NCBI RefSeq assembly: GCF_013266695.1
Contig: NZ_JABRXF010000001.1
Span: 248,001 to 312,000 of the forward strand
Length of the DNA: 64,000 nucleotides
Origin: Hongsoonwoonella zoysiae
GTDB taxonomy: Bacteria; Pseudomonadota; Alphaproteobacteria; Rhizobiales; Stappiaceae
Direction of reading: 5' to 3'
The position numbers and the translations under genes were made by a program. This document shows positions 1 to 64,000 of the stretch, piece by piece. Numbering within the stretch: position 1 is the stretch's first letter; every line of letters starts with the position of its first letter. Below the pieces are notes generated by a model. That model did no database searches. It saw only the letters and a list, made by a program, of their open reading frames with translations, and was not told the DNA's origin.

Positions 1-1021
1 TCACCTTTCGCGTGATCCGCAGGAAGTGCGTGGCCGGTATCGCGTTGCCGATCGCCTGCGCCCATCCCGGCATTCCGGCGAAGGGAAACATGAAGCCCGA
101 CAGCAGGATCGTCGGAAGCAGGGTGAAGAAGGAGATCTGCATCGCCTGCATCTGCGAGCGCGCAAGCGTCGAGATCAGGAATCCGACCATCAGGTTGACG
201 GCGATAAAGAGGTTGAAGCCGACGAAGAAGGCAAGTGGACTGCCGAGGAACGGCACATCGAACAGGAGCCGCGCGGCCGCCAGAAACACGGCTGTCTGGA
301 TATATCCAACGAGGATGTAGGGGATGATCTTGCCGAACATCACCTCAAGCGGGCGCACGGGCGTGGCAAGCAGGGCCTCCATCGTGCCGCGTTCGCTTTC
401 GCGCACGATCGCCACCGCCGTAATCATGACCATGGTCATGGAAAGGATAATGCCCAAAAGCCCCGGCACGATATTGATCGGCGTTTCGCTTTCGGGGTTG
501 AACTGTCGGTGAACCGTCACCGAAAAGGGTTCGGCGGGACGCGGCTCCGGCTGGCGCGCCCCGGTCAGCGATTGCGCGACAGCCGCATCCACAATCCCGG
601 TCAGCGCCGCCACCGCGCCGCTCGTCGCGGTCGGATCGGATGCGTCCGCGGCAAGCAGGATGTCTGGGCTCAGCCCCCGCAGCACGTCGCGCTCAAAATT
701 CCGCGGGATAACGACGACGAAATTCGCCGTTCCGTCGCGCAGCGCCCGGTCGCCTTCCTCCCGGCCTGTCACGGCGCCAATGAAATCAAAATAGTCCGAT
801 GTCCGCATGCTCGCCAGCACAGCGCGGCTGATCGGGCCGCTGTCGTCCATCTGCACGAGTGTGGGCAGGTGCTTCGGGTCGGAGTTGATCGCAAACCCGA
901 ACAGCAGAAGCTGCATGATCGGGATGCCGATCATCATGGCGAAGGTGACGCGGTCGCGCCGCATCTGCACGAATTCCTTGATAAGAACGGCGCTGAAACG
1001 GCCAAGCGAGAACGAGATCAT
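1..1021 (-). CDS. ABC-2 type transporter permease, partial (C-terminus beyond window)
   Basis: This is the inner-membrane permease of a multidrug-type ABC exporter of the YbhS/YbhR/YhhJ class. Read from 1021 leftwards it starts MISFSLGRFSAVLIKEFVQM, followed by one membrane segment and a long periplasmic domain of about 140 residues. After that come the membrane segments typical of ABC-2 permeases, with the cytoplasmic motif ESERGTMEALLATPV. The reading frame is open to base 1, so the last part of the gene lies outside the window. Its ATG overlaps the stop of the ATPase gene (ATGA), so the two are translationally coupled. Substrate cannot be read from sequence; the TetR-led operon suggests toxic-compound efflux. 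Confidence 0.88.
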   Translation of the reverse strand, partial: MISFSLGRFSAVLIKEFVQMRRDRVTFAMMIGIPIMQLLLFGFAINSDPKHLPTLVQMDDSGPISRAVLASMRTSDYFDFIGAVTGREEGDRALRDGTANFVVVIPRNFERDVLRGLSPDILLAADASDPTATSGAVAALTGIVDAAVAQSLTGARQPEPRPAEPFSVTVHRQFNPESETPINIVPGLLGIILSMTMVMITAVAIVRESERGTMEALLATPVRPLEVMFGKIIPYILVGYIQTAVFLAAARLLFDVPFLGSPLAFFVGFNLFIAVNLMVGFLISTLARSQMQAMQISFFTLLPTILLSGFMFPFAGMPGWAQAIGNAIPATHFLRITRKV

Positions 1022-1968
1022 CGCGCAGCCCCTGCGCCCGCGAAATTGTCCCGCGCCCCGGCCATCAGGTAAATGAAGGCCTCCTCAAGCCCCGCCTCGC
1101 GCGCCGTCCATTCGTGCGTGCCGCGTTTCATCTGTTCCTGCGCGACAGCATCGAGGGCCATCTTGTCGGTGCCCGAGACATGCAGCACCGGTCCGAACCG
1201 CGCCACCTGGCCCACCCTCTCGTCCTTGCGCAACTCCTCTTCAAGCGCGGAAATATCGCCGCCTTCCACCCGCCAGGTGTGAAGGCCGATGATCTTCGGA
1301 ATTTCGCGTGCGGGGCCGGAAATCAGCCGTCTGCCATAGGCGATATAGGCGATGAAATCGCACTGCACGGCCTCGTCCATGTAATGGGTGGAGACGAGAA
1401 CGGTAACTCCCTTAGCCGAAAGCCTGCGGATCTCGTCCCAGAAGTCGCGCCGCGCCTTCGGGTCGACGCCCGCCGTCGGTTCATCAAGCAGGAGAAGACT
1501 CGGTTCATGCAGCATGCAGGCGGCAAGCGACATCCGCTGTTTCCAGCCGCCGGAAAGTGTGCCGGCAAGCTGGTCGGCGCGGTCCTTCAGGTCGAGGTCT
1601 TCAAGTGCGGCGTCGACGCGGGAAGCGCGGTCTTTCAGGCGGAACATGCGGGCGATGAAGTCCAGGTTCTCGCGGATCGTCAGGTCCTCGTAGAGCGAGA
1701 AGCGCTGGGTCATATAGCCCACGTGCTCCTTGATGCGGCGGGACTGGGTCAGGATGTCGTAGCCCAGGCATTCGCCCTCGCCGTCGTCAGGCACCAGCAG
1801 GCCGCACATCATGCGGATGGTAGTGGTCTTGCCGCTGCCGTTCGGGCCCAGAAAGCCGTAGATCGAGCCGCGCGGAACATCCATGTCGAAATGGTCGACG
1901 ACCGTCCTGTCGCCGAAGCGCTTGGTCAGGCCCCTGACCGAAATGGCGAACTCGGCGTTTCCGTTCAT
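1018..1968 (-). CDS. ABC exporter ATP-binding protein
   Basis: ATPase subunit of the exporter, 316 aa. Visible motifs are Walker A GPNGSGKTTT (about residues 41-50), signature LSGGWKQR (about 138-145), Walker B LLLLDEP (about 158-164) and the switch His in STHYMDE. The start is the ATG at 1968 (MNGNAEFAISV) rather than the longer open frame reaching 2142, because the upstream part only overlaps the HlyD gene in another frame. The ATG at 1968 shares ATGA with the HlyD stop. The C-terminal 80 residues resemble those of DrrA/YbhF-type drug-export ATPases. It pairs with the permease at 1-1021. Confidence 0.93.
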   Translation of the reverse strand: MNGNAEFAISVRGLTKRFGDRTVVDHFDMDVPRGSIYGFLGPNGSGKTTTIRMMCGLLVPDDGEGECLGYDILTQSRRIKEHVGYMTQRFSLYEDLTIRENLDFIARMFRLKDRASRVDAALEDLDLKDRADQLAGTLSGGWKQRMSLAACMLHEPSLLLLDEPTAGVDPKARRDFWDEIRRLSAKGVTVLVSTHYMDEAVQCDFIAYIAYGRRLISGPAREIPKIIGLHTWRVEGGDISALEEELRKDERVGQVARFGPVLHVSGTDKMALDAVAQEQMKRGTHEWTAREAGLEEAFIYLMAGARDNFAGAGAAR

Positions 1969-2915
1969 TGCTTTCGCACCAGCGATACCGGCTGGCCCGG
2001 CATGAGATCGCTTTCGCCGTCGATATGCGCCTCGGCGCGGAAGACGAGCCTTGCCCGCTCCTCCCGGCTGTAGATGATCGGCGGGGTATACTGCGGATCG
2101 GTGGCGATGAAGGTGACGGCGGCCTCCAGCTCCGGCGGGCAACCGTCGCAGGCAACTTCGAGCCGGTCACCGAGCTTGAAGGAGATACGCTCGCGCTCCG
2201 GCACGAAGAAGACGACCTTGCGCAGGTCCAGCGGCAGGATGGAGAGAACCGGCGCGCCTGCCGTCGCGAATTCGCCGACATCGAAGAAAACATCCTCGAC
2301 GCGGCCTGAAACGGGCGATGCCATCACCCGGTCGTCAAGGTCGGAGCGGGCCTTGTCGGCCTCGGCGACGGCCGCATCCACGGCGGCGCGGGCGGCGGCA
2401 AGCTGGGCATCGCGGCCCGGCAGTTCCGCGACCTGGAGGCGGGCCTTGAGTTCGGCGATTTCAGCCTCGATCTTGTCGAGATCGGCGCGGTGCGTATCGA
2501 CTGTCGCCTGGGCGACAAGCTCGCGTTCAAGAAGCGAGGTGGACCGGTCGAGCGTCTTTTTCGCAAGCACCCGCTCGGCACGCGCGCGGGCAAGCGAGGA
2601 GCGAATAACCTCAAGCTCCGGTTCCCGGCTGCCCGTCTGGAGATTGTCGAGATTGGCGCGGGCTTCGGCGACGCGCGCCTTTGCCGCCTCGAATGCCGCT
2701 CGCTGCGCCCGGTCGTCCAGGACGACCAGCACCTGGCCTTCTGCCAGGGCGTCGCCCTCTTCTGCCTTGATGTCGGTGATCCTGCCCGGCATCGAAGGGG
2801 CGATATAGACGAAATCCGCCTCCACATAGCCGTTATAGACGGGCTCCGGCACGCCGAAGACGCTTGCGTATAGCGCGGCAAAACCGGCCAGAATCGAATT
2901 CAGGATATCGCTCAT
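1965..2915 (-). CDS. HlyD-family membrane fusion (periplasmic adaptor) protein
   Basis: 316-residue adaptor linking the ABC exporter to an outer-membrane channel. It has a short hydrophobic N-terminus (about residues 5-22), then a biotinyl-lipoyl half-motif (PGRITDIKAEEGDALAEGQVLVVLDD). A long alanine/arginine/glutamate-rich coiled-coil hairpin follows (about 65-200), then the second lipoyl half (VMASPVSGRVEDVFFDVGEFATAGAPVLSILP cut in the middle by nothing unusual) and a beta-barrel end. It resembles YbhG/YhiI proteins. Start and stop both overlap neighbours by 4 bases, so it is the second gene of a tight TetR-HlyD-ATPase-permease operon. Confidence 0.9.
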   Translation of the reverse strand: MSDILNSILAGFAALYASVFGVPEPVYNGYVEADFVYIAPSMPGRITDIKAEEGDALAEGQVLVVLDDRAQRAAFEAAKARVAEARANLDNLQTGSREPELEVIRSSLARARAERVLAKKTLDRSTSLLERELVAQATVDTHRADLDKIEAEIAELKARLQVAELPGRDAQLAAARAAVDAAVAEADKARSDLDDRVMASPVSGRVEDVFFDVGEFATAGAPVLSILPLDLRKVVFFVPERERISFKLGDRLEVACDGCPPELEAAVTFIATDPQYTPPIIYSREERARLVFRAEAHIDGESDLMPGQPVSLVRKQ

Positions 2916-3580
2916 CGCGCGCCCCCGGTCTCCGGCGCAAGCCCCGCCATGAGGATCGTCAGGTGGTTGTCGACCAGCCGGTCGATGGCAAGGCCTTCGT
3001 CCGGCCTGATGCCGAAAACCTCGTCGAGCAGAACATGCATGAAAAGCGGGCCGACTACGGTTCGCACGGTGAGTTCCGGGTCGACGTTTCGAATGTAACC
3101 GCCCTCCACGCCCTGCGCGATCAGCCCCGCAATGGCGGGCAGGGCCTTATCGATCACTTCCTCGCGGTACATGCGCGCAATCTCGGGCACAGCGGCCGCC
3201 TCGCGGATGACCAGCTTCGGCACCGCGAAGCCGTCCGGCCCCTTTACCGCGCTTGCCACCATCGTCAGGAATTTGCGGATGACGGGAAGCGGATCGCCGC
3301 GATGGGCCGCGATCATCTCCAGCGCGCTGTCGGCCACGGGCACCACCGCCCGGCGTATCAGCCCCTCCAGAAGCGCCTTCTTGGAGGGGAAATAAAGGTA
3401 GATCGCGCCCTTGGAGATACCGGCCTCCTTCGCGACATCCTCCATGCGCGTGGGCATGAAGCCTTGAAGCGAAAACAGCTTCAGCGCGGCGTCGAGGATA
3501 TCGTCCGGCCGGGCCTCCGCGCGCCTGCGGAATTTCGGCTTGCGCCCTATGTCCCGGCGATTGGGGTTTTGCTGGCTCAT
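2912..3580 (-). CDS. TetR family transcriptional regulator
   Basis: 222-residue repressor. The N-terminal helix-turn-helix is clear (about residues 27-72: ILDAALKLF, MEDVAKEAGISKGAIYLYF, SKKALLEGLI), preceded by a basic arm (GRKPKFRRRAEARPDD). The rest is the variable ligand-binding, dimerisation domain. It is the first gene of the efflux operon and overlaps the HlyD gene by 4 bases. A perfect palindrome sits directly upstream of its ATG (3589-3610), so autorepression and control of the pump by an unknown ligand are likely. Confidence 0.93.
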   Translation of the reverse strand: MSQQNPNRRDIGRKPKFRRRAEARPDDILDAALKLFSLQGFMPTRMEDVAKEAGISKGAIYLYFPSKKALLEGLIRRAVVPVADSALEMIAAHRGDPLPVIRKFLTMVASAVKGPDGFAVPKLVIREAAAVPEIARMYREEVIDKALPAIAGLIAQGVEGGYIRNVDPELTVRTVVGPLFMHVLLDEVFGIRPDEGLAIDRLVDNHLTILMAGLAPETGGAR

Positions 3581-3588
3581 ATTTTATT

Positions 3589-3610
3589 AATAACTGACTG
3601 GTCAGTTATT
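3589..3610. promoter_or_regulatory. Perfect palindromic TetR operator
   Basis: The arms AATAACTGAC (3589-3598) and GTCAGTTATT (3601-3610) are exact reverse complements around a 2-base centre. The site lies 8 bases upstream of the TetR start codon, where a TetR dimer would block the efflux-operon promoter. It is also about 90 bases before the divergent cyclase gene. The palindrome is seen; its binding by the adjacent TetR is inferred. Confidence 0.8.
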
Positions 3611-3702
3611 TGCAAAGAAAAATAACGTTGCGTCACAAGAAGCCTCGGAACGATAGACTTTTACCGGGTTCGATAGGAAGATGAGCCTACCGGCGCGCTG
3701 CC

Positions 3703-5454
3703 ATGAACGTGCCTGGCGAGGTGAATGTGAAACGCAAACTCGCCGCAATCGTCGCCGCCGATGTGGTGGGCTATTCGGCCATGATGGCCGAAGACGAACC
3801 TGGAACGCTTGCAGCCTTGCGGCGTCACCGGAAGGAGACATTTGAGCCCATCGTCGCCTCGCATGACGGGCGCATCGTCAAATTGATGGGTGACGGCGCC
3901 CTCGTCGAATTTCCGTCCGTGGTGGAGGCCGTCGAGGCAGCGCTCGCGATCCAAGAGGCGATGGCGGCGGGCGACAGGGTTATCCGGCTCAGGATCGGGG
4001 TAAACCTCGGCGATGTGATCGTGGAAGACGAGGACATCTACGGCGATGGCGTGAACGTCGCCGCGCGTCTCGAAAAACTCGCCGATCCGGGCGGAATTTG
4101 CATTTCATCGATCGTGCACGAAAGCCTTGGAAACCGGGCGGACGCCACGTTTGCCTACACCGGTTCGCACGAGGTCAAGGGCATTCCGCAGCCGATCCGG
4201 GTGTGGCGCTGGCCGGCGGCGGATACCGGGCAGCGTCCCTCCACGCCGCTTTCCCTGCCCGACAAACCGTCAATCGCGGTCCTTCCCTTCGACAACCTGT
4301 CAGGCGATCCGGAGCAGGAGTATTTCGCCGACGGAATGGTGGAGGAGATCATTACAGCACTTTCGCGGATAAACTGGCTGTTCGTGATCGCGCGAAATTC
4401 CACCTTCACCTACAAGGGCAGAGCGGTGAACGTGCGAGAGGTCGGGCGCGAGCTCGGCGTACGCTATGTGCTTGAGGGAAGCGTTCGCAAGGCGGGAGAC
4501 AGGGTGCGCATATGCGGGCAGCTGATCGATGCGGCGAGCGGAGTGCATCTTTGGGCCGACCGCTTCGACGGTTCGCTGGAAAACGTCTTCGATCTGCAGG
4601 ACAACGTGACCTCCAATGTGGTTGGCGCGCTCTCGCCGAGGCTCGAGCGAGCCGAAATCGAGCGTGCCAAGCGCAAGCCAACCGAAAGCCTCGATGCATA
4701 CGATTACTACCTGCGAGGCCTTTCCGCGGTTCATCAGTGGACGAAAGAGGCCAACGAGGAGGCGCTGGCCTGCTTTTCGAAAGCGGTCGACATCGACCCC
4801 GACTTCGCTTCGGCCTATGGCATGGCTGCGCGATGCTATTCCATGCGCAAGGCAAGCGGATGGATGAAGGACCGCGAGCGGGAAACCGCCGAGGCGGTCA
4901 GGCTTGCCCGCCGTGCCGCGGCCCTTGGCAGGGACGACGCGGTCGCGCTGTGCACGGCCGGCATAGCGCTTGCTTTCGTCGCCGGCGAACTGGAAGACGG
5001 CGCGGCGCTTATCGACCAGTCGCTGGCGCTCGATCCCAATCTGGCATGGGCATGGCTGTTCAGGGGCTGGGCATACGTTTGGGGCGGCAATCCGGAGCCG
5101 GCGCTTGAATGTTTCGAAAACGCGACACGGCTTTCCCCGCATGACCCGCACGGCTTCGCCATGTATTCTGCGACATCGATGGCTCATTTTTTCACCGGCA
5201 GATATGCCGATGCGCTGGCGTGGGCACAGAAGGCTATCCGCGTGAATGCCCATCTTCTGCTTGCGTGCTGCACGGCCGCGGCAAGCGCGGCGCTACTCGG
5301 AGAAGACGATACGGCGGCCGAGGCCATGGAGAACCTGCGCAAATGCGATCCGGACCTGCGACTGTCCAATCTGAGGGACCTGCTGCCAATCCGGGACATT
5401 GAGAATTTTTCGAGGTGGAAAGACGGAATGAGACGCGCCGGGCTTCCCGAATAA
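3703..5454 (+). CDS. Class III adenylate cyclase with TolB_N-like domain and TPR repeats
   Basis: 583 residues in three parts. First is a class III cyclase domain (about 10-175). Metal-binding Asp20 (AADVVGYS) and Asp64 (KLMGDG), base-recognition Lys60 and Asp111, and Asn118/Arg122 (YGDGVNVAARL) are all present, so it should be an active adenylate cyclase. Second is a TolB_N/FlgO-like domain (about 190-320: SIAVLPFDNLSGDPEQEYFADG, VLEGSVRKAG). Third are TPR repeats to the C-terminus. No signal peptide or membrane segment is seen, so it is probably cytoplasmic. An internal GTG (codon 9, VKRKLAAIV) is an alternative start. Closely related paralogues lie at 10405-12159 and 12662-14428. Confidence 0.9.
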   Translation: MNVPGEVNVKRKLAAIVAADVVGYSAMMAEDEPGTLAALRRHRKETFEPIVASHDGRIVKLMGDGALVEFPSVVEAVEAALAIQEAMAAGDRVIRLRIGVNLGDVIVEDEDIYGDGVNVAARLEKLADPGGICISSIVHESLGNRADATFAYTGSHEVKGIPQPIRVWRWPAADTGQRPSTPLSLPDKPSIAVLPFDNLSGDPEQEYFADGMVEEIITALSRINWLFVIARNSTFTYKGRAVNVREVGRELGVRYVLEGSVRKAGDRVRICGQLIDAASGVHLWADRFDGSLENVFDLQDNVTSNVVGALSPRLERAEIERAKRKPTESLDAYDYYLRGLSAVHQWTKEANEEALACFSKAVDIDPDFASAYGMAARCYSMRKASGWMKDRERETAEAVRLARRAAALGRDDAVALCTAGIALAFVAGELEDGAALIDQSLALDPNLAWAWLFRGWAYVWGGNPEPALECFENATRLSPHDPHGFAMYSATSMAHFFTGRYADALAWAQKAIRVNAHLLLACCTAAASAALLGEDDTAAEAMENLRKCDPDLRLSNLRDLLPIRDIENFSRWKDGMRRAGLPE

Positions 5455-5672
5455 GCAATCTCGATTCGTAAAATATGAATTACTTCAAATAGATATCAAT
5501 CAATAACATAAGATTTGACTTTAAATCATAAGAATAGGAACTTCTTATCTCAAAATTTAGCCAATAGTCGAAATCTTCCTTTAAGTAATCTGTGAAACTC
5601 TACGACAGAAAGTTTCAATCTTCGAAGAGGCGGGACGCGGCAGAAGGCTGCGTCCGTCGCAAGGGGTATGCG

Positions 5673-6374
5673 GTGGAGTTTCCAACTCTCCTTTATCACG
5701 GCACCAGCGGCGAGTTCGCGCGCAAGGCGTTGCGGGAAGGCCTCAGGCCGCGCTCCCATCTTGCCGACGCTCAGGACAGCGACAAGCTGTCCAATCCCGA
5801 TTGCGTCTACCTGACCGACGCCTATCCGATCCATCATGCCGCCCTGACCTGCGCACGCCATCGCGACCCTTACGCGGGCGTGCTGGAAATCGACGTCTTG
5901 AGGCTCGATTCCTCTCTTTTTCGCGGTGACGAAAGCGTCATCGAGCAGTTGAACCGCGATAGCGATGGCATTGAAGGTTCGCGCGAGGATCGCCTGCGCC
6001 ATTACCGCGACACCCTGAAGAACGACTTCCACGACGCCGTGCTGACGCTGGACCGTATGGGCACTGTCGCCTATCACGGCCCTATCCCGGTGGAAGCGAT
6101 CAGCAGGGTCGCGATCCTTCAGGCCGACCCGCCGATCCTGCCGGTGTCCTGGGCAAGGGACATCTCGGTTACCGTCGCAAATTATCATTTCGTCTGGATG
6201 CAACAGTTTGCCGTTACCGAATGGGTGATGAACGACCGCTGGCCGCGTTTCGACCAGATGAACGACATCTACCGGTTCTGGCTCGGCGAGTTGACGGACT
6301 ACAGCAGCCGCCAGGGCATCAAGGTTTCCGAAGCTCCGCGCTACCTCGCACCGGCCGAAGCGGCAAGCGCCTGA
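5673..6374 (+). CDS. ADP-ribosyltransferase-fold-like protein of unknown function
   Basis: About 233 residues. The opening LLYHGTSGEFARKALREGL, followed by CVYLTDAYPIHHAAL and GVLEIDV, looks like the start of an ADP-ribosyltransferase fold as in KptA/Tpt1 and DarT-like proteins: a His in YHGTS, a helix ending in EGL, then a V-Y/H-L-T strand. The second half (VTVANYHFVWMQQFAVTEW) is not recognised. I chose GTG 5673 because AAGGGG sits 5 bases upstream; a longer frame begins at GTG 5592. The preceding 200 bases are strikingly AT-rich. No partner toxin or antitoxin gene is evident. The fold call is pattern recognition only. Confidence 0.55.
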   Translation: MEFPTLLYHGTSGEFARKALREGLRPRSHLADAQDSDKLSNPDCVYLTDAYPIHHAALTCARHRDPYAGVLEIDVLRLDSSLFRGDESVIEQLNRDSDGIEGSREDRLRHYRDTLKNDFHDAVLTLDRMGTVAYHGPIPVEAISRVAILQADPPILPVSWARDISVTVANYHFVWMQQFAVTEWVMNDRWPRFDQMNDIYRFWLGELTDYSSRQGIKVSEAPRYLAPAEAASA

Positions 6375-6393
6375 GACCGGGAGAGGACTGCCG

Positions 6394-8271
6394 CTACGCG
6401 TCGGTTTCCTCGGCGACGAGGTCGAAACCGCCGATCCGGAAGCGGTCGGAAAGCCACAGCGCCAGCCGCTCGTAGGCCGTCAGCCCGTTGCGCGTTTCCA
6501 TGACCTGCCTTGCAAGCGCGGGCCTGTTGGTGATCAGCCCGTCCACCCCCATGGAGATCATGCGCGACATCGTCAACGGATCGTCGACCGTCCAGGCGTA
6601 AACCTGCTTGCCCTCGTCATGCGCCCGCCTGATGAGGCCAAGCGAAATCTGCCCCGTGTTCAAGGCCAGGAAATCCGCCTCAAGGGCTGCAGGATTCCCG
6701 ATTGCCGTTGCCGCAAGAACGCCGTAGCGCCAGTCGGGCCGCAGCATCCGCATTTTCCTGATGCCGTCGTACTTCAGCGACATGACGGCGATGTCGTCCG
6801 CCATCGCGGTTTCCTCCACGATGCGAACGACACGCCCTTCAAGATCCACGTCATGGCCGTAGTATTTGAGCTCGATGATGACCTTGCCGCGCCCCTTCGC
6901 GGCCAGAAGCACCTGCCGCAGGCTTGGCGTTCGTTCCCCGGAATAGGCCGGATCGAACCAGCTTCCGATGTCGATTTCGCCCAGGTCCGCCGTCGTGGCG
7001 TTCCACACGTTCAGGCCCACGCCGGCAAGCTTCATGAAGTCGCTGTCGTGGGCGACGACCACCTCGTCGTCGGCGGTTTCCTGGACGTCGATTTCAACCC
7101 AGTCGGCGCGGTCTTCCAGCGCCTTTTCCACCGCCGCCATCGTGTTTTCCGGGCGGGTGGCGGCGGCGCCGCGATGGGCGATGACCTCGACGGTGCGCTC
7201 CGCGCCGATTTCCTCAAGCAGGTCGCCGGAAAGGTAAATCCCGCCCGCGACGACGGCGGCGAGACCCGCCAGAATGGCGATGCCCGGAACAGGGGCAACA
7301 GATGCGCACCCGTTCGCGAAAGCATCGGCATCGACGGCCCGTTCCGTTTCGCCTGCCGTCACGCGAACGTAGACGCGGTTCAGGAGATCGGCGAGCGCGC
7401 CGTTCGAGGCGGCCGACAATCCGGCGTTGGCGATCGCCAGTCCCGTCAGGATCGCGATTGTGGCGCTAGCAGCCATGCGAAGGTTGCCGCCAAGAGCACC
7501 GGGAATGAGATTGATCAGAACGCCGGCAACGGCCGCGATGGAAAGGCCCAGCGCCGCGCGCATCAGGCCCCAGCAAACAAGCGCCGCGATCAGCCGCCCC
7601 TTGTGTCCCGCAAGCCGCTGCGCACTTCGCCGGAAGGCATTGCCCGGCGGCACGTTTTTGAGGAACAGGAGGTGAAGCGATATCGCCCAGCCGGAAAGCT
7701 GCCAGACGAGCGTGAGCGCCAGCGCCAGCAGGATTGTGGCGATAACGCTCGCACCCAGCACGAAATCGGCCGGCCAATAGGTGAGATAATAGTTGATGTC
7801 GTATTGGCCGAGCGTGACAAGGGCTGTCATGCCGGCCGCAGCAAGGAACGGAAACGAGATCGCGAGAACGCGCAGGATCAGCCGGGCCACGAAGCCGAAT
7901 AGCGCGGCCGAACGCCGGAATATCAAGCCGAGGCCGAGCGCGATCACCCCTCTCGTGCTGTGTTCGCCCCTCCGGATGATGCCGGTCATGATCGCGATAT
8001 CGAGGATGGCGGCTGCGATCGTCAGGCAGGCGACGATCAGCGCGGCGGCAGCGCCTGCGGGCGTGAACAGGAACCAGGCGATGTCCTGATCGGTCAGCGC
8101 GGCCTGCCCCTGCATGGCGATCGCAGCCGAAAGTGCCAGGCCCGCGAGCGGAACGACAATCGCAAGCACGGCCAGGCGGATCAGGAGATGCGCGACCAGA
8201 AACGGCCGGATGAGGCCAAATGCCCGGCGGTAGCAGTTGAATATCTCGCGCACGGGCAACATGGGTTTCAT
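6394..8271 (-). CDS. Glycerophosphodiester phosphodiesterase with N-terminal membrane domain
   Basis: 625 residues. The first 350 hold about eight hydrophobic segments matching the GDPD membrane domain. The C-terminal 260 are a GDPD catalytic TIM barrel: VIAHRGAAATRPENT, VEIDVQETADDEVVVAHD (catalytic His, Glu, Asp, second His), VIIELKYYG, and AWTVDDPLTMSRMISMGVDGLITNRP near the end. It would hydrolyse glycerophosphodiesters to glycerol-3-phosphate and an alcohol at the membrane. Convergent with the ART-like gene (20 bases apart). Such fusions are common in Gram-positives and some alphaproteobacteria. Confidence 0.9.
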   Translation of the reverse strand: MKPMLPVREIFNCYRRAFGLIRPFLVAHLLIRLAVLAIVVPLAGLALSAAIAMQGQAALTDQDIAWFLFTPAGAAAALIVACLTIAAAILDIAIMTGIIRRGEHSTRGVIALGLGLIFRRSAALFGFVARLILRVLAISFPFLAAAGMTALVTLGQYDINYYLTYWPADFVLGASVIATILLALALTLVWQLSGWAISLHLLFLKNVPPGNAFRRSAQRLAGHKGRLIAALVCWGLMRAALGLSIAAVAGVLINLIPGALGGNLRMAASATIAILTGLAIANAGLSAASNGALADLLNRVYVRVTAGETERAVDADAFANGCASVAPVPGIAILAGLAAVVAGGIYLSGDLLEEIGAERTVEVIAHRGAAATRPENTMAAVEKALEDRADWVEIDVQETADDEVVVAHDSDFMKLAGVGLNVWNATTADLGEIDIGSWFDPAYSGERTPSLRQVLLAAKGRGKVIIELKYYGHDVDLEGRVVRIVEETAMADDIAVMSLKYDGIRKMRMLRPDWRYGVLAATAIGNPAALEADFLALNTGQISLGLIRRAHDEGKQVYAWTVDDPLTMSRMISMGVDGLITNRPALARQVMETRNGLTAYERLALWLSDRFRIGGFDLVAEETDA

Positions 8272-8364
8272 CGCGTTCCGGCCTTTTTGGCGGATAATTG
8301 CCCTCGACGCATATCCGTCGCGGGCTGAAAAGGCGCGCTTTCCGGCCAGGGTAGAAAGCGCGGG

Positions 8365-9768
8365 TTGAATTTTACCTTACCGACGCTGCGTCACTCGTCC
8401 ATAGTAATATGGCTGGATGCATCCTTGGGCGAGGAGACGACCATTCCCGGGAAACCGAAAAACCGAGCCGAGCCGACAGACCTCGAACAAAGGCTGCGCG
8501 ACGCCGAAGCAGCGGAAAAGGCGTTGGGCCGCATCATCGAAATTATCGCCGACTCGGCAGGCGATGTGGATGCGTCGATGCAAGCCATCCTCGATGGCGC
8601 TCTCGATCTTTGCGGCGCCCAGCTTGGCATCCTTTATCTCTATTCTCCCGACGAGGGTTTCCACGCCGGCCACATGAAGGGGGTCCCGGACGCTTTCGCG
8701 GCCTTCCTGCATGAGGCGGGGTGGTTTCGGGTCGATCCCGGTACGGGCCTCGGCCGCATCGAGCGCTCGAGAATTCCCGTCAATATCGAGGATGTCGCGG
8801 GAGAGGACATTTACGAAAGCCGCGAACCCTTGAGGGCGGCAACGGTGGAGTTGGGCGGAGCGAGAAGTTTCCTGGCCGTGCCTATGGTTGCCTCGGGGAA
8901 GCTTCTCGGCGCCTTCACGATCTACCGGCGGGAGGTGAAGCCGTTTGCCGAATACGACGTCGCCCTGTTGAAGCGTTTCGCCGATCACAGCGTGGTCGCG
9001 CTGGAAAACACGCGGCTGATCGAAAAGACCAGGTCGCTTTCCGACGAACTTGCCGAGATGAACCGTTCGCTGCAAAGCCGGGTGGACGCGCAGGTGCGCG
9101 AACTTGAGCGGTATTCGATGCTGCGCCGTTTTCTCCCCGGTCAGGTCGCAGACCTTGTGCTGGATGAGGCGAACGAGAAACTGCTTTCCAGCCACCGGCG
9201 GAAGATCGCCTCGCTCTTTTGCGACCTGAGGGGCTTCACCGGCTTTTCCGAAACCGCCGAACCCGAGGAGGTGATGGAGGTACTCGAGACCTTCCACAGC
9301 CTCGCCGGCAGGATCGTCAGCGAATACAACGGAACGATCACCAATCGCGCCGGCGACAGCCTTATGGTGGTGCTGAACGACCCCCTGCCGGTCGAAAACC
9401 CGGCGGATGAGGCGGTGAGGCTCGCGCTAGCGCTTCGCCGCGAGTTGATGCGGGCATGCGGGACGTGGAATGAACTCGGCTTTTCCCTTGGCGTCGGCAT
9501 CGGCCTTGCGTCGGGTTACGCGACGCTTGGCCTTGTCGGCAGCGAAGGGCAGTTCGACTATACGGCGGTCGGCAGCGTGGTGAACCTTTCGGCACGCCTG
9601 TGCGGCGATGCGGAGCACGGCCAGATCCTGGCAGCCGGCAGGCTGGTCGCCGAATGCACCCTGGCGGTCGATTTCGACGATCTTGGAGAACGCGAAGTCA
9701 AAGGCGTTACCCGGCCCGTGAAGGTCCTTTCGGTCGACCCTGGCCGCGTAACTGGCGATATTACCTGA
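8365..9768 (+). CDS. GAF domain-containing class III adenylate/guanylate cyclase
   Basis: 467 residues if the TTG at 8365 is used. A GAF sensor (about 40-215; ILYLYSPDEGFHAGHMKG, SFLAVPMVASGKLLGAFTIYR) is joined by a coiled-coil linker to a cyclase domain (about 275-445). The cyclase has FCDLRGFTGFSE (metal Asp), NRAGDSLMVV (second Asp) and DYTAVGSVVNLSARLC (Asn and Arg). The position that is Lys in adenylate cyclases is Asn in TNRAGDS. The start is uncertain: TTG 8365 and TTG 8425 lack a good Shine-Dalgarno, whereas GAGGAG at 8431 is placed well for an ATT at 8443. Likely a soluble ligand-gated cyclase. Confidence 0.88.
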   Translation: MNFTLPTLRHSSIVIWLDASLGEETTIPGKPKNRAEPTDLEQRLRDAEAAEKALGRIIEIIADSAGDVDASMQAILDGALDLCGAQLGILYLYSPDEGFHAGHMKGVPDAFAAFLHEAGWFRVDPGTGLGRIERSRIPVNIEDVAGEDIYESREPLRAATVELGGARSFLAVPMVASGKLLGAFTIYRREVKPFAEYDVALLKRFADHSVVALENTRLIEKTRSLSDELAEMNRSLQSRVDAQVRELERYSMLRRFLPGQVADLVLDEANEKLLSSHRRKIASLFCDLRGFTGFSETAEPEEVMEVLETFHSLAGRIVSEYNGTITNRAGDSLMVVLNDPLPVENPADEAVRLALALRRELMRACGTWNELGFSLGVGIGLASGYATLGLVGSEGQFDYTAVGSVVNLSARLCGDAEHGQILAAGRLVAECTLAVDFDDLGEREVKGVTRPVKVLSVDPGRVTGDIT

Positions 9769-9962
9769 GATCAAACCCATTAAAACCACACTCGCCTGCC
9801 TGCTTTTCCGTGTATTTCTGAAAAAAACCCTGCGTCAAACGTGTCTTACCTGAATCCGGATGCGCCGGAACTATTAATGCCCTATCCTCGACAAGCGCCA
9901 ATCCGCGCTTCACGAGCATCATTTTTACCGACGGAAACCATTGAATCGGGAAAGGTTGTCTG

Positions 9963-10325
9963 ATGTCCTTTGGCGATGAGATTGCGAAACTCAGCACTGA
10001 ATTCACCACGGCCCTGAATTCGAAAAACGCGGGCGGGGTCGCTGCTCTTTATACGAGCGACTGCGCGGTGATGGCCCCCGGCGCACCACGCGTCGACGGC
10101 CGGTCGGGCGTTCAGGAGGTTTGGCAGGCCGCGATAGACGCGGGCCTTGCCAATGTCGCCCTCAATACGGTGGAAGTGCAGGACTTCGGCGACACCGCGA
10201 CGGAGGTCGGAACGCTCAGCGGCTCCTTGGGAGATACCGAGCTTCAGGGCAAATACGTCGTGATCTGGCGCAAGACGGACGAGGGCTGGAAACTCCACCG
10301 CGACATCTGGAACTTCGACGCCTGA
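9963..10325 (+). CDS. NTF2-like (SnoaL/DUF4440) family protein
   Basis: 120 residues with the cone-shaped NTF2-like pattern: an N-terminal helix (EIAKLSTEFTTALNSKNAGGVAALYT), then strands with DCAVMAPGAPRVDGRSGVQEVW and a closing GKYVVIWRKTDEGWKLHRDIWN. Members are small ligand-binding proteins or enzymes such as ketosteroid-isomerase relatives; no catalytic residue set is obvious. No signal peptide. It stands alone, convergent with the cyclase at 10405-12159. Function cannot be assigned. Confidence 0.82.
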   Translation: MSFGDEIAKLSTEFTTALNSKNAGGVAALYTSDCAVMAPGAPRVDGRSGVQEVWQAAIDAGLANVALNTVEVQDFGDTATEVGTLSGSLGDTELQGKYVVIWRKTDEGWKLHRDIWNFDA

Positions 10326-10404
10326 CACCTGCCCTCAGAGGACGGTCCTCATAAACGGGTTAGCAAACCGGCGCGAGCCGGCGCCGGGGTTCGCCGTTTC
10401 CCGC

Positions 10405-12159
10405 TCAAAGAGCGCCCGAGAACCCCGCCTTGCGCAGTCCCTCGTAGAGCTGTTCGCGGTGGCGCGGGTCGGCGTAGGGGTGGCTGACTTCCCGGTAGAG
10501 CGCTGCGTCCGCCGGCTCGTTCGCAACCGCTTCGGAAAGGGTGGCGCGCGCCTCTTCGATCCTGCCGAGCTGCCCGAGGCTGGCCGTAAGCAGGATGAGG
10601 ATAAAGGGAAGCCGGCGCAGCGATAGCGCGCGCTCGGCGTGATACACCGCTTCCTCGTAGTTGCCGAGGTGGTAGTGCGCCTGCGCGATGCGGCTGAGGA
10701 ACATATAGGCCATCGGGTCGTGCGGGCTCAGCCGCAACGCGGTATGAAGCGGCTCCAGCGCCTCGCTGAAATGGCCTAGGAAGACGCGCACCCACCCGAG
10801 CGCCATGAACCCCACGGCGAAGTTCGGGTTAAGGTCGATCGCCCGCTGCGCCTCCGCAAGCGCCTGCTCCAGGCGGCCGTGGATCATATGGCAGCCGAAC
10901 ACCACGTAGCGTGCGTAAGGGTCGCGGTTGTCGAGCGCCAGCGCCCGCTCGGCGGCGGCACACATGGCGGCCCGGTCGCGCTCGATATCGTCGCTCCAGC
11001 CGAAGACGCAGCGCGCCCAGAGCGATCGCGCCAGCCCCATGTGGGCGCGGCCGAGGTCGGGGGCAAGCTTGAGCGCGCGCTCGTACCAGCCGATCGCCTC
11101 GGTGACGTCTTCGGCGGTTGCGAGAAGATGGTGCCACATGCCGCGCATGCAGCATTCGTAGGCGTCGAGGTTGCCGGTCGGCTTTGCCAGCGCCCGGCGC
11201 CCCTCGCCCATCAGGATTTCGGGCTCGATTGCCGCGACCACATTCTGGGTCAATTCGTCCTGGATGGCGAAAATATCGGCGAGATCGCGGTCATATCGCT
11301 CCGCCCACAGATGGGCGCCGGTTTCGGCATCGATCAGCTGTCCCGCAACGCGCACGCGCCCGCCCGCCTTGCGCACGCTTCCCTCCAGCACATAACGCAC
11401 GCCAAGCTCGCGGGCGATCTGCTTCACGTCCAACGACTGTCCCTTGTAGGCGAAGCTCGAGTTCCGCGCGATGACGAAGAACCAGCGGTAATGCGAAAGC
11501 GCGGTGATAATGTCCTCCACGACGCCGTCGGCGAAAAACTCCTGCTCCGGGTCGCCGGAGAGGTTTAGGAAGGGAAGAACGGCGATCGAGGGTTTGTCCG
11601 GCATCGAAAGCGGCCCGCCCAGCGCTCCGCTCGCGGCCGGGTCGGGCAGTTGCCATCCCACCCCGTGCACGGAAACCGGCCGGGGCAGGTTCTTCAGGCT
11701 TCGCTCGCCCAGGTTCGTGAGCGGAAAGTCGAGCTTTCCCTCGATCTGCTCGCGCAGCGCCCCGGAAATACAGATGCCGCCGGGCTGCGCCACCTCCTGC
11801 AGGCGGGCTGCGACGTTCACGCCGTCGCCGAGAAGATCGCTGCCCTCCACCACCACGTCTCCGAGGTGAAGGCCGATGCGGAATTCCAGCCGCCGGTCGG
11901 GGGGAAAATCCGCGTTGCGGCGGCGCAGCGCGCGCTGGATCATGACGGCGGCGCGCACGCCCTGTACCGCGCTTGGGAATTCGGCGACCAGCCCGTCGCC
12001 GGCGGTGCCGAAAATGCGCCCGCCGTGTTCGCTCACGAGGTCGCCGATCACCGGGCGGTAGGCATTGAGCGTCGTAAGCGTGCCTTCCTCGTCGGCGGCG
12101 ACGAGGCGGCTGTACCCGGCGATGTCGGCGGCAAGAATGACGGCGAGCTTTCGTTCCAT
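10405..12159 (-). CDS. Class III cyclase-TolB_N-TPR protein with altered base-recognition site
   Basis: 584 residues with the same layout as the protein at 3703: cyclase domain (1-165), TolB_N-like domain (SIAVLPFLNLSGDPEQEFFADG), then TPR repeats. The metal Asps (AADIAGYS, AGDG) and the Asn/Arg pair (GDGVNVAARL) are kept. The Lys before GDG, which recognises adenine in the paralogues (KLMGDG), is replaced: the sequence reads RIFGTAGDG, so Gly stands in the Lys position. Asp of the SDLLGDG segment is kept. Substrate preference or activity may therefore differ. Start MERKLAVILAADI at 12159 is unambiguous. Confidence 0.88.
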   Translation of the reverse strand: MERKLAVILAADIAGYSRLVAADEEGTLTTLNAYRPVIGDLVSEHGGRIFGTAGDGLVAEFPSAVQGVRAAVMIQRALRRRNADFPPDRRLEFRIGLHLGDVVVEGSDLLGDGVNVAARLQEVAQPGGICISGALREQIEGKLDFPLTNLGERSLKNLPRPVSVHGVGWQLPDPAASGALGGPLSMPDKPSIAVLPFLNLSGDPEQEFFADGVVEDIITALSHYRWFFVIARNSSFAYKGQSLDVKQIARELGVRYVLEGSVRKAGGRVRVAGQLIDAETGAHLWAERYDRDLADIFAIQDELTQNVVAAIEPEILMGEGRRALAKPTGNLDAYECCMRGMWHHLLATAEDVTEAIGWYERALKLAPDLGRAHMGLARSLWARCVFGWSDDIERDRAAMCAAAERALALDNRDPYARYVVFGCHMIHGRLEQALAEAQRAIDLNPNFAVGFMALGWVRVFLGHFSEALEPLHTALRLSPHDPMAYMFLSRIAQAHYHLGNYEEAVYHAERALSLRRLPFILILLTASLGQLGRIEEARATLSEAVANEPADAALYREVSHPYADPRHREQLYEGLRKAGFSGAL

Positions 12160-12661
12160 TGAAGCCCTCCCTACCGGGAAAGCTTACTCTTAGTGAGAAA
12201 CGAAAGCTATTTATGCTGCCAAAACGATGGCCTTTCGCGGGAAGCTGCGCATGGGCGAGCGGCCCGTCACCGCTGCCGCATCACGCCTGTCCCTCTGGAC
12301 AGGATACGGTTTGCGATGCCCGCAATTTTGAATCGAAACCCCAAGGTATCGGAAGTTGGCATTGCGTCTGCCCCATCCCAGACGCGGCGCAGCATGCAAT
12401 GCTGCTCCGCAGAGCCGGGCCCTAATCCACCTCGCCAAATGCGTCGGTATATCAATTGGTTCTCGGCAGCGATCCTTTGAAATCACTATCGCCCTTGCAT
12501 GTTGAACCGTGATTGGGCCCCCGCTCGGAGGCGGGAGGGTGACGGTGGAGGGTGGGGCGGGTCTCGTGCTAAGAGCTGCCGGAGATATCGCAACCGGGCA
12601 GCAGTGACCTTGACCCGGCACCCCATTCGAGGTCCACCAAAACTCCAAAGCCGCGTATCCG
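12160..12661. other. Gene-poor interval with GC-rich hairpins
   Basis: 502 bases between two minus-strand cyclase genes. Short open frames here have no recognisable protein character. A strong imperfect hairpin is present at 12384-12410 (GCAGCAT at 12389-12395, loop GCA, ATGCTGC at 12399-12405, extended by GCGG/CCGC across one mismatch). A second GC hairpin is at 12520-12535 (CCCGC/GCGGG). No T-tract follows either on the plus strand. An unannotated small RNA or the promoter of the 12159 gene could lie here. No tRNA fold is visible. Confidence 0.4.
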
Positions 12662-14428
12662 CTAAACCAACCCCGCCTTGCGCAAGCCATCGCGGATGAA
12701 ATCGATTTCCGTCTGGCGGCGGAAGGGTGCGCGGCTCATATGCGCCTCGAAGGAATAATTCGGGTTGATCTCTTCCATTTCGCGCCAGGCTTCGCGGGCC
12801 TCGTCCAGTTCGCCCTGGTAAGCCAGCGCGGAGGCGAGATAGACGCGCGAGAAGTCCGTGTCGGGCACAAGCCTGATCCGTTCGCGGAACTCCGCCGCCG
12901 ATGTTTCGAAGTTTCCGCTCAAGAGGTGCGCCAGCCCGATAAAATGCAGATATTGCTCCGCCCCTTGCGGGTCGAGGCGCATCGCGCGATAGAGAATGGG
13001 CAGCGCTTCTTCCGGCTTGCCGCTGAACGTCAGCGCAGCCCCTTTGGAGGCAAGGGCCGCAGCATAGTTCGGGCTCACTTCGAGCGCCGTTTCGATTTCC
13101 CTCCAGTTGCGCTCGTAGTCCCTGTGAAATGCCGCGACGATCGCTGCGATATGGTGGCCGTAGGGGTCGTTCGGCGCCTTCTCGATCGCCTTGTCGACGT
13201 AGTTGAGCGCCATGTCGAGCGAACGGTCCGGATCGTCCGTCCATCGGTTCTGGAAGTCGAAAACATAGGCCAGCGCAAGGCCCGCGTAGGGTTCGCCGTA
13301 GTCGGGGTCGAGTTCGATTGCCTGTTTGAGTAGCGGTATCGCTTCTTCGAATGTCGCACGGGTCTTGGACCCCGAAAGCAGTCCTCTCGCATGCAGGAAG
13401 AGATCGTGCGCCTCGACGTTCGTCGCCGTGTTGTCGGCGATCAGCGCTTCTTCCGCCGGCGTCAGCGTCACCTTCAGCGCATCGACGATCCGGCGCGTCA
13501 CCTCGTCCTGCACCTCGAAGATGTCGGTCAGTTCCCTGTCGAAGCGATCCGCCCAAAGGTGCCCGCCCGAACGCGCATCGATAAGCTGGGCGTTTATCCT
13601 GACCCGGTTTCCCGCGCGGCGGATCGATCCTTCCAGGACGGAACTCACGCCAAGTTCCCGGCCCACTTCGCGAATGTCGACGGATCTGCCCTTGTAGGCG
13701 AAGCTTGAGTTGCGGGCGATCACCAGAAGACTGCCGACCTTGGAAAGATCGGTGATGATGTCTTCCGAAATACCGTCGGTGAAATATTCCTGCTCGGGAT
13801 CGCCGGACATATTGTCGAAGGGAAGAACGGCGACCGAGGGCATATCCGCCTTCGCGCCCGCCGTTTCTGGCTGCGGGGCCGGCGCTTCATAATCGCCCGC
13901 ATCCATGTCCGGGTGCCATTTCCACACCCTCACCGGCCTGCCGATATTCTTCACATGCACTTCGCCGGCGTCGTGAAAGACGGCGTCGACACGCGCGCCG
14001 ATGCTCTCGTTGACGATGGAGGTGATGCAAATGCCGCCCGGATCGGCGAGCGGTTCCAGGCGCGCGGCCAGATTTACGCCGTCGCCATAGATCTCCCCGC
14101 CGTCGATGACGATGTCGCCGAGGTTCACGCCGATCCGCAGGGTTATGCCGCCGCCCGCCGCGCTTGTCTGCGCCTTGATCGCCCGCTGGATGGAAAGCGC
14201 GCAATTCACGGCGTCGACGACGCTTGAAAATTCGACCAGCGTCCCGTCGCCCATGAGCTTCACCACGCGACCGTTGTTCGCGGTCACTGCCGGATCGAAA
14301 ATCGCTTCGCGGTGGTGCTTGAGGGCGGCAAGCGTGCCGTTTTCATCGGCGCTCATCATCCTTGAATAGCCGACCACATCCGCAAGGAGGATGGCCGCGA
14401 GGCGCCGGTTCATACGCTCTGCTGACAT
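12662..14428 (-). CDS. Class III adenylate cyclase with TolB_N-like domain and TPR repeats
   Basis: 588 residues from ATG 14428 (MSAERMNRRLAAILLADVVGYS); the open frame extends to 14497 but the extra 23 residues are not protein-like. The cyclase domain keeps both metal Asps (LADVVGYS, MGDG), Lys in VKLMGDG and Asn/Arg in YGDGVNLAARL. The second base-recognition Asp is Glu (GGEIYGDG). A TolB_N-like domain (SVAVLPFDNMSGDPEQEYFTDG, VLEGSIRRAG) and TPR repeats follow (for example AIELDPDYGEPYAGLALAY). Third member of the local paralogue set. Confidence 0.9.
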   Translation of the reverse strand: MSAERMNRRLAAILLADVVGYSRMMSADENGTLAALKHHREAIFDPAVTANNGRVVKLMGDGTLVEFSSVVDAVNCALSIQRAIKAQTSAAGGGITLRIGVNLGDIVIDGGEIYGDGVNLAARLEPLADPGGICITSIVNESIGARVDAVFHDAGEVHVKNIGRPVRVWKWHPDMDAGDYEAPAPQPETAGAKADMPSVAVLPFDNMSGDPEQEYFTDGISEDIITDLSKVGSLLVIARNSSFAYKGRSVDIREVGRELGVSSVLEGSIRRAGNRVRINAQLIDARSGGHLWADRFDRELTDIFEVQDEVTRRIVDALKVTLTPAEEALIADNTATNVEAHDLFLHARGLLSGSKTRATFEEAIPLLKQAIELDPDYGEPYAGLALAYVFDFQNRWTDDPDRSLDMALNYVDKAIEKAPNDPYGHHIAAIVAAFHRDYERNWREIETALEVSPNYAAALASKGAALTFSGKPEEALPILYRAMRLDPQGAEQYLHFIGLAHLLSGNFETSAAEFRERIRLVPDTDFSRVYLASALAYQGELDEAREAWREMEEINPNYSFEAHMSRAPFRRQTEIDFIRDGLRKAGLV

Positions 14429-14508
14429 GGGCGGATTGTATGGGATAACCCAACGGCAAGCTAGCACTGCTATTTGCCTTGCCGCACATATTTGCATGCC
14501 GGTTGGGT

Positions 14509-15012
14509 TTAGGGTCTGGTCCCCGCGTTATTCAGCGCCGCCTCTTCCGCCCGGATGCGTATGAAAAGAACGCCCGCGTTGAGGACGGAAAAGACAAGCG
14601 CATAGGCCGCAAGGCCGAAGGTGAGCGGCAGCACGGCGATTTCCAGCGCAACCACAACATAATTCGGGTGTTTCAGGAAACGGTAGGGGCCGGCGGCGAT
14701 CAGGGGCGCTCCCGGCATTATCACGATCCGCGTCGTCCAGCGCTCGCCGAGCGTCGCGATGATCCAGATGCGCAAAAGCTGAAGGAGCACGAAAACCGCC
14801 AGCCAGAATACCCTGACCTCCGCCTGCCACGCCAGGATCCACAATCCGGCAAGCCATGCGGCGTGCAGCGCGACGATCAGCGGATAATGTCCGGGCGACA
14901 CCTCCACACCGCCCCTTTCGATCAGGCGTTTCGTGTTTCTGCGCGCAAGCAGAAGCTCGCCCAGACGCTGCAGCGTAACGAAGGCGAGTAATGCCGCCGC
15001 AGCCGTCATCAC
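14509..15012 (-). CDS. Isoprenylcysteine carboxyl methyltransferase-family protein (YpbQ/BpsB-like)
   Basis: 167-residue integral membrane methyltransferase with four to five membrane segments. The ICMT signature is near the C-terminus: GPYRFLKHPNYVVVALE, then a last helix and RIRAEEAAL. Members next to type III polyketide synthases O-methylate the polyketide pyrone or resorcinol, as known for Bacillus BpsB; that role fits here because its ATG overlaps the synthase stop (15009-15012). It is the last gene of the minus-strand run. Confidence 0.88.
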   Translation of the reverse strand: MMTAAAALLAFVTLQRLGELLLARRNTKRLIERGGVEVSPGHYPLIVALHAAWLAGLWILAWQAEVRVFWLAVFVLLQLLRIWIIATLGERWTTRIVIMPGAPLIAAGPYRFLKHPNYVVVALEIAVLPLTFGLAAYALVFSVLNAGVLFIRIRAEEAALNNAGTRP

Positions 15013-16067
15013 CGGCTCAAAACCGGCACGCAGGAGGCCGTGAACCCGGGACCGAGCGCGGTGAGCAGCGAAAGCCCGTCCTCGCCGGAGCGGAGCGCAC
15101 GCTCCAGCACGAACAGCGCCGTCGGGGCAGACATATTGCCGAAGTCGCGCAGGATCTCCCGCTCGTGGTCGAGGCTTGCTGCCTCAAGCTCCATCGCCGC
15201 CTCGATCGCCTGGATCACCTTTTCTCCGCCGGGGTGGAACAGATATCTCGCCACCTCCCCCGGCTCGATCGACAGGCGGTCGTGAAATCCCTCCACCGCC
15301 TTTCGCATGTTCCGCCGCGCGAACGGTGGAATGGCGCGATCGAAGACGACCTCGAACCCGCCCGGATCGACGTTCCAGCCCATGATGGCAAGCGTGTCCG
15401 GCCACATATGCTGGGTGCCGGGCCCGACGAGGGTGGGCGAGCGCGCGGATTGCGGCCGGATCACCGCCGCTGCGGCTCCGTCGCCGAAAAGCGCGGTCGC
15501 CACGATGTTGGCCTTGGTCGGCTTGTCGCTTCGAAAGGCGATGGAGCAAAGCTCGACGATGACGACCAGCACGGTCAGGCCCTGTTCGCCGCTCGCAAGC
15601 CGGCTCGCGAGCCCCAGTCCGCTGACACCGCCCGCGCAGCCGAGCCCGAAGACCGGAACGCGCAGGATATCGCCCCGCAAGCCGAGGTCGGCGGCCGCCC
15701 GCGCCTCCAGAGAAGGGGTCGCGATGCCGGTCGAACTTACCGTCACGACGGCATCGACCTCTCCGGCCGTTACCCGCGCCTTGTCAAGCGCCTCGCGGCT
15801 TGCGCGAACGAACAGCTCCGTTGCGGCCGTCAGATAGGCATCCGTGCGCTCAGACCAGTCGCGCGGTTCAAGATACCATTCCAGAGGCATCGCCAGGTGT
15901 CGTTTTTCGATACCGGCATTGGAGAAAACGGGGCGTATCGCTTCGAAATCGGCAAAAGTCGGCGCGAAAATCTCTTCCGCACGCAGGATTGCTTCGGCCT
16001 GCCGCAGCATATGAGGTGGTGTGGTGCACGCCAATCCGTCCATGGCGGCCCAGACATCTGTCCGCAT
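15009..16067 (-). CDS. Type III polyketide synthase (chalcone/stilbene synthase family)
   Basis: About 352 residues. The catalytic Cys is in FGLGCAGGVSGL, the His in LFHPGGEKVIQ and the Asn in GNMSAPTALF, giving a complete Cys-His-Asn triad. The family condenses a starter acyl-CoA with malonyl-CoA units to alkylpyrones or alkylresorcinols. I prefer ATG 16067 (MRTDVWAAMDG) because GGAGG lies 5 bases upstream; ATG 16082 (MAEEF) is the alternative. The downstream membrane methyltransferase overlaps it by 4 bases. Starter specificity cannot be read. Confidence 0.92.
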   Translation of the reverse strand: MRTDVWAAMDGLACTTPPHMLRQAEAILRAEEIFAPTFADFEAIRPVFSNAGIEKRHLAMPLEWYLEPRDWSERTDAYLTAATELFVRASREALDKARVTAGEVDAVVTVSSTGIATPSLEARAAADLGLRGDILRVPVFGLGCAGGVSGLGLASRLASGEQGLTVLVVIVELCSIAFRSDKPTKANIVATALFGDGAAAAVIRPQSARSPTLVGPGTQHMWPDTLAIMGWNVDPGGFEVVFDRAIPPFARRNMRKAVEGFHDRLSIEPGEVARYLFHPGGEKVIQAIEAAMELEAASLDHEREILRDFGNMSAPTALFVLERALRSGEDGLSLLTALGPGFTASCVPVLSR

Positions 16068-16181
16068 GAATTCCTCCGCCATCCGTTCCTCACTATAAGG
16101 CCGTTGCGGAGGGCGGGCATATCCGGCCGCATCAAAGATCGGTGATGGCCGGCCCGTGGCGCGCGGCCATCGAAGTGCGGC

Positions 16182-16586
16182 TCAGTCGCGCGCAAGCCTT
16201 TGAAGCGCGGGGCGCAGGACGAGAAACGCGCGGTATGCGCCCTCAAGCAGAACGGGGAATGGCCATAGGCTCAACAGGCGTCCCAGTTGGCGAAAACCGG
16301 GCAGCGCCTTCCAAAGCTCTACGAACGCCATGCCGCCCGAGACGATCTTTCCGTCCGCCCCGCGCACGTGAAATCGCCGCATGGCCTCGTCTCGCGAAAG
16401 GCCTGGCGCGGCCTCGCCGCCCGCTCCTTTCGAGATGTCGACGAATTCGACCGCCTCCGATCCCTCGCATCTCCTGTAAAAGCCGATTTCGCGGCGGCAG
16501 AGCGGGCAGGCGCCGTCATAGAATACGGAAACCCTGGCGGCATCCGGCCCATTCCCGCCGCGAATGCGGATCGCGTTTTCACTCAC
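16182..16586 (-). CDS. DCC family (DUF393) thiol-disulfide oxidoreductase-like protein
   Basis: 134 residues from GTG 16586 (GTG 16589 is equally possible). The family signature is FYDGACPLCRREIGFY, holding the Asp-x-x-Cys-x-x-Cys motif that names it. RFHVRGADGKIVSGGMAFVELW and a C-terminal hydrophobic segment follow. The GTG overlaps the SDR stop (GTGA), so the two are coupled. Function of the family is poorly known; a thioredoxin-like redox role is inferred from CPLC. The frame is open further upstream inside the SDR gene, but that part is a shadow. Confidence 0.85.
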   Translation of the reverse strand: MSENAIRIRGGNGPDAARVSVFYDGACPLCRREIGFYRRCEGSEAVEFVDISKGAGGEAAPGLSRDEAMRRFHVRGADGKIVSGGMAFVELWKALPGFRQLGRLLSLWPFPVLLEGAYRAFLVLRPALQRLARD

Positions 16587-17320
16587 CACGGTATCTCCTC
16601 GCCCCTGTGGTCGAAGAAGCCGCCTGTTTGCCCCGCCGTCAGCCCGTCGATCACGCGGAGCAGGTCCCGGGCGGCCTCTTGCGGCGGTCTCACGTCGAGG
16701 CCTGATTTGGAAAACGGTTCGGAAAGCCTCGTGTCCACCGTTCCCGGATGCAGCGCGACGCAGACCGCGCCCTTGCGCCGCCGTGCCAGTTCGATCGCCG
16801 CCGTCCTGACGAACTGGTTGAGCGCCGCTTTCGAGGCGCGGTAGCTGTACCAGCCGCCGTAGCCGTTGTCGCCGATGCTGCCGACCCTGGCCGAAAGCGT
16901 CGCGAAGACCGATTTTCCCTCGCCCGGCAGAAGCGGCAGAAAATGCTTCATCAGGAGTGCGGGGCCGAAGGCGTTGACGGCGAAAACCTCTGCCATCCGT
17001 GTCATGCCGAGGTCGCGCCAACTCTTCTCCGGGCTGACCGTTTCGGAATGCAGGATCCCGGTGGCATCGAACACAAGCCGCACATCTCCCGCCAGGCTCG
17101 AGATATCCCCGGCGGCAGCGGCTATCGTATCCTCACGGGTTACGTCGATGGCCGGCGAAGTTGACCGGCCGAGCGAGACCACCTGCGCAAAGCGAAGGTC
17201 GTTGCGCAAAATTTTCGCGACCGCGGAACCGATCCCGCCGCCCGCGCCGATGACGACGGCGATGCCGCCGGGCGGGAAATCGACATCGCGGCTTTCGGCC
17301 TCGCCGGATTTCTCGGACAC
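16583..17320 (-). CDS. SDR family short-chain dehydrogenase (CsgA/C-factor-like)
   Basis: About 245 residues. The nucleotide-binding GAGGGIGSAVAKIL glycine motif, NAFGPALLMKHF, catalytic Ser region (SARVGSIGDNGYGGW) and Tyr-x-x-x-Lys (YRASK) are present, then LHPGTVDTRLSEPF. It is closest in feel to C-factor-type SDRs. I chose GTG 17320 because GGGAAGG lies about 9 bases upstream; in-frame TTG 17374 and GTG 17362 lack a ribosome-binding site. It is the first gene of a run continuing with DCC, type III PKS and methyltransferase, and is divergent from the AraC regulator. Confidence 0.88.
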   Translation of the reverse strand: MSEKSGEAESRDVDFPPGGIAVVIGAGGGIGSAVAKILRNDLRFAQVVSLGRSTSPAIDVTREDTIAAAAGDISSLAGDVRLVFDATGILHSETVSPEKSWRDLGMTRMAEVFAVNAFGPALLMKHFLPLLPGEGKSVFATLSARVGSIGDNGYGGWYSYRASKAALNQFVRTAAIELARRRKGAVCVALHPGTVDTRLSEPFSKSGLDVRPPQEAARDLLRVIDGLTAGQTGGFFDHRGEEIPW

Positions 17321-17536
17321 CTTTTTTGGCCTTCCCGGAATTCTGTTGACCCACCTTTTCACCTTACGCGGCAATTACGGATACGGTTCAGGATTTCGCG
17401 GCGGGACCCTTCGTTCATTGGGCGGTCACGATCTTGAGAGCGCTTCGAAATCTCGTGGTTGAAGGCCGTTAAATACAATATTCTTTGCACATCGTCCGAT
17501 CCGGAAGGATTAGAAAGCATATAACGGGAGGCGAGA

Positions 17537-18463
17537 ATGGACGTTCTGAATGATATTTTAGACACCCTCAACCTGAAAGGTGCGCTTTATTTCCGCACCG
17601 ATTTTTCCAATCCCTGGTCCGTCACCGTGCCGGATCTGAACCAGGCCGCGCGCTTTCATCTCGTCGTTCAGGGCCATTGCCACGTCCAGTTTCCGGACAG
17701 AAGCGCGGTCGACCTCGGCCCCGGAGATCTGGTGCTGATCCCGCGCGGGCGCCAGCATGTGCTGGCCGATTCAGCCTGCGACACGGCACCCGAACTCGAG
17801 ACCGTCCTGAAGGATGTGGGATATCGGGGCGACGGCGTTCTGGTCGTGGGCGAGGGCGATCCTAACGCCACGACGCAAATGGTTTGCGGCCATTACACCT
17901 TCCGCAATGGCGCCGACCACCCGATCCTGCGCGCCCTTCCGGACCATCTTGTCACATCGGCCTCGGTGCGCGCACGCGAACCCTGGCTCGACGAAATGCT
18001 GCGCCTGGTCGTCCAGCGCGTCTTTTCCGAAGAGATGGGGTCGACCGCGGCCGTCACCCGCCTGTCGGAAATCGTCTTCATCGAACTTTTGCGCGTCGGA
18101 ATCGGCCAGAGCGAGGAATTGCAGATGGTGCTTTCCGCCTTCCGCGACCGCCACATCGGCAGAGCGCTGCAGCTTATCCATTCAAGGCCGGCCGAACCGT
18201 GGACTGTCGAAAGCCTTGCGAGCGAGGTCGGCATGTCGCGCAGCCGTTTCGCCGAGCGTTTCAGCGAGCTCATGGGCACCGGCCCGATGGCCTATCTGTC
18301 CGATTGGCGGCTTCAGAAAGCCCTCTCGTTGCTGGACGACTGCCGCTGCTCCGTCCAGCAGGTGGCGATTCAGACGGGCTATCAGTCTCCTGCCGCGTTC
18401 AGCCGCGCATTTTCGGGAAAATTCGGCCTTCCGCCCACCGAATACCGCCGCAACATTGCATAA
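17537..18463 (+). CDS. AraC family transcriptional regulator with cupin-type sensor
   Basis: 308 residues. The N-terminal half is an AraC cupin (AARFHLVVQGHCHVQF, DLGPGDLVLIPRGRQHVLAD). The C-terminal 100 residues hold two helix-turn-helix motifs (WTVESLASEVGMSRSRFAERFSELMG and the one around VQQVAIQTGYQSPAAFSRAF, ending KFGLPPTEYRR). GGGAGG precedes the ATG. It diverges from the SDR gene and is followed within 50 bases by tandem 9-bp repeats, so it could control either side. The cupin_6-type sensor suggests a small-molecule effector. Confidence 0.93.
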   Translation: MDVLNDILDTLNLKGALYFRTDFSNPWSVTVPDLNQAARFHLVVQGHCHVQFPDRSAVDLGPGDLVLIPRGRQHVLADSACDTAPELETVLKDVGYRGDGVLVVGEGDPNATTQMVCGHYTFRNGADHPILRALPDHLVTSASVRAREPWLDEMLRLVVQRVFSEEMGSTAAVTRLSEIVFIELLRVGIGQSEELQMVLSAFRDRHIGRALQLIHSRPAEPWTVESLASEVGMSRSRFAERFSELMGTGPMAYLSDWRLQKALSLLDDCRCSVQQVAIQTGYQSPAAFSRAFSGKFGLPPTEYRRNIA

Positions 18464-18475
18464 AATCCGGATGGA

Positions 18476-18505
18476 CTTTGCGTACCGTCCCAATGGCTTT
18501 GCGTA
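18476..18505. promoter_or_regulatory. Tandem 9-bp direct repeats, likely AraC binding sites
   Basis: CTTTGCGTA occurs at 18476-18484 and again at 18497-18505, exactly 21 bases (two helical turns) apart and in the same orientation. Both are preceded by ATGG. This is the geometry expected for an AraC-family protein. The pair lies just after the AraC gene and upstream of the DUF4142 gene. A weaker match (CTTTGC then CGTCC) is at 17483-17498, in front of the AraC gene. Confidence 0.55.
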
Positions 18506-18719
18506 AACTCTCAGACTAAGCGGCGGTAATTGATAGATCGTCCCGACTTGAGCATTCTCCCCTCCATCGGACGCCGGCAAGACGAACAGCCGGTCTGAAG
18601 GTGAGAGGACAGTCAAGATACCTCGAACATCAGCCCGGCGAGCGTAGCGACAAGAACAAAAGCCCTCAGCTGGCGGGCGTCCGGGAAGAAACTCAGGACA
18701 CAGAGAGAGAACCATAGCA

Positions 18720-19253
18720 ATGAAGCTCATCAAAATCGCCGCCGCCGCCGCGGTCGTCGCCGCCTCCTTCACCGCTCCGGCTTTCGCCGAAGAGAAGATG
18801 AACGACCTCGAAATCGCTCACACCGCCTACACCGCCGGCGGTCTCGACATTCGTTACGCCCACCTCGCGCTGGCGCTCAGCGAGAACGATTCCGTCCGCG
18901 AATTCGCCAACGTCATGATCCGCGACCACTCCGCGGTGAACCAGGAAGCCGGCGCGCTGATCCAGAAGCTCAACGTCACGCCGCAGGACAACGGCCTGAG
19001 CCAGGCTCTCGTCAAGGGTGCCGCCGAGAAGCGCGCCGAATTCGTGAAGCTTTCGGGCAAGGCTTTCGATTGCGCCTATGCGCAGAACGAGCTGGGCTAC
19101 CACCAGATCGTCAACCAGACCGTCGAAGGCAAGTTCATCCCGTGGGCGACGGTCGAGCCGCTGAAGGCCCTGCTGGAAGATGCTCTCGTCACCTTCAAGG
19201 CGCACGAGAAGCACGCCGAGAACATGGTGAACGGCCTGCACTGCGGTTCGTAA
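18720..19253 (+). CDS. DUF4142 family periplasmic protein
   Basis: 177 residues with a signal peptide (MKLIKIAAAAAVVAASFTAP, cut near AFA/EEK). The mature part is a helical ferritin-like bundle typical of DUF4142: MNDLEIAHTAYTAGGLDIRYAHLAL, EFANVMIRDHSAVNQEAGAL, and a C-terminal HEKHAENMVNGLHC. The conserved MIRDHSAVN segment is diagnostic. Role unknown; family members are often stress- or envelope-associated. The cupredoxin gene begins one base after its stop, and a GC-rich hairpin just inside that gene may terminate much of its message. Confidence 0.9.
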   Translation: MKLIKIAAAAAVVAASFTAPAFAEEKMNDLEIAHTAYTAGGLDIRYAHLALALSENDSVREFANVMIRDHSAVNQEAGALIQKLNVTPQDNGLSQALVKGAAEKRAEFVKLSGKAFDCAYAQNELGYHQIVNQTVEGKFIPWATVEPLKALLEDALVTFKAHEKHAENMVNGLHCGS

Positions 19254-19254
19254 T

Positions 19255-19596
19255 ATGCCTCGCTCCGGCAAAATCGGCGGCGCCCTCTCGGGCGCCGCTT
19301 TCTCCTTGATGCTGACATGTTCCGCTGCGTTCGCCGGCGAAACCCATCAGGTCTTCATCGAGAAGTTCGAATTCGCACCCGCCAACCTCACGATAAAGCG
19401 AGGTGACATGGTGGAATTCGTCAACAAGGATATCGCGCCTCACACGGCGACAGAGGAAAGCGACTACCTCTGGGATACCGGTGAGCTTGCCAAGAACCAG
19501 TCGGCCCGGATCGAATTCAGCGAGATCGGGACGTCGAACTACTTTTGCGCTTTCCACCCGCACATGAAGGCGGAAATCACGGTTACCCCGAATTGA
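19255..19596 (+). CDS. Periplasmic cupredoxin (plastocyanin/amicyanin-like)
   Basis: 113 residues. A signal peptide ends at AAFA/GETHQ. The type I copper site is complete: His in DIAPHTATEES, then Cys, His and Met in YFCAFHPHMKAEI. KFEFAPANLTIKRGDMVEFVNKD is the usual cupredoxin strand pattern. Such proteins carry electrons or copper in the periplasm. The ATG follows the DUF4142 stop by one base with no Shine-Dalgarno, so translation is probably coupled. The codons for the signal peptide contain a perfect 9-bp stem (19277-19298). Confidence 0.92.
   Translation: MPRSGKIGGALSGAAFSLMLTCSAAFAGETHQVFIEKFEFAPANLTIKRGDMVEFVNKDIAPHTATEESDYLWDTGELAKNQSARIEFSEIGTSNYFCAFHPHMKAEITVTPN
19277..19307 (+). 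terminator. Hairpin with T-rich tail inside the cupredoxin signal-peptide codons
   Basis: GCGGCGCCC (19277-19285) and GGGCGCCGC (19290-19298) form a perfect 9-bp stem with a TCTC loop, followed by TTTCTCCTT. It resembles an intrinsic terminator for the DUF4142 gene, but it lies within the first 15 codons of the cupredoxin gene. It could act as an attenuator that ribosomes relieve. Confidence 0.45.
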
Positions 19597-19633
19597 CGGG
19601 GTAATAGCCGAGAACCAAAGGAGCCAACTGCCA

Positions 19634-20026
19634 ATGTCCATCGTCGATCACCTCAGCGTCGGCGTGCCGAGCATCGAAGCCGGCCGCAAGTTCTACGACG
19701 CCGTCATGGAAGCCATCGGAGCGAACTGCCTCGCCGCCGGCGACGGCTTCGCCGCTTACGGCACCACGCGCGTCGAATTCCTTCTGCTTCTGCCTTTCGA
19801 CGGTGGCGCTCCCACGGGCGGCAACGGCACGCACATCGGCCTTGTGGCTCCCTCGCAGGCGGCGGTGGATGCCGCATATAACGCAGCACTCGCCAATGGC
19901 GGCTCGGACGAAGGCGCTCCTGGACCGCGCGAGGCCTACCCGATCCCCAATGTCTACACCGGCTACGTGCGCGACCCCTTCGGCAACAAGATCGAAGTGA
20001 TTCATAACGGCTTCGCCGCTCAGTAA
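19634..20026 (+). CDS. VOC family (glyoxalase/dioxygenase-fold) protein
   Basis: 130 residues of a vicinal-oxygen-chelate fold. The start is MSIVDHLSVGVPSIEAGRKF with the first metal His. NGTHIGLVAPSQAAVDAAY and YTGYVRDPFGNKIEVIHNG supply the usual second His and the Glu. AAAGGAG is well placed before the ATG. Substrate not assignable; the family includes glyoxalases, dioxygenases and resistance proteins. It is the last gene before a strong terminator. Confidence 0.88.
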   Translation: MSIVDHLSVGVPSIEAGRKFYDAVMEAIGANCLAAGDGFAAYGTTRVEFLLLLPFDGGAPTGGNGTHIGLVAPSQAAVDAAYNAALANGGSDEGAPGPREAYPIPNVYTGYVRDPFGNKIEVIHNGFAAQ

Positions 20027-20053
20027 CGAAAGCCGTTTGCCTGGCTAAATTAG

Positions 20054-20087
20054 AATTTCCGCCGGAATCCCGGCGGAAATTTCTTTT
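20054..20087 (+). terminator. Rho-independent terminator
   Basis: AATTTCCGCCGG (20054-20065) and CCGGCGGAAATT (20070-20081) form a perfect 12-bp stem with an AATC loop, followed by TCTTTTT. It closes the DUF4142-cupredoxin-VOC group. Confidence 0.92.
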
Positions 20088-20129
20088 TGAATGCGCCTTG
20101 TGCTTGCGTCTTGATGTTTAGGAGTATCG

Positions 20130-20729
20130 ATGCCTGCCGATCCTTCGAAATGCTCCGGTCTGGACAATCTGCTTGCGAGCGTGCGAGCCTGCACGATTTG
20201 CGAAGGACTGCCGCTTGGCGCGAAGCCGATCCTGCAGGCTGGCACCGAAGCGCGCATCCTGATCGCCGGGCAAGCCCCGGGAAGAAAGGCGCATGAGCGC
20301 GGGATTCCCTTTGACGACGCGTCGGGCGACCGACTGCGCGATTGGCTTGGCGTCGACCGGGATACGTTTTACGATGCGAGCAAGATAGCCGTGTTGCCGA
20401 TGGGCTTTTGCTTTCCCGGCACGTCGAAGAACGGCGACCTGCCACCGCGTGGCGAATGTGCGCCCGCCTGGCGGGAGAAACTTCTCGAAAACCTCGAAAA
20501 AGTCGAGTTGACCATCGTCATCGGCCAGTATGCCCAGGATTGGCACTTCGGCAGCCGCCGCTCGAAGTCGCTGACCGAAACCGTGGCGAACTGGCGCGCG
20601 TTCTGGCCCGATATCCTGCCGCTGCCGCACCCGAGCCCGCGCAACCAGCGCTGGTTCAAGCAGAACCCTTTCTTCGAGGAAGAGATCCTGCCCGAGCTGC
20701 GGGCACGCGTGCGTGAATTGATCGGTTGA
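20130..20729 (+). CDS. Uracil-DNA glycosylase superfamily protein
   Basis: 199 residues resembling the UDG fold of COG1573. Motif A-like GQAPGRKAHERGIPFDDASGDRLR carries the substitution ERGIPFDDAS in place of the canonical PFVGxAG. LTIVIGQYAQDW and the motif B-like LPLPHPSPRNQRW are clear. An N-terminal RACTICEGLP gives two cysteines, but the four-Cys iron-sulfur set of families 4 and 5 is not evident. It probably removes a damaged base from DNA. AGGAG precedes the ATG. Convergent with uxaC. Confidence 0.85.
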   Translation: MPADPSKCSGLDNLLASVRACTICEGLPLGAKPILQAGTEARILIAGQAPGRKAHERGIPFDDASGDRLRDWLGVDRDTFYDASKIAVLPMGFCFPGTSKNGDLPPRGECAPAWREKLLENLEKVELTIVIGQYAQDWHFGSRRSKSLTETVANWRAFWPDILPLPHPSPRNQRWFKQNPFFEEEILPELRARVRELIG

Positions 20730-20751
20730 GCCGGCTTTCTTCTTCAACGCC

Positions 20752-22158
20752 TCAATCGAGAAACCAGCGCTTCGCGTTCGTGTAGCAGACATCGCGGACA
20801 AGGCCGCCGGCAAGTTCGAAATCCGGCGGAATATGCCCTTCCTCCATCCAGTTGCCGACCATCCGGCACAGGAGCCTGCGGAAATACTCGTGCCGCGGGA
20901 AAGACAGGAACGAGCGGCTGTCGGTCAACATGCCGACGAAACGCGACAAAAGCCCCATCTGCGCAAGCTGCACCATCTGCCGTTCCATCCCGTCAAGCTG
21001 GTCGTTGAACCACCAGCCTGCACCCGCCTGCACCTTGCCGGGCACCGAACCGTCCTGGAAGTTACCGGCGGCCGTCGCGACGATTTCATTCTTCGACGGA
21101 TCAAGGCAATAGAGAATCGTGCGCGGAAGCTCGCCGGTCCGGTCGAGATGATCGAGGAGCCGGTTCAGTGGCTCGGCGATTGGCCTGTCGGCGATTGAAT
21201 CGCCGCCGGAATCCGGGCCGACGGCCGCCAATATCCGGGAACTGTTGTTGCGGATCGCGCCGATGTGCAACTGCATGACAAGATCGCGCGCCGCATAGGC
21301 CCGCCCGAGCGCGACAAGCACGGCGGTCTGGAATACGGCTATGTCTTCCTCGTCGAGCGTGGCACCGGACAGCCGCTTTTGCAGGACCGCATTCGGATCA
21401 CCCTTCGCCAGATCATCGGTGATGTGCAAAATGTCGAGGCCATGGTCGGAGGCTCGGCACCCAAGCGCGACGAACGCATCGAGACGCTTCGTCAATGCTT
21501 CCAGGAGATCGTCGAAAGTTGCAATGCGCACGCCGCTTGCCGCGGACAAGCGCTCCAGATATTCCGCAAACCCTTCCTGATCGATTTTGAAGGCCTTGTC
21601 CGGCCGGAAGCTCGGCACGACTCGGAAGCCGAGGTCCTCGACCTTTGCCAATGCCTGATGGTGCTCCAGCGTGTCGCAAGGGTCATCCGTCGTACCGACA
21701 AATTCGACCTTCATTCGCCGAAGCAGCCCGCGCGCGCCGTTCTCCGGCTCCGCCAGCTTGGCGTTGGCCGTGTGCCAGGCTTCATCCGCCGTCTTCGGCG
21801 AAAAGATCAGGCCATCGAGGCCGAAATACCGGTAAAGCTCCAGATGCGACCAGTGGTAAAGCGGATTTCCCAGACACTGCGGCATGGTCTCGGCGAAGGC
21901 GTCGAATTTTTCGCGGAAATCCGCATCACCCGTGATGCGCCGCTCGTCGATGCCCGCCCAACGCATGGCCCGCCATTTGTAGTGGTCGCCTTCGAGCCAG
22001 ATGCGCCCGAGCGTATCCCACCTGGTATCGGTGGCGATCTGCGCCGGATTAAGGTGGTTGTGAAAGTCGACGATTGGCAGCTTAGCCGCAACATCATGAT
22101 AAAGGCGGCGCGAGGCTTCGCTCCTCAGCAGAAAATCAGAGCCAAGAAAGGGCTGCAT
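20752..22158 (-). CDS. uxaC: Glucuronate isomerase
   Basis: 468 residues, the usual UxaC length. Interconverts D-glucuronate and D-fructuronate (or galacturonate and tagaturonate). The amidohydrolase-type metal motif DFHNHLNP is near residue 32. NPLYHWSHLELYRYFG, TTDDPCDTLEHH, a C-terminal SRFVGMLTDSRSFLSFPRHEYFRR and the final GGLVRDVCYTNAKRWF are characteristic. It lies 21 bases downstream of uxuB and is co-transcribed with it. Together with divergent uxuA it gives the route from glucuronate to 2-keto-3-deoxygluconate. Confidence 0.96.
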   Translation of the reverse strand: MQPFLGSDFLLRSEASRRLYHDVAAKLPIVDFHNHLNPAQIATDTRWDTLGRIWLEGDHYKWRAMRWAGIDERRITGDADFREKFDAFAETMPQCLGNPLYHWSHLELYRYFGLDGLIFSPKTADEAWHTANAKLAEPENGARGLLRRMKVEFVGTTDDPCDTLEHHQALAKVEDLGFRVVPSFRPDKAFKIDQEGFAEYLERLSAASGVRIATFDDLLEALTKRLDAFVALGCRASDHGLDILHITDDLAKGDPNAVLQKRLSGATLDEEDIAVFQTAVLVALGRAYAARDLVMQLHIGAIRNNSSRILAAVGPDSGGDSIADRPIAEPLNRLLDHLDRTGELPRTILYCLDPSKNEIVATAAGNFQDGSVPGKVQAGAGWWFNDQLDGMERQMVQLAQMGLLSRFVGMLTDSRSFLSFPRHEYFRRLLCRMVGNWMEEGHIPPDFELAGGLVRDVCYTNAKRWFLD

Positions 22159-22179
22159 GGCAATCGGTCCTTCAAGATG

Positions 22180-23643
22180 TCAGTCGGACGACAGCGCGCC
22201 AACAGCGCCGCGCGCGCCGTTTTCGCGGAGCGAACGGTAAGCCGCGGCAATGCGGGTGCGAAAGCCCGTATCCTCCGAAAGCATCGGCGTAAAGACACCG
22301 CTACGCTCCAGGACTTCACGCACGTATTCGACACCGTCCTCCGTCGTCATTGCAATATCGGCGAGCTTTTCGGCCATCGGATCGTTCAGCGGGAGCGGAT
22401 TGCCGTGATCATCCTTCCCCCGGCAATAGGCCATCCAGCCGGCGATGCCGAGCGCAAGGCGCGGCCAGTCACCACCCGTTCGCATATGATAACGCACGGA
22501 CTCAAGCATCCTTTGCGGTAACTTCTGGCTGCCGTCCGACGCAATCTGCGTCGTACGGTGTTTCAGGCGGCTGTTGGAAAAGCGCGCGATCAGCGCTCTT
22601 GCATAGGCATCGAGATCGACACCCTCCGGCATGGATAGCGTCGGCGCCTGCTCCTTCATCATCAAACCGAAGGTGGCCGCGCGGAAAGACGCGTCGTTCA
22701 TGCAGGCCGAAACGGTTTCGTGTCCGGCCAATGCGCCCAGATAGGCGATGAACGAATGGCTGCCGTTCAGCATTCTGAGTTTCATTTCCTCAAACGGGCG
22801 AACATCGTCGGTAAGTTGCGCACCCGCGAGATCGAAATCCGGCCGACCGGCGGCGAATTCATCCTCAATCACCCATTGGCGAAACGGCTCGCAAACGATT
22901 CCGTTCGGATCGTCCTTGCCCTCAAGGACGCTGCGCAAGACGGCGCGGCCTTCATCGTCAAGCGCCGGCACGATGCGGTCCACCATCGCCGAGGGGAAGC
23001 TGACGTTTTCGGAAATCCAGCGCACGAGACCGGGGTCGCGCCTTTGCGCGAACGCCAGAACCACGTTTCGGCAAACGGCACCGTTGTTCGGCAGATTATC
23101 GCAGGAAAGGAGCGTGACCCCGCCCAATCCTTTCTCCTTGCGCCGGCGTAGGCCTTCGACAAGGTAGCCTATCGCGGTGCCCGGCCCCTCCGGCGTGGCG
23201 AGATCGGCCTGAATACCCTTGTGATCAAGGTCGAGTTCACCGTCTTTTTGGCAATATCCCTTTTCGGTGATCGTAAGCGAGATGATCGAAAGGTCCGGAT
23301 CCTCGAACCGCGCAAAAAGCGCATCGGCACCGTCCCGCTTCGGGTGGCAGGTCGCCACAACCGCCCCGACAGAGCGCGCCGTGATACCGCCGTCGTCCAC
23401 TTCCGCGACCGTATAGAGATGATCGGCAGAATCGAGCGCGGTGAGTTCTTCGGCGCCCGAATTGAGCCGCACGGCACATACGCCCCAATCCCCGTCCGTC
23501 TTGCGCAAAACTTCGTCGACGTAAACCAGAAGATGCGCGCGCGCAAAGGCGCCGAAACCGATATGCAGGATGCGAGGTTTGAGCCTTTCGCGATCATAGT
23601 TCGGGCGAAGAACTGCCGGTTCGGCTGATCGGATCATGGGCAT
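22180..23643 (-). CDS. uxuB: Fructuronate reductase (mannonate oxidoreductase, mannitol dehydrogenase family)
   Basis: About 487 residues from ATG 23643 (MPMIRSAEPAVL); the frame is open to 23718, but those codons are not conserved-looking, and ATG 23637 has GTGAG 7 bases before it. The NAD-binding segment is ILHIGFGAFARAHLLVYVDE. TLLSCDNLPNNGAVCRNVVLAF, FPSAMVDRIVPA and MKLRMLNGSHSFIAYLG are hallmarks of the polyol dehydrogenase (long-chain) family. It reduces D-fructuronate to D-mannonate, the step between uxaC and uxuA. Confidence 0.93.
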   Translation of the reverse strand: MPMIRSAEPAVLRPNYDRERLKPRILHIGFGAFARAHLLVYVDEVLRKTDGDWGVCAVRLNSGAEELTALDSADHLYTVAEVDDGGITARSVGAVVATCHPKRDGADALFARFEDPDLSIISLTITEKGYCQKDGELDLDHKGIQADLATPEGPGTAIGYLVEGLRRRKEKGLGGVTLLSCDNLPNNGAVCRNVVLAFAQRRDPGLVRWISENVSFPSAMVDRIVPALDDEGRAVLRSVLEGKDDPNGIVCEPFRQWVIEDEFAAGRPDFDLAGAQLTDDVRPFEEMKLRMLNGSHSFIAYLGALAGHETVSACMNDASFRAATFGLMMKEQAPTLSMPEGVDLDAYARALIARFSNSRLKHRTTQIASDGSQKLPQRMLESVRYHMRTGGDWPRLALGIAGWMAYCRGKDDHGNPLPLNDPMAEKLADIAMTTEDGVEYVREVLERSGVFTPMLSEDTGFRTRIAAAYRSLRENGARGAVGALSSD

Positions 23644-23895
23644 CTCACTACGTTTCGAACGGGATGGAATGGCCGGAGCGCACGTTTGTCGCACAAAAGC
23701 GCGACACATGTCAGGCAATGAATGCGGTTAAACGCGCCGGCCGCTCAACTGCCGACTGCATCAAGCGGGTCGATATGCTAAGCCTTCCGTAAGACGGTCC
23801 GGAGGCGCATTTTCCCTATGAAATCGAAACAGGCCGCGCGCCCACCGCTTGACTGAAACCGAGCCCCATACACGAACGACACCCGGATATATCCC

Positions 23896-25056
23896 ATGCT
23901 GCAGACCTGGCGCTGGTTCGGCCCCGACGATCCTGTTTCCCTGGCCGATATCCGACAGGCCGGAGCGAGCGGCGTCGTCACAGCCTTGCACGACATCCCG
24001 AACGGCGAAGTCTGGCCTTTCGAGGCGATCGTCGAGCGCAAGGCGCTGATCCAGGATGCGGGCCTCGAATGGTCGGTCGTGGAAAGCATTCCCGTCCATG
24101 AGGATATCAAGACGGCGGCCCCGGCCTGGAAATCGCGCGCGGACGCCTGGGCGCAAAGCGTGAAAAACGTCGCGCGGGCCGGCATTGCCTGCGTCTGCTA
24201 CAACTTCATGCCAGTCATCGACTGGACGCGGACGGAACTCGATCACGAACTTCCCGACGGCGCGCGCTGCCTGCGCTTCGATCATGAGCGTTATGCAGCC
24301 TTCGACCTTCACATCCTGAAACGTCCGGGCGCGGAGGCCGATTATTCCGATCGCGAGCGCGAGCGGGTCCAGGCGGTTTTCGAAGCCATGCCCGAAGAAG
24401 AGATTGCCAGACTTACGGCGAACATCATCGCAGGTTTGCCCGGATCGGAGGAAAGCTACCGGCTTGACACCTTCCGCGACCGGCTGGCCGCTTACCGCGA
24501 TATCGACGCGAACGCCCTGCGGCGAAACCTTGCCGCCTTCCTTGAGATCGTTCTTCCGGCCGCGGAGGAAGCGGGTGTGGTCCTCGCCATTCACCCTGAC
24601 GATCCGCCGCGCGCCCTCTTCGGCCTGCCGCGCATTGTCTCGACGGTCGAGGACATGCAGGCGATCGCTGCGATGTCCGACAGTCCGTCGAACGGGTTCA
24701 CCATGTGCACAGGCTCTTACGGCGTGCGCGCCGACAACGATCTCGTGGAGATGATCCGCCGCTTCGCCCCGCGCATTCATTTCTTGCACCTGCGCGCGAC
24801 GAAGCGCGAAGGGAACGGCAAGAGCTTTCATGAAGCAGCCCACCTTGACGGCGACGTCGACATGGTATCGGTCGTTCGGGAAATCGTGCTGGAAGAACGC
24901 CGACGCGGGGCCCTCATCCCCTTCCGGCCCGACCACGGGCACCAGATTCTCGATGATCTCAGGAAGGTTTCCACGCCGGGCTATCCGGCAACCGGCCGGC
25001 TGAGAGGGCTTGCCGAGATCAGGGGTGTGGAACGCGCCGTCTGCGTTCTCGTTTGA
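23896..25056 (+). CDS. uxuA: Mannonate dehydratase
   Basis: 386 residues. [72 protein letters not shown] and [11 protein letters not shown] match UxuA. The metal site includes the Cys, His and Asp residues within these motifs. It dehydrates D-mannonate to 2-keto-3-deoxy-D-gluconate. Transcribed divergently from uxuB-uxaC across about 250 bases that must hold both promoters. No pathway regulator (UxuR/KdgR type) lies beside it. Confidence 0.96.
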
Positions 25057-25146
25057 GAACTTCGGCTTGCAATGCGCTGCAAGCGACAGCAAGACTGCGC
25101 GCGATTTGCACCTTCAAGGCCATAACCAACAAGCCCGGAGTGCCGG

Positions 25147-26202
25147 ATGCAACCTGCTCCCGTTCCCGTTTTCGACGGGCATAACGACACGCTGTTGAAG
25201 CTCGAACTCCAGCAGGGCACGGCGAAGAACCGCTCCTTCTTCGAGGAGGCGGCCTTCGACCACATCGATCTGCCGCGCGCGAAAAAGGGCGGGTTTGCGG
25301 GCGGGCTCTTCGCCATGTTCGTTCCCTCGCGAATCGCCAGAAACGGAGAAGCGGCGTTCAATCCCGCCGATCCCGCCAATTTCGCCGAAATCTCCCAGGA
25401 ATTCGCGCACAAGTTCACCAGCCGCCTGTTCGGGCAGGCCGAACGCATCGCCGAAAAGGCACCGGACCTCGTCTCCATCTGCCGGTCGAGCGCGGAGATT
25501 CGCGAAGCAATGGGGACAGGCCGGCTTGCAATGATACTCCACATCGAAGGAGCGGAAGCCATCGGCAAGGACCTTGCCGAACTGGAGACGTTCCACGGCC
25601 GGGGTCTGAGGTCGCTCGGGCCCGTGTGGAGCCGGAAGAACATTTTCGGCGACGGGGTACCGATGGCCTTTCCGGCATCACCCGACACCGGGCCGGGGCT
25701 TACGGACGCCGGCAAGGAGCTCGTGAAGGAATGCAACAGGCTGAAGATTCAGATCGACCTATCGCACATTACCGAAAAAGGCTTTTGGGATGTGGCGAAG
25801 CTGAGCGACGCTCCTTTGGTCGCATCGCACTCCAATGCCCATGCGGTCAGCCCTTCGCCTCGTAATCTGACCGACAGGCAGCTTGATGCGATCGCGGAAA
25901 CGGGCGGTCTCGTCGGACTGAACTTCCATGTCGGCTTCACGCGAGAAGACGGGGCAATGCGTGCCGATACGCCGTTGGAAACGCTCGTGCGTCATATGGA
26001 TCATCTGATCGGCAGGCTCGGCGAGGATGGCGTCGCACTCGGCTCGGACTTCGACGGATGTCTCGTACCCGCCGCCATCAAGGATGTTGCCGGCCTGCCG
26101 AAACTCGTCGAGGCATTCCGCAAGGCAGGTTACGGTGAGGAGTTGATCGAGAAACTCTGCTGGAAAAACTGGATTTCCGTGCTGCAGCGCGCCGGCATCT
26201 GA
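25147..26202 (+). CDS. Membrane dipeptidase (renal dipeptidase family, M19)
   Basis: 351 residues. The zinc-binding pattern is complete: FDGHNDTLLK (His and Asp), LHIEGAEAIG (bridging Glu), IDLSHITEKGFWDV and VASHSNAHAVS (His residues), and LGSDFDG near the end. The family cleaves dipeptides, including D-amino acid dipeptides. No signal peptide is seen, so it is probably cytoplasmic as in many rhizobial homologues. CGGAG precedes the ATG. It follows uxuA by 90 bases and may be co-transcribed, without an obvious metabolic link. Confidence 0.94.
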   Translation: MQPAPVPVFDGHNDTLLKLELQQGTAKNRSFFEEAAFDHIDLPRAKKGGFAGGLFAMFVPSRIARNGEAAFNPADPANFAEISQEFAHKFTSRLFGQAERIAEKAPDLVSICRSSAEIREAMGTGRLAMILHIEGAEAIGKDLAELETFHGRGLRSLGPVWSRKNIFGDGVPMAFPASPDTGPGLTDAGKELVKECNRLKIQIDLSHITEKGFWDVAKLSDAPLVASHSNAHAVSPSPRNLTDRQLDAIAETGGLVGLNFHVGFTREDGAMRADTPLETLVRHMDHLIGRLGEDGVALGSDFDGCLVPAAIKDVAGLPKLVEAFRKAGYGEELIEKLCWKNWISVLQRAGI

Positions 26203-26224
26203 CGCGTCGAGCCAGTGCCCCGAT

Positions 26225-26536
26225 TCATTCGGCCGCGATCGGGACTGCGCTTTCCGCCTCGATACGTTCCTGCAGGTAATCGGCGACCCGCAAGGCGACG
26301 GCCTGGAGACGCTTCAACTCCGCCTCGCGGCGCGTATTCGCCGTAACCTCGGTGACGCCGCTGCTTCTGGCGCCGTTTCCAAACCGCCCGGCCGCGCGAA
26401 CGATGAAGCGGTAATTTTCTCCGTCTCCAGCCCCCGGCGTGTGCAGGACTTCGCCCACATGCTGCTCTGCAAAGCGAACGGAATCATCAAGGATCGGATA
26501 TGACGCCTGAGCTTTCTGTCCGGTATTTCCGCTCAT
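26225..26536 (-). CDS. Small protein of unknown function
   Basis: 103 residues from ATG 26536 (MSGNTGQKAQAS) with AGGCGG four bases upstream; a TTG at 26611 would lengthen it but lacks support. No family recognised. Visible features are an acidic first half and the segment GNGARSSGVTEVTANTRREAE, leading into a charged C-terminal helix (LKRLQAVALRVADYLQERIEAE). No signal peptide or membrane segment. Convergent with the dipeptidase gene. Codon and base use look native. Confidence 0.6.
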   Translation of the reverse strand: MSGNTGQKAQASYPILDDSVRFAEQHVGEVLHTPGAGDGENYRFIVRAAGRFGNGARSSGVTEVTANTRREAELKRLQAVALRVADYLQERIEAESAVPIAAE

Positions 26537-26734
26537 GATACCGCCTGATATCCAGTTGGTCTCTCGAAGTCTTGCGAGCGTAACTTTGTTCCGATTCGTG
26601 CCGGATTCCAAAAAATATTAATGAGAGCTTAATTCGCGTAATTTTCAGTTATTCGTGAAGTCGAATTACTCGGAATTTTTTACCTAACGTCAGAATCAAT
26701 TGACGAAACGGAGCGCCTCGGCTTTGGTTCCGGC

Positions 26735-27556
26735 ATGAGCAAGGAACGTTCGACGCACAATGACACCAAAGGCGTGAGCACATTGCAACGGCTCCGAAAA
26801 TCGCTGCGCGGCCTCTACTATGGCCACTCCGTCGCGGCACGCCGCTGGCGCTTCGCCCTGCTCGGTTTCGACCTCGTCACGATCGGCTATTTCATCGTTT
26901 CGTCGATGTTCGATCCTCAAGAAATCAACCATATGCTGGATTACACGATCGCCGTGGTGCTGGCCTTCGACTACGCGGCAAGGCTTTTCATCGCCAACCG
27001 CCCGTGGAAAGCCGCCCTCGAATTCACGGCCTTGACGGATCTCGTGGTGATCCTCTCATTGTTTGCATCCGCCTTCATCGACAATCTCGGCTTTCTGCGG
27101 GTCGCTCGGATGCTCCGCCTCATGCGCTCCTACCACCTGCTCAAGGAGCTAAGGGGCATGTCCGGCTATTTCCGGCGCAACGAGGATATCATCCAGTCGA
27201 GCGTCAATCTCCTCGTCTTCATTTTCGTGGTAACCGCCGTCGTCTTCGTCACCGAGGGCCGCCAGAACCCGGCGATCAATACCTATCTCGACGCGCTTTA
27301 TTTCACTGTCACCACGCTGACGACTACGGGCTTCGGCGACATCACGCTTACCGACAGCTTCGGAAGGTTGCTTGCCGTGGTAATCATGATTTTCGGCGTC
27401 GCGCTTTTCCTGCGCCTCGTTCAGACGATCTTCCGCCCGCAGAAGATCCGCTACTCCTGCCCCGACTGCGGATTGAGCCGGCACGATCCGGACGCCGTTC
27501 ACTGCAAGCATTGCGGCCGCACGATCCACATCGAAACCGAAGGCGATTGGATTTAG
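26735..27556 (+). CDS. Voltage-gated ion (potassium) channel with C-terminal zinc ribbon
   Basis: 273 residues. S1-S4-like helices occupy about 40-145, with a positively charged S4 (LGFLRVARMLRLMRSYHLLKELR). S5, a pore helix and filter (LYFTVTTLTTTGFGDITL) and S6 follow. The filter reads TTTGFGD instead of the usual TVGYGD. The cytoplasmic tail carries a two-CxxC zinc ribbon (CPDCGLSRHDPDAVHCKHCG). Predicted inner-membrane cation channel, probably potassium-selective. The start at 26735 has no strong ribosome-binding site; GTG or TTG codons further in are possible. Confidence 0.87.
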   Translation: MSKERSTHNDTKGVSTLQRLRKSLRGLYYGHSVAARRWRFALLGFDLVTIGYFIVSSMFDPQEINHMLDYTIAVVLAFDYAARLFIANRPWKAALEFTALTDLVVILSLFASAFIDNLGFLRVARMLRLMRSYHLLKELRGMSGYFRRNEDIIQSSVNLLVFIFVVTAVVFVTEGRQNPAINTYLDALYFTVTTLTTTGFGDITLTDSFGRLLAVVIMIFGVALFLRLVQTIFRPQKIRYSCPDCGLSRHDPDAVHCKHCGRTIHIETEGDWI

Positions 27557-27709
27557 CCCGCAGGCACACAGACATGCAGGCTTTGCCGGGCGGCTTGCCC
27601 GTGCAGGCTGCCGATGTTTTCATAGTCTTGTCATGACGGTGCGGCTTCAATCAGTTACCGGCTCGTTTCGCCGCGACTGCCAGGGATGTGTGAAAGGTAA
27701 GGTGATCCG

Positions 27710-29125
27710 ATGGACGAATTGGCTCTTGACCTCGCACGGGCGCAATTCGCCTTCACCGTCTCCTTTCACATTATCTTTCCCGCTTTCTCCATCGGGCTGG
27801 CCAGCTATCTCGCCGTGCTCGAGGGCCTGTGGCTTTTGACCGGCAGGCCCGTTTACCTGAAGCTTTTCCGGTATTGGCTGAAAATCTTCGCCGTCGCCTT
27901 CGGCATGGGCGTCGTATCGGGCATTGTCATGACCTATCAGTTCGGGACGAACTGGTCGGTCTTCTCCGACAAGACGGGTCCTGTGCTCGGCCCGGTGATC
28001 GGCTATGAGGTTCTGACCGCATTTTTCCTCGAAGCCGGTTTTCTCGGCATCATGCTCTTCGGCATGAACAAGGTCGGCCCACGCCTGCATTTTTCCGCCA
28101 CAGCACTGGTCGCCTTCGGAACCGCGCTCTCCGGCTTCTGGATCCTTTCTGCCAACAGCTGGATGCACACACCCGCCGGCTACAGCATCAACGAAGCCGG
28201 GCAATTCGTGCCCGAAGACTGGTTCAAGATCGTCTTCAACCCGTCCTTCCCCTACCGTTTCGTGCACATGATGCTCGCCGCCTATCTGACGACTGCCTTC
28301 GTGGTTGGCGCGGTCGGCGCCTGGCATCTTTTGCGCGACCGGACGAGTGAAGCCGCACGCGTCATGTTCTCCATGGCGATGTGGATGGCCGCTATCGTCG
28401 CCCCGATACAGGCGTTTGCCGGAGACATGCACGGCCTCAACACGCTTGCGCACCAGCCGGCGAAGATTGCCGCGATGGAAGGCCATTTCGAAAGCCGGAC
28501 GCGCGCACCCCTGATCCTCTTCGGCGTTCCGGATATGGAAAAAGCCGAAACGCTCTACAAGATCGAGATTCCCGATCTCGGCAGCCTCATCCTGACTCAT
28601 TCGCTGGACGGGAAAGTGCCGGGCCTGAAGGACTTCCCGCGCGAAGACTGGCCCAACGCCACAGTGGTTTTCTTCACCTTCCGCATCATGGTCGGCATCG
28701 GCTTCCTCATGATCGCCCTTGGCTTCTTGAGTTTGTGGAAGCGGTGGACGGGCGCGCTCTACGAAAGTCGGTTCCTGCACCGGTTCGCGCTTGTCATGGG
28801 CCCTTCCGGCTTCGTCGCCGTTCTTGCCGGCTGGTTCACAACGGAGATAGGCCGCCAACCCTTCACCGTTTATGGCCTTTTGCGAACGGCCGACAGCGTT
28901 TCGCCGGTCGCCGCACCCGCCGTCGGCACGTCTCTGGCCGTCTTCATCCTCGTCTATTGCATCATCTTCGGCATCGGCATTCTCTACATCCTCCGCTCAA
29001 TGCGGAATTCGCCCGAGGAAGGCATCGGACCTGAGGCAGGACATCCGATCCGTACAGCCGGCATCACGCCGGTGGCAGCCCTTTCGCAAGACAAGCCGGA
29101 AACCTCCGGCGCGCCAGCGGAGTGA
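27710..29125 (+). CDS. cydA: Cytochrome bd ubiquinol oxidase subunit I, cyanide-insensitive (CIO) type
   Basis: 471 residues. Heme-ligand candidates are His20 (VSFHIIFPAFSIGLASYL), His in YRFVHMMLAAYLTT and Met in FRIMVGIGFLMIALGF. GRQPFTVYGLLRTADSVSP is the CioA-type end of the quinol-binding region. The protein is about 50 residues shorter than E. coli CydA because the Q-loop is short, which is the mark of the CIO class. Oxidises quinol and reduces oxygen to water in the inner membrane. AAGGTGATCC precedes the ATG, an extended Shine-Dalgarno. First gene of a three-gene operon. Confidence 0.95.
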   Translation: MDELALDLARAQFAFTVSFHIIFPAFSIGLASYLAVLEGLWLLTGRPVYLKLFRYWLKIFAVAFGMGVVSGIVMTYQFGTNWSVFSDKTGPVLGPVIGYEVLTAFFLEAGFLGIMLFGMNKVGPRLHFSATALVAFGTALSGFWILSANSWMHTPAGYSINEAGQFVPEDWFKIVFNPSFPYRFVHMMLAAYLTTAFVVGAVGAWHLLRDRTSEAARVMFSMAMWMAAIVAPIQAFAGDMHGLNTLAHQPAKIAAMEGHFESRTRAPLILFGVPDMEKAETLYKIEIPDLGSLILTHSLDGKVPGLKDFPREDWPNATVVFFTFRIMVGIGFLMIALGFLSLWKRWTGALYESRFLHRFALVMGPSGFVAVLAGWFTTEIGRQPFTVYGLLRTADSVSPVAAPAVGTSLAVFILVYCIIFGIGILYILRSMRNSPEEGIGPEAGHPIRTAGITPVAALSQDKPETSGAPAE

Positions 29126-29130
29126 ATGCG

Positions 29131-30138
29131 ATGGCAATTGACCTTCCTCTCATCTGGGCCGTCCTGATTGCGGTTGCGATCTTCGCCTATGTGGTTCTCG
29201 ACGGGTTCGACCTCGGCGTCGGCATTCTTTTTCCGGCCGGGCGCACCGAAAGCGAACGCACGTTGATGATGAACAGCATCGCCCCCGTCTGGGATGGCAA
29301 CGAAACCTGGCTGATCCTTGGCGGCGGCGGGCTGTTCGCGGTTTTTCCGCTGGCCTATTCGATCCTGATGCCCGCACTTTACGCGCCCATCATCGCCATG
29401 CTGATGGGTCTCGTTTTCCGTGGCGTCGTATTCGAGTTCCGCTTCAAGTCTTCCGCCCGGTCACGGCCACGCTGGGACGCAGCCTTTTTCATGGGTTCGT
29501 TCGTCGCCGCCTTCGCGCAGGGCATCGCGCTTGGCGCCGTCGTCCAGGGCGTTCCCGTGGAAGGCCGCGCCTATACCGGCGGCTGGTTCGACTGGCTTTC
29601 GCCGTTTTCCGTCATGACCGGGCTGGCGCTTGTTTCCGGCTATGCACTTCTCGGCGCGACGTGGCTTATCTGGAAGACGGAAGGACCGTCGCAGCAGCAT
29701 TTCAGGACGATTGCGCGGAATGTCGGCCTCGCGCTTCTCTGCTTCATCGGCATCGTCAGCATCTGGACGCCGTTACTCGACCCGGAGATCTTCACGCGCT
29801 GGTTCTCCTATCCCTCCTCGCTTTATACGCTGCCCGTCCCGGTTATGGTCGTGGCCGCCGCAGCCCTTATGTTCACAAGCCTGAGGGGAACGCGAGACGG
29901 CGTACCGTTCCTTGCGGCACTCGTCCTGTTTCTGCTGTCCTATATTGGCCTTGCAATCGGCCTTTATCCCTACATCGTCCCGCGCAGCGTCACGATCTGG
30001 CAGGCGGCCGCGCCCGAGAGCAGCCAGAAGTTCCTGCTCGTCGGCGCCGCCGTGCTCTTGCCGGTCATCCTCGCCTACACCGCCTATGCCTATTGGGTTT
30101 TCAGGGGGAAAGTGCGCCCGGGAGAAGGATACCATTGA
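29131..30138 (+). CDS. cydB: Cytochrome bd ubiquinol oxidase subunit II
   Basis: 335 residues, the partner of the preceding subunit. VVLDGFDLGVGILFP, WDGNETWLILGGGGLFAVFP and LMGLVFRGVVFEFRFKS are diagnostic of CydB/CioB, followed by further membrane helices to VFRGKVRPGEGYH. ATG 29131 is preferred: GGAG lies 8 bases upstream. GTG 29122 overlapping the subunit I stop is an alternative. Its stop overlaps the start of the DUF2474 subunit gene. Confidence 0.95.
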   Translation: MAIDLPLIWAVLIAVAIFAYVVLDGFDLGVGILFPAGRTESERTLMMNSIAPVWDGNETWLILGGGGLFAVFPLAYSILMPALYAPIIAMLMGLVFRGVVFEFRFKSSARSRPRWDAAFFMGSFVAAFAQGIALGAVVQGVPVEGRAYTGGWFDWLSPFSVMTGLALVSGYALLGATWLIWKTEGPSQQHFRTIARNVGLALLCFIGIVSIWTPLLDPEIFTRWFSYPSSLYTLPVPVMVVAAAALMFTSLRGTRDGVPFLAALVLFLLSYIGLAIGLYPYIVPRSVTIWQAAAPESSQKFLLVGAAVLLPVILAYTAYAYWVFRGKVRPGEGYH

Positions 30139-30275
30139 ACGACGATCACGATCCGCGCAGGATCGAGGCTGGGCCGGCCTGGAAGCGCTGGCTCTGGTTT
30201 TTCGGGCTCTGGCTGGCAGGTGTTGCCGCGATAGCGGCCCTGTCCTATTCGATCAGGTTCCTGCTTCTTCAGTGA
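30135..30275 (+). CDS. DUF2474 family small subunit of the bd oxidase (CydX-like)
   Basis: 46 residues starting at a TTG that overlaps the subunit II stop (TTGA). The sequence opens with NDDHDPRRIEAGPAW, then has a basic-aromatic stretch (KRWLWFFGLW) and one membrane helix to LSYSIRFLLLQ. This matches DUF2474, a single-helix protein encoded after CIO-type oxidases and thought to play the stabilising role that CydX plays in E. coli. Easily missed because of its size and TTG start. Glycosyltransferase gene follows 17 bases later. Confidence 0.82.
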   Translation: MNDDHDPRRIEAGPAWKRWLWFFGLWLAGVAAIAALSYSIRFLLLQ

Positions 30276-30292
30276 CTGGAGATCCGTACTCC

Positions 30293-31285
30293 ATGCAAGT
30301 CATCGCCATGCGCCCGAACACGTCTCGGGACAATGCATTCGTGGATCTGTTCAGTCATTCGCTTGCGAACTGCGGTTTCAAGTTGAAGGACTTCAATTGG
30401 GAGCTTTCTCCCTTTGCCGGAGCGGATTACGTCATACTGCACTGGCCCGAATATTTTTTTGCCCAGCCAACGCTCGAATCCCGTTTTCGCATGGCGATGG
30501 TGCGCTTCATGAAATTCGTTTTCGGAACGAAATTCGTCTGGGTCGCACATAATATCCGGCCCCATGATGGCGGCGATGTCGACATCAAGGCGGCGCGCAA
30601 CTTCTTGAGTAGGCTCGACGGTATCGTATTTCTCTCCAACGCATCGCGCGAAGAGTTCGAAAAAGCCTATCCTGACGCAAAGGCGAAACTGCACACGATA
30701 CGGCACGGGCACTATCTGGACAGCATGGAAACCAGGCCTGCGGCAACGCCGGATAGCGACCACATCCGCCTTTTGAATTTCGGCCAGTTGCGCCCTTACA
30801 AGAATGTCGACCGGTTGATCCATTGTCTGGTCGATCTAGGTGACGATGGCGCTACACTCACAATCGCCGGTTTGCGCCGGGACGCGGCTTATGTCTCGAA
30901 AATCGAAACGCTATGCGCCAGCAGGCCCGACATAACGCTCGACATACGCGACGACCTGCTGCCGCAACACGACCTTGAAGCGCATCTCGACGCCAGCAAC
31001 GGCGTCGTTCTTCCCTATTCCGCGATCACCAACAGTGGTGCCGCGATCTTTGCGCTTTCGAGAAACCGACCGGTCCTTGCCCCGGGGACCGGCGTCTTTC
31101 CGGAGCTGCAAGGCGACGTCGGCAGTGATTGGGTCACACTTTATGAAGGCGAATTGGACACCGCGGACCTGAAAAGCTTCGTCCGAAAAATCCGTGATTT
31201 CACCGGGCAATCCAAGCCCGACCTGTCTGCATACGATTGGGCGGATAATAGCGCGTCTTTGGCGAATTTCCTGCGGTCTCTTTAG
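30293..31285 (+). CDS. Glycosyltransferase (GT-B fold, GumH/ExoU-like)
   Basis: 330 residues from ATG 30293 (MQVIAMRPNTSRDN). The N-terminal Rossmann half has FVWVAHNIRPHDG and GIVFLSNASREEFEKAYP; the C-terminal half begins IRLLNFGQLRPYKNVDRLI and includes GVVLPYSAITNSGAAIFAL and PVLAPGTGVFPELQ. Such enzymes add sugars to lipid-linked or capsular oligosaccharides. It follows the oxidase operon closely but is functionally unrelated. No other polysaccharide gene is near. Donor and acceptor unknown. Confidence 0.85.
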   Translation: MQVIAMRPNTSRDNAFVDLFSHSLANCGFKLKDFNWELSPFAGADYVILHWPEYFFAQPTLESRFRMAMVRFMKFVFGTKFVWVAHNIRPHDGGDVDIKAARNFLSRLDGIVFLSNASREEFEKAYPDAKAKLHTIRHGHYLDSMETRPAATPDSDHIRLLNFGQLRPYKNVDRLIHCLVDLGDDGATLTIAGLRRDAAYVSKIETLCASRPDITLDIRDDLLPQHDLEAHLDASNGVVLPYSAITNSGAAIFALSRNRPVLAPGTGVFPELQGDVGSDWVTLYEGELDTADLKSFVRKIRDFTGQSKPDLSAYDWADNSASLANFLRSL

Positions 31286-31320
31286 TTTCGTTCTCGACAA
31301 AAAGATGCAAACACTATTTC

Positions 31321-31354
31321 AAAACCGTTTTTATTGACGACTAAAACCGGTTTT
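31321..31354. promoter_or_regulatory. Paired LacI-type operators
   Basis: AAAACCGTTTT (31321-31331) and AAAACCGGTTTT (31343-31354) are palindromes with the central CG typical of LacI/GalR operators. Their centres are about 22 bases apart, two helical turns. They lie 76 bases before the lacI-family start codon, so the regulator probably controls itself and the transport operon. Confidence 0.7.
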
Positions 31355-31429
31355 GTAATAATATTCCTGATTACGCGGAATGAATTGGCATCCAGGGGAG
31401 GAGCCGCGTTCAAGCGGTCGGCGCGCTTC

Positions 31430-32494
31430 ATGGCCCGAACGAAAAACACCGTGACGATAGACGACGTAGCCCGCCTTGCCGGCGTCGCAAAGGGTACGGT
31501 GTCGCGCGTTCTCAACAACTATGGCGACACCTCGGCCAAGACGCGCGATCGCATTCTCCAAGCCGTCGAACGTCTCGGATACCAGCCATCCTCTGCCGCA
31601 AGGAAGCTGAAGCGCGGGCGCGTCGACACGCTTGGCATCGTGCTGCCAGCGGGAGACGGAGAACACGCCGACCCGTTTCTTTCCGAATTCCTGGACGGTA
31701 TTGCACAGGCACTCGACCTTTCCGACCGCGACCTTCTGGTCACCACCGCCCATTCCGACGAACATGCCGTGGCCGTACACGACCGGCTGATCCGTTCGCG
31801 CAAGGTCGACGGTTTCATCGTCACGCGCACGCAAGGTGACGACCCGCGCATCGAGCTTCTTCTTCAGCGCGGCTTTCCCTTCGTTGCCCACGGGCGGACC
31901 AGGAATACAGGCTTTGCCTGGTATGACGTCGACAATGAGCGTGCCTTTCTCGAAGCCGTCCGTCATGTCGCGGCACTCGGGCACAGGCGCATCGGCTTCC
32001 TGGGCGGCCCGACGCGAATGAACTTCGCCATACAGCGCAGGGCCGGATACCGAAAGGGACTCGAGGAAGCCGGCATCGCACACGACCCGGCGCTGGAAAG
32101 CACCTGTGAACTCAGCGAAAGCAGTGGAGCTGAAGCGGCACGAACCCTTCTTCGCCTCGACGAACCGCCAACGGCGCTCGTCTGCGTGACGGACACGGTG
32201 GCGATCGGAGCGATGGGCGCGATACGCGCGCTGGGTCTGGCGATCGGGCGGGATGTCACCGTCATCGGTTACGACGGGCTTCCCGTCGGCGCCTATATCG
32301 ACCCGCCCCTCACGACGTTTTCACAATCCGCCCATGCCGCCGGCGCGCGAGCGGCCCGGATGCTGATCGACGTCATCGAAGGCGTCGATCCGCTGGAACG
32401 GCAGGAACTCGTCCCGGCCGACCTCGTGAAACGGTCGTCCGACGGGCCGCCTCAAAAAACGCCGCAGGAGCTTAAGGAAAGCCTGGCGAAATGA
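31430..32494 (+). CDS. LacI family transcriptional regulator of the sugar ABC operon
   Basis: 354 residues from ATG 31430 (MARTKNTVTIDDVARLAGV); upstream in-frame codons to 31334 cross the operator region and are not coding. The helix-turn-helix and hinge are canonical (GTVSRVLNNYGDTSAKTRDRI, GYQPSSAARKLKRGR). The sugar-binding domain follows (IGFLGGPTRMNFAIQRRAGY, ALVCVTDTVAIGAMGAIRALG, VIGYDGLPVGAY). Being the first gene, with two operators upstream and the binding protein 34 bases downstream, it most likely represses the operon until the imported sugar is present. Confidence 0.94.
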   Translation: MARTKNTVTIDDVARLAGVAKGTVSRVLNNYGDTSAKTRDRILQAVERLGYQPSSAARKLKRGRVDTLGIVLPAGDGEHADPFLSEFLDGIAQALDLSDRDLLVTTAHSDEHAVAVHDRLIRSRKVDGFIVTRTQGDDPRIELLLQRGFPFVAHGRTRNTGFAWYDVDNERAFLEAVRHVAALGHRRIGFLGGPTRMNFAIQRRAGYRKGLEEAGIAHDPALESTCELSESSGAEAARTLLRLDEPPTALVCVTDTVAIGAMGAIRALGLAIGRDVTVIGYDGLPVGAYIDPPLTTFSQSAHAAGARAARMLIDVIEGVDPLERQELVPADLVKRSSDGPPQKTPQELKESLAK

Positions 32495-32528
32495 ACGGAC
32501 ACCCGCAACATCAAGGAGGAGACGAACG

Positions 32529-33881
32529 ATGCCGGGGAAGAAATTACTGACAACCACAGCGGCCGCCAGCCTTTTGGCTATCGGCTTCATGAATCCGGCT
32601 TTTGCAGAAACGCTGCGCTTCTGGACCACCGAAGAACAGCCCGAGCGCCTTGCCAAGCAGGAGGAGCTTGCAGCCGCCTTCAAGGAAAAGACCGGCATCG
32701 AGGTGAACGTGATCCCGGTTACCGAATCCGAACTCGGAACGCGAGCGACCGCGGCCTTTGCGGCCGGCGACCTTCCGGACGTCATCTACCATACGCTGCA
32801 ATATGTCCTGCCGTGGGCGGAAGCCGGTATTCTCGACACGGAAGCTTCGAATGAAGTGCTCGATGCGCTCGATACGGCGACCTTTGCCCCCGGCGCGCTT
32901 GCCATGGCGTCCTATGAGGGCGGCCATGCCGCCGTTCCCGTGGACGGCTGGACGCAGATGATCGTCTATCGCAAGGATCTGTTCGACGAAAAGGGTTTAG
33001 AGGCCCCCACCAGCTACGGGGCGATCCTGAAGGCTGTCGAGGCGCTGCATAATCCGCCGGAAATGTATGCATTCGTAGCTGCGACGAAGATCGACGAGAA
33101 CTTCATGAGCCAGGTTCTCGAGCATGTCTTCCTGGCGAACGGCGTTTCCCCTGTCGATGAAAACGGCTTCAAGCCGCTAGACGAGAAGAAGACGATCGAG
33201 GCGCTGGAATTCTACAAGGCCATCGCCAAGGCCTCGCCTCCGGGCGAGCTTTTCTGGAAGCAGTCGCGCGAGCTTTACTTCGCCGGCAAGGCAGCCATGA
33301 TCATCTGGTCGCCCTTCATCCTGGATGAACTGGCTGGCCTGCGCGACAGCGCGCCGCCGACCATCAACGACGACCCGACCTCGAAGGAACTGGCTTCGAA
33401 GACCGATGTGGTGACGCAGTTCTCCGGCCCGTCCAACCCGCAAGGCGCCGCCTGGGCCGACATCCGCTATTTCGGCATCACCAACGATGCCGATACGGAT
33501 GCCGCGATCGACTTCGTCAAGTTCTCGATGGACGAAGGTTATCTCTCCACGCTGTCTATCGCACCTGAGGGCAAGTTCCCGGTGCGGCGCGGCGACGGGA
33601 GCGACCCGCAGAAATTCGTCAAGGGCTGGGCGGAGCTTCCCGTCGGCGTCGACCGCAAGGCGCCTCTCACCGAGCTTTACGGAGAAGAAACCATCGCCAA
33701 AATCGTCGGCGGGCTTGAAAAAGCCAACCGCTGGGGCGTGAACGAAGGCCAGCTTTCGCTTGCCTCCAAGATCGTCAACTCGCAGGTGATCAACCGCCTC
33801 GTCCGCGAATATATCGACGATCAGCGCGACGCGGCGGAAACGGTCGCTCGCCTCAACGAGGAACTGGCGAAAATCCAGTAA
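32529..33881 (+). CDS. ABC transporter sugar-binding protein (periplasmic)
   Basis: 450 residues of the family 1 solute-binding type. AGGAGG precedes the ATG. The signal peptide ends at NPAFA/ETLRF. The mature protein shows LRFWTTEEQPERLAKQEELA, AAFAAGDLPDVIYHT, VPVDGWTQMIVYRKDLFDEKGL and AAMIIWSPFILDEL. It delivers a mono- or oligosaccharide or glycoside to the permeases at 33966 and 35264. The ligand may be a glycoside cleaved by the co-operonic glycosidase at 36505. A GC-rich stem after the stop fits the usual higher expression of binding proteins. Confidence 0.94.
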   Translation: MPGKKLLTTTAAASLLAIGFMNPAFAETLRFWTTEEQPERLAKQEELAAAFKEKTGIEVNVIPVTESELGTRATAAFAAGDLPDVIYHTLQYVLPWAEAGILDTEASNEVLDALDTATFAPGALAMASYEGGHAAVPVDGWTQMIVYRKDLFDEKGLEAPTSYGAILKAVEALHNPPEMYAFVAATKIDENFMSQVLEHVFLANGVSPVDENGFKPLDEKKTIEALEFYKAIAKASPPGELFWKQSRELYFAGKAAMIIWSPFILDELAGLRDSAPPTINDDPTSKELASKTDVVTQFSGPSNPQGAAWADIRYFGITNDADTDAAIDFVKFSMDEGYLSTLSIAPEGKFPVRRGDGSDPQKFVKGWAELPVGVDRKAPLTELYGEETIAKIVGGLEKANRWGVNEGQLSLASKIVNSQVINRLVREYIDDQRDAAETVARLNEELAKIQ

Positions 33882-33891
33882 TCGCAAAAGC

Positions 33892-33917
33892 CCCCGCCCG
33901 ACATCTTTCGGGCGGGG
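33892..33917 (+). terminator. GC-rich hairpin between binding-protein and permease genes
   Basis: CCCCGCCCGA (33892-33901) and TCGGGCGGGG (33908-33917) form a perfect 10-bp stem with loop CATCTT. Only a weak T-run follows, so it is probably a partial terminator or mRNA-stabilising stem that sets binding protein above permease expression. Confidence 0.7.
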
Positions 33918-33965
33918 CCGCCTTTCGCCAATTGCCCAAACCCGGCAACGACTTTGCGAAGAACC

Positions 33966-35267
33966 ATGTCAACCGCAGACGGAATGACAGAACCGCGCCC
34001 GCCGAAAGGCAGCGGCCCCATGCAACGGCGCGAAGCACGCCTTGCCTGGGCCATGCTCGCGCCGACATTCCTGATCGTCTTCGCGATCGTCCTTTTCCCG
34101 CTGGTCGCCAATTTCTGGATCAGCGTGAAGCCGGTGGGGCTTGCCGACCTGCGCCCGCCCGCGATCCTCGTCAACGAACGCCTGCGCGGACGGCCCGAAG
34201 CCCCGGGCGACCCGGTGACGATCGAATATCGGCTGCGCAACTCATCGCAAGATGAGGAAATCCGCAATGCACGGCTCTCCGCTCCTCTTCCCGCAGGGTT
34301 CACCCCTGCTGCGGCACCTGAACACTGCAGCCTTGAGAATGGCGGAATTGTTTGCGATTTCGGCACGATCGCGCCGCGCTGGCGTGAAAGCGTCCGGCTG
34401 GAAGGCGCGGTCGATGCGGAATTTCTCAAGCTCGACGATCCGCTCAACGCCTACCCGGCCGTCACCTCGGGCGACGCCGACAACATCCTCACCAATTTCG
34501 AGTTCACGCTCGAGAACTTTCGCCGCGTCTTCAGCGGCGCGGAATTCTGGTCCGTCCTCAAGGTCACCATCTATTATACCGTCTTCGGCACGGGCGGCGC
34601 GCTCGTGCTTGGCCTGTTCGCAGCCCAGCTAATGAATGAAAGCTTCAAGGGCCGCGGCTTCCTTCGCGGCTTGTTTCTCTTCCCCTATGTGGCGCCGGTC
34701 ATCGCCGTCGCCTTCACCTGGGTCGTGCTGTTCGACCCGTTTTCGGGCATGCTCAACGCGCTCCTGACCCGCATGGGCGTCGTCGCGGAGCCGGTGAACT
34801 TCTTCGGCGCCCGTTCTATTCCCATCACGCTTTTCGGCCTGACGTTCGACTTTCCTCTGGCGCTTTCCACGGTGATCGCGTTCGAGGCCTGGCGGTATTT
34901 CCCCCTGTCGTTCCTCTTCATCCTGGCGCGGATGCAATCGCTTTCTAGCGACCTTTACGAAGCGGCCGAAATGGACGGGGCAACGCCGCTGCAGCAGTTC
35001 TGGTACATCTCCCTGCCGCAACTCGTCGGAATTCTATCCATCCTGTTCCTGCTGCGCTTCATCTGGACCTTCAACAAGTTCGACGACATCTTCCTGCTCA
35101 CGGGAGGTGCCGCCGGCACGCGTACGCTCACCGTCGATGTCTACGAACAGGGCTTCGCCCTTTCGAACCTCGGTGCGGGTGCCGCGGTCGCCGTCGTCGT
35201 CTTCGTCCTTCTCGTCACATTCGCAACGCTCTTCATCCGCTTTTCGCCGAAGGAGGAAGGGCTATGA
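33966..35267 (+). CDS. Sugar ABC transporter permease (MalF type) with DUF11-like periplasmic insertion
   Basis: 433 residues from ATG 33966. After the first membrane helix (about 26-52) comes an insertion of about 110 residues before the normal family sequence resumes at FTLENFRRVFSGAEFW (about 180). The core of the insertion (about 82-150: VTIEYRLRNSSQDEEIRNAR, LPAGFTPAA, CDFGTIAPRWRESVRLEG) resembles a DUF11/Ig-like beta-sandwich. The permease part has the EAA loop (EAAEMDGATPLQQFWYISLP). The frame also opens at TTG 33954. Its stop overlaps the next permease start (ATGA). Confidence 0.92.
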   Translation: MSTADGMTEPRPPKGSGPMQRREARLAWAMLAPTFLIVFAIVLFPLVANFWISVKPVGLADLRPPAILVNERLRGRPEAPGDPVTIEYRLRNSSQDEEIRNARLSAPLPAGFTPAAAPEHCSLENGGIVCDFGTIAPRWRESVRLEGAVDAEFLKLDDPLNAYPAVTSGDADNILTNFEFTLENFRRVFSGAEFWSVLKVTIYYTVFGTGGALVLGLFAAQLMNESFKGRGFLRGLFLFPYVAPVIAVAFTWVVLFDPFSGMLNALLTRMGVVAEPVNFFGARSIPITLFGLTFDFPLALSTVIAFEAWRYFPLSFLFILARMQSLSSDLYEAAEMDGATPLQQFWYISLPQLVGILSILFLLRFIWTFNKFDDIFLLTGGAAGTRTLTVDVYEQGFALSNLGAGAAVAVVVFVLLVTFATLFIRFSPKEEGL

Positions 35268-36493
35268 GCCTCCGCACCGGATATCTCGCCGCCGTGCTCG
35301 TCGGCGCGCTTTGGGGCGCGCTTTTCATCGTCGTCACGGGCGTGCTCTTTACCCTCGTCACCGGCACGGTTTCCGCACCGCCGGCGGGTGCCGCAGCATT
35401 GGCCGGCACCGTCTCCGCGCTGTTGCTTGTCTCGGCTCAGGAAGACGCCCGCACGCGAGCCCGCCGGGCGGTCGCGGCGATATCCGTTCCGCTCGTGCTT
35501 GGTTTGCTTACCTTCATGACGCCCTTCGGGCTGCCGCTCGACAGGGAGCCGCTCTGGCAGTTGCTCGCGCTGGTTCTCTTCGTGGCAAGCGTCGCCTTCG
35601 CGAATGAGCGTTGCCTCGCCGGCATCCCGCGCGGGGCCATCAACAGGTATCAGTGCGAGCTTGTCTTCACCCGCGCGATGAAGGGCATCGGCTTCGCCGT
35701 CTTCACCATTATCGTCGCCCTGCCCTTCTACGTCATGGTGATGACGAGCTTTAAAAGCCAGCAGTCGCTGCTTGCCAACCCGCTCGACCTTTCCATTGAT
35801 CTCTCGCAAGGCGTTGACAGCCTTTTCCGCTCCTACGTGGAGCTTTTCACCCAGTTCAATTTCGGAAGATACCTGCTCGTTTCGGCGATCGTTTCGATCG
35901 GCACCGTTCTGATAACGCTGTCGTTTTCCGTGCCGGGTGCCTATGCGGTCTCGCGCCTGCGCTTCAAGGGGCGGGATTTCCTCGCCCGCTCGGTGCTGCT
36001 TATCTACATGGTGCCGGCGATCGTGCTCGTCATTCCGCTTTACGCGGTCTTCTCGCAACTGGGCCTGAGAAACAGCCTGACGGGCCTTTTGATCGTCTAC
36101 CCGGCAACGACGATCCCCGTCGCGCTTTACATGCTGCAGGGTTATTTCAGGGGGCTTCCCTCCGAACTTGAGGAAGCCGGCCTCATGGACGGGCTGACGC
36201 GCCTCGGCGTCATCTGGAAGATCACGCTTCCGCTTTCGCTGCCCGCGCTTGCCTCCGTTTCGCTCTACGTCTTCATGATCGCGTGGAACGAGTTTCTCTT
36301 CGCCTACATGTTTCTCGACGATCCGGCGATCTTCACGCTCTCGCGCGGCGTCGTTTCCCTCAACTCCTCCGAAGTACCGCGCCAGCACCTGATGGCGGGC
36401 GCGGTGGTCGCCACCGTGCCGGTGCTGGTGATTTTCCTGTGGTTCGAGCGCTTCCTAGTGCAAGGCCTCACCGCCGGAAGCGTCAAAGGTTAA
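35264..36493 (+). CDS. Sugar ABC transporter permease (MalG type) with extra N-terminal membrane segments
   Basis: 409 residues, about 120 longer than a typical MalG-type permease (about 280). The extra N-terminus (1-130) has about four hydrophobic segments (TGYLAAVLVGALWGALFIVV, AAALAGTVSALLLV, AAISVPLVLGLLTF, LWQLLALVLFVASVAF). The standard fold then starts near GIGFAVFTIIVALPFYVMVM. The EAA loop (EEAGLMDGLTRLGVIWKITLP) is intact. It forms the translocation pore with the preceding permease. Confidence 0.92.
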   Translation: MSLRTGYLAAVLVGALWGALFIVVTGVLFTLVTGTVSAPPAGAAALAGTVSALLLVSAQEDARTRARRAVAAISVPLVLGLLTFMTPFGLPLDREPLWQLLALVLFVASVAFANERCLAGIPRGAINRYQCELVFTRAMKGIGFAVFTIIVALPFYVMVMTSFKSQQSLLANPLDLSIDLSQGVDSLFRSYVELFTQFNFGRYLLVSAIVSIGTVLITLSFSVPGAYAVSRLRFKGRDFLARSVLLIYMVPAIVLVIPLYAVFSQLGLRNSLTGLLIVYPATTIPVALYMLQGYFRGLPSELEEAGLMDGLTRLGVIWKITLPLSLPALASVSLYVFMIAWNEFLFAYMFLDDPAIFTLSRGVVSLNSSEVPRQHLMAGAVVATVPVLVIFLWFERFLVQGLTAGSVKG

Positions 36494-36504
36494 GCGGCTA
36501 ATTC

Positions 36505-37803
36505 ATGACGATGGAACAACAAAAAATGCCCGAAAATCTCGATACGCAAGCGCGTTCGATCCTGAAGGAGAACGACCTTGGCGGATATACCATCCCGACC
36601 AAGGGTCTTTATCCTTATCAATGGAACTGGGATTCGGCTTTCGTCGCCAGAGGCTTCGCCAGCTTTGACCTCGACCGCGCGTGGAAGGAGATCGAGACCC
36701 TTTTCGAAGGGCAATGGGACGATGGCATGGTCCCGCATATCGTCTTCCGAAAGGACGATCCGAGCTATTTCCCGGGCCCCGCCGTCTGGGGCACGAACCA
36801 GGCGCTGCCGACATCCGGCCATTCGCAGCCGCCGGTGGTCGCCACTGTCGTTCGCGACATCTACGAAGCCGATCGTGAAGCGGGGGAAGCGCGTGCCCGC
36901 GCGCTCTTTCCGAAGATCCTCGCCTGGCACCGCTGGTTTCATCGTTTCCGCGATCCAGGCGGCCTCGGTGTCATAGCCGTCATTCACCCCTGGGAGAGCG
37001 GGCGCGACAACACGCCCGACTGGGACGGCCCGATGCGGGCGGTGGATACATCGAACGTAAAACCGTACGTGCGCAAGGACACATCCCACGTCGACCCTTC
37101 GATGCGCCCGCTGAAAGCGGATTACGACCGGTATCTCGCCATTGTCGATTTCGGACGTTCCTGCGGCTGGGATGCGGAGCAGGTCGCGCGCGACTGTCCG
37201 TTTTTCGTGGCAGACCCCGGAACGACTTTCATTCTGCTCAGGGCCGATCGGGATTTGCTGGCACTTGCGCAGGCCTTCGGGGAAGACGAAGCGGCGCAAG
37301 AGATCCAGGAATGGATAGAGCGGGCGGAAACCGGCGCGATCAAGCACCTTTGGAGCGATGAGGCGGAAGGCTTCGTAAGCCGCGATTTGCGCAAGAACAA
37401 GCTCATGGACGGCATTTCGAGCGCGTCCTTTCTTTCCGTCTATGCCGGGATCTCGGACGAACAAACGAACGCCGCCTTCGCCCGCCAGTTCGACAGGATT
37501 GCCGAAAAGGTTTCCTACCTCATGCCCTCATGGGATCCGGAGGACAGCCGCTTCGAGCATCTGCGCTATTGGCGAGGACCCGTCTGGGCGGTCGTCAATT
37601 CCATGATCGGGCGTGGCCTGCTGGAGGCCGGCGATCTCAAGCGTGCCGAACGCATTCGCGCCGACACCGCACGTCTTATCGAGACGAGCGGCTTTGCCGA
37701 ATATTTTTCGCCCGTGACCGGGGCGGGTGCGGGCGGCGGCACCTTCTCATGGACAGCCGCCGTCTGGCTTTTCTTCGCGCGGCACGAAATCCCTCAAGAC
37801 TGA
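36505..37803 (+). CDS. Glucosylglycerate/mannosylglycerate hydrolase-like glycosidase (GH63-related)
   Basis: 432 residues of an (alpha/alpha)6-barrel glycosidase. [16 protein letters not shown] (about 37-52), [15 protein letters not shown] (67-81), [17 protein letters not shown] (161-177) and [11 protein letters not shown] (about 397-407) match the MGH1-like family that includes bacterial glucosylglycerate and mannosylglycerate hydrolases. The Asp of ESGRDN and the Glu of AEYF are the expected acid/base pair. No signal peptide: the substrate would be cleaved after import by the surrounding ABC transporter. Exact glycoside is inferred, not proven. Confidence 0.8.
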
Positions 37804-37820
37804 CGGAACGGAGCTGTTTC

Positions 37821-38906
37821 ATGGGTGCGATCCGGCTGGAAGCGGTCGAGAAATGGTTCGGCGACCTGCAGGTGATCAAGGGCGTCGATCTTGATATCGC
37901 CGACGGCGAATTCGTCATTTTCGTCGGCCCCTCCGGCTGCGGAAAATCGACGTTGCTTCGCATGATCTCCGGTTTGGAGGAAGCAAGCCGCGGCAAGATC
38001 CTGATCGACGGGGAGGACGTCACGGCCCGTCCGCCGTCGGGTCGCGGGCTTTCCATGGTATTCCAGTCCTATGCACTTTATCCGCATATGTCGGTACGCG
38101 AAAACGTCGGTTTTCCGCTGAAAACCGCAGGCATGGCGAAGGCGGACATCGAGAAGAAGGTGGCCGAAGCCGCCGATATCCTGAAGCTCAGCGACTATCT
38201 CGACCGCCGCCCCAAGGCGCTTTCAGGCGGCCAGCGCCAGCGCGTCGCCATAGGTCGCGCAATCGTGCGCGAACCGAAAGGGTTCCTCTTCGACGAACCG
38301 CTTTCCAACCTCGATGCGGCCCTTCGCGTGGAAATGCGGCTCGAGATCGCCCGCCTTCACAACCGCCTCGGCACGACGATGATCTATGTGACTCACGATC
38401 AGGTGGAGGCGATGACGCTCGCCGACAAGATCGTCGTGCTTCAGACCGGCCGGATCGAGCAGGAGGGCAGCCCGCGCGAACTTTACGAGCGCCCGGACAA
38501 CCTCTTCGTAGCCCAATTCATCGGCTCGCCTAAGATGAATACCTTGCCGATATCGGTATCCGGCGCTGAATTTGTTCTGGTTTCCGATAGCAACATCAAG
38601 GGCAGAGGCAAATATCCGCATGCAGAGAGCATCAGAAAAGCCAGAACACTCGGCATCAGGCCGGAACATATTGAAGTTTCATCTACGGACAATGAACAAG
38701 CGAACTGCGAAGGTACCGTTGAGGTCGTGGAATATCTGGGCGCCGATACTTTCCTTTATGTCGTGGTCGAAGGGCTTGAGACCGTGATGGTGAGGACGCC
38801 GGGCACAATGGTTCACCGGCCTGGAGACCGTGTCGGGCTGAAATTCCTGACGGATCACCTTCATTTCTTCGACACTGACGGCAAGGCGATCCGCGAATAT
38901 CCCTGA
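37821..38906 (+). CDS. Sugar ABC transporter ATP-binding protein (MalK/UgpC type)
   Basis: 361 residues from ATG 37821 ([14 protein letters not shown]). Walker [10 protein letters not shown] (about 36-44), Q-loop [13 protein letters not shown], signature LSGGQRQR, Walker [13 protein letters not shown] and switch His [13 protein letters not shown] are all intact. The C-terminal TOBE regulatory domain follows ([23 protein letters not shown]). It energises the two permeases. It is 17 bases downstream of the glycosidase gene and ends the operon. Upstream in-frame codons to 37530 are a shadow of the glycosidase. Confidence 0.95.
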
Positions 38907-39012
38907 CCGGGAAATTCAGGTTACGGAAGAGGCTGAAAAGATTACCCTTTTCCATATACCGGTTTCGCACTACACTTGAACATATCTGCAACAACCGAAA
39001 GGAGGTGATCCA

Positions 39013-39102
39013 ATGTCGAGTGAGTTTTCAGGATCGGACCTGTTGTCTGGGCGGGACTCCTTAGTGTTGGAGCAGCCTTTGACGCGAAAGGTTTCCGCCT
39101 AA
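39013..39102 (+). CDS. 29-residue ORF behind a near-perfect Shine-Dalgarno
   Basis: AAAGGAGGTGATCC (38998-39011) is the full complement of the usual 16S rRNA 3' end and sits one base before ATG 39013. The ORF encodes MSSEFSGSDLLSGRDSLVLE followed by QPLTRKVSA and stops at 39102. No family recognised; serine- and leucine-rich, no membrane segment. It is followed by two hairpins, a palindromic repeat and a terminator at 39253. It could be a real small protein, a leader peptide or the coding part of a dual-function RNA. Confidence 0.5.
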   Translation: MSSEFSGSDLLSGRDSLVLEQPLTRKVSA

Positions 39103-39111
39103 AGCGCTTTC

Positions 39112-39213
39112 CACGAAAGCGGGATCGCTTTCGTGACAAGAAATCGCTTCAGGATCAATACCTTGAGCATATTCTTGTCGCCAAATCCGATTCAGATTTG
39201 GCGGGATATGCTC
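39112..39213. repeat. Rhizobial-type intergenic palindromic repeat
   Basis: Two nested palindromes follow the small ORF. CACGAAAGCG (39112-39121) and CGCTTTCGTG (39126-39135) form a perfect 10-bp stem. GAGCATAT (39165-39172) and ATATGCTC (39206-39213) enclose GCCAAATC/GATTTGGC (39180-39187, 39195-39202). The pattern GAGCAT..(stem)..ATGCTC followed by TGGATC resembles the dispersed palindromes common in Rhizobiaceae and Brucellaceae intergenic regions. No second copy was noticed in this window. Confidence 0.6.
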
Positions 39214-39252
39214 TGGATCTGATCCGGGCACCAGGTTTCGACCTGTCTCACG

Positions 39253-39282
39253 GAGGGCCGCATTCTGCGGCCCTCTTGTGCT
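39253..39282. terminator. Bidirectional rho-independent terminator
   Basis: GAGGGCCGCA (39253-39262) and TGCGGCCCTC (39266-39275) form a perfect 10-bp stem with a TTC loop, followed by TTGTGCTTT. It lies between the plus-strand sugar operon or small ORF and the minus-strand ThDP enzyme gene. Confidence 0.88.
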
Positions 39283-39298
39283 TTAAGCCGTTGTTTTG

Positions 39299-40927
39299 TC
39301 AGATTTTTCCATCATAAGCGCGACGGCCGATGCGGCAGGCGAGCAGGGTAAAGGTATCGCGCGACAAGGCGTCCTCGGCTTCCCGCTTCAAAGCATCGGC
39401 ATCGTCGATCCACACACCATGGCCGCCGTAAACCCTTGCCAATGCAGGGAAATCCGTCCCGCCGAAGTCGACACCGAGGTTCGGTCTCTGGGTGTTTCGC
39501 TGCTTAAGTTCAATGAGGGCAAGGCTTTCGTCGACAAGGACGCAGACGATCACCGGCAGGCCCAAATCACGTAGCGTCGCCAACTCCCCTAGCCCCATTT
39601 CGAGGCCGGCGTCGCCGACGAAAACGATCACCGGGCGATCCTTCTCCGCCAGTTTATGCCCCATGCCGAGCGGCAGCGCGCAGGCCATGGTGCAAAGGGC
39701 CGAGGACTGGAGCATGCCGCGCGAAAGCGGCGTTTCCCAGATTTGCGAAACGAGGATACGATGCGCGCCGCTGTCGGCGGTTGCCACCGTTTCCGCCGGT
39801 AAAACCTCGCGCAGCGCGTGGAAAACCGCAGCCGGCCCCCAACCTTCCGCCTCCGCCGTAAAATCGGACTTCAGCTTCTCGCGCGCCGCCTGAGGTTCGC
39901 CTTCCGGCCATGTCGGGCGAGGTTCTATCCCCTCAGAAAGGGCGGAGAGCGCCGGCGCGAGGCGGCTTGTCAGCGTATGGCGGACGGAATGCATGCCGTG
40001 GGTGCGCACGACCGGGGATATCTCGATGACAGGCGCACCCTCTGGCCAGGGGTTGCGCCAGTTTATCCGCATCTCGATCGGGTCGTAGCCGAGAAGCAGG
40101 ATACAGTCGCTTGTCTCAAGAAGCGGCAGCAAATGCTTGTCGGCCTTGGGGCTTAACCCCGCACCGCCAAGGGCAAGCGGATCGGCCTCATCGAGCAGCC
40201 CCTTGGCCTTGTAGCTCGTTATTAGCGGCACGTTGAAGCGGCGGCAGAACGCGGATATCTCCTCGCCCGCGCCCTCGTTCACCGCGTCCACACCGGCGAT
40301 GGCGACGGGTTTTTGGGCGGTTTGGAACAACGCCCTCGCGGCGTCGAGATTAATTCCAGAAGGGGTGAAAAAGGTTCCGGAACCGGGTAGTGAGAATTCC
40401 TTTGATGGCTCTTCGGTCATTCCTTCGGCCACACCGATCGGCACGTCGATATGGACCGGACCGGGCTGGCCTTCGAGGGCGATGGTGATCGCCTTTTCCA
40501 TCATCCGGTCGATGGCGCCGAGGTTCGCCCGGAAACTTGCCTTAACGACAGGACGCAGAAGCTGCTGATGGTCGAAAACCTGGTGGGTGTAGGTTTCAGC
40601 TTCCGCAGCGTCCACACAGCCGGTGAGGAAAATCAGCGGCACCCGGTCCTGCCAGGCGTTGGCGACGACGTTGATCGCATTGGCGACCCCCGGCCCGAGC
40701 GTTGCAAGAAGCACGCCCGGCGCGTTCTTTCCGGCCCTGGCTTCTGCATGCCAGACACCTTCGGCCATGAAGCCGCCGGAGTTCTCATGCTTGACGAGAT
40801 GGAAGGCGAGGCCGGCCCGCTCCAGCGCATCCATGACCGCGAGAACCTCGCCACCCGGAATGCCGAAGGCGTGGCGGCAGCCTGCCGAATAAAGCTTGGC
40901 CGCGATAAGATCGGCACCCGTGGTCAT
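39299..40927 (-). CDS. Thiamine diphosphate-dependent enzyme (acetolactate synthase/oxalyl-CoA decarboxylase-like)
   Basis: 542 residues with the three-domain ThDP layout. The N-terminal domain has FGIPGGEVLAVMDAL and the cofactor-activating Glu in VKHENSGGFMAEG, then ATLGPGVANAINVVANAW. The C-terminal domain has the Mg-ThDP motif beginning GDAGLEMGLGELATLRDLGLP and ending near VDESLALIELKQ. Because its gene overlaps the class III CoA-transferase gene by 4 bases, the acyl-CoA lyase/decarboxylase branch is at least as likely as an acetolactate synthase. The third glycine-type residue in GDG is Ala here. Substrate open. Confidence 0.85.
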   Translation of the reverse strand: MTTGADLIAAKLYSAGCRHAFGIPGGEVLAVMDALERAGLAFHLVKHENSGGFMAEGVWHAEARAGKNAPGVLLATLGPGVANAINVVANAWQDRVPLIFLTGCVDAAEAETYTHQVFDHQQLLRPVVKASFRANLGAIDRMMEKAITIALEGQPGPVHIDVPIGVAEGMTEEPSKEFSLPGSGTFFTPSGINLDAARALFQTAQKPVAIAGVDAVNEGAGEEISAFCRRFNVPLITSYKAKGLLDEADPLALGGAGLSPKADKHLLPLLETSDCILLLGYDPIEMRINWRNPWPEGAPVIEISPVVRTHGMHSVRHTLTSRLAPALSALSEGIEPRPTWPEGEPQAAREKLKSDFTAEAEGWGPAAVFHALREVLPAETVATADSGAHRILVSQIWETPLSRGMLQSSALCTMACALPLGMGHKLAEKDRPVIVFVGDAGLEMGLGELATLRDLGLPVIVCVLVDESLALIELKQRNTQRPNLGVDFGGTDFPALARVYGGHGVWIDDADALKREAEDALSRDTFTLLACRIGRRAYDGKI

Positions 40928-42207
40928 GCGTCGTCTCCGGTATCGATGATGTTCTTTGCTTTCAGGCCCGCGATCTCTTCGTCGCTCATTTCCAGAAATC
41001 GCGAGAGCACATGCGCCGTGTCCTGCCCGAGCCGCGGCGGGGCGGCCCGGTAGGTGACCGGCGTTTCGCTCATCTTGATCGGGTTTCCGATGAGATCCAC
41101 CGAACCGCTGCCGCTTGCTTCATGCGGCAGGGTGATGCGCATGCCGCGATGCAGGATCTGCTCGTCGGAAAAGACCTGTTCCAGATCGTTGATCGGCCCG
41201 CAGGGAACGCCAGCCTTTTCAAGTTCGGCAATCCACCAGTCGGCCGGATGTCTTGCCGTCAGACCTTCGATGATCGGCTCCAGTTCCTTGCGGTTGCGCA
41301 CCCTGTCGGCGTTTTTCGCAAAGCGCGGGTCTTCGGCAAGCGCAGGTTCGCCCGCGACCTCGCAAAACCGGGAAAACTGCGCATCGTTGCCGACCGCTAT
41401 GATGAAGGCGCGATCACTCGCGCGATAGGCGTTATAGGGAACGATGGTCGGATGGGCATTGCCGCGCCGGGGTGGCACCTCGCCATCCGTGAGATACGCG
41501 ACGCCCTGGTTGATGAGCCAGGCGACTTGCGTGTCGAGAAGGGCGACGTCGATATACTGCCCCTTGCCGCTGACATGCCGATGATGAAGGGCGGCAAGGA
41601 TCGCATTCGATGCATACATGCCGCACATGACGTCGGCGATGCCGACACCCGCCTTGGTCGGCTCTCCACCTTCCTCGTCCGGCTTGCCGGTGAGTGACAT
41701 GATGCCGCCCATGCCCTGAATGAGGAAATCGTAACCGGCACGCGCCGCATAAGGCCCTGTCTGGCCAAAGCCCGAGATCGAGCAATAGATCAGGCGCGGG
41801 TTGAGCGCCTTCAGGCTTTCATAATCAAGCCCGCGCCGATTCAGGTCGCCCACCTTGAAATTCTCGATCAGGATGTCGGCCTTTTCGGCGAGTTTGCGGA
41901 TCAGCGCCTGACCATCCTCGGAAGCGATATCGACGGCAAGCGAGCGCTTGTTGCGGTTCGCGCTCATGTAATAGGCGCTTTCGCGCGTCTCGCGGCCTTG
42001 CGCATCCTTCAGGAAGGGCGGGCCCCAGCCGCGCGTATCGTCACCCTTTCCCGGCCTTTCGATCTTGATGATCGTCGCGCCAAGGTCACCCAGTAGCTGG
42101 GTTGCCGTCGGCCCGGCGAGAATGCGCGACAGGTCCAGCACCAAAACGCCGGAAAGCGGGCCCTTCTGCCCGCTTCCAACTCCATCCCGACTTTGATCCG
42201 CCGTCAC
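40924..42207 (-). CDS. CaiB/BaiF class III CoA-transferase
   Basis: About 427 residues from GTG 42207 (TADQSRDGVGSG); the frame stays open to 42276 but would overlap the next gene. Family motifs: GPLSGVLVLDLSRILAGPTA, GATIIKIERPGKGDDTRGWGPPF, NRNKRSLAVDI, ISGFGQTGPYAARAGYDFLI with the catalytic Asp in GYDFLIQGMGG, and AGVPCGPINDLEQVF. It moves CoA between carboxylic acids, as in formyl-CoA:oxalate transferase. The overlap with the ThDP enzyme gene suggests that the transferase makes the CoA thioester the ThDP enzyme then cleaves. Confidence 0.9.
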   Translation of the reverse strand: MTADQSRDGVGSGQKGPLSGVLVLDLSRILAGPTATQLLGDLGATIIKIERPGKGDDTRGWGPPFLKDAQGRETRESAYYMSANRNKRSLAVDIASEDGQALIRKLAEKADILIENFKVGDLNRRGLDYESLKALNPRLIYCSISGFGQTGPYAARAGYDFLIQGMGGIMSLTGKPDEEGGEPTKAGVGIADVMCGMYASNAILAALHHRHVSGKGQYIDVALLDTQVAWLINQGVAYLTDGEVPPRRGNAHPTIVPYNAYRASDRAFIIAVGNDAQFSRFCEVAGEPALAEDPRFAKNADRVRNRKELEPIIEGLTARHPADWWIAELEKAGVPCGPINDLEQVFSDEQILHRGMRITLPHEASGSGSVDLIGNPIKMSETPVTYRAAPPRLGQDTAHVLSRFLEMSDEEIAGLKAKNIIDTGDDA

Positions 42208-42238
42208 TTTACCGTTCCAGCCTCTGTTTAAAGCGGCC

Positions 42239-42730
42239 TCACCCCATCCTGAGCCTGACGACAAGACCGGTGACAAAGCCGAACGCCATATGCCCGATCA
42301 GCGACGCCCAGGCCAACGGCACGAAGCCCAGGAACGGCGGCAGACCGGCGAAGACATGCGCCATGATGTAAAGCGCGAAGACCCAAAGACCAACACCGTA
42401 TCCGAGCGCGACCACATACCACGGCAGAAACGGCAGGAAACGGTCCGCAATGGGCTTGGCGACGAAAAGATAACCCAGCGGGTAAAACACAACGCCGACG
42501 ACAAGGTGGATCAATTCCGCGAGAGGCAAGTTCTGAAAGCCGAACACCGACTGGACAAGGGCGGCGGGCTGAAGCGGGCCGCCGACCCATAGCGGCGTTA
42601 TGACCCGCGCCCAAAACTCCCAGGTTCCATCGGCCAAAATGCCTGCGCCAATAGCCGTGAGCAGTGTGGCGAGCGTCAAGGGCGGGAAGGCGAGGCTCAA
42701 TGTCCTCTGATTGATTTCCAGTGCGTTCAT
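42239..42730 (-). CDS. Four-helix membrane protein of unknown function
   Basis: 163 residues with four clear hydrophobic segments (about 13-33, 68-90, 100-125, 135-158). MNALEINQRTLSLAFPPLTL starts it; LPLAELIHLVVGVVFYPLGY and LGFVPLAWASLIGHMAFGFV are the most distinctive stretches, with His residues inside the helices. No family recognised. The end of the CoA-transferase reading frame approaches within 31 bases, so the two may be co-transcribed. Confidence 0.75.
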   Translation of the reverse strand: MNALEINQRTLSLAFPPLTLATLLTAIGAGILADGTWEFWARVITPLWVGGPLQPAALVQSVFGFQNLPLAELIHLVVGVVFYPLGYLFVAKPIADRFLPFLPWYVVALGYGVGLWVFALYIMAHVFAGLPPFLGFVPLAWASLIGHMAFGFVTGLVVRLRMG

Positions 42731-42884
42731 GATCGGGCACTCCTGTCTTTTTTCACGTGCGCTGCGTTTGCGCCGACGAAAGTGCGCCCGCTTACTGCTC
42801 CGCTCAACACAAAGTGCCGTTACGTAAATTTAGTTATTCTTCGCGCGTTCGTGATGATTGCGCGCGATTTCTTGAAAGCCAAAT

Positions 42885-43715
42885 CTACCAACCCTTTCGC
42901 CTAGAAAGCTCGTTCCATGCACGCCTGATCCATTCTCCGCGCACGCTGTGGCCGCCGTCATGAAGGCAGACCTCAAGCAACGCGCTATCGGTTTCCTGAC
43001 GCTGGCAGGCGATACCTTCCGCCGGAGCCACTGTCGGGAAGACGGTGGGCAGATGCTCCTCCTTCTGCCAGACCGCAAGGCTTTGCGCGACGTCGGACTG
43101 GCTCCAGATGCTGCCGATCGGCCGTCCGTGGATGGGCACCGTGCGGTCCGACGTGCCATGAACGTGAAAGAGGATCGGCGTCGGAGACGGGCAGCGATCC
43201 GGTATCGGATCCCAGAACGCGCCCGCGACCGGCGCGAAACCGGCAAACAGGTGGCTGCGGTAGCAGGCAAGGTTCCAAACCATCGACCCGCCCATGGAAA
43301 AGCCGGAGGCCAGAAGGCGGTCAGCCCGCACGGCAAAGCGTGTCGTCAGATCCTTTACCACATTTTCGAAATAGGCGAATTCGTCTCGCGTTTGCGTCGG
43401 CGAACCGGGGTAGCCCCAGGTACCGTTCCCCTCCGGCGCGACGAAGGCGACGTTGAGTTCATCCGCCATGCGCGCCCAGCCTTTGCTGCGCATTTCCGCC
43501 CGCGCCGACCCGCGCCAGCCATGAACGAAAAAAATCGCCCCTATCGGCGTCTCGCCGTCCCAGTCGGAAGGAAAGCGCACGCGGTATTCCCCGCCCTCGA
43601 CCTTGCAGGGCGTATCGGCCCCGCAGACATTTTCGGCAAGGGCTTCGGCAAGCGACGCCGTGACCATGCCCGAAACGACGGAGAGACAAAGCAACACGCG
43701 CGCAATCCACGACAT
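42885..43715 (-). CDS. Secreted polyhydroxybutyrate depolymerase/LpqC-like esterase
   Basis: 276 residues from ATG 43715 (MSWIARVLLCLSVVSGMVTA), a good signal peptide. Alpha/beta hydrolase: oxyanion segment IFFVHGWRGSA, nucleophile GFSMGGSMVWNLACY, Asp in HVHGTSDRTVPIHG, and His in CLHDGGHSVRGEW. Six or so cysteines suggest disulfides in the periplasm. The family covers PHB depolymerases and feruloyl-esterase-like enzymes; no substrate can be read here. The frame extends upstream to 43781 without support. Confidence 0.85.
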   Translation of the reverse strand: MSWIARVLLCLSVVSGMVTASLAEALAENVCGADTPCKVEGGEYRVRFPSDWDGETPIGAIFFVHGWRGSARAEMRSKGWARMADELNVAFVAPEGNGTWGYPGSPTQTRDEFAYFENVVKDLTTRFAVRADRLLASGFSMGGSMVWNLACYRSHLFAGFAPVAGAFWDPIPDRCPSPTPILFHVHGTSDRTVPIHGRPIGSIWSQSDVAQSLAVWQKEEHLPTVFPTVAPAEGIACQRQETDSALLEVCLHDGGHSVRGEWIRRAWNELSRRKGW

Positions 43716-43928
43716 TCGACACCCGTTTTCAATGTTCGAAACCGAACGAAGAATGCCGCGCCCGTTCCGGACTGCAACCACTGCGCGATCACGCCTCGGT
43801 GAGCCCGGCCTGCGGCCCCCTCACGAGCCCCCCAAGCAGGATCAAAACGAGGTGATAGACACCCGTTTCAAATCTCTTTCGCGCAAAATTCATTTGCCTT
43901 GCATCTTTGAAAGCCTCAGCGAGGGTGC

Positions 43929-44345
43929 ATGGATCGTCTGCGCCACATGACGCTCCGCATGATCGTCGTCGCGGCCTATACGACGGTGATGATGGCGATG
44001 GGCTTTTTGCACCAGCCGGTTTTCGCCGGTGCTGGCGGCGCTCATCCGTCCGCAAGCCAGATGGAAAAACATCGCCTGCCGGACGGCGCCTTGCCGATTA
44101 TTTGCCTAACGATCGCCAATGATTGCGAAGACGCCCCGCACAGCGGGGGCGAGAAGCACCGGCACCTAAAGATCGTCTGCGAGGCCTGTCTGGTCAATTC
44201 CGGCCAGATTGCCGCCCCCGTCCCGCCGGTTCTGCCACTGCCCGACGTCACCCGATCGGCCAGGATCACGGTTTCAAACACACACGTCGCGGCGGCCCGC
44301 CTTCCAGGCGGCGTCCGGGCGCGCGCACCGCCGCCCGCCTCCTGA
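43929..44345 (+). CDS. DUF2946-like small secreted or membrane-anchored protein
   Basis: 138 residues. One hydrophobic segment near the N-terminus (RMIVVAAYTTVMMAMGFLHQ), then a short soluble part with ICLTIANDC and VCEACLVNSG, whose C-x-x-C pair resembles DUF2946 proteins. These sit beside copper and TonB-receptor genes. CGAGGGTGC precedes the ATG. Two copper-handling genes follow on the same strand, so a copper-linked role is inferred. Family assignment is tentative. Confidence 0.6.
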   Translation: MDRLRHMTLRMIVVAAYTTVMMAMGFLHQPVFAGAGGAHPSASQMEKHRLPDGALPIICLTIANDCEDAPHSGGEKHRHLKIVCEACLVNSGQIAAPVPPVLPLPDVTRSARITVSNTHVAAARLPGGVRARAPPPAS

Positions 44346-44581
44346 TTCCCGTTCCGATCCAGATGGCGGCACGACCAGGTTCTGCCGTTTCCGCCGGCTG
44401 GATCACGCGAATTCCTCCCAAAGTCCGCGAGCCGAATCCTCCATCGCATGAGATGGCGGGGCTGGGCCTTGTCCCGCGCGGGCAGCCGGCGGCGATCCCC
44501 CTTGGGAGGGATGAAGGACGGCCGAATTCCGCCTTTCCGCGACCGAAAAATCAAAAAACCATGATGCAGAAAGACAAAACG

Positions 44582-45121
44582 ATGACACTCATCAAGACGA
44601 TCATGTCCGCCGCGCTTGGCGCGAGCATGCTTGCCGCCCCGACCGCAGCTTTCGCCCATGCCACGCTGGAAGTGCAGGAAGCGGCAATCGGCTCTACCTA
44701 CAAGGCGATCATTCGCGTGGGCCACGGCTGCGAAGGCGAGGCGACCCATACGCTGCGCGTTCAGGTGCCGGAAGGCTATGTCAACGTGAAGCCGCAGCCA
44801 AAGGCCGGCTGGAAACTGGAGACCGTGCGCGGCGCTTACGAAAAAACCTACACGCTTTACGGACACGAGCATAAGGAAGGCGTGAAGCAGGTGATCTGGT
44901 CAGGCAACGAGCTGCCCGACGACTACTACGACGAATTCGTGCTTCGCGGCACGCTTGCTTCCGACCTTGAAGCCGGCACGACCTTCCACATTCCCGTCGT
45001 CCAGGAATGCGCGAATGGAGCGGAACGCTGGATTCAGATTCCGGCGGAAGGCCAGGACCCGCATGAGCTGGATTATCCGGCACCGGGCGTAAAGCTTATC
45101 GAAAAGAAAAAGGCGCATTGA
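44582..45121 (+). CDS. YcnI family (DUF1775) copper-binding protein
   Basis: 179 residues from ATG 44582 (MTLIKTIMSAALG); in-frame ATGs at 44561 and 44564 are alternatives. Signal cleavage after AAFA leaves His as residue 1 of the mature protein (HATLEVQEAAIGSTYK), as needed for the N-terminal copper site described for YcnI. Family motifs: RVGHGCEGEATHTLRVQVPEG, PKAGWKLE and VVQECANGAERWIQIP. Periplasmic copper chaperone role inferred. It precedes the CopC-CopD fusion gene, with a hairpin between. Confidence 0.92.
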   Translation: MTLIKTIMSAALGASMLAAPTAAFAHATLEVQEAAIGSTYKAIIRVGHGCEGEATHTLRVQVPEGYVNVKPQPKAGWKLETVRGAYEKTYTLYGHEHKEGVKQVIWSGNELPDDYYDEFVLRGTLASDLEAGTTFHIPVVQECANGAERWIQIPAEGQDPHELDYPAPGVKLIEKKKAH

Positions 45122-45127
45122 TCGGGC

Positions 45128-45155
45128 GGCGCCCCGGACCTTTGCCCGGGGCGCC
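45128..45155 (+). terminator. GC-rich hairpin between YcnI and CopC-CopD genes
   Basis: GGCGCCCCGG (45128-45137) and CCGGGGCGCC (45146-45155) form a perfect 10-bp stem with an 8-base loop; only CCCGTT follows. Likely partial terminator or processing stem inside the copper operon. Confidence 0.65.
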
Positions 45156-45188
45156 CCGTTATCCGATTGCAAATTCGAGGGTAATTCA

Positions 45189-46802
45189 ATGATATCGCCG
45201 CGCGGGGTTTCTTCGTTGTACGGTCTGATCGCCGGTCTTCTGCTTTGCGCGTTTCTTTTTTCGGGCGAAGCCTTCGCGCATGCCCAGCTCTTGTCCTCCA
45301 CCCCGTCGGCGAGCGAAATCGTCGACGAGCGCCCGGAGGAACTGCGGCTGACGTTCAACGAACCGGTCTCCCCGGCCAGCATCAAATGGTTTGCGCCCGA
45401 CGGCGGCGAACACACCGTTTCCAGCGCCCGCTCCGAGAAAAACGACGTTGTCGTCCCGGTTCCGGAAACGCTCGCACGCGGCACGCACCTTGTCAGCTAC
45501 CGGGTCACCTCCATCGACGGGCATGTGGTGGCAGGCTCCTTCGCCTTTTCGCTTGGCGAGGCGACGACCGTTCCGCAAGCCGGCGCCTCTTCGGACAATT
45601 CCTCCGCGCGGCTTGCGGCAATCGGGCGGTTTGTCCTGACGCTTGCTCTGACGCTTGGCGCCGGCGGCGCGGCGTTCTTCGCCTTCGTCGTGCGCGGGCT
45701 GGCGGCGCCCGCCTGGCCAAGGACGCTTGCCGCGACCGGCGCCGTGCTGGGGGGGCTTGCCGTTCCGCTCAATCTAGGCCTTCAGGGCCTGGACCTGACC
45801 GGCGGGACGGCCGCCGACCTCCTGTCCAGCGCACCCTATATCGCTGGGCTCGGCTCTCCATTCGCGCTGACGGCGGGCCTTGCCTTCGCGGCGTCGCTCC
45901 TGGCGATTGCCGCGCTCCGCAGCGGGGCCAACGGCTTCGGCTTGCTTGCCGGGTTGCTTGCCTGGCTCCTTGCGGCGGCTTCCTTCGCCGCCTCGGGCCA
46001 TGCGGCCACGGCCGAACCGCAGGCGCTGATGCGCCCGGCGATCGCCATCCACGCCGCGGCCTTTCTCTACTGGCTCGGCGCGCTTCCCGGGCTGCTCGCC
46101 GTTGCGAAGACAAGGCCTGAACACATCGACAGGCTGCTTGGCCGGTTTTCGCTTCTCGCCATTCCCGCCGTCGCGCTGCTGTTCGGCACAGGCATCGCAA
46201 TTTCCGCCGTACAGGTGGGAGCGCCCGAATATCTCGACACCACCGATTACGGCCTCATCCTGACGCTGAAGATCGCAGCTTTTCTCGGCCTCGTCGGGCT
46301 TGCGGGCATCAACCGGCTGGTGCTCACCCCCGATATCGCCCGTGGCGAGGGCAGCGGCACGCGGCGGCTGGCGATGTCGATCCGTGTGGAGCTGGTGCTG
46401 GCGCTTCTTATCCTGATCGCCGCCTCCTCCTTCCGGCTGACGCCGCCGCCGCGCGCCATCGCCGCGGCAGACAGCGCGGGCGTCAGCATCCACATCCACC
46501 AGGATGACGGCTTCGGCAACGTAACCGCCCTGCCGGGACGGCGCGGGCAAAACCGGGCGATCCTCGACCTGTTCGCCGGCGACGGCGAAGCCGTTACCGC
46601 AAAGCAGGTTACCGTCCAGTTCTCGCAAGTCGCGCGCGGCGTGGAGCCGATCAAGGTGGAGGCAACGCGAGGCGAAGAGGGGTTATGGATCGCCGAACCG
46701 CTGCCGCTCACCGTTTCGGGGCCTTGGGATGTCCGGGTCGAAATCCTGGTCGACGACTTCAAGGAAGTGCGGCTGGCAGGGGTTCTGGAAATCAGGCCCT
46801 GA
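45189..46802 (+). CDS. CopC-CopD fusion copper-resistance/import protein with FixH/YtkA-like tail
   Basis: 537 residues in three parts. CopC domain: signal cleavage after AFA puts His at the mature N-terminus (HAQLLSSTPSASEIVDERPE), and SIDGHVVAGSFAFSLG carries the Asp/His copper ligands. CopD domain (about 140-425): eight membrane helices with ASGHAA, AIHAAAFLYWLGALPGLL and LTLKIAAFLGLVGLAGINRL. C-terminal periplasmic part (about 430-537: VSIHIHQDDGF, TVSGPWDVRVEILVDDFK) resembles YtkA/FixH-type beta domains. Probably moves copper across the inner membrane. Confidence 0.92.
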   Translation: MISPRGVSSLYGLIAGLLLCAFLFSGEAFAHAQLLSSTPSASEIVDERPEELRLTFNEPVSPASIKWFAPDGGEHTVSSARSEKNDVVVPVPETLARGTHLVSYRVTSIDGHVVAGSFAFSLGEATTVPQAGASSDNSSARLAAIGRFVLTLALTLGAGGAAFFAFVVRGLAAPAWPRTLAATGAVLGGLAVPLNLGLQGLDLTGGTAADLLSSAPYIAGLGSPFALTAGLAFAASLLAIAALRSGANGFGLLAGLLAWLLAAASFAASGHAATAEPQALMRPAIAIHAAAFLYWLGALPGLLAVAKTRPEHIDRLLGRFSLLAIPAVALLFGTGIAISAVQVGAPEYLDTTDYGLILTLKIAAFLGLVGLAGINRLVLTPDIARGEGSGTRRLAMSIRVELVLALLILIAASSFRLTPPPRAIAAADSAGVSIHIHQDDGFGNVTALPGRRGQNRAILDLFAGDGEAVTAKQVTVQFSQVARGVEPIKVEATRGEEGLWIAEPLPLTVSGPWDVRVEILVDDFKEVRLAGVLEIRP

Positions 46803-46803
46803 C

Positions 46804-46836
46804 GAGATGCCGGCAACGAAATTGGCCGGGCATCTC
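46804..46836. terminator. Hairpin between CopC-CopD and DUF302 genes
   Basis: GAGATGCC (46804-46811) pairs with GGCATCTC (46829-46836), extended by GGC/GCC with a one-base bulge. It lies just after the CopC-CopD stop and before the convergent DUF302 stop. No T-tract, so termination is only suggested. Confidence 0.45.
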
Positions 46837-46901
46837 TCTCGCCCGTCTTGACGGCCCGGGCAAGCCATGAAAACCCGGTCCGGGTTTCCTTCGTCGATCG
46901 C

Positions 46902-47375
46902 CTATTCCGTCGCGTTCTTCGCGATCGTTTCGAAAACGCCGTCGAGTTCCTCCGCGAGCGCCACGAGCGCCTCGCCCCCTTCGTCGAAATAGGGTGAGAA
47001 GACGAAACTCGGCGTCTTGTAGGAAAGCGTGGCCGTGCCGTCCTCGTTCTCCGTGACGTAAAAGCGGATCGGCGCCTCGATGCCGGCGGCTATGCTCGCC
47101 TCAAGCATGCGGCGGGCAAAATCGTTCCGGTACACGCCGATCACGCGATTGCCGAGAATGGTGATGCCTTGCGCCTTCGCACCGCCCGACGCGCTCGCCT
47201 GGGTGACAAGGAGCATGCCCTCACCCTTGACCGCGGCCTGCACCCGCTCGACAAGGTCGCCATAGCTGTGGCCGGTTTCGACGATCCGCCAGCCTTCGCG
47301 GGGGCCAGGACCTTCCGCCGATGCGGCGTTGGCGAGAGCGAAAAAAACGGCGAGCGCGACGGTCGTAAAGCGCAT
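46902..47375 (-). CDS. DUF302 domain periplasmic protein
   Basis: 157 residues. Signal peptide MRFTTVALAVFFALANAASA, then the DUF302 fold: ETGHSYGDLVERVQAAVKGEGMLLVTQASAS, ILGNRVIGVYRNDFARRMLEASIAAGIEAP, and a C-terminal LSYKTPSFVFSPY. Function unknown; DUF302 proteins are often found with sulfur or copper genes. It follows the YedE gene by 36 bases on the same strand, so they form a pair convergent with the copper operon. Confidence 0.9.
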   Translation of the reverse strand: MRFTTVALAVFFALANAASAEGPGPREGWRIVETGHSYGDLVERVQAAVKGEGMLLVTQASASGGAKAQGITILGNRVIGVYRNDFARRMLEASIAAGIEAPIRFYVTENEDGTATLSYKTPSFVFSPYFDEGGEALVALAEELDGVFETIAKNATE

Positions 47376-47411
47376 GATGATATCTCCCGAAACGTATATT
47401 CGAAGCGTTCG

Positions 47412-48599
47412 TCAAACCGACGGGACGGGCACCCGCCTGTCCATGCCGACGATGAAGCGCAGACGCGTGCCGACGACGCTGCCAGCGAAGCCGAAGACGA
47501 GCCACAGCCAGCCGTGCAGCGAGCCCGAAACAACGCCGCCGAGATAGGCGCCGATGTTGCAGCCATAGGCAAGCCGTGCGCCGTAGCCCATCAGGAGACC
47601 GCCGATAACCGCCGTAACGACATCGCGGCGCGACAGCGACCATACGGGCGCGAACTTGCCTGCGAGCGAGGCCGCCACCATCGCGCCGATGATGATGCCG
47701 AAATTCATCACCGATGTCGCATCGCGAAATACCGTGCCCTCGATCGCCGCGGCCTGGCCGCGCCAATAGGGCCAGTCCGCGACGGGCACGCCAAGCGCAT
47801 GGCCGATCTTCGCACCCCACAGGGCAAAGCCGGAGGTGATACCCCAGGGCCTTCCGAGAACGATGAGCGTCGCGATACTGACGAAGGCGATCGCCACCGC
47901 TCCGGCCGCAAGGGACCACGGCCCCGACAGCCAGGAGCCGGTGGGCCGCCGTTGCACAAGGCTCCCGTGCGCGCGCTTTTCCATGGCGACGGTGCCGGCG
48001 GCAAGGAGAGCCAGCGCGAACAGCGTGAGCGCGACGGCCATGACCGGCCCGACGGATGTCACCAGCGAATAGGCAGGCAGGCTCGGCAGCGCGTTCCACA
48101 AGTGCATGTGGGCCGTCGCCAGCACCGAACCGGCAACGAAGAATGCCAGGGTGATCATCATCCGCGTCGACCCGCCGCCGGCGGTAAAAAGCGTGCCGGA
48201 CGCACAACCGCCGCCAAGCTGCATGCCGACGCCGAAGGTAAACGCGCCTATCGCTGCCGCAACGCCGAAGGGAAAGACGAAACCGCCGGCCGGAATGCCG
48301 AAGTCCCGGCCCCAGCCGATCAGCGGATAGGAAATGACGATCGTCAGCGCGATCAACAGGAACTGGGCGCGCAGGCCCGCGCCGCGCCTTTCAGTGACAA
48401 GGCGCCGCCATGCGGAGGTGAAGCCGAAGCTTGCGTGATAAAGCGAAATGCCGGCCACCGCGCCAATGGCGGCCGCGAGGGCGAGGCGCATGCCGCCCGC
48501 TTGCCCGGCGAAAATGGCGACGACAAGGAACGCCGTCACGCCCGCGAAAAGCGCCGCGTAATTGCGGGGAGCGCTTGCCTGTCCTTCGGTGACTGTCAT
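47412..48599 (-). CDS. YeeE/YedE family sulfur-compound transporter
   Basis: 395 residues, about ten membrane helices in two repeats. The signature of each repeat is a Cys motif: LGGGCASGTLFTAGGGSTRMM and YGARLAYGCNIGAYLGGVVSGS. The family includes YeeE (TsuA), a thiosulfate importer; GGCASG and the YGCNIGA Cys are the relay positions in that mechanism. Here it probably imports thiosulfate or another sulfur species. DUF302 gene follows. Confidence 0.92.
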   Translation of the reverse strand: MTVTEGQASAPRNYAALFAGVTAFLVVAIFAGQAGGMRLALAAAIGAVAGISLYHASFGFTSAWRRLVTERRGAGLRAQFLLIALTIVISYPLIGWGRDFGIPAGGFVFPFGVAAAIGAFTFGVGMQLGGGCASGTLFTAGGGSTRMMITLAFFVAGSVLATAHMHLWNALPSLPAYSLVTSVGPVMAVALTLFALALLAAGTVAMEKRAHGSLVQRRPTGSWLSGPWSLAAGAVAIAFVSIATLIVLGRPWGITSGFALWGAKIGHALGVPVADWPYWRGQAAAIEGTVFRDATSVMNFGIIIGAMVAASLAGKFAPVWSLSRRDVVTAVIGGLLMGYGARLAYGCNIGAYLGGVVSGSLHGWLWLVFGFAGSVVGTRLRFIVGMDRRVPVPSV

Positions 48600-49235
48600 T
48601 CCGCTATCCGCATATGTGAATACTTGGCTTCGAGCCTGCCCGCCATTGCCGGCCGAAACAACTCAAATCCGCGTGGACCGACGTAAGGGCGTGCCGGATC
48701 AATTGCCATTTGCACTTAAAGGTAGAATAGTCTCGCGATCGGTCGAGTCATTCAACCAAACCGTTTGCGGGGCACCGACGTAACATCGATCAAGATAATC
48801 CACAGGAAAGCGGCTTGTCTCTAAGGCAGTTTGGAGCGGAGCGAACACACGCAAAACACAAGTTTTTGTGTGTTGCACGTCATCGCGCCCCTTCGGAAAA
48901 GTGCCTGAACAGAGTGTGAAATCGGCGGTCGAAGGAAATTCCAAACGGCACTTTAAAACCGCACCGGAAAATTTACGGCGGCTGTAATGCCTTGAAAACA
49001 AAAGGACAACCGGACCGGAGCCCGGCCATGCGAGGAAGATGCGCAAGGATTGCCGCAATTTCTCGCGCCTGAAATGGCCAACTCCTTCGCACCGGAGGTT
49101 TTCACGCGCGTTGCGAAAGCCCGCTTCCGCCGCGGTTTCACTGTCTGGTCATTGGCGATTTTCGCCACAGATTCGTCACAAGAATGCACCGCTGGCATGC
49201 CAAGCAGGCACCAAGCGCCCGATATGCGAGGTTAA
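48600..49235. other. Intergenic interval with an inverted repeat; no convincing gene
   Basis: 636 bases separating the divergent YedE and TTC38-like genes. Short open frames lack protein character. One clear inverted repeat: the arms beginning GCAAAACACAA at 48851 and ending TTGTGTGTTGC at 48876 pair with one mismatch around GTTT. It could be an operator or a hairpin of a small RNA. Promoters for both flanking genes must lie here. No tRNA, IS or CRISPR signature was seen. Confidence 0.4.
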
Positions 49236-50618
49236 ATGACCGTTACCGATCAATACGGATACGAGATTACCCTATCCGATCCGGATGCTCTCGGCTCCTG
49301 GCACGCGACCAACCGCGCCTTCCTCGCCCACGGAGCGGACACGCCCGCACATATCGGCAAAACGCTGGAACTTGCACCTGACTTCGCAATGGGCCACGCG
49401 GCGCACGGGCTGTTCTGCCTGCTGCTCGGCAGGCGCGAACTCGTGACCTCGGCCGAAAAGGACTGGCGCCTTGCCGACCAGGGCCGGCGCGCCAAGGGCG
49501 TGACGGAACGCGAGGCGGCGATCGTCGACGCGCTGCGCGACTGGCTGGACGGTTATCCCACACGCGCTGCATCCCGGCTCGACGCCGCGCTGGCAGCCCA
49601 CCCGGCCGATGCCCTGCTTCTGAAGCTTATCCACGCGATCCGCTTCGTGCTCGGCGACGCAGCCGGCATGCGCTCATCGATCGAGCGGGTCATCGGCAGC
49701 TACGGCCCGGACCATATTGCCGCCGGATACGTCCACGGCTGCCACGCCTTCGCGCTGGAGGAGACGGGCGACTACGCGGCGGCCGAGAGGATTGGCCGCA
49801 TGGCGGTGGAGATGGCGCCCGACGATGCCTGGGGCCTGCATGCGGTTGCGCATGTGCTGGACATGACGGGCCGGTTCGACGACGGACGCATCTGGCTTGA
49901 GACCAACAGCAACGGCTGGGCCCATTGCAATAACTTCCGCTATCACTGCTGGTGGCACCTGGCGCTGATGCATCTGGACCGGCGCGACTTCGACAAGGTG
50001 CTGGCGCTCTACGACCAGGAAATCCGCCGCGACCAGACGGACGACTACCGCGACATCTCCAACGGCGCCTCCCTGCTCGTACGCCTGGAGATCGAGGGCG
50101 TGAACGTCGGCGGCCGCTGGGAGGAGCTTGCGCGCATTTCCGAACGCAGGGTCGACGACAGCTGCAACGTCTTCGCCGATCTGCACTACCTAATGTCGCT
50201 GAACGGCGGCAACCGGCGCGTGGCGGCCGAACGGCTGGTGGAAAACATTGAGACGATGGGCGAAGGCGCATCGGACATGGCCGAGGTGGCGCGCGTCGCT
50301 GGCGTTCCGGCCGCGCTCGGCCTCGATGCCTATCGGCGCGGGAATTATTTCTCCGCCTTTCATCACCTCGACCGCGCGCGCCCGACGCTGAAGACGATCG
50401 GCGGCAGCCACGCCCAGCGTGACGTTTTCGAGCGACTGACGGTGGACGCGGCCCTGAAGGCGGGCCTTGCCGGCGACGCCGAACGCGTGTTGAAGGAAAG
50501 GCTGGCGCTGAGGACGGCGATGGACCGTTTCGCGGAGGACAGGCTCAAGCTCGTGGAGCGGATGCACGAGGCTTCGCGCATCATGCAGGACGAACGCCTG
50601 CGCGCCGCGCACGCGTGA
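49236..50618 (+). CDS. TTC38-like tetratricopeptide repeat protein
   Basis: 460 residues, helical throughout. AMGHAAHGLFCLLLGRRELV, DAWGLHAVAHVLDMTGRFDDGRIWLE and HCWWHLALMHLDRRDFDKVLALYDQEI match the TTC38 family of TPR-containing proteins, which is widespread but lacks a known function. GAGG four bases before the ATG supports the start. No signal peptide. It stands alone before opgC. Confidence 0.85.
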   Translation: MTVTDQYGYEITLSDPDALGSWHATNRAFLAHGADTPAHIGKTLELAPDFAMGHAAHGLFCLLLGRRELVTSAEKDWRLADQGRRAKGVTEREAAIVDALRDWLDGYPTRAASRLDAALAAHPADALLLKLIHAIRFVLGDAAGMRSSIERVIGSYGPDHIAAGYVHGCHAFALEETGDYAAAERIGRMAVEMAPDDAWGLHAVAHVLDMTGRFDDGRIWLETNSNGWAHCNNFRYHCWWHLALMHLDRRDFDKVLALYDQEIRRDQTDDYRDISNGASLLVRLEIEGVNVGGRWEELARISERRVDDSCNVFADLHYLMSLNGGNRRVAAERLVENIETMGEGASDMAEVARVAGVPAALGLDAYRRGNYFSAFHHLDRARPTLKTIGGSHAQRDVFERLTVDAALKAGLAGDAERVLKERLALRTAMDRFAEDRLKLVERMHEASRIMQDERLRAAHA

Positions 50619-50738
50619 TCCCGCAACGCGGGCGGATTTGCCGCCGGCACGAAGACGCGCGAAAATCGAAAGAAAACGAACGAACTGCCCCGGCGCATCC
50701 GCCCGGGCAAAAATTAGAATATCAGGAGTGACCCTCAA

Positions 50739-51953
50739 GTGAGTGGCCCGCAGCCCGTACGCCAACGGGACCCGCGACTGGATTTCTTCCGCGGTCTCGG
50801 AATGTTCATTATCTACATCGCCCACCTTCCCAACAATTCGTGGACGTTGTGGATACCCGCGCGTTTCGGTTTTTCAGACGCGACCGAAATCTTCGTCTTC
50901 TGTTCCGGCATGGCATCGGCAATCGCCTTCGGGGCGGTGTTCGAGATGCGCGGCTGGATGATGGGCACCGCGCGCATCCTGTACCGGATGTGGCAGGTCT
51001 ACTGGGCGCATGTACTGCAGTTCCTCGTAATCGCCGCCGGCCTCGTCGCGATACAGCAAAGCGGCTACCTGGAGGAATGCTGCGGGCTGACGGAAAACTA
51101 CGTCACGAAGCTCAATCTCTGGCATTTCTTCAACAAGACGCCCGACACGCTGCCGGGCCTCCTCACGCTCACCTATGTGCCGAACTACTTCGACATCCTG
51201 CCGATGTATATCGTCATACTGGCGCTTATCCCGGTGATGATGGCGGCGCATCGTTTCGCGGGACGCGGCGCGGTCTTTGCGCTGATGACCGTTTTCTGGC
51301 TTGCGGCCACCTTCGACATCATCAGCTTCCCCGCCGAGCCCTGGTCGCAGCGCGAATGGTTCTTCAATCCGCTTGGCTGGCAGCTCGTTTTCTTTACCGG
51401 CTTCGCCTTCATGCGCGGCTGGATTCCGGCGCCGCCGGTAAACCGCGGCCTGATGCTGGCGGCTGTCGTACTTGTCCTAATCACCATCCCGCTGGCCTGG
51501 TTCCGGGTTTACCGGGAATTCGAGATGCTGTCCGAAATACGCCTGGCGCTGCGCCCGTTCTGGACGAAAACGGACTTCGGCATCTTCCGCTACATCCACT
51601 TCCTGGCGCTTGCCTATCTGGCATGGATCGCGGTGGGCGCAAAGGGCAGATACCTTGTGACGGACAATGCCTGGGGCAGCGTCGTGCGCGTGATCCAGAA
51701 GGTCGGGCAGCAGTCGCTCGCCGTCTTCCTGGCTAGCCTCGTGATAGCGCAGGCAGCCGGCATATTGCGCGACATGGTCTGGGGGCGCGGCAACCCTCTC
51801 ATCGTCTTCCTCGCCAATGCAGGCGGTTTTGCAGCGCTTATCGCGGTTGCCTATGCCGTCGGCTGGTTCAAGGGGCAGCCCTGGAAACGAAAGCCCGTAG
51901 GTGAAGCCTCCCTAAAGGAGGCGCGCTACCTCGGCAAGCAGCCCGCCGAATAG
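50739..51953 (+). CDS. opgC: OpgC family membrane acyltransferase (succinyltransferase) for periplasmic glucans
   Basis: 404 residues from GTG 50739 (SGPQPVRQRDPRLDFFRG). About ten membrane segments. RLDFFRGLGMFIIYIAHLPNN, ARFGFSDATEIFVFCSGMAS, YVPNYFDILPMYIVIL and WFFNPLGWQLVFFTGFAF are typical of OpgC. The family succinylates osmoregulated periplasmic glucans; in rhizobia OpgC decorates cyclic beta-1,2-glucans. A glucan synthase-type gene (opgH) lies 1 kb downstream on the other strand. Confidence 0.92.
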   Translation: MSGPQPVRQRDPRLDFFRGLGMFIIYIAHLPNNSWTLWIPARFGFSDATEIFVFCSGMASAIAFGAVFEMRGWMMGTARILYRMWQVYWAHVLQFLVIAAGLVAIQQSGYLEECCGLTENYVTKLNLWHFFNKTPDTLPGLLTLTYVPNYFDILPMYIVILALIPVMMAAHRFAGRGAVFALMTVFWLAATFDIISFPAEPWSQREWFFNPLGWQLVFFTGFAFMRGWIPAPPVNRGLMLAAVVLVLITIPLAWFRVYREFEMLSEIRLALRPFWTKTDFGIFRYIHFLALAYLAWIAVGAKGRYLVTDNAWGSVVRVIQKVGQQSLAVFLASLVIAQAAGILRDMVWGRGNPLIVFLANAGGFAALIAVAYAVGWFKGQPWKRKPVGEASLKEARYLGKQPAE

Positions 51954-51991
51954 AACCGGGCGCCGATCATCCCGACACCCTGATCATTCTG

Positions 51992-52026
51992 CGGCCCGGA
52001 ATATCTGTTCCGGGCCGTGTGTTTTC
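51992..52026 (+). terminator. Rho-independent terminator after opgC
   Basis: CGGCCCGGAA (51992-52001) and TTCCGGGCCG (52008-52017) form a perfect 10-bp stem with loop TATCTG, followed by TGTGTTTT. Confidence 0.85.
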
Positions 52027-52112
52027 CGCACTATTCCCGCCCAGCTCTTTTGGCTTAGGTGATGAATTCTAATCCATGGGCCAACAGGTTTCGCAAAAAT
52101 ATTGGGGGATTG

Positions 52113-52868
52113 ATGATAAAGACGCCCGCCTTGTCAGAAGACCAGATTGCCGCGTTCGAGCGCGACGGCTTCGTCCATGTTCCGGCCGCTTTCGACGCGA
52201 CTGACGTCGAAACCATTCTTGCCTGGACGAGCGAAGTGATGGCCATGCCCGAGGTGCCGGGCCGGCAGTGGGTCTACCACGAGAAAAGCCGCGTTGACGG
52301 CGCGGACCTTGTCAACCGCATCGAGAAAATCGCCCCCTTTCACGATGGTTACCGCCGCCTGACGGAAGCCCTGGGCGATGTGGCGTCAAGCGCTCTGCGC
52401 GAACCCGCCGTCCTCTTCAAGGAAAAGATCAACTTCAAGATGCCGGGTGGCGGCGGATTCGAGCCGCATCAGGACGCGCAGGCCGGCTGGAACGACTATG
52501 CGCAGGACTTCGTCAACGTGATGCTGTGCCTTGACGAAGCGACGATCGAGAACGGCTGCCTGGAAGTGACCGCCGGCCACCACAAGCGCGGCCTTCTGCG
52601 CGGCATGGAGCCATTGACGGAAGAAGACATGGAAGGCATGGACTTCGTCCATTGCCCGACGAAGCCCGGCGACCTGGTGCTGTTCGACGCCTATTGTCCG
52701 CACCGCTCCGCCCCCAACCCGACGAACGCCTCTCGGCGGATGTATTTCGCGACCTACAACAAGGCCTCGCAAGGCGACCACTACGATCGCTACCACGCCG
52801 ACAAGCACCGGAATTTTCCGCCGGACATCGAGCGCGAGCCCGACCGGGAATACGTCTACAAGGTTTGA
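52113..52868 (+). CDS. Phytanoyl-CoA dioxygenase (PhyH) family Fe(II)/2-oxoglutarate oxygenase
   Basis: 251 residues from ATG 52113 (MIKTPALSEDQIAAFERDGF) with GGGGGA just upstream; frames open at GTG 52059 and ATG 52062. The iron-binding facial triad is visible: His and Asp in FEPHQDAQAGW and the distal His in YCPHRSAPNPT, with Arg in NASRRMYF as the 2-oxoglutarate anchor. It hydroxylates an unknown substrate. Flanked by opgC and convergent opgH, with strong terminators on both sides, so it is a single-gene unit. Confidence 0.9.
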   Translation: MIKTPALSEDQIAAFERDGFVHVPAAFDATDVETILAWTSEVMAMPEVPGRQWVYHEKSRVDGADLVNRIEKIAPFHDGYRRLTEALGDVASSALREPAVLFKEKINFKMPGGGGFEPHQDAQAGWNDYAQDFVNVMLCLDEATIENGCLEVTAGHHKRGLLRGMEPLTEEDMEGMDFVHCPTKPGDLVLFDAYCPHRSAPNPTNASRRMYFATYNKASQGDHYDRYHADKHRNFPPDIEREPDREYVYKV

Positions 52869-52887
52869 ATTCAACATTCGGGACAAG

Positions 52888-52917
52888 AAAAAGGCCGGAC
52901 TTTCGCCGGCCTTTTTT
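52888..52917. terminator. Bidirectional rho-independent terminator
   Basis: AAAAAGGCCGG (52888-52898) pairs with CCGGCCTTTTT (52906-52916), loop ACTTTCG, continuing into T residues. A-run and T-run on opposite sides let it serve the PhyH gene and, in the other direction, opgH. Confidence 0.93.
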
Positions 52918-52952
52918 GCGTTTGCAGGACGAGAAGGCTTTGCCGGGAGCCC

Positions 52953-54827
52953 TCAGGCGTCGGCCTTCACAAGGTCCGGCTTGTAATCCGGCACCGTGCC
53001 GGCTCCGAGCGCCGTCAAGGCCCCGAGGCGCAGAGGAAGCAGGCAATTGGGAGCTTCCTGCTCCTCCGGGATCCGCCACAGCGAAGAGGCGAGCGCAAGC
53101 CGCCCGGCCTCGCGGCGCGCCGTCAGAAGCGCGAAGGGAACAGCCAGCAAAGGCCCAAGGACCACCGGCAGAAGCGGCAGGACGAGCGCCCAGGACTGGT
53201 TCGCCGTCCAGAGAATACCGGCGGCGCCGAACAGGGCTTGCGGCCAGAGCTTCGATACCGTCAACCGCAGGGGAAGCCCGTGCGGGCTGCGCGCCTGCGC
53301 GCCCCATCCCATCGCCCGGCCGAAAGGGAGACCGGCGATGAAGACGGAAACGGCCACGGCCATGATCGGCGCGAGCAGCGCGGAAAAGGCGATTTCGCCC
53401 GCCGTGCCCGCAACGACACGCAATCCGCCGCCAAAGCGCTTGCGCAACTTCCTGTCGGCCAGAATATCCAGCACCGTCGCGATCTTCGGGGCAAAGACCA
53501 TCGTCATGATGATGCAAAAGAGCGCAAAGCCCGTCGTCGCGTCGAACTGCAGCATCTGGTCGCCGCCGACGACCGCAAGCGTGGCCGCGAGCGCCATGAA
53601 GATGAGCCAGGCGGGAGAACTGACGAACATCAGGATCGCCAGCACGAGCTGTATGCGGCTGGTAGCCTTGATGCCGGACAGGCCCAGAAGCTTCAGATAC
53701 TGAAGATTGCCCTGGCACCAGCGCAATTCGCGGCGGATGAACTCCAGAAGATCCGGCGGGTTTTCCTCGAAGCTCTCCGTTTCGAGGGGAAGCACGCGAA
53801 CCTCGTATCCGGCGCGGCGCATCAGGACCGCCTCGACCTGGTCGTGGCTCAGGATCGGGCCCGAAAGCGGGCCTTTACCCGGCAAAACCGGCAGGTGACA
53901 CGCCTCGATGAAGGGTTTCAGCCGAAGCACAGCGTTGTGCCCCCAGTAGGGGCCGCAATCGCCCTGCCACCAGGCGCTGCCGGTGGTGTAGGAGCGCATG
54001 CCGAGACGCATTCCGAACTGGAATACGCGCGCGAACGCGCTTGTCGTCGGCATGCCGACGACAAGGCTCTGCAGGATGCCAAGGCGCGGGTTCGCCTCCA
54101 TCCGCCGAACCATGTCGAGAATAGTCGAGGCGGACATGAAACTGTCGGCATCGAGCACCAGGGCATAGTCGTGACTGTGGCCCCAGCGTTCGCAGAAATC
54201 GCGGATATTGCCCGACTTGAAGGCGAAATTATCCTTGCGGCGGCGGTAGATCACCCCCATGTCGCCGCGCCAGCGTTCCGCGAGGTCGGCAAATACACGC
54301 TCCTCGCGCGCGGCGACGATCTCATTCGACGTGTCGCTGAGGACGTAAAACCGGAAAGCGCCCGCCTCGCCGCTGCGAACCAGATCGGTGATCATCGCCT
54401 CGAGGTTGGCGGCCACCGCATCGACATCCTCGTTGCGGATGCAGGACAAAACGGCGGTGGAAGAGGAAAGCGGCAAGCTCTTGTCCCCTACCGCGACCGG
54501 GCAGACCCTGGCGACCGGATCTTTGGAAAGGCGCATGACAAGGAGGCCGACGACGGCGTTCCAGAAGCCGATCACCGTCCAGGGAAGCGTGGCGGCGAAG
54601 CAGACCAGCATCGCCCCTTCCCCCCAGCTTATGCCGTTCGTGGAAAGGGTAACGCTCATGAGCGCGATCAGGCCGGCCATGGAAGAAAGCACGAAAGCCG
54701 CGAAGACCAACCGCCTGAAGGCCATGGGATTGCGCCGCGATGCAGCTTCGCCTTCCGGGTTGCCGGAGGCGTTCTCTCCCACGAGCTCGCGGGCGGGGAT
54801 TTTAGCTGAAAGCATGTTACGCGCCAT
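52953..54827 (-). CDS. opgH: Glucans biosynthesis glucosyltransferase H
   Basis: 624 residues from ATG 54827 (MARNMLSAKIPARELVG); a TTG at 54836 is the only upstream alternative. Family 2 glycosyltransferase loop between membrane helices: DTSNE, DADSFMSASTILDMVRRME, GPYWGHNAVLRLKPFIEAC, SHDQVEAVLMRRAGYEV and the RRELRWCQGNLQYLKLLGLSG motif. In enterobacteria MdoH/OpgH makes the linear beta-1,2-glucan backbone of periplasmic glucans. The expected partner OpgG is not in this window, though opgC is nearby. Confidence 0.93.
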   Translation of the reverse strand: MARNMLSAKIPARELVGENASGNPEGEAASRRNPMAFRRLVFAAFVLSSMAGLIALMSVTLSTNGISWGEGAMLVCFAATLPWTVIGFWNAVVGLLVMRLSKDPVARVCPVAVGDKSLPLSSSTAVLSCIRNEDVDAVAANLEAMITDLVRSGEAGAFRFYVLSDTSNEIVAAREERVFADLAERWRGDMGVIYRRRKDNFAFKSGNIRDFCERWGHSHDYALVLDADSFMSASTILDMVRRMEANPRLGILQSLVVGMPTTSAFARVFQFGMRLGMRSYTTGSAWWQGDCGPYWGHNAVLRLKPFIEACHLPVLPGKGPLSGPILSHDQVEAVLMRRAGYEVRVLPLETESFEENPPDLLEFIRRELRWCQGNLQYLKLLGLSGIKATSRIQLVLAILMFVSSPAWLIFMALAATLAVVGGDQMLQFDATTGFALFCIIMTMVFAPKIATVLDILADRKLRKRFGGGLRVVAGTAGEIAFSALLAPIMAVAVSVFIAGLPFGRAMGWGAQARSPHGLPLRLTVSKLWPQALFGAAGILWTANQSWALVLPLLPVVLGPLLAVPFALLTARREAGRLALASSLWRIPEEQEAPNCLLPLRLGALTALGAGTVPDYKPDLVKADA

Positions 54828-54921
54828 TAAAACCAACTCTTTTTGTATTCAGCCCGACACTGTGGCTGTTTCGAGGCCTGATTGATGCGATATACGGGGC
54901 AAAACCCGCACAGGATTTACG

Positions 54922-55953
54922 ATGCAGCGCAATCAGCCCGAACGCCCGTCCGAAAACGCTCCAGATAGCGCGCAAGCGCTCTGGTACGTCGCGCCCGGCA
55001 AGCTGGAGCTGCGGCGCGAGGACCTGCCCGCGCCCGCGCAAGGCGAATTGCGCGTGCGCACGCTCTTCAGCGGGGTAAGCCGGGGCACCGAAAGCCTCGT
55101 CTTTCGCGGCCGGGTTCCGCAAAGCGAATGGCAGCGCATGCGCGCGCCCTTCCAGGCGGGCGATTTTCCCTATCCTGTCAAATACGGCTACGCCTGCGTC
55201 GGCATGGCCGAAGCGCAGGAAACTGCCGGCAGCGCCCGGCCCGTCTTCGTGTTGCATCCCCATCAGGATCTGTTCAACGCCCCCGTTGGCTCGCTTGTTC
55301 CCGTTCCGGAGGGCATACCCTTTGCCCGTGCGGTACTTGCAGCAAATTTAGAGACTGCACTCAATGGGTTATGGGACGGATCGCCATCACCGGGGGATCA
55401 AATTACCGTGGTCGGAGGCGGCGTGGTCGGGCTTTTGGCCGGCTGGCTCGCCGCTTCCATTCCCGCTACGTCAGTTACACTGATCGACGTGAATCCGCAA
55501 AAGGAATCGATCGCGCGCACGCTCGGCATGCGCTTCGCAACGCCCGGTAATGCCGACGGAAACCAGGATCTCGTGATCCACGCGAGCGGACGCGCTGAGG
55601 GCCTCAACACCGCGCTCGAACTTGCCGGAATGGAGGCGACCGTCCTGGAAATGAGCTGGTATGGGGATGCGCCTGTAAGCGCCTGCCTGGGCGGCGCGTT
55701 CCACAGCCGCCGCCTGACCCTGAAGTCGAGCCAGGTCGGACGCATTCCCGCCGACCGCCAGGCACGCTGGACCTTCCGCCGCAGAATGGAGACCGCGCTA
55801 TCACTTCTTCGTGACGATAGGTTAGATGCCCTTCTCGAACCGGCTATTCCCTTCCACAAGCTGGCTGAGGAACTGCCTGACGTCCTGTCGGGAACGCGCG
55901 ACGCCCTTGCCCAGGTCGTCTCCTATCCCCGACGTTCCGCCAAACGCCCCTGA
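54922..55953 (+). CDS. MDR-type dehydrogenase lacking zinc ligands
   Basis: 343 residues of the medium-chain dehydrogenase/reductase fold. The cofactor motif VVGGGVVGLLAGWLAA and LIDVNPQKE indicate NAD(P) binding. The zinc ligands of alcohol dehydrogenases are gone: the Cys-Gly-Thr-Asp site reads GVSRGTESLVF, and the GHE site reads YGYACVG. The SRGTE motif recalls the BchC-like branch. First gene of a five-gene block with a PTPS homologue 24 bases downstream. Divergent from opgH. Confidence 0.85.
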   Translation: MQRNQPERPSENAPDSAQALWYVAPGKLELRREDLPAPAQGELRVRTLFSGVSRGTESLVFRGRVPQSEWQRMRAPFQAGDFPYPVKYGYACVGMAEAQETAGSARPVFVLHPHQDLFNAPVGSLVPVPEGIPFARAVLAANLETALNGLWDGSPSPGDQITVVGGGVVGLLAGWLAASIPATSVTLIDVNPQKESIARTLGMRFATPGNADGNQDLVIHASGRAEGLNTALELAGMEATVLEMSWYGDAPVSACLGGAFHSRRLTLKSSQVGRIPADRQARWTFRRRMETALSLLRDDRLDALLEPAIPFHKLAEELPDVLSGTRDALAQVVSYPRRSAKRP

Positions 55954-55977
55954 AAATCACCCGAGGAGTTACGCCCC

Positions 55978-56379
55978 ATGCACGCCGTCGAGGTCCGCGA
56001 CCACATCATGATCGCCCATTCCTTCAAGGGAGACCTGTTCGGCCCGGCGCAGGCGCTGCATGGCGCGACCTTCGTGGTGGACGCGGCCTTCTTCTCCCGC
56101 GAGCTCGACGAGAACGGCGTGGTAATCGATATCGGCCGCGCCCATGAAGTGCTGAAGGAAATCCTCGCGCCGCTGAACTACAAGAACCTCGACGAGGTGC
56201 CGGAGTTTTCAGGGAAAAACACGACAACGGAATTCCTGACCCGCCATATCTTCAACCGTTTGAGCGACGCCGCGAAGGCGGAACAGCTGGGGCGAAAGGC
56301 CGGCGAGATCGCCACGATCAGGGTCACACTGCATGAATCGCACGTCGCGCGCGCCTGGTACGAGGGCGCGGTCGGCTGA
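55978..56379 (+). CDS. Degenerate 6-pyruvoyl-tetrahydropterin synthase/QueD homologue
   Basis: 133 residues. The T-fold is recognisable: IAHSFKGDLFGPAQALHGATF, NYKNLDEVPEFSGKNTTTEFL and VTLHESHVARAWYEG. The substrate-anchoring Glu (Glu120) is kept, but the catalytic apparatus is not. The protein has no cysteine at all; the catalytic Asp-His pair (LDH in QueD) reads LNY (67-68); and the second His of the zinc motif HGH is Ala (HGA, 28-30), leaving His14 and His28. It may bind a pterin or run different chemistry. GGAG precedes the ATG. Confidence 0.85.
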   Translation: MHAVEVRDHIMIAHSFKGDLFGPAQALHGATFVVDAAFFSRELDENGVVIDIGRAHEVLKEILAPLNYKNLDEVPEFSGKNTTTEFLTRHIFNRLSDAAKAEQLGRKAGEIATIRVTLHESHVARAWYEGAVG

Positions 56380-56395
56380 TGCCGGATAACCTTCG

Positions 56396-57448
56396 ATGAG
56401 CGAAACGATCCACTTTCTCTATCCGGGCGACATCGACACGCCGACCGGCGGATACGCCTATGACCGCCGGCTGATTTCGGCGATGCGGGAGGAAGGTGTG
56501 CTTGTGCAGGCGGCCTCGCTTGGCGAGGGCTATCCCGCGCCTTCCAACGCGGCCCTGGAACGCGCGGCGGCGGCATTCGCGAAAATGGCGGACGGGAGCA
56601 CGGTGATCGTCGACGGCCTCGCCTTCGGCGTTCTGGACGAAATCGCCCATGCTCACCGAAACCGGCTGAGGCTGATCGCACTCGTCCACCATCCGCTCGC
56701 GCTAGAGACCGGGCTCGACGCAAGGCGAAGCGAGGTTCTGAGGCGAAGCGAGACACGGGCCCTTTCCCTGGCACATGCCGTGATCGCAACCAGCCGGGCG
56801 ACCGCCGATATGCTGGTCGCGGAATTTGGCGTTCAGAAAGAAAAAATAACCGTGGCCGAACCCGGGTTCGATCGGGCCGAACCGTCGCGCGGCCGCAACG
56901 ACGGGAAGGTGGGGTTGATTGCCGTCGGTTCAGTGGTGCCACGCAAGGATTACGCAACCCTCGTCGCAGCGCTTGCCCGCCTGACCGACCTGCCGTGGCA
57001 TCTCGATATCGCCGGAGATGACACGCGCGATACGGAATACGCGGCTTCAATCCGGCAGATGGTCGAAGCAAATGGCCTGCCGTCCCGCATCACGCTGCAT
57101 GGCGCGCTTTCCGCCGAAGCGCTCGATGAGCTCTATGCGTCCGCCGATATTTTCGCGCTTACAACCCGTTACGAAGGTTACGGGATGGCGTTCGCCGAGG
57201 CGATGATGCGCGGGCTTCCGGTGGTCGCGACCGGCGAAGGTGCTGTGCGCGACACCGTGCCGGAAAGCGTGGGGTTCGTGCTTGCCGGAGGCGACGCCGA
57301 GGGCGTCTCCAGGGCGTTGTCGAAGCTGATCGCAGACGCTGGCCTGCGCGCGACCCTGCGAATGGCCGCGATGAAACACGCGAAAAGCCTGCCGGCGTGG
57401 CGCGATACGGCGCAATCGGTCATCACCGGAATCAAGGAAACGCAATGA
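56396..57448 (+). CDS. GT4 family glycosyltransferase
   Basis: 350 residues, GT-B fold. N-terminal half: YPGDIDTPTGGYAYDRRL and ALVHHPLALETGL. C-terminal half: LIAVGSVVPRKDYATLVAAL, DIAGDDTRD, RITLHGALSAEALDELYASAD and the donor-binding EGYGMAFAEAMMRGLPVVA with the Glu-x7-Glu pattern. It sits between a PTPS homologue and a methyltransferase, so the acceptor may be a pteridine, as with cyanobacterial pteridine glycosyltransferases. That link is inference. Overlaps the next gene by 4 bases. Confidence 0.9.
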   Translation: MSETIHFLYPGDIDTPTGGYAYDRRLISAMREEGVLVQAASLGEGYPAPSNAALERAAAAFAKMADGSTVIVDGLAFGVLDEIAHAHRNRLRLIALVHHPLALETGLDARRSEVLRRSETRALSLAHAVIATSRATADMLVAEFGVQKEKITVAEPGFDRAEPSRGRNDGKVGLIAVGSVVPRKDYATLVAALARLTDLPWHLDIAGDDTRDTEYAASIRQMVEANGLPSRITLHGALSAEALDELYASADIFALTTRYEGYGMAFAEAMMRGLPVVATGEGAVRDTVPESVGFVLAGGDAEGVSRALSKLIADAGLRATLRMAAMKHAKSLPAWRDTAQSVITGIKETQ

Positions 57449-58254
57449 GCGGATTTTCAAGCGAGTGGCTTTCATTGCGCGCACCGGCGGATGCGCGCGC
57501 GCGCAACGAGGACGTGATATCCGCCTTTCTCGAGAGGCTGCCGCAAAACCGGCCGCTTCACCTTGTCGATCTCGGCTCGGGAACCGGGGCGACAGTGACG
57601 GCGTTTGCTCCGCGGATCGCGGGAAAACAGCGCTGGACGCTTCTCGACAATGACAAAGAGCTTCTCGAAATCGCCAGCCGCCGGGCACATGAATATACCA
57701 ACCTGGAAATCGAAGCCTCGGTTGCGGACCTTTCGCGCGGAATTGACGCGGGCGCGCTTGAGCAAGTCGACGCGGTGACGACCTCCGCGTTTCTCGACCT
57801 CGTCCCGGCGAAATGGATCGATGATCTTGTAGACACGCTTTCCGAACGGCGGCTTCCGTTCCTGGCTTTCCTGACCTACGACGGGCGAGCAAGGCTCGAT
57901 CCGCCCCATCCCTTCGACGAGACGATCCGCCTTGCCATGAACCGGCACCAGAAGACCGACAAGGGGCTGGGCGCAGCGCTTGGCCCGGATGCCGCGCAAT
58001 ATGCGCTGCAGCGGTTCATCGCGGCGGGATTTACGGCTATCGCAGGCGCTTCGGACTGGCATTCATTGAAGCAGGAAACACCCTTCCAGACCGCGCTGCT
58101 CGATGGCTGGGCGAATGCCGCGCGCGAAATCGGCGAAGAAGAGGACGAAGTGAATGCGTGGCGCGAAGAACGACAGCGGCTGCTTGATGCGGGCAGCCTG
58201 ACATCGACGGTCGGCCACATCGATTTCGCGGCGTTTCCAGCGAAATCAGGCTGA
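57445..58254 (+). CDS. Class I SAM-dependent methyltransferase
   Basis: 269 residues from ATG 57445 (MSGFSSEWLSLRAPADARAR), overlapping the glycosyltransferase stop. Motif I LHLVDLGSGTGATVTAF, motif II LLDNDKELLEIASRRA and VTTSAFLDLVPAKWIDDLV identify the fold. A Cys-poor domain after that (LAMNRHQKTDKGLGAALGPDA) is typical of this gene block. Probably methylates the product or intermediate of the cluster. Convergent with the RibD-like gene, 2 bases apart. Confidence 0.88.
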   Translation: MSGFSSEWLSLRAPADARARNEDVISAFLERLPQNRPLHLVDLGSGTGATVTAFAPRIAGKQRWTLLDNDKELLEIASRRAHEYTNLEIEASVADLSRGIDAGALEQVDAVTTSAFLDLVPAKWIDDLVDTLSERRLPFLAFLTYDGRARLDPPHPFDETIRLAMNRHQKTDKGLGAALGPDAAQYALQRFIAAGFTAIAGASDWHSLKQETPFQTALLDGWANAAREIGEEEDEVNAWREERQRLLDAGSLTSTVGHIDFAAFPAKSG

Positions 58255-58256
58255 CG

Positions 58257-59078
58257 TCAAGCCGTTCCGCCGGTCGGCCTGCCCCCGGAAAAATCGCAGT
58301 CGATCAGAATTTCCTCGCCCAGACGATGCATTGTCGTGCGCGGGCGGATCGCCTCGTCGATGCGCTCGATGGGCGGAAGCTGAAGCCCCGTGGGCCCAGC
58401 GCCAATGATCATTGGCGAGACCAGCAGATGCAGCCGGTCAAGCGAACAGCTCGTCAAAAAGCGGGAAATCGTAGCCCCGCCGCCCTCGATCAGAACCCGG
58501 CGAAAGCCCTGTTCGGCGAGCAGCGCGCGGATGGCTTCCGGATCGAAGCCCTCATCGGAAATGGAAAGCCGCAACACCTCCACATTGTCCGGCGTCTCTG
58601 GCGCGGCGTCAGGTCCCGTGATCAGGATGCACCTTGCATCGCCGGTGCAAAGGCTCGACCAGTCGTGCAGGCGGCCGCGCGGATCGATGACGACACGCGC
58701 CGGATTCCTGCCCTGTACGCGCCGCACGGTCAGGCGCGGCCTGTCGAAAAGGGCCGTCCCGACACCCACAACGACGGCGTCGCAGACCGCGCGCAGGCGA
58801 TGGAGATGAGCAAGACAGGCTGCGCCGTTGATATATTTCGAATGGCCGGTGACCGTCGCGATGCGCCCGTCCAGCGACTGACCAAGCTGGCCGATCATCA
58901 GCGGCTTTGAGGAAATGTCGAGGAGCGGCTGAAACAGCGCCTGCCAACTCTCCGGCAGTTTTCCCGCGCCGTTGTCGAAAGCGGTCAGAACCTCAGCCCA
59001 ACCATCGTCCGATATCTCGGGTAAAGGAGATGACGCAGGAAAACCACTTTCCATGACCGTCGACGGTCCCAAAGCCAT
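58257..59078 (-). CDS. RibD C-terminal/dihydrofolate reductase-like reductase
   Basis: 273 residues from ATG 59078 (MALGPSTVMESGFPASS); TTG 59096 and ATG 59054 are alternatives. The N-terminal 60 residues are not recognised. Then the RibD_C fold: LMIGQLGQSLDGRIATVTGHS, ACLAHLHRLRAVCDAVVVGVGTALFDRPRLTVR, ARVVIDPRGRL, and RVLIEGGGATISRFL. The family reduces pyrimidine or pterin-like substrates with NADPH. The deaminase domain of RibD is absent. Convergent with the methyltransferase gene; same functional block. Confidence 0.87.
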   Translation of the reverse strand: MALGPSTVMESGFPASSPLPEISDDGWAEVLTAFDNGAGKLPESWQALFQPLLDISSKPLMIGQLGQSLDGRIATVTGHSKYINGAACLAHLHRLRAVCDAVVVGVGTALFDRPRLTVRRVQGRNPARVVIDPRGRLHDWSSLCTGDARCILITGPDAAPETPDNVEVLRLSISDEGFDPEAIRALLAEQGFRRVLIEGGGATISRFLTSCSLDRLHLLVSPMIIGAGPTGLQLPPIERIDEAIRPRTTMHRLGEEILIDCDFSGGRPTGGTA

Positions 59079-59337
59079 CGCCTGTTTCTCACGCAACTTA
59101 CTACTCCGGATATCTGACTGAAGGTTTCTTCCGCGCCCTCTGCCGCGAAAGCCAATAAAGCAAATATCAAATCGCCGTGATCCGTGGTTTCTACGCGAGG
59201 GGAAGGAAAAACGATCACCGGTCGCGAAGGCTTGATTGAAACAAGCCGGGCGCGAATGCTTCAGGTGTGTCGAATAACCGCAAAACGCCCTAGACTCAGG
59301 AACAGGGTGAAAAAGGCGAATGCTCGGGAGGGTTCGA

Positions 59338-59883
59338 ATGACAGTGACGGCAGAGGCAAAAGGTTTCGTCTACACGCCAACAGCGCGCATATTTCATTGG
59401 GTCACGGCCATTCTGGTTCTGGCGATGGTGCCGGCGGGCATCACCATGGTGAACATCGGGCCGGGCAAACTTCAAAACACGCTGTTCGACTTTCACCGTT
59501 CGACGGGCGTGGTCCTGTTCGTTATCACCGCCGCGCGCCTCGCCTGGCGGCTGACGCACCCGCCCGCCCCGCTAAGCACCGATATCCCGAGGTGGCAACG
59601 CAGGGCCGCGCGCGCGACGCATGTCCTTTTATATGTCGTGCTGCTGGGAACGCCGCTTCTAGGCTGGGTGGCAACCTCGGCCTATCCGGCCGCCATTCCG
59701 GTCTACGGGCTTTTCACGCTGCCGCCGATCATCGGCCCGAACCGGGAGCTTTCGAATGCTCTTTTCAATATCCATCAGGTGATCGGCATCATCTTCAGCA
59801 TTGCCGTGGTCATTCACATCGCAGCGGCGCTCCATCACCGGCTCGTGCTGAAGGACGACGTCATGACCCGGATGACCGGATAG
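59338..59883 (+). CDS. Cytochrome b561
   Basis: 181 residues from ATG 59338 with GGAGG 6 bases upstream; ATG 59320 would add six residues. Four membrane helices. Heme-ligand His residues are in ARIFHWVTAILVLAMVPAG, TLFDFHRSTGVVLFVI, LFNIHQVIGIIFS and VVIHIAAALHHRLVL. A small membrane electron carrier that may oxidise quinol or reduce superoxide, as its E. coli relative CybB. Single gene ending in a hairpin. Confidence 0.93.
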   Translation: MTVTAEAKGFVYTPTARIFHWVTAILVLAMVPAGITMVNIGPGKLQNTLFDFHRSTGVVLFVITAARLAWRLTHPPAPLSTDIPRWQRRAARATHVLLYVVLLGTPLLGWVATSAYPAAIPVYGLFTLPPIIGPNRELSNALFNIHQVIGIIFSIAVVIHIAAALHHRLVLKDDVMTRMTG

Positions 59884-59892
59884 AAAAGCAGA

Positions 59893-59924
59893 AAAGCTGG
59901 GCGGGTTTCATCCCGCACAGCTTT
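59893..59924. terminator. Terminator hairpin between cytochrome b561 and thiolase genes
   Basis: AAAGCTG (59893-59899) pairs with CAGCTTT (59918-59924), with an inner GCGGG/CCCGC stem around a TTTCAT loop. It serves the two convergent genes. Confidence 0.8.
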
Positions 59925-59956
59925 CCTGAATCTGTCTTTCCATGGCGAAAGAAGGC

Positions 59957-61162
59957 TCAGACCGCCTCGATGAGGCTGGCGATCCCCTGCCCGACGCCGA
60001 TGCACATGGTGGCCAGCGCTCGTTTACCCCCGCGCGTCCTGAGTTCAAGTGCCGCCGTGCCGACAAGGCGCGCACCCGACATGCCGAGCGGATGCCCGAT
60101 CGCGATCGCACCGCCATTCGGGTTCACATGCTCGGCGTCATCGGCAATGCCGAGGTCGCGAAGCGTGGCAAGCGCCTGTGCGGCGAAAGCCTCGTTCAGT
60201 TCCACCACATCGAGATCGCCAACATCGAGGCCCTGCCGCGCCAGAAGCTTTTTCGAAGCCGGCGCAGGACCTATGCCCATGATGCGCGGCGGCACGCCCG
60301 CGACCGCTCCTGCGACGATCCGCGCGATTGGCGTGAGGCCGAAGCGCTTCACCGTGTCTTCCGAGGCGATGAGAAGTGCCGCCGCGCCATCGTTCACGCC
60401 GGACGCGTTGCCTGCGGTCACCGAGCCCCCCTCGCGGAAGGGTGTGGGAAGCGTGCTGAGCTTTTCGGCCGTCGTGCCCGGACGCGGATGTTCGTCCTTC
60501 GACACAATGACGGGATCGCCCTTGTGCTGGGGAATGGTGACGGGGACGATCTCCTGCGCAAGGCGCCCGTTTTCCTGCGCGGCGACCGCGCGCGCCTGGG
60601 ACCGCGCGGCGAAAGCATCCTGATCGGCACGCGAGATATTGAAATCCTCGGCGACGTTTTCCGCCGTCTCCGGCATGGAATCGATGCCGTATTGCTTTTT
60701 CATCAGCGGATTGACGAAACGCCAGCCGATCGTGGTGTCGAATAGTTCCGCGTTTCTGGAAAAGGCGGTCGTCGCCTTCGGCATGACGAAGGGCGAGCGG
60801 GACATGCTTTCCACCCCGCCGGCAATGATGAGGTCCGCCTCGCCGGTGCGGATCGCGCGCGCGGCCATCAACGCCGCATCCATGCCCGACCCGCAAAGCC
60901 GGTTGATGGTGGTGCCCGGAACATCGACGGGTAAGCCCGCAAGAAGGACGGCCATGCGCGCCACGTTACGGTTATCCTCACCCGCCTGGTTGGCGCAGCC
61001 GAATATGACGTCATCGACTTGCGACCATTCGACACCGGCGTTGCGCTCAGACAGCGCGCGGATCGGGATCGCCGCCAGATCGTCGGCGCGAACGGAGGAG
61101 AGCACTCCGCCGTAACGCCCGATCGGCGTGCGCGCGTAATCGACGATATATGCCTCTCGCAT
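59957..61162 (-). CDS. pcaF: 3-oxoadipyl-CoA/acetyl-CoA C-acyltransferase (thiolase II)
   Basis: 401 residues. Nucleophile Cys in TINRLCGSGMDA, His in GGAIAIGHPLGMSGARL and second Cys in MCIGVGQG. GCANQAGEDNRNVARMA and IGWRFVNPLMKKQYGIDSMPET are strongly PcaF/PaaJ-like. It cleaves 3-oxoadipyl-CoA to succinyl-CoA and acetyl-CoA at the end of aromatic degradation. No other aromatic-pathway gene is in the window, so the beta-ketoadipate role is inferred from sequence. An imperfect palindrome upstream at 61241-61268 is a likely TetR-type operator. Confidence 0.88.
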   Translation of the reverse strand: MREAYIVDYARTPIGRYGGVLSSVRADDLAAIPIRALSERNAGVEWSQVDDVIFGCANQAGEDNRNVARMAVLLAGLPVDVPGTTINRLCGSGMDAALMAARAIRTGEADLIIAGGVESMSRSPFVMPKATTAFSRNAELFDTTIGWRFVNPLMKKQYGIDSMPETAENVAEDFNISRADQDAFAARSQARAVAAQENGRLAQEIVPVTIPQHKGDPVIVSKDEHPRPGTTAEKLSTLPTPFREGGSVTAGNASGVNDGAAALLIASEDTVKRFGLTPIARIVAGAVAGVPPRIMGIGPAPASKKLLARQGLDVGDLDVVELNEAFAAQALATLRDLGIADDAEHVNPNGGAIAIGHPLGMSGARLVGTAALELRTRGGKRALATMCIGVGQGIASLIEAV

Positions 61163-61508
61163 GGCTATCCTCCCGAAATCTTCCTGTCGTGCAGCCGTGG
61201 TCTAGCCGAAGCGGGTCGGCCTGAACAGACGCAATCTAATAATTGACTGACCGAACGGTCAATTAATTTCCGCTTCTGAATTCCAATATCGCCGATTTCG
61301 CCGGATCATGCTTCTTCGATCGGCCTGCGCCTCGTCGGGCAAAGCTGAACATTCAGGTAGTAACTAACGATAAACGTTAACTGTTTTTAACCTGTTTTTT
61401 CCTTGGTCACTTTAACGTTTCTAAATCCCAACTCTCGATACTCACGCAAGGTTCACAATGAACCGCCGCCGAATTTTCAGCTCGAGGTCAAGAAGAGAGA
61501 GTTGCGTC
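61163..61508. other. Divergent regulatory interval, AT-rich in part
   Basis: 346 bases between the thiolase and carrier-protein genes, holding both promoters. Features seen: a TetR-type palindrome (61241-61268), an AT-rich stretch near 61355-61440 with TAACG/CGTTA arms, and a short inverted repeat GGTTCA/TGAACC (61450-61464). The frame starting at ATG 61458 joins the carrier protein in frame but adds an unlikely basic extension. Confidence 0.45.
61241..61268. promoter_or_regulatory. TetR-type palindromic operator upstream of thiolase gene
   Basis: The 14-bp core (61248-61261) is a perfect palindrome with GACCG and CGGTC arms around AA. Outer AATT/AATT arms extend it to 28 bp with two mismatches. 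It resembles binding sites of TetR-family regulators of aromatic or acyl-CoA catabolism (PaaR type). It lies 79 bases before the thiolase start and 240 before the carrier-protein gene. Confidence 0.6.
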
Positions 61509-61766
61509 ATGAGCACTGCGGAAACGGTTCGCAAGATCGTCGCCACGCACGGAAAGCTGCCCGTCGATGTCGGTACGATTGCCGACGACGGCGACCTTTA
61601 CAGCGCCGGACTGTCTTCCTTCGCATCGGTGCAGCTTATGCTCGCGATCGAAGAGGAATTCGACATTGAATTCCCCGAGACGATGCTCAACCGTGGCACT
61701 TTCGCCTCTATCGCGTCGATCGCCAAGGCTGTCGACACGATTTCGGCCGAGCAGCAGGCCGCGTGA
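61509..61766 (+). CDS. Acyl carrier protein-like carrier for aminoacylation
   Basis: 85 residues from ATG 61509 (MSTAETVRKIVATHGKLPVD). Four-helix carrier: DDGDLYSAGLSSFASVQLML holds the phosphopantetheine Ser, here in a GLSSF motif instead of the usual DSL. The acidic helix IEEEFDIEFPETM follows. This sequence type is paired with amino acid:carrier-protein ligases in rhizobia. The next gene starts within its stop (TGATG). Converted from apo form by a phosphopantetheinyl transferase elsewhere. Confidence 0.9.
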   Translation: MSTAETVRKIVATHGKLPVDVGTIADDGDLYSAGLSSFASVQLMLAIEEEFDIEFPETMLNRGTFASIASIAKAVDTISAEQQAA

Positions 61767-62947
61767 TGAATATCGTCACCAAAGCCGTAGCGGCAGAGCT
61801 TTCCGACCGTGCCCGGCGCGCCGCCAAGGTGGCGGGCGAATTCGCCGACGCTGTCGACCGCGAGGGCCGTTTCCCGCGCGAAGGCATGGATGCGCTGAAA
61901 AACGAGCGCCTGATGAGCATTCAGGTCCCGGGCGAACTCGGCGGCGAAGGCGCGAGCATGCAGGAAATCGCCGAGGTCTGCGCGATCCTGGGTCAGGCTT
62001 GCGCATCCACCGCGATGACCTACGCCATGCACCAGATCCAGGTGGCAAGCATCGTCGGCTATTCCGGCAACAGCGCCTGGCATGCGGATTTCCTGAAGCG
62101 GCTTTGCGACGAGCAGGTGCTGATCGCTTCCGCAACCAGCGAGGCCGGCATCGGCGGAAACCTGCGCAACTCCGTCTGCGCGATCGAGGTGGACGGCGAT
62201 ACGGTGCGCCTTGAGAAGGATGCCACCGTCATTTCCTACGGCGAGATGGCGGATGCGATCCTCATCACTTCGCGCGCTCACAAGGATGCGCCGCCGAGCG
62301 ACCAGGTCAGCACGCTTTTCCTGAAAGGCCAGTACACGCTGGAGCATACCCGCGACTGGGACACCCTCGGCATGCGCGGCACGTGTTCCGACGGTTACAT
62401 CTTCCGCGGCGAAGCGCCGAAGGAACAGATCCTGCCCCGACCATTCGCGGAAATCGCGGCGGAATCCATGCTCGCCGTCTCGCATCTTCTGTGGGGCGCG
62501 CTGTGGTACGGGATCGCGGCGGATGCCGTAAACCGCGCGCAAAGCTTCGTGCGCGCCGCCGCCCGCCGCCAGCCGGGATCAACCCCTCCGGGCGCGTTGC
62601 GCCTTGCCGAAGCCTCCAGCCTGTTGCAGCAGGTCAAGGGCAACGTGGTCGCAGGCCTTCGCCAGTTCGAGGAGGCGAAGACCGACGCGAACAAGCTTTC
62701 GGCCATGAGCTTCGCCGTTGCCATGAACAACGTGAAGGTCGGCACGTCCCAGACGATCCTGACGATCATCAACCACTGCATGCTGATCAACGGGATCATG
62801 GGCTACAAGAACGGCACGCCATACAGCCTCGGCCGGCACCTTCGCGACGCCCATTCCGCGCAGCTGATGATTTCCAACGACCGGATCCTCGGCAACACCT
62901 CGACCATGCTCCTGGTTCACAAGCAGGACACAAGCCTGATCGGATAA
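61766..62947 (+). CDS. Acyl-CoA dehydrogenase-like flavoprotein of the carrier-protein cluster
   Basis: 393 residues from ATG 61766, overlapping the carrier stop. Acyl-CoA dehydrogenase fold: helical N-domain ([34 protein letters not shown]), FAD/acyl-binding strand segment ([17 protein letters not shown]), and C-terminal helices ([20 protein letters not shown]). The usual catalytic Glu in the IYEGT motif is not present; the aligned stretch reads LMISND. It may oxidise an aminoacyl-carrier thioester, as PltE-type enzymes do with prolyl carriers. That is inference. Confidence 0.87.
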
Positions 62948-62952
62948 GACCC

Positions 62953-63861
62953 ATGGACGCGCAAACTTCCTTTCTCGACAAGCTCTTCGACCGGGGCCTC
63001 CTTCATTCCTCCGGTGTCGACGGGCTTTACGCCAGAAGCGGCGCGTTCGAGGACGTCATCCGCCGTTTCGAGGACTATGTGCTGAAGATCGGCGAGGACG
63101 AGACATCGGAAGCAATGGTCTTTCCGCCCGGCATGACGATGGCCGACTTCGAGACGAGCGGCTACATGAAGAACTTCCCGCAGCTTGCGGGCACCGTGCA
63201 CGCCTTCTGCGGCGACCACCACGGCCACATGGGCCTTCTGGAATGCATGGCGACCGGCAAGGACTGGACGGAAGGCCAGAAGCGCACCGACCTCGCGCTG
63301 ACCCCCGCCGCCTGCTATCCGCTTTACCCGATTTTGGCCCGTCGCGGAGCGCTGCCGGAGGGCGGCGTGACGGTGGCGCTGCAGTCCTACTGCTTTCGTC
63401 ATGAGCCGTCGAAGGATCCGGCACGCATGCAGATGTTCCGCCAGCGCGAATACGTGCGCGTGGGCAATGCCGACGAGGCGATTGCGTTCCGCGAAACCTG
63501 GAAGCGGCGCGGCAAGGAAATCATGGACGCGCTGCAACTGCCCGCCCATGTAGATGTCGCCAACGACCCCTTCTTCGGCCGGGCCGGCAAGATGCTGGGC
63601 GCAAGCCAGCGCGAACAGGAGTTGAAGTTCGAAATGCTGGTGCCGATCACCTCCTCGGAAAACCCGACAGCCTGCATGAGCTTCAACTACCACATGGACA
63701 ATTTCGGCAAGGCCTGGGGCATCACCCGCGCCGACGGCGAACCGGCCCATACAGCCTGTGTCGGCTTCGGGCTGGAGCGGCTTACGCTCGCGCTCTTCCG
63801 CCATCACGGCCTTGAGATCGAGGACTGGCCGGACGCCGTCCGCGCCACGCTTTGGGGCTGA
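62953..63861 (+). CDS. Amino acid:[carrier protein] ligase (class II aaRS-like)
   Basis: 302 residues. Catalytic core of a class II synthetase, related to atypical seryl-tRNA synthetases but lacking a tRNA-binding domain. Motif 2 [10 protein letters not shown] (about 162-171) and motif 3 [16 protein letters not shown] (about 271-286) are present. Cys121, Glu166 and Cys269 form the expected Cys-Glu-Cys zinc site that binds the amino group. Characterised relatives in Bradyrhizobium and Agrobacterium load glycine or alanine onto a carrier protein. ATG 62953 lies 5 bases after the flavoprotein stop. Confidence 0.93.
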
Positions 63862-63892
63862 GCCGCAACAACCGAGCAGGGACGAAGACCAT

Positions 63893-64000
63893 ATGCCGAA
63901 GCTCTTTCCGGCGCTCGATCCGGCAGATTATCCGCGCCACGCGCTGCATGCGTCGAACCGCGACTGGCCGGAAACGAACTGCTATCTGGACGTCTGGATC
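63893..64000 (+). CDS. DUF1839 family protein, partial (N-terminus only)
   Basis: 36 codons before the window ends. The start MPKLFPALDPADYPRHALHA and the following NRDWPETNCYLDVWI match the N-terminus of DUF1839 proteins, which are encoded after the amino acid:carrier-protein ligase in rhizobial genomes. CAGGG precedes the ATG. Function unknown; it belongs to the carrier-protein operon. Truncated by the window edge. Confidence 0.75.
   Translation, partial: MPKLFPALDPADYPRHALHASNRDWPETNCYLDVWI

Follow-up and report, generated by a model that had tools for sequence, protein, structure and literature searches.

A conserved bacterial gene set combining a PTPS-fold protein, a RibD_C reductase and one of two alternating membrane modules

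The PTPS-fold proteins of COG0720 are distinguished by short active-site motifs. SCO6650 of Streptomyces coelicolor (PDB 3D7J) reportedly lacks zinc, a catalytic triad and PTPS activity, with a pterin-like pocket reported by the same authors. PTPS-I (QueD) carries the motif CxxxHGH, PTPS-II CxxxxxHGH and PTPS-III ExxHGH, while PTPS-V is described in the same source as being of unclear function (PMC5041015). Pteridine glycosyltransferases are known from Chlorobium and cyanobacteria (PMC5683033). Reductases of the RibD_C family that stand alone, without a deaminase domain, include the archaeal-type DARPP reductases (2AZN, 6P8C), and membrane-bound family 2 glycosyltransferases include the glucan glucosyltransferase OpgH/MdoH. 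A search of the literature by title and the start of the abstract found no paper describing the gene set reported here or its product.

This gene set lies in a 64,000-nucleotide stretch of the Hongsoonwoonella zoysiae genome (C1:248001-312000; hereafter, the window). A preliminary description had delimited five genes, from the dehydrogenase to the RibD_C reductase. The open reading frame list and the sequence confirmed that all five are real and correctly placed, and that the methyltransferase and reductase genes converge with 2 bases between them; co-occurrence and linkage confirmed that the five belong together (Table 1). The boundary was nevertheless drawn too narrowly, since an OpgH-like gene, present in 63 of 87 related loci, is a sixth member. 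The preliminary description had also passed over a membrane or glycan step, to which the OpgH-like gene and an exporter point.

Table 1. Genes of the locus and a frequent companion, in window coordinates.
Feature	Position	Strand	Basis or remark
OpgH/MdoH-like membrane family 2 glycosyltransferase	52953..54836	-	Sixth core gene; divergent from dehydrogenase
MDR-type dehydrogenase (ADH), BchC-like	54922..55953	+	ORF and weak NCBIfam/PDB matches
PTPS-fold protein, SCO6650 subfamily (by sequence)	55978..56379	+	Pfam, PDB match, residue columns
GT4 glycosyltransferase	56396..57448	+	Pfam, donor-site residues
Class I SAM-dependent methyltransferase (MT)	57445..58254	+	ORF, Pfam; ATG overlaps GT4 stop
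Stand-alone RibD_C reductase	58257..59078	-	Start ATG 59078 or TTG 59096; stop at 58257
Prokaryotic cytochrome b561, frequent companion	59320..59883	+	Pfam Ni_hydr_CYTB 101.3 bits

The 87 loci comprise 80 genome loci, six plasmid loci and the window, and were chosen by PTPS similarity, which is why PTPS is present in all of them. The genome loci carry the patterns FGPAQx[LM]HG and VRDH[IV]MIA and are the closest to the window PTPS among the matches listed. Both Gln25 and His28 fall within these patterns and are thus partly conserved by construction; Ala30 and Tyr68 lie outside them. Ten of 20 plasmid records were examined, and the four outside the 87-locus sample (L152-L155) include two without the other genes. 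A second survey covered 150 genomes from the same order as the window, with subfamily identity thresholds for PTPS, ADH, RibD_C and the OpgH-like protein fixed after inspection of gaps in the score lists. The PTPS count of 39 comes from 42 matched genomes after removal of the weak matches in G035, G112 and G122 (27-29% identity). For ADH, 45 matched genomes were narrowed to 39 by setting aside the six below 150 bits, namely G061, G130, G005, G099, G087 and a fragment in G111. The RibD_C subfamily retained 31 of 61 matched genomes (at least 44% identity and at least 136 bits; a G111 fragment at 45% and 62.8 bits was dropped), and the OpgH-like subfamily 34 of 84.

In this order-wide survey the PTPS and ADH subfamilies occupied an identical set of 39 genomes. 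The RibD_C subfamily was present in 30 of these 39, missing from the other nine, and found in just one of the remaining 111; 32 of the 34 genomes with the OpgH-like subfamily were PTPS-positive. Such co-occurrence, far from rare, favours the original grouping of the families. In the 87-locus sample, ADH and PTPS share a strand with a gap of less than 300 bp in 81 loci; the same holds for PTPS and GT4, also in 81. Within the fetched DNA, all five families were found in 48 loci and the first four in 72. Individual counts were 84 for GT4, 79 for the methyltransferase, 57 for RibD_C, 33 each for GTP cyclohydrolase II (RibA) and cytochrome b561, and five for creatininase-family genes. The locus is a gene set with conserved linkage across many unrelated bacteria.

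The window PTPS matches Pfam PTPS (PF01242) at 83.8 bits (cut-off 22.4) and so shares its fold family with PTPS-I, -II and -III, but their motifs are replaced by QxxHGA, found in all 18 aligned sequences; neither the PTPS-II (biopterin) nor the PTPS-III (folate) motif is present. The sole PDB sequence matching it at E of 0.001 or better is 3D7J (E 2.8e-42), and on sequence it is a member of the SCO6650 subfamily. The block VRDHxMIAHS..FGPAQxxHGAT, together with many other residues, is invariant between the window protein and 17 relatives found by protein search rather than by motif. In all 87 loci the catalytic Cys27 is replaced by Gln, the zinc ligand His33 by Ala, and His71 by another residue (Tyr in 86), while the pterin-anchoring Glu110 (QueD numbering) is kept. 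The protein, labelled earlier as a PTPS/QueD homologue, shares the fold family but is neither QueD nor PTPS, having lost the catalytic Cys and His and one zinc ligand. The plasmid records automatically annotate this protein as 6-carboxytetrahydropterin synthase, which would imply a true QueD acting in a pathway to queuosine or a 7-deazapurine. This reading was rejected and has a negligible probability: CxxxHGH is absent, with Gln and Ala in every locus, the TIGR03367 (QueD) score of 39.1 bits is under the cut-off of 89.25, and the genome holds just three short partial QueC-domain matches and no full one.

With the known catalytic residues missing, the PTPS-fold protein may be non-enzymatic. 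It could then be a pterin-binding sensor or carrier that steers the pathway, as the replacement of Cys27, His33 and His71 around a retained pterin anchor would allow. However, its close same-strand position after the dehydrogenase and before GT4, along with its many invariant residues, suggests a role in synthesis, and a sensor or carrier is very unlikely. The adjacent dehydrogenase is recognised weakly as MDR-type. Its best NCBIfam match is BchC, at 38.8 bits (cut-off 291), it has no Pfam match above cut-off, and its best PDB match, among alcohol and sugar dehydrogenases, reaches E 1.8e-7. The SRGTE and YGY motifs are invariant, and the usual zinc ligands are apparently absent.

The RibD_C protein (Pfam RibD_C, 118.8 bits) matches 18 PDB sequences, the best being 6p8c and 2azn at about 90 bits each, which are named diaminopyrimidine- and (putative) aminouracil-nucleotide reductases; three others named DARPP reductase are among the weakest matches (25-29 bits). 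By sequence similarity its closest relatives are the nucleotide reductases of the riboflavin path, although it scores under every curated NCBIfam cut-off (TIGR01508, 95.6 vs 186.45; TIGR00227, 119.6 vs 150.15). Like the archaeal-type DARPP reductases it is a stand-alone protein without a deaminase domain, but it differs from them in falling below the TIGR01508 cut-off, in being bacterial and in lying in a non-riboflavin locus. RibA is associated with it: of the full-length loci, 22 of the 41 that have RibD_C also carry RibA, vs three of the 21 that do not. Loci with both include those of Xanthobacteraceae and Peteryoungia type. In five genomes RibD_C shares a contig with PTPS but is at least 57 kb away. 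Four of these five have RibA within about 0.6 kb of RibD_C and four have cytochrome b561 within 1.6 kb, and the three genes therefore behave as a sub-module. Inside the loci, cytochrome b561 is not enriched with RibD_C (19 of 41 vs 8 of 21). The preliminary interpretation is partly supported, its pterin or lumazine link being strengthened by the linked RibA genes, the affinities of RibD_C and the conserved Glu110.

Within the window, RibA is not linked to the cluster. The genome has a single GTP cyclohydrolase II domain, part of a RibB fusion without the Cys ligands, and a linked RibA used as a query gave no match in this genome or in four genomes from its family; the first step here thus needs another enzyme. 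Archaeal-type GTP cyclohydrolase III gave no match in the window's genome. Among the 33 RibA loci, Tyr was readable in 27, five escaped the pattern at this site (L056, L062, L087, L105 and L116), and Streptomyces locus L034 has Met, at the position associated with the formylated product. The L034 locus also encodes a creatininase-family protein, for which a mycofactocin peptidase model gives the top score (141 bits against a cut-off of 172), while an archaeal deformylase model gives 37 bits (cut-off 180). In Sinorhizobium, the creatininase-family enzyme BrbF deformylates the formylated product (PMC9478397), and the pairing of the Met-type RibA with such a protein in L034 favours the GTP-based reading set out below. 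A formylated intermediate was rejected as a general rule, Met occurring in L034 alone among the RibA proteins readable at this site. Creatininase-family genes were set aside as too rare, and the L034 protein prefers the mycofactocin model.

The GT4 protein (Pfam Glycos_transf_1, 95 bits) has an intact donor site, with R-K and E-x7-E, and the methyltransferase matches Pfam Methyltransf_25 at 34 bits. The pteridine glycosyltransferase used for comparison was the tetrahydrobiopterin glucosyltransferase 9v0l. This enzyme and the window GT4 both fall within the broad GT4/group 1 type, but the likeness is generic. The window GT4 scores 25.7 bits with 9v0l, 44th of 48 PDB sequences, a rank inflated by the many glycogen synthase fusion constructs in higher rows, and up to 57 bits with other GT4 enzymes. 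A pteridine-specific GT4 is therefore not supported, nor is the parallel drawn in the preliminary description with pteridine glycosyltransferases. The missing catalytic residues of PTPS also speak against the pteridine glycoside proposed there, and the product need not be a pteridine. A soluble pterin glycoside of the cyanobacterial or Chlorobium kind, acting as a light screen or cofactor with the membrane genes as mere neighbours, would account for GT4, methyltransferase and PTPS fold in one locus, and glycosyltransferases of that kind exist (PMC5683033). It is nonetheless distinctly improbable in view of the distance to 9v0l, the missing catalytic PTPS residues and the way in which the OpgH-like subfamily tracks the cluster.

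The OpgH-like protein passes two OpgH models, NF003962 (487.8 bits, cut-off 328) and NF003958 (547.4, cut-off 419); the top-scoring NF003963 (697.1) is under its cut-off of 884, and the other OpgH models are also not passed. By score it differs from known OpgH/MdoH as a separate subfamily, with at least 472 bits within the group and at most 346 against the remaining OpgH-like proteins in the 150-genome survey. Its gene is divergent from ADH and less than 600 bp away in 60 of 87 loci. OpgG is not linked to it. Copies of OpgG occur at C1:946555 and C1:1122735, one of them adjoining a separate OpgH-like gene at C1:948413 (35% identity), and ordinary OPG synthesis by the locus gene was rejected on these grounds. 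An OpgC homologue lies at 50739-51953, roughly 1 kb past the OpgH-like gene and separated from it by a PhyH gene; it was rejected as a cluster member, its open reading frame belonging to no family of at least four members across the 87 loci.

Among the 62 full loci, 42 have the OpgH-like gene only, 14 a CDP-alcohol phosphatidyltransferase only, one both and five neither; the two membrane modules alternate and are almost mutually exclusive. A flippase-like protein occurs exclusively in loci with the CDP-alcohol enzyme (9 of 9). Next to the OpgH-like gene, eight betaproteobacterial loci carry an ABC exporter family. One member was tested; it exceeds the cut-off of a glucan ABC transporter model (811.5 bits vs 733) and misses that of chvA (559.3 vs 585.4). 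Sulfatase-annotated and FkbM genes are present in some other loci; for the sulfatase-annotated protein of L033, neither Pfam nor NCBIfam gave a match. The OpgH-like gene and exporter point to a membrane or glycan step. They could also mean that the locus serves to build or alter a glucan or glycolipid of the cell surface, with the OpgH-like GT2, GT4, methyltransferase, exporter and CDP-alcohol enzyme as its core and the PTPS-fold and RibD_C proteins recruited to non-pterin carbohydrate chemistry. The frequency of the OpgH-like gene, the exporter, the accessory genes of the other loci and the nearby OpgC homologue all agree with this. It is still rather unlikely, as RibA and its association with RibD_C would have no obvious glycan role, PTPS retains the pterin-anchoring Glu, and OpgG is found elsewhere with an OpgH-like partner of its own.

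Our preferred reading, which we hold tentatively, is that of a horizontally spread locus converting GTP to a reduced, methylated and glycosylated pyrimidine or pteridine that is passed to the membrane or exported; every substrate, and the order of the steps, is what we infer. GTP cyclohydrolase II, linked in many relatives and located elsewhere or replaced here, would open GTP to 2,5-diamino-6-ribosylamino-4(3H)-pyrimidinone 5'-phosphate (DARPP), which the stand-alone RibD_C would reduce ahead of any deamination, so that the compound would keep its 2-amino group on leaving the riboflavin path. The MDR dehydrogenase, together with the metal-free PTPS-fold protein, might then yield a pteridine-like or ribityl-diaminopyrimidine compound, to be decorated by the methyltransferase and GT4. 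The OpgH-like enzyme, or elsewhere the CDP-alcohol phosphatidyltransferase (often with the flippase-like protein), would extend or anchor it and deliver it to the membrane or the periplasm; there, cytochrome b561 may hold it reduced. A more specific version is unlikely to be right in full: a membrane-anchored or exported, GTP-derived, 2-aminated pteridine or ribityl-pyrimidine, glycosylated and carried on a short glucan (OpgH-like) or a phospholipid (CDP-alcohol enzyme), cycled with the quinone pool by b561, and serving as a periplasmic pterin-type cofactor or antioxidant laterally shared across several phyla. The locus places the orphan crystal structure 3D7J in the setting of a conserved pathway, and the preferred reading proposes a bacterial branch diverting the GTP cyclohydrolase II product from riboflavin. 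It also suggests that a pterin-like molecule is handled at the membrane; according to a 2026 review, no pterin efflux system has been identified (PMC13259868).

Comparable blocks occur in betaproteobacteria, gammaproteobacteria, an acidobacterial MAG and actinobacteria. One Streptomyces plasmid locus has the same order ADH-PTPS-GT4-MT, plus RibA. In Streptomyces locus L034 a CDP-alcohol enzyme takes the place of the OpgH-like gene, and RibD_C gave no match there. ADH, GT4 and MT are absent beside PTPS in two of the three Streptomyces plasmid loci examined. From this mixed taxonomy and the plasmid locations, and not from a species-tree test, we infer lateral spread of the locus. Mantel correlations among the cluster genes are all positive but carry little weight, being calculated without a species-tree control. 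A scan of one genome per species in 84,980 species returned at least 584 related loci, and the pathway is therefore widespread.

The five genes of the block lie at the positions assigned to them in the preliminary description, as confirmed by ORF coordinates in the sequence of the window. Family-level Pfam support was obtained for four of them, recognition of the dehydrogenase being weak. Labels from automatic annotation, 6-carboxytetrahydropterin synthase for example, are unsafe, since none of the five proteins reaches a curated NCBIfam cut-off.

Gene block and neighbouring features in the window (positions in nt; empty cells, nothing reported)
Feature	Position	Strand	Basis and remarks
OpgC homologue	50739-51953
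PhyH dioxygenase	52059-52868		closest model, methylphosphonate hydroxylase (167.3 bits; cut-off 500)
OpgH-like glycosyltransferase	52953-54836	-
MDR-type dehydrogenase (ADH)	54922-55953	+	ORF; weakly recognised by profile/PDB comparison
PTPS-family gene	55978-56379	+	ORF, Pfam
GT4 glycosyltransferase	56396-57448	+	ORF, Pfam
SAM methyltransferase	57445-58254	+	ORF, Pfam; start overlaps GT4 stop
RibD_C gene	ends 58257	-, convergent	Pfam; 2 bases from methyltransferase
Carrier protein, acyl-CoA-dehydrogenase-like protein, weak class II aminoacyl-tRNA-synthetase match (consecutive)	61458-63861

Among 150 genomes of the same order, strong PTPS matches were found in 39 (38 at 53-100% identity and one fragment; 42 genomes had any match) and strong ADH matches also in 39 (of 45 matched at 1e-20); the same genomes make up both sets. 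Of 31 genomes with the RibD_C subfamily, 30 are PTPS-positive, and the exception (G123) is 56% complete; as counter-evidence, the subfamily is absent from nine of the 39 PTPS-positive genomes. ADH, PTPS and GT4 genes lie within 3.4 kb of one another in all 30 fetched loci of the order, the window's included, and the methyltransferase joins them in all except a shorter contig piece (L031). Far from rarely co-occurring, the genes are thus distributed in a way that favours the preliminary description of a joint biosynthetic block. No PTPS match was found in genome G111, where an OpgH-like gene and a truncated dehydrogenase against a RibD_C fragment (contig C12, L144:7753-10483) look like a decayed copy of the cluster.

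The block is larger than the five genes first reported. Families were counted in 87 loci, comprising 80 genome loci (those whose PTPS is most similar to the window's, the best 80 of at least 584 confirmed relatives), six plasmid loci and the window. By tblastn inside the fetched DNA, where some large-family matches may be unrelated paralogues, GT4 was found in 84 loci, ADH in 83, the methyltransferase in 79, the OpgH-like glycosyltransferase in 63, RibD_C in 57, GTP cyclohydrolase II (RibA) and cytochrome b561 in 33 each, an FkbM methyltransferase in 25, a CDP-alcohol phosphatidyltransferase in 16, a sulfatase-annotated protein in ten, a flippase-like protein in nine, and creatininase-family and inositol-monophosphatase-family proteins in five and four, respectively. 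Counter-evidence comes from two of the three opened Streptomyces plasmid loci (L152 and L154), which carry PTPS without other cluster genes, and from an Arthrobacter locus (L153) with ADH and GT4 and no methyltransferase match. In L152 and L154 alike, PTPS is adjoined by cupin, MEKHLA-domain and metallo-hydrolase (MBL-fold) genes. An inositol-monophosphatase-family gene adjoins GT4 in two Rhodobacterales loci (L155 and L096), and a PfkB kinase lies near the cluster in L155; these are candidates for dephosphorylation and rephosphorylation enzymes, respectively.

In 60 of the 87 loci, the OpgH-like gene and the dehydrogenase are transcribed away from each other across a gap of under 600 bp. The OpgH-like subfamily, set apart in the 150 genomes by a score drop (at least 472 versus at most 346 bits), occurs in 34 of them, 32 being PTPS-positive and the others being G076 and G111. 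Four of the seven PTPS-positive genomes of the order without it have a CDP-alcohol gene nearby; both are absent from the stretch fetched for the remaining three (G081, G055 and G092). The 62 loci of at least 18 kb divide into 42 with the OpgH-like gene only, 14 with the CDP-alcohol gene only, one with both and five with neither, a near-exclusion (Fisher p ~5e-9). The flippase-like gene is confined to loci with the CDP-alcohol gene (9/9). A single ABC exporter family, found in ten loci, adjoins the OpgH-like gene in the eight betaproteobacterial ones, and its sole member tested (from L060) passes the glucan ABC transporter model. Because of this alternation and these linkages, the system probably includes a membrane or export step, new to the picture, which seems to be carried out in two ways, by an OpgH-like or a CDP-alcohol module. 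Just beyond the OpgH-like gene of the window lie the OpgC homologue and the PhyH dioxygenase.

The PDB sequences nearest to the RibD_C protein are 6p8c and 2azn, two riboflavin-path nucleotide reductases that stand alone. RibD proteins fused to a deaminase rank behind them, and other sequences named DARPP reductase (DARPP, the RibA product 2,5-diamino-6-ribosylamino-4(3H)-pyrimidinone 5'-phosphate) match far more weakly. Given this resemblance and the presence of RibA in 33 of the 87 loci, the simplest reading would be that RibA converts GTP to DARPP and RibD_C reduces it, the reduced DARPP leaving the riboflavin route ahead of deamination. Of the 33 RibA proteins, 27 have a readable catalytic Tyr; the one from a Streptomyces plasmid locus (L034) has Met instead, and in five the pattern missed the site. 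In L034, a creatininase-family gene lies alongside the Met-type RibA, a pairing that would make chemical sense by analogy with Sinorhizobium BrbF, a creatininase-family enzyme that deformylates the formylated intermediate (PMC9478397). The L034 protein itself, however, scores better with a mycofactocin model.

RibA, RibD_C and cytochrome b561 behave as a sub-module. RibD_C lies within 10 kb of PTPS in 22 of the 30 PTPS-positive genomes that have it, on a different contig in three (G089, G052 and G137) and at least 57 kb away on the same contig in five (G106, G070, G142, G065 and G100). The surroundings of the distant gene were fetched for these five and G137. In four of the five same-contig cases, RibA is about 0.6 kb or less from RibD_C; cytochrome b561 is 1.6 kb or less from it, likewise in four of the five. 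In G137, the RibD_C contig ends with the methyltransferase and a partial GT4; this genome was not counted as a separate RibD_C, since the contig break falls inside the cluster. In the 62 full loci, RibA tracks RibD_C (22/41 with versus 3/21 without, p 0.003), and cytochrome b561 shows no such association (19/41 versus 8/21, p 0.6).

In the window's genome, the only GTP cyclohydrolase II domain (C3:479726-481063; L143:8727-10064) is fused to RibB and is without the Cys ligands of the cluster-linked RibA proteins. One such linked RibA, used as query, gave no match in this genome or in four others of the same family; the first pathway step here must therefore use another enzyme. Archaeal GTP cyclohydrolase III also had no match in this genome, which carries two creatininase-family genes. 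The Sinorhizobium enzyme making the formylated intermediate is described as yet to be discovered (PMC9478397). A second RibD_C gene in the window's genome, of 387 aa, is probably RibD.

When the 87 PTPS proteins were aligned to E. coli QueD (QueD numbering), Cys27 was replaced by Gln and His33 by Ala in all, His71 by Tyr in 86 and Phe in one, and Asp70 by Asn in 72, with Asp70 kept in three. His16, His31 and Glu110, the pterin anchor of QueD, were kept throughout. One search pattern used to pick loci spans Gln25 and His28 (numbered as in the window protein); 17 relatives found without patterns show the same residues. The sole PDB sequence matched was SCO6650 (3D7J), in which the zinc site, catalytic triad and PTPS activity are reportedly all absent and a pterin-like pocket is present. 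The window PTPS lacks the PTPS-subfamily motifs listed in PMC5041015.

Likeness of the GT4 protein to the solved tetrahydrobiopterin glucosyltransferase is generic. It retains R183-K184 and E260-x7-E268, a donor-site signature, and on these residues is probably active. SRGTE and YGY motifs are invariant in the dehydrogenase where zinc-type relatives carry Cys and GHE, which makes the name 'zinc-binding' doubtful. The proposed pterin-type glycoside remains plausible but unproven, its glycosyltransferase argument being weakened by the generic GT4 similarity. An exported or lipid-anchored redox molecule derived from GTP is a tentative and rather unlikely identity for the product. Further along the window, the three consecutive genes at 61458-63861 resemble amino acid:carrier protein ligase systems.
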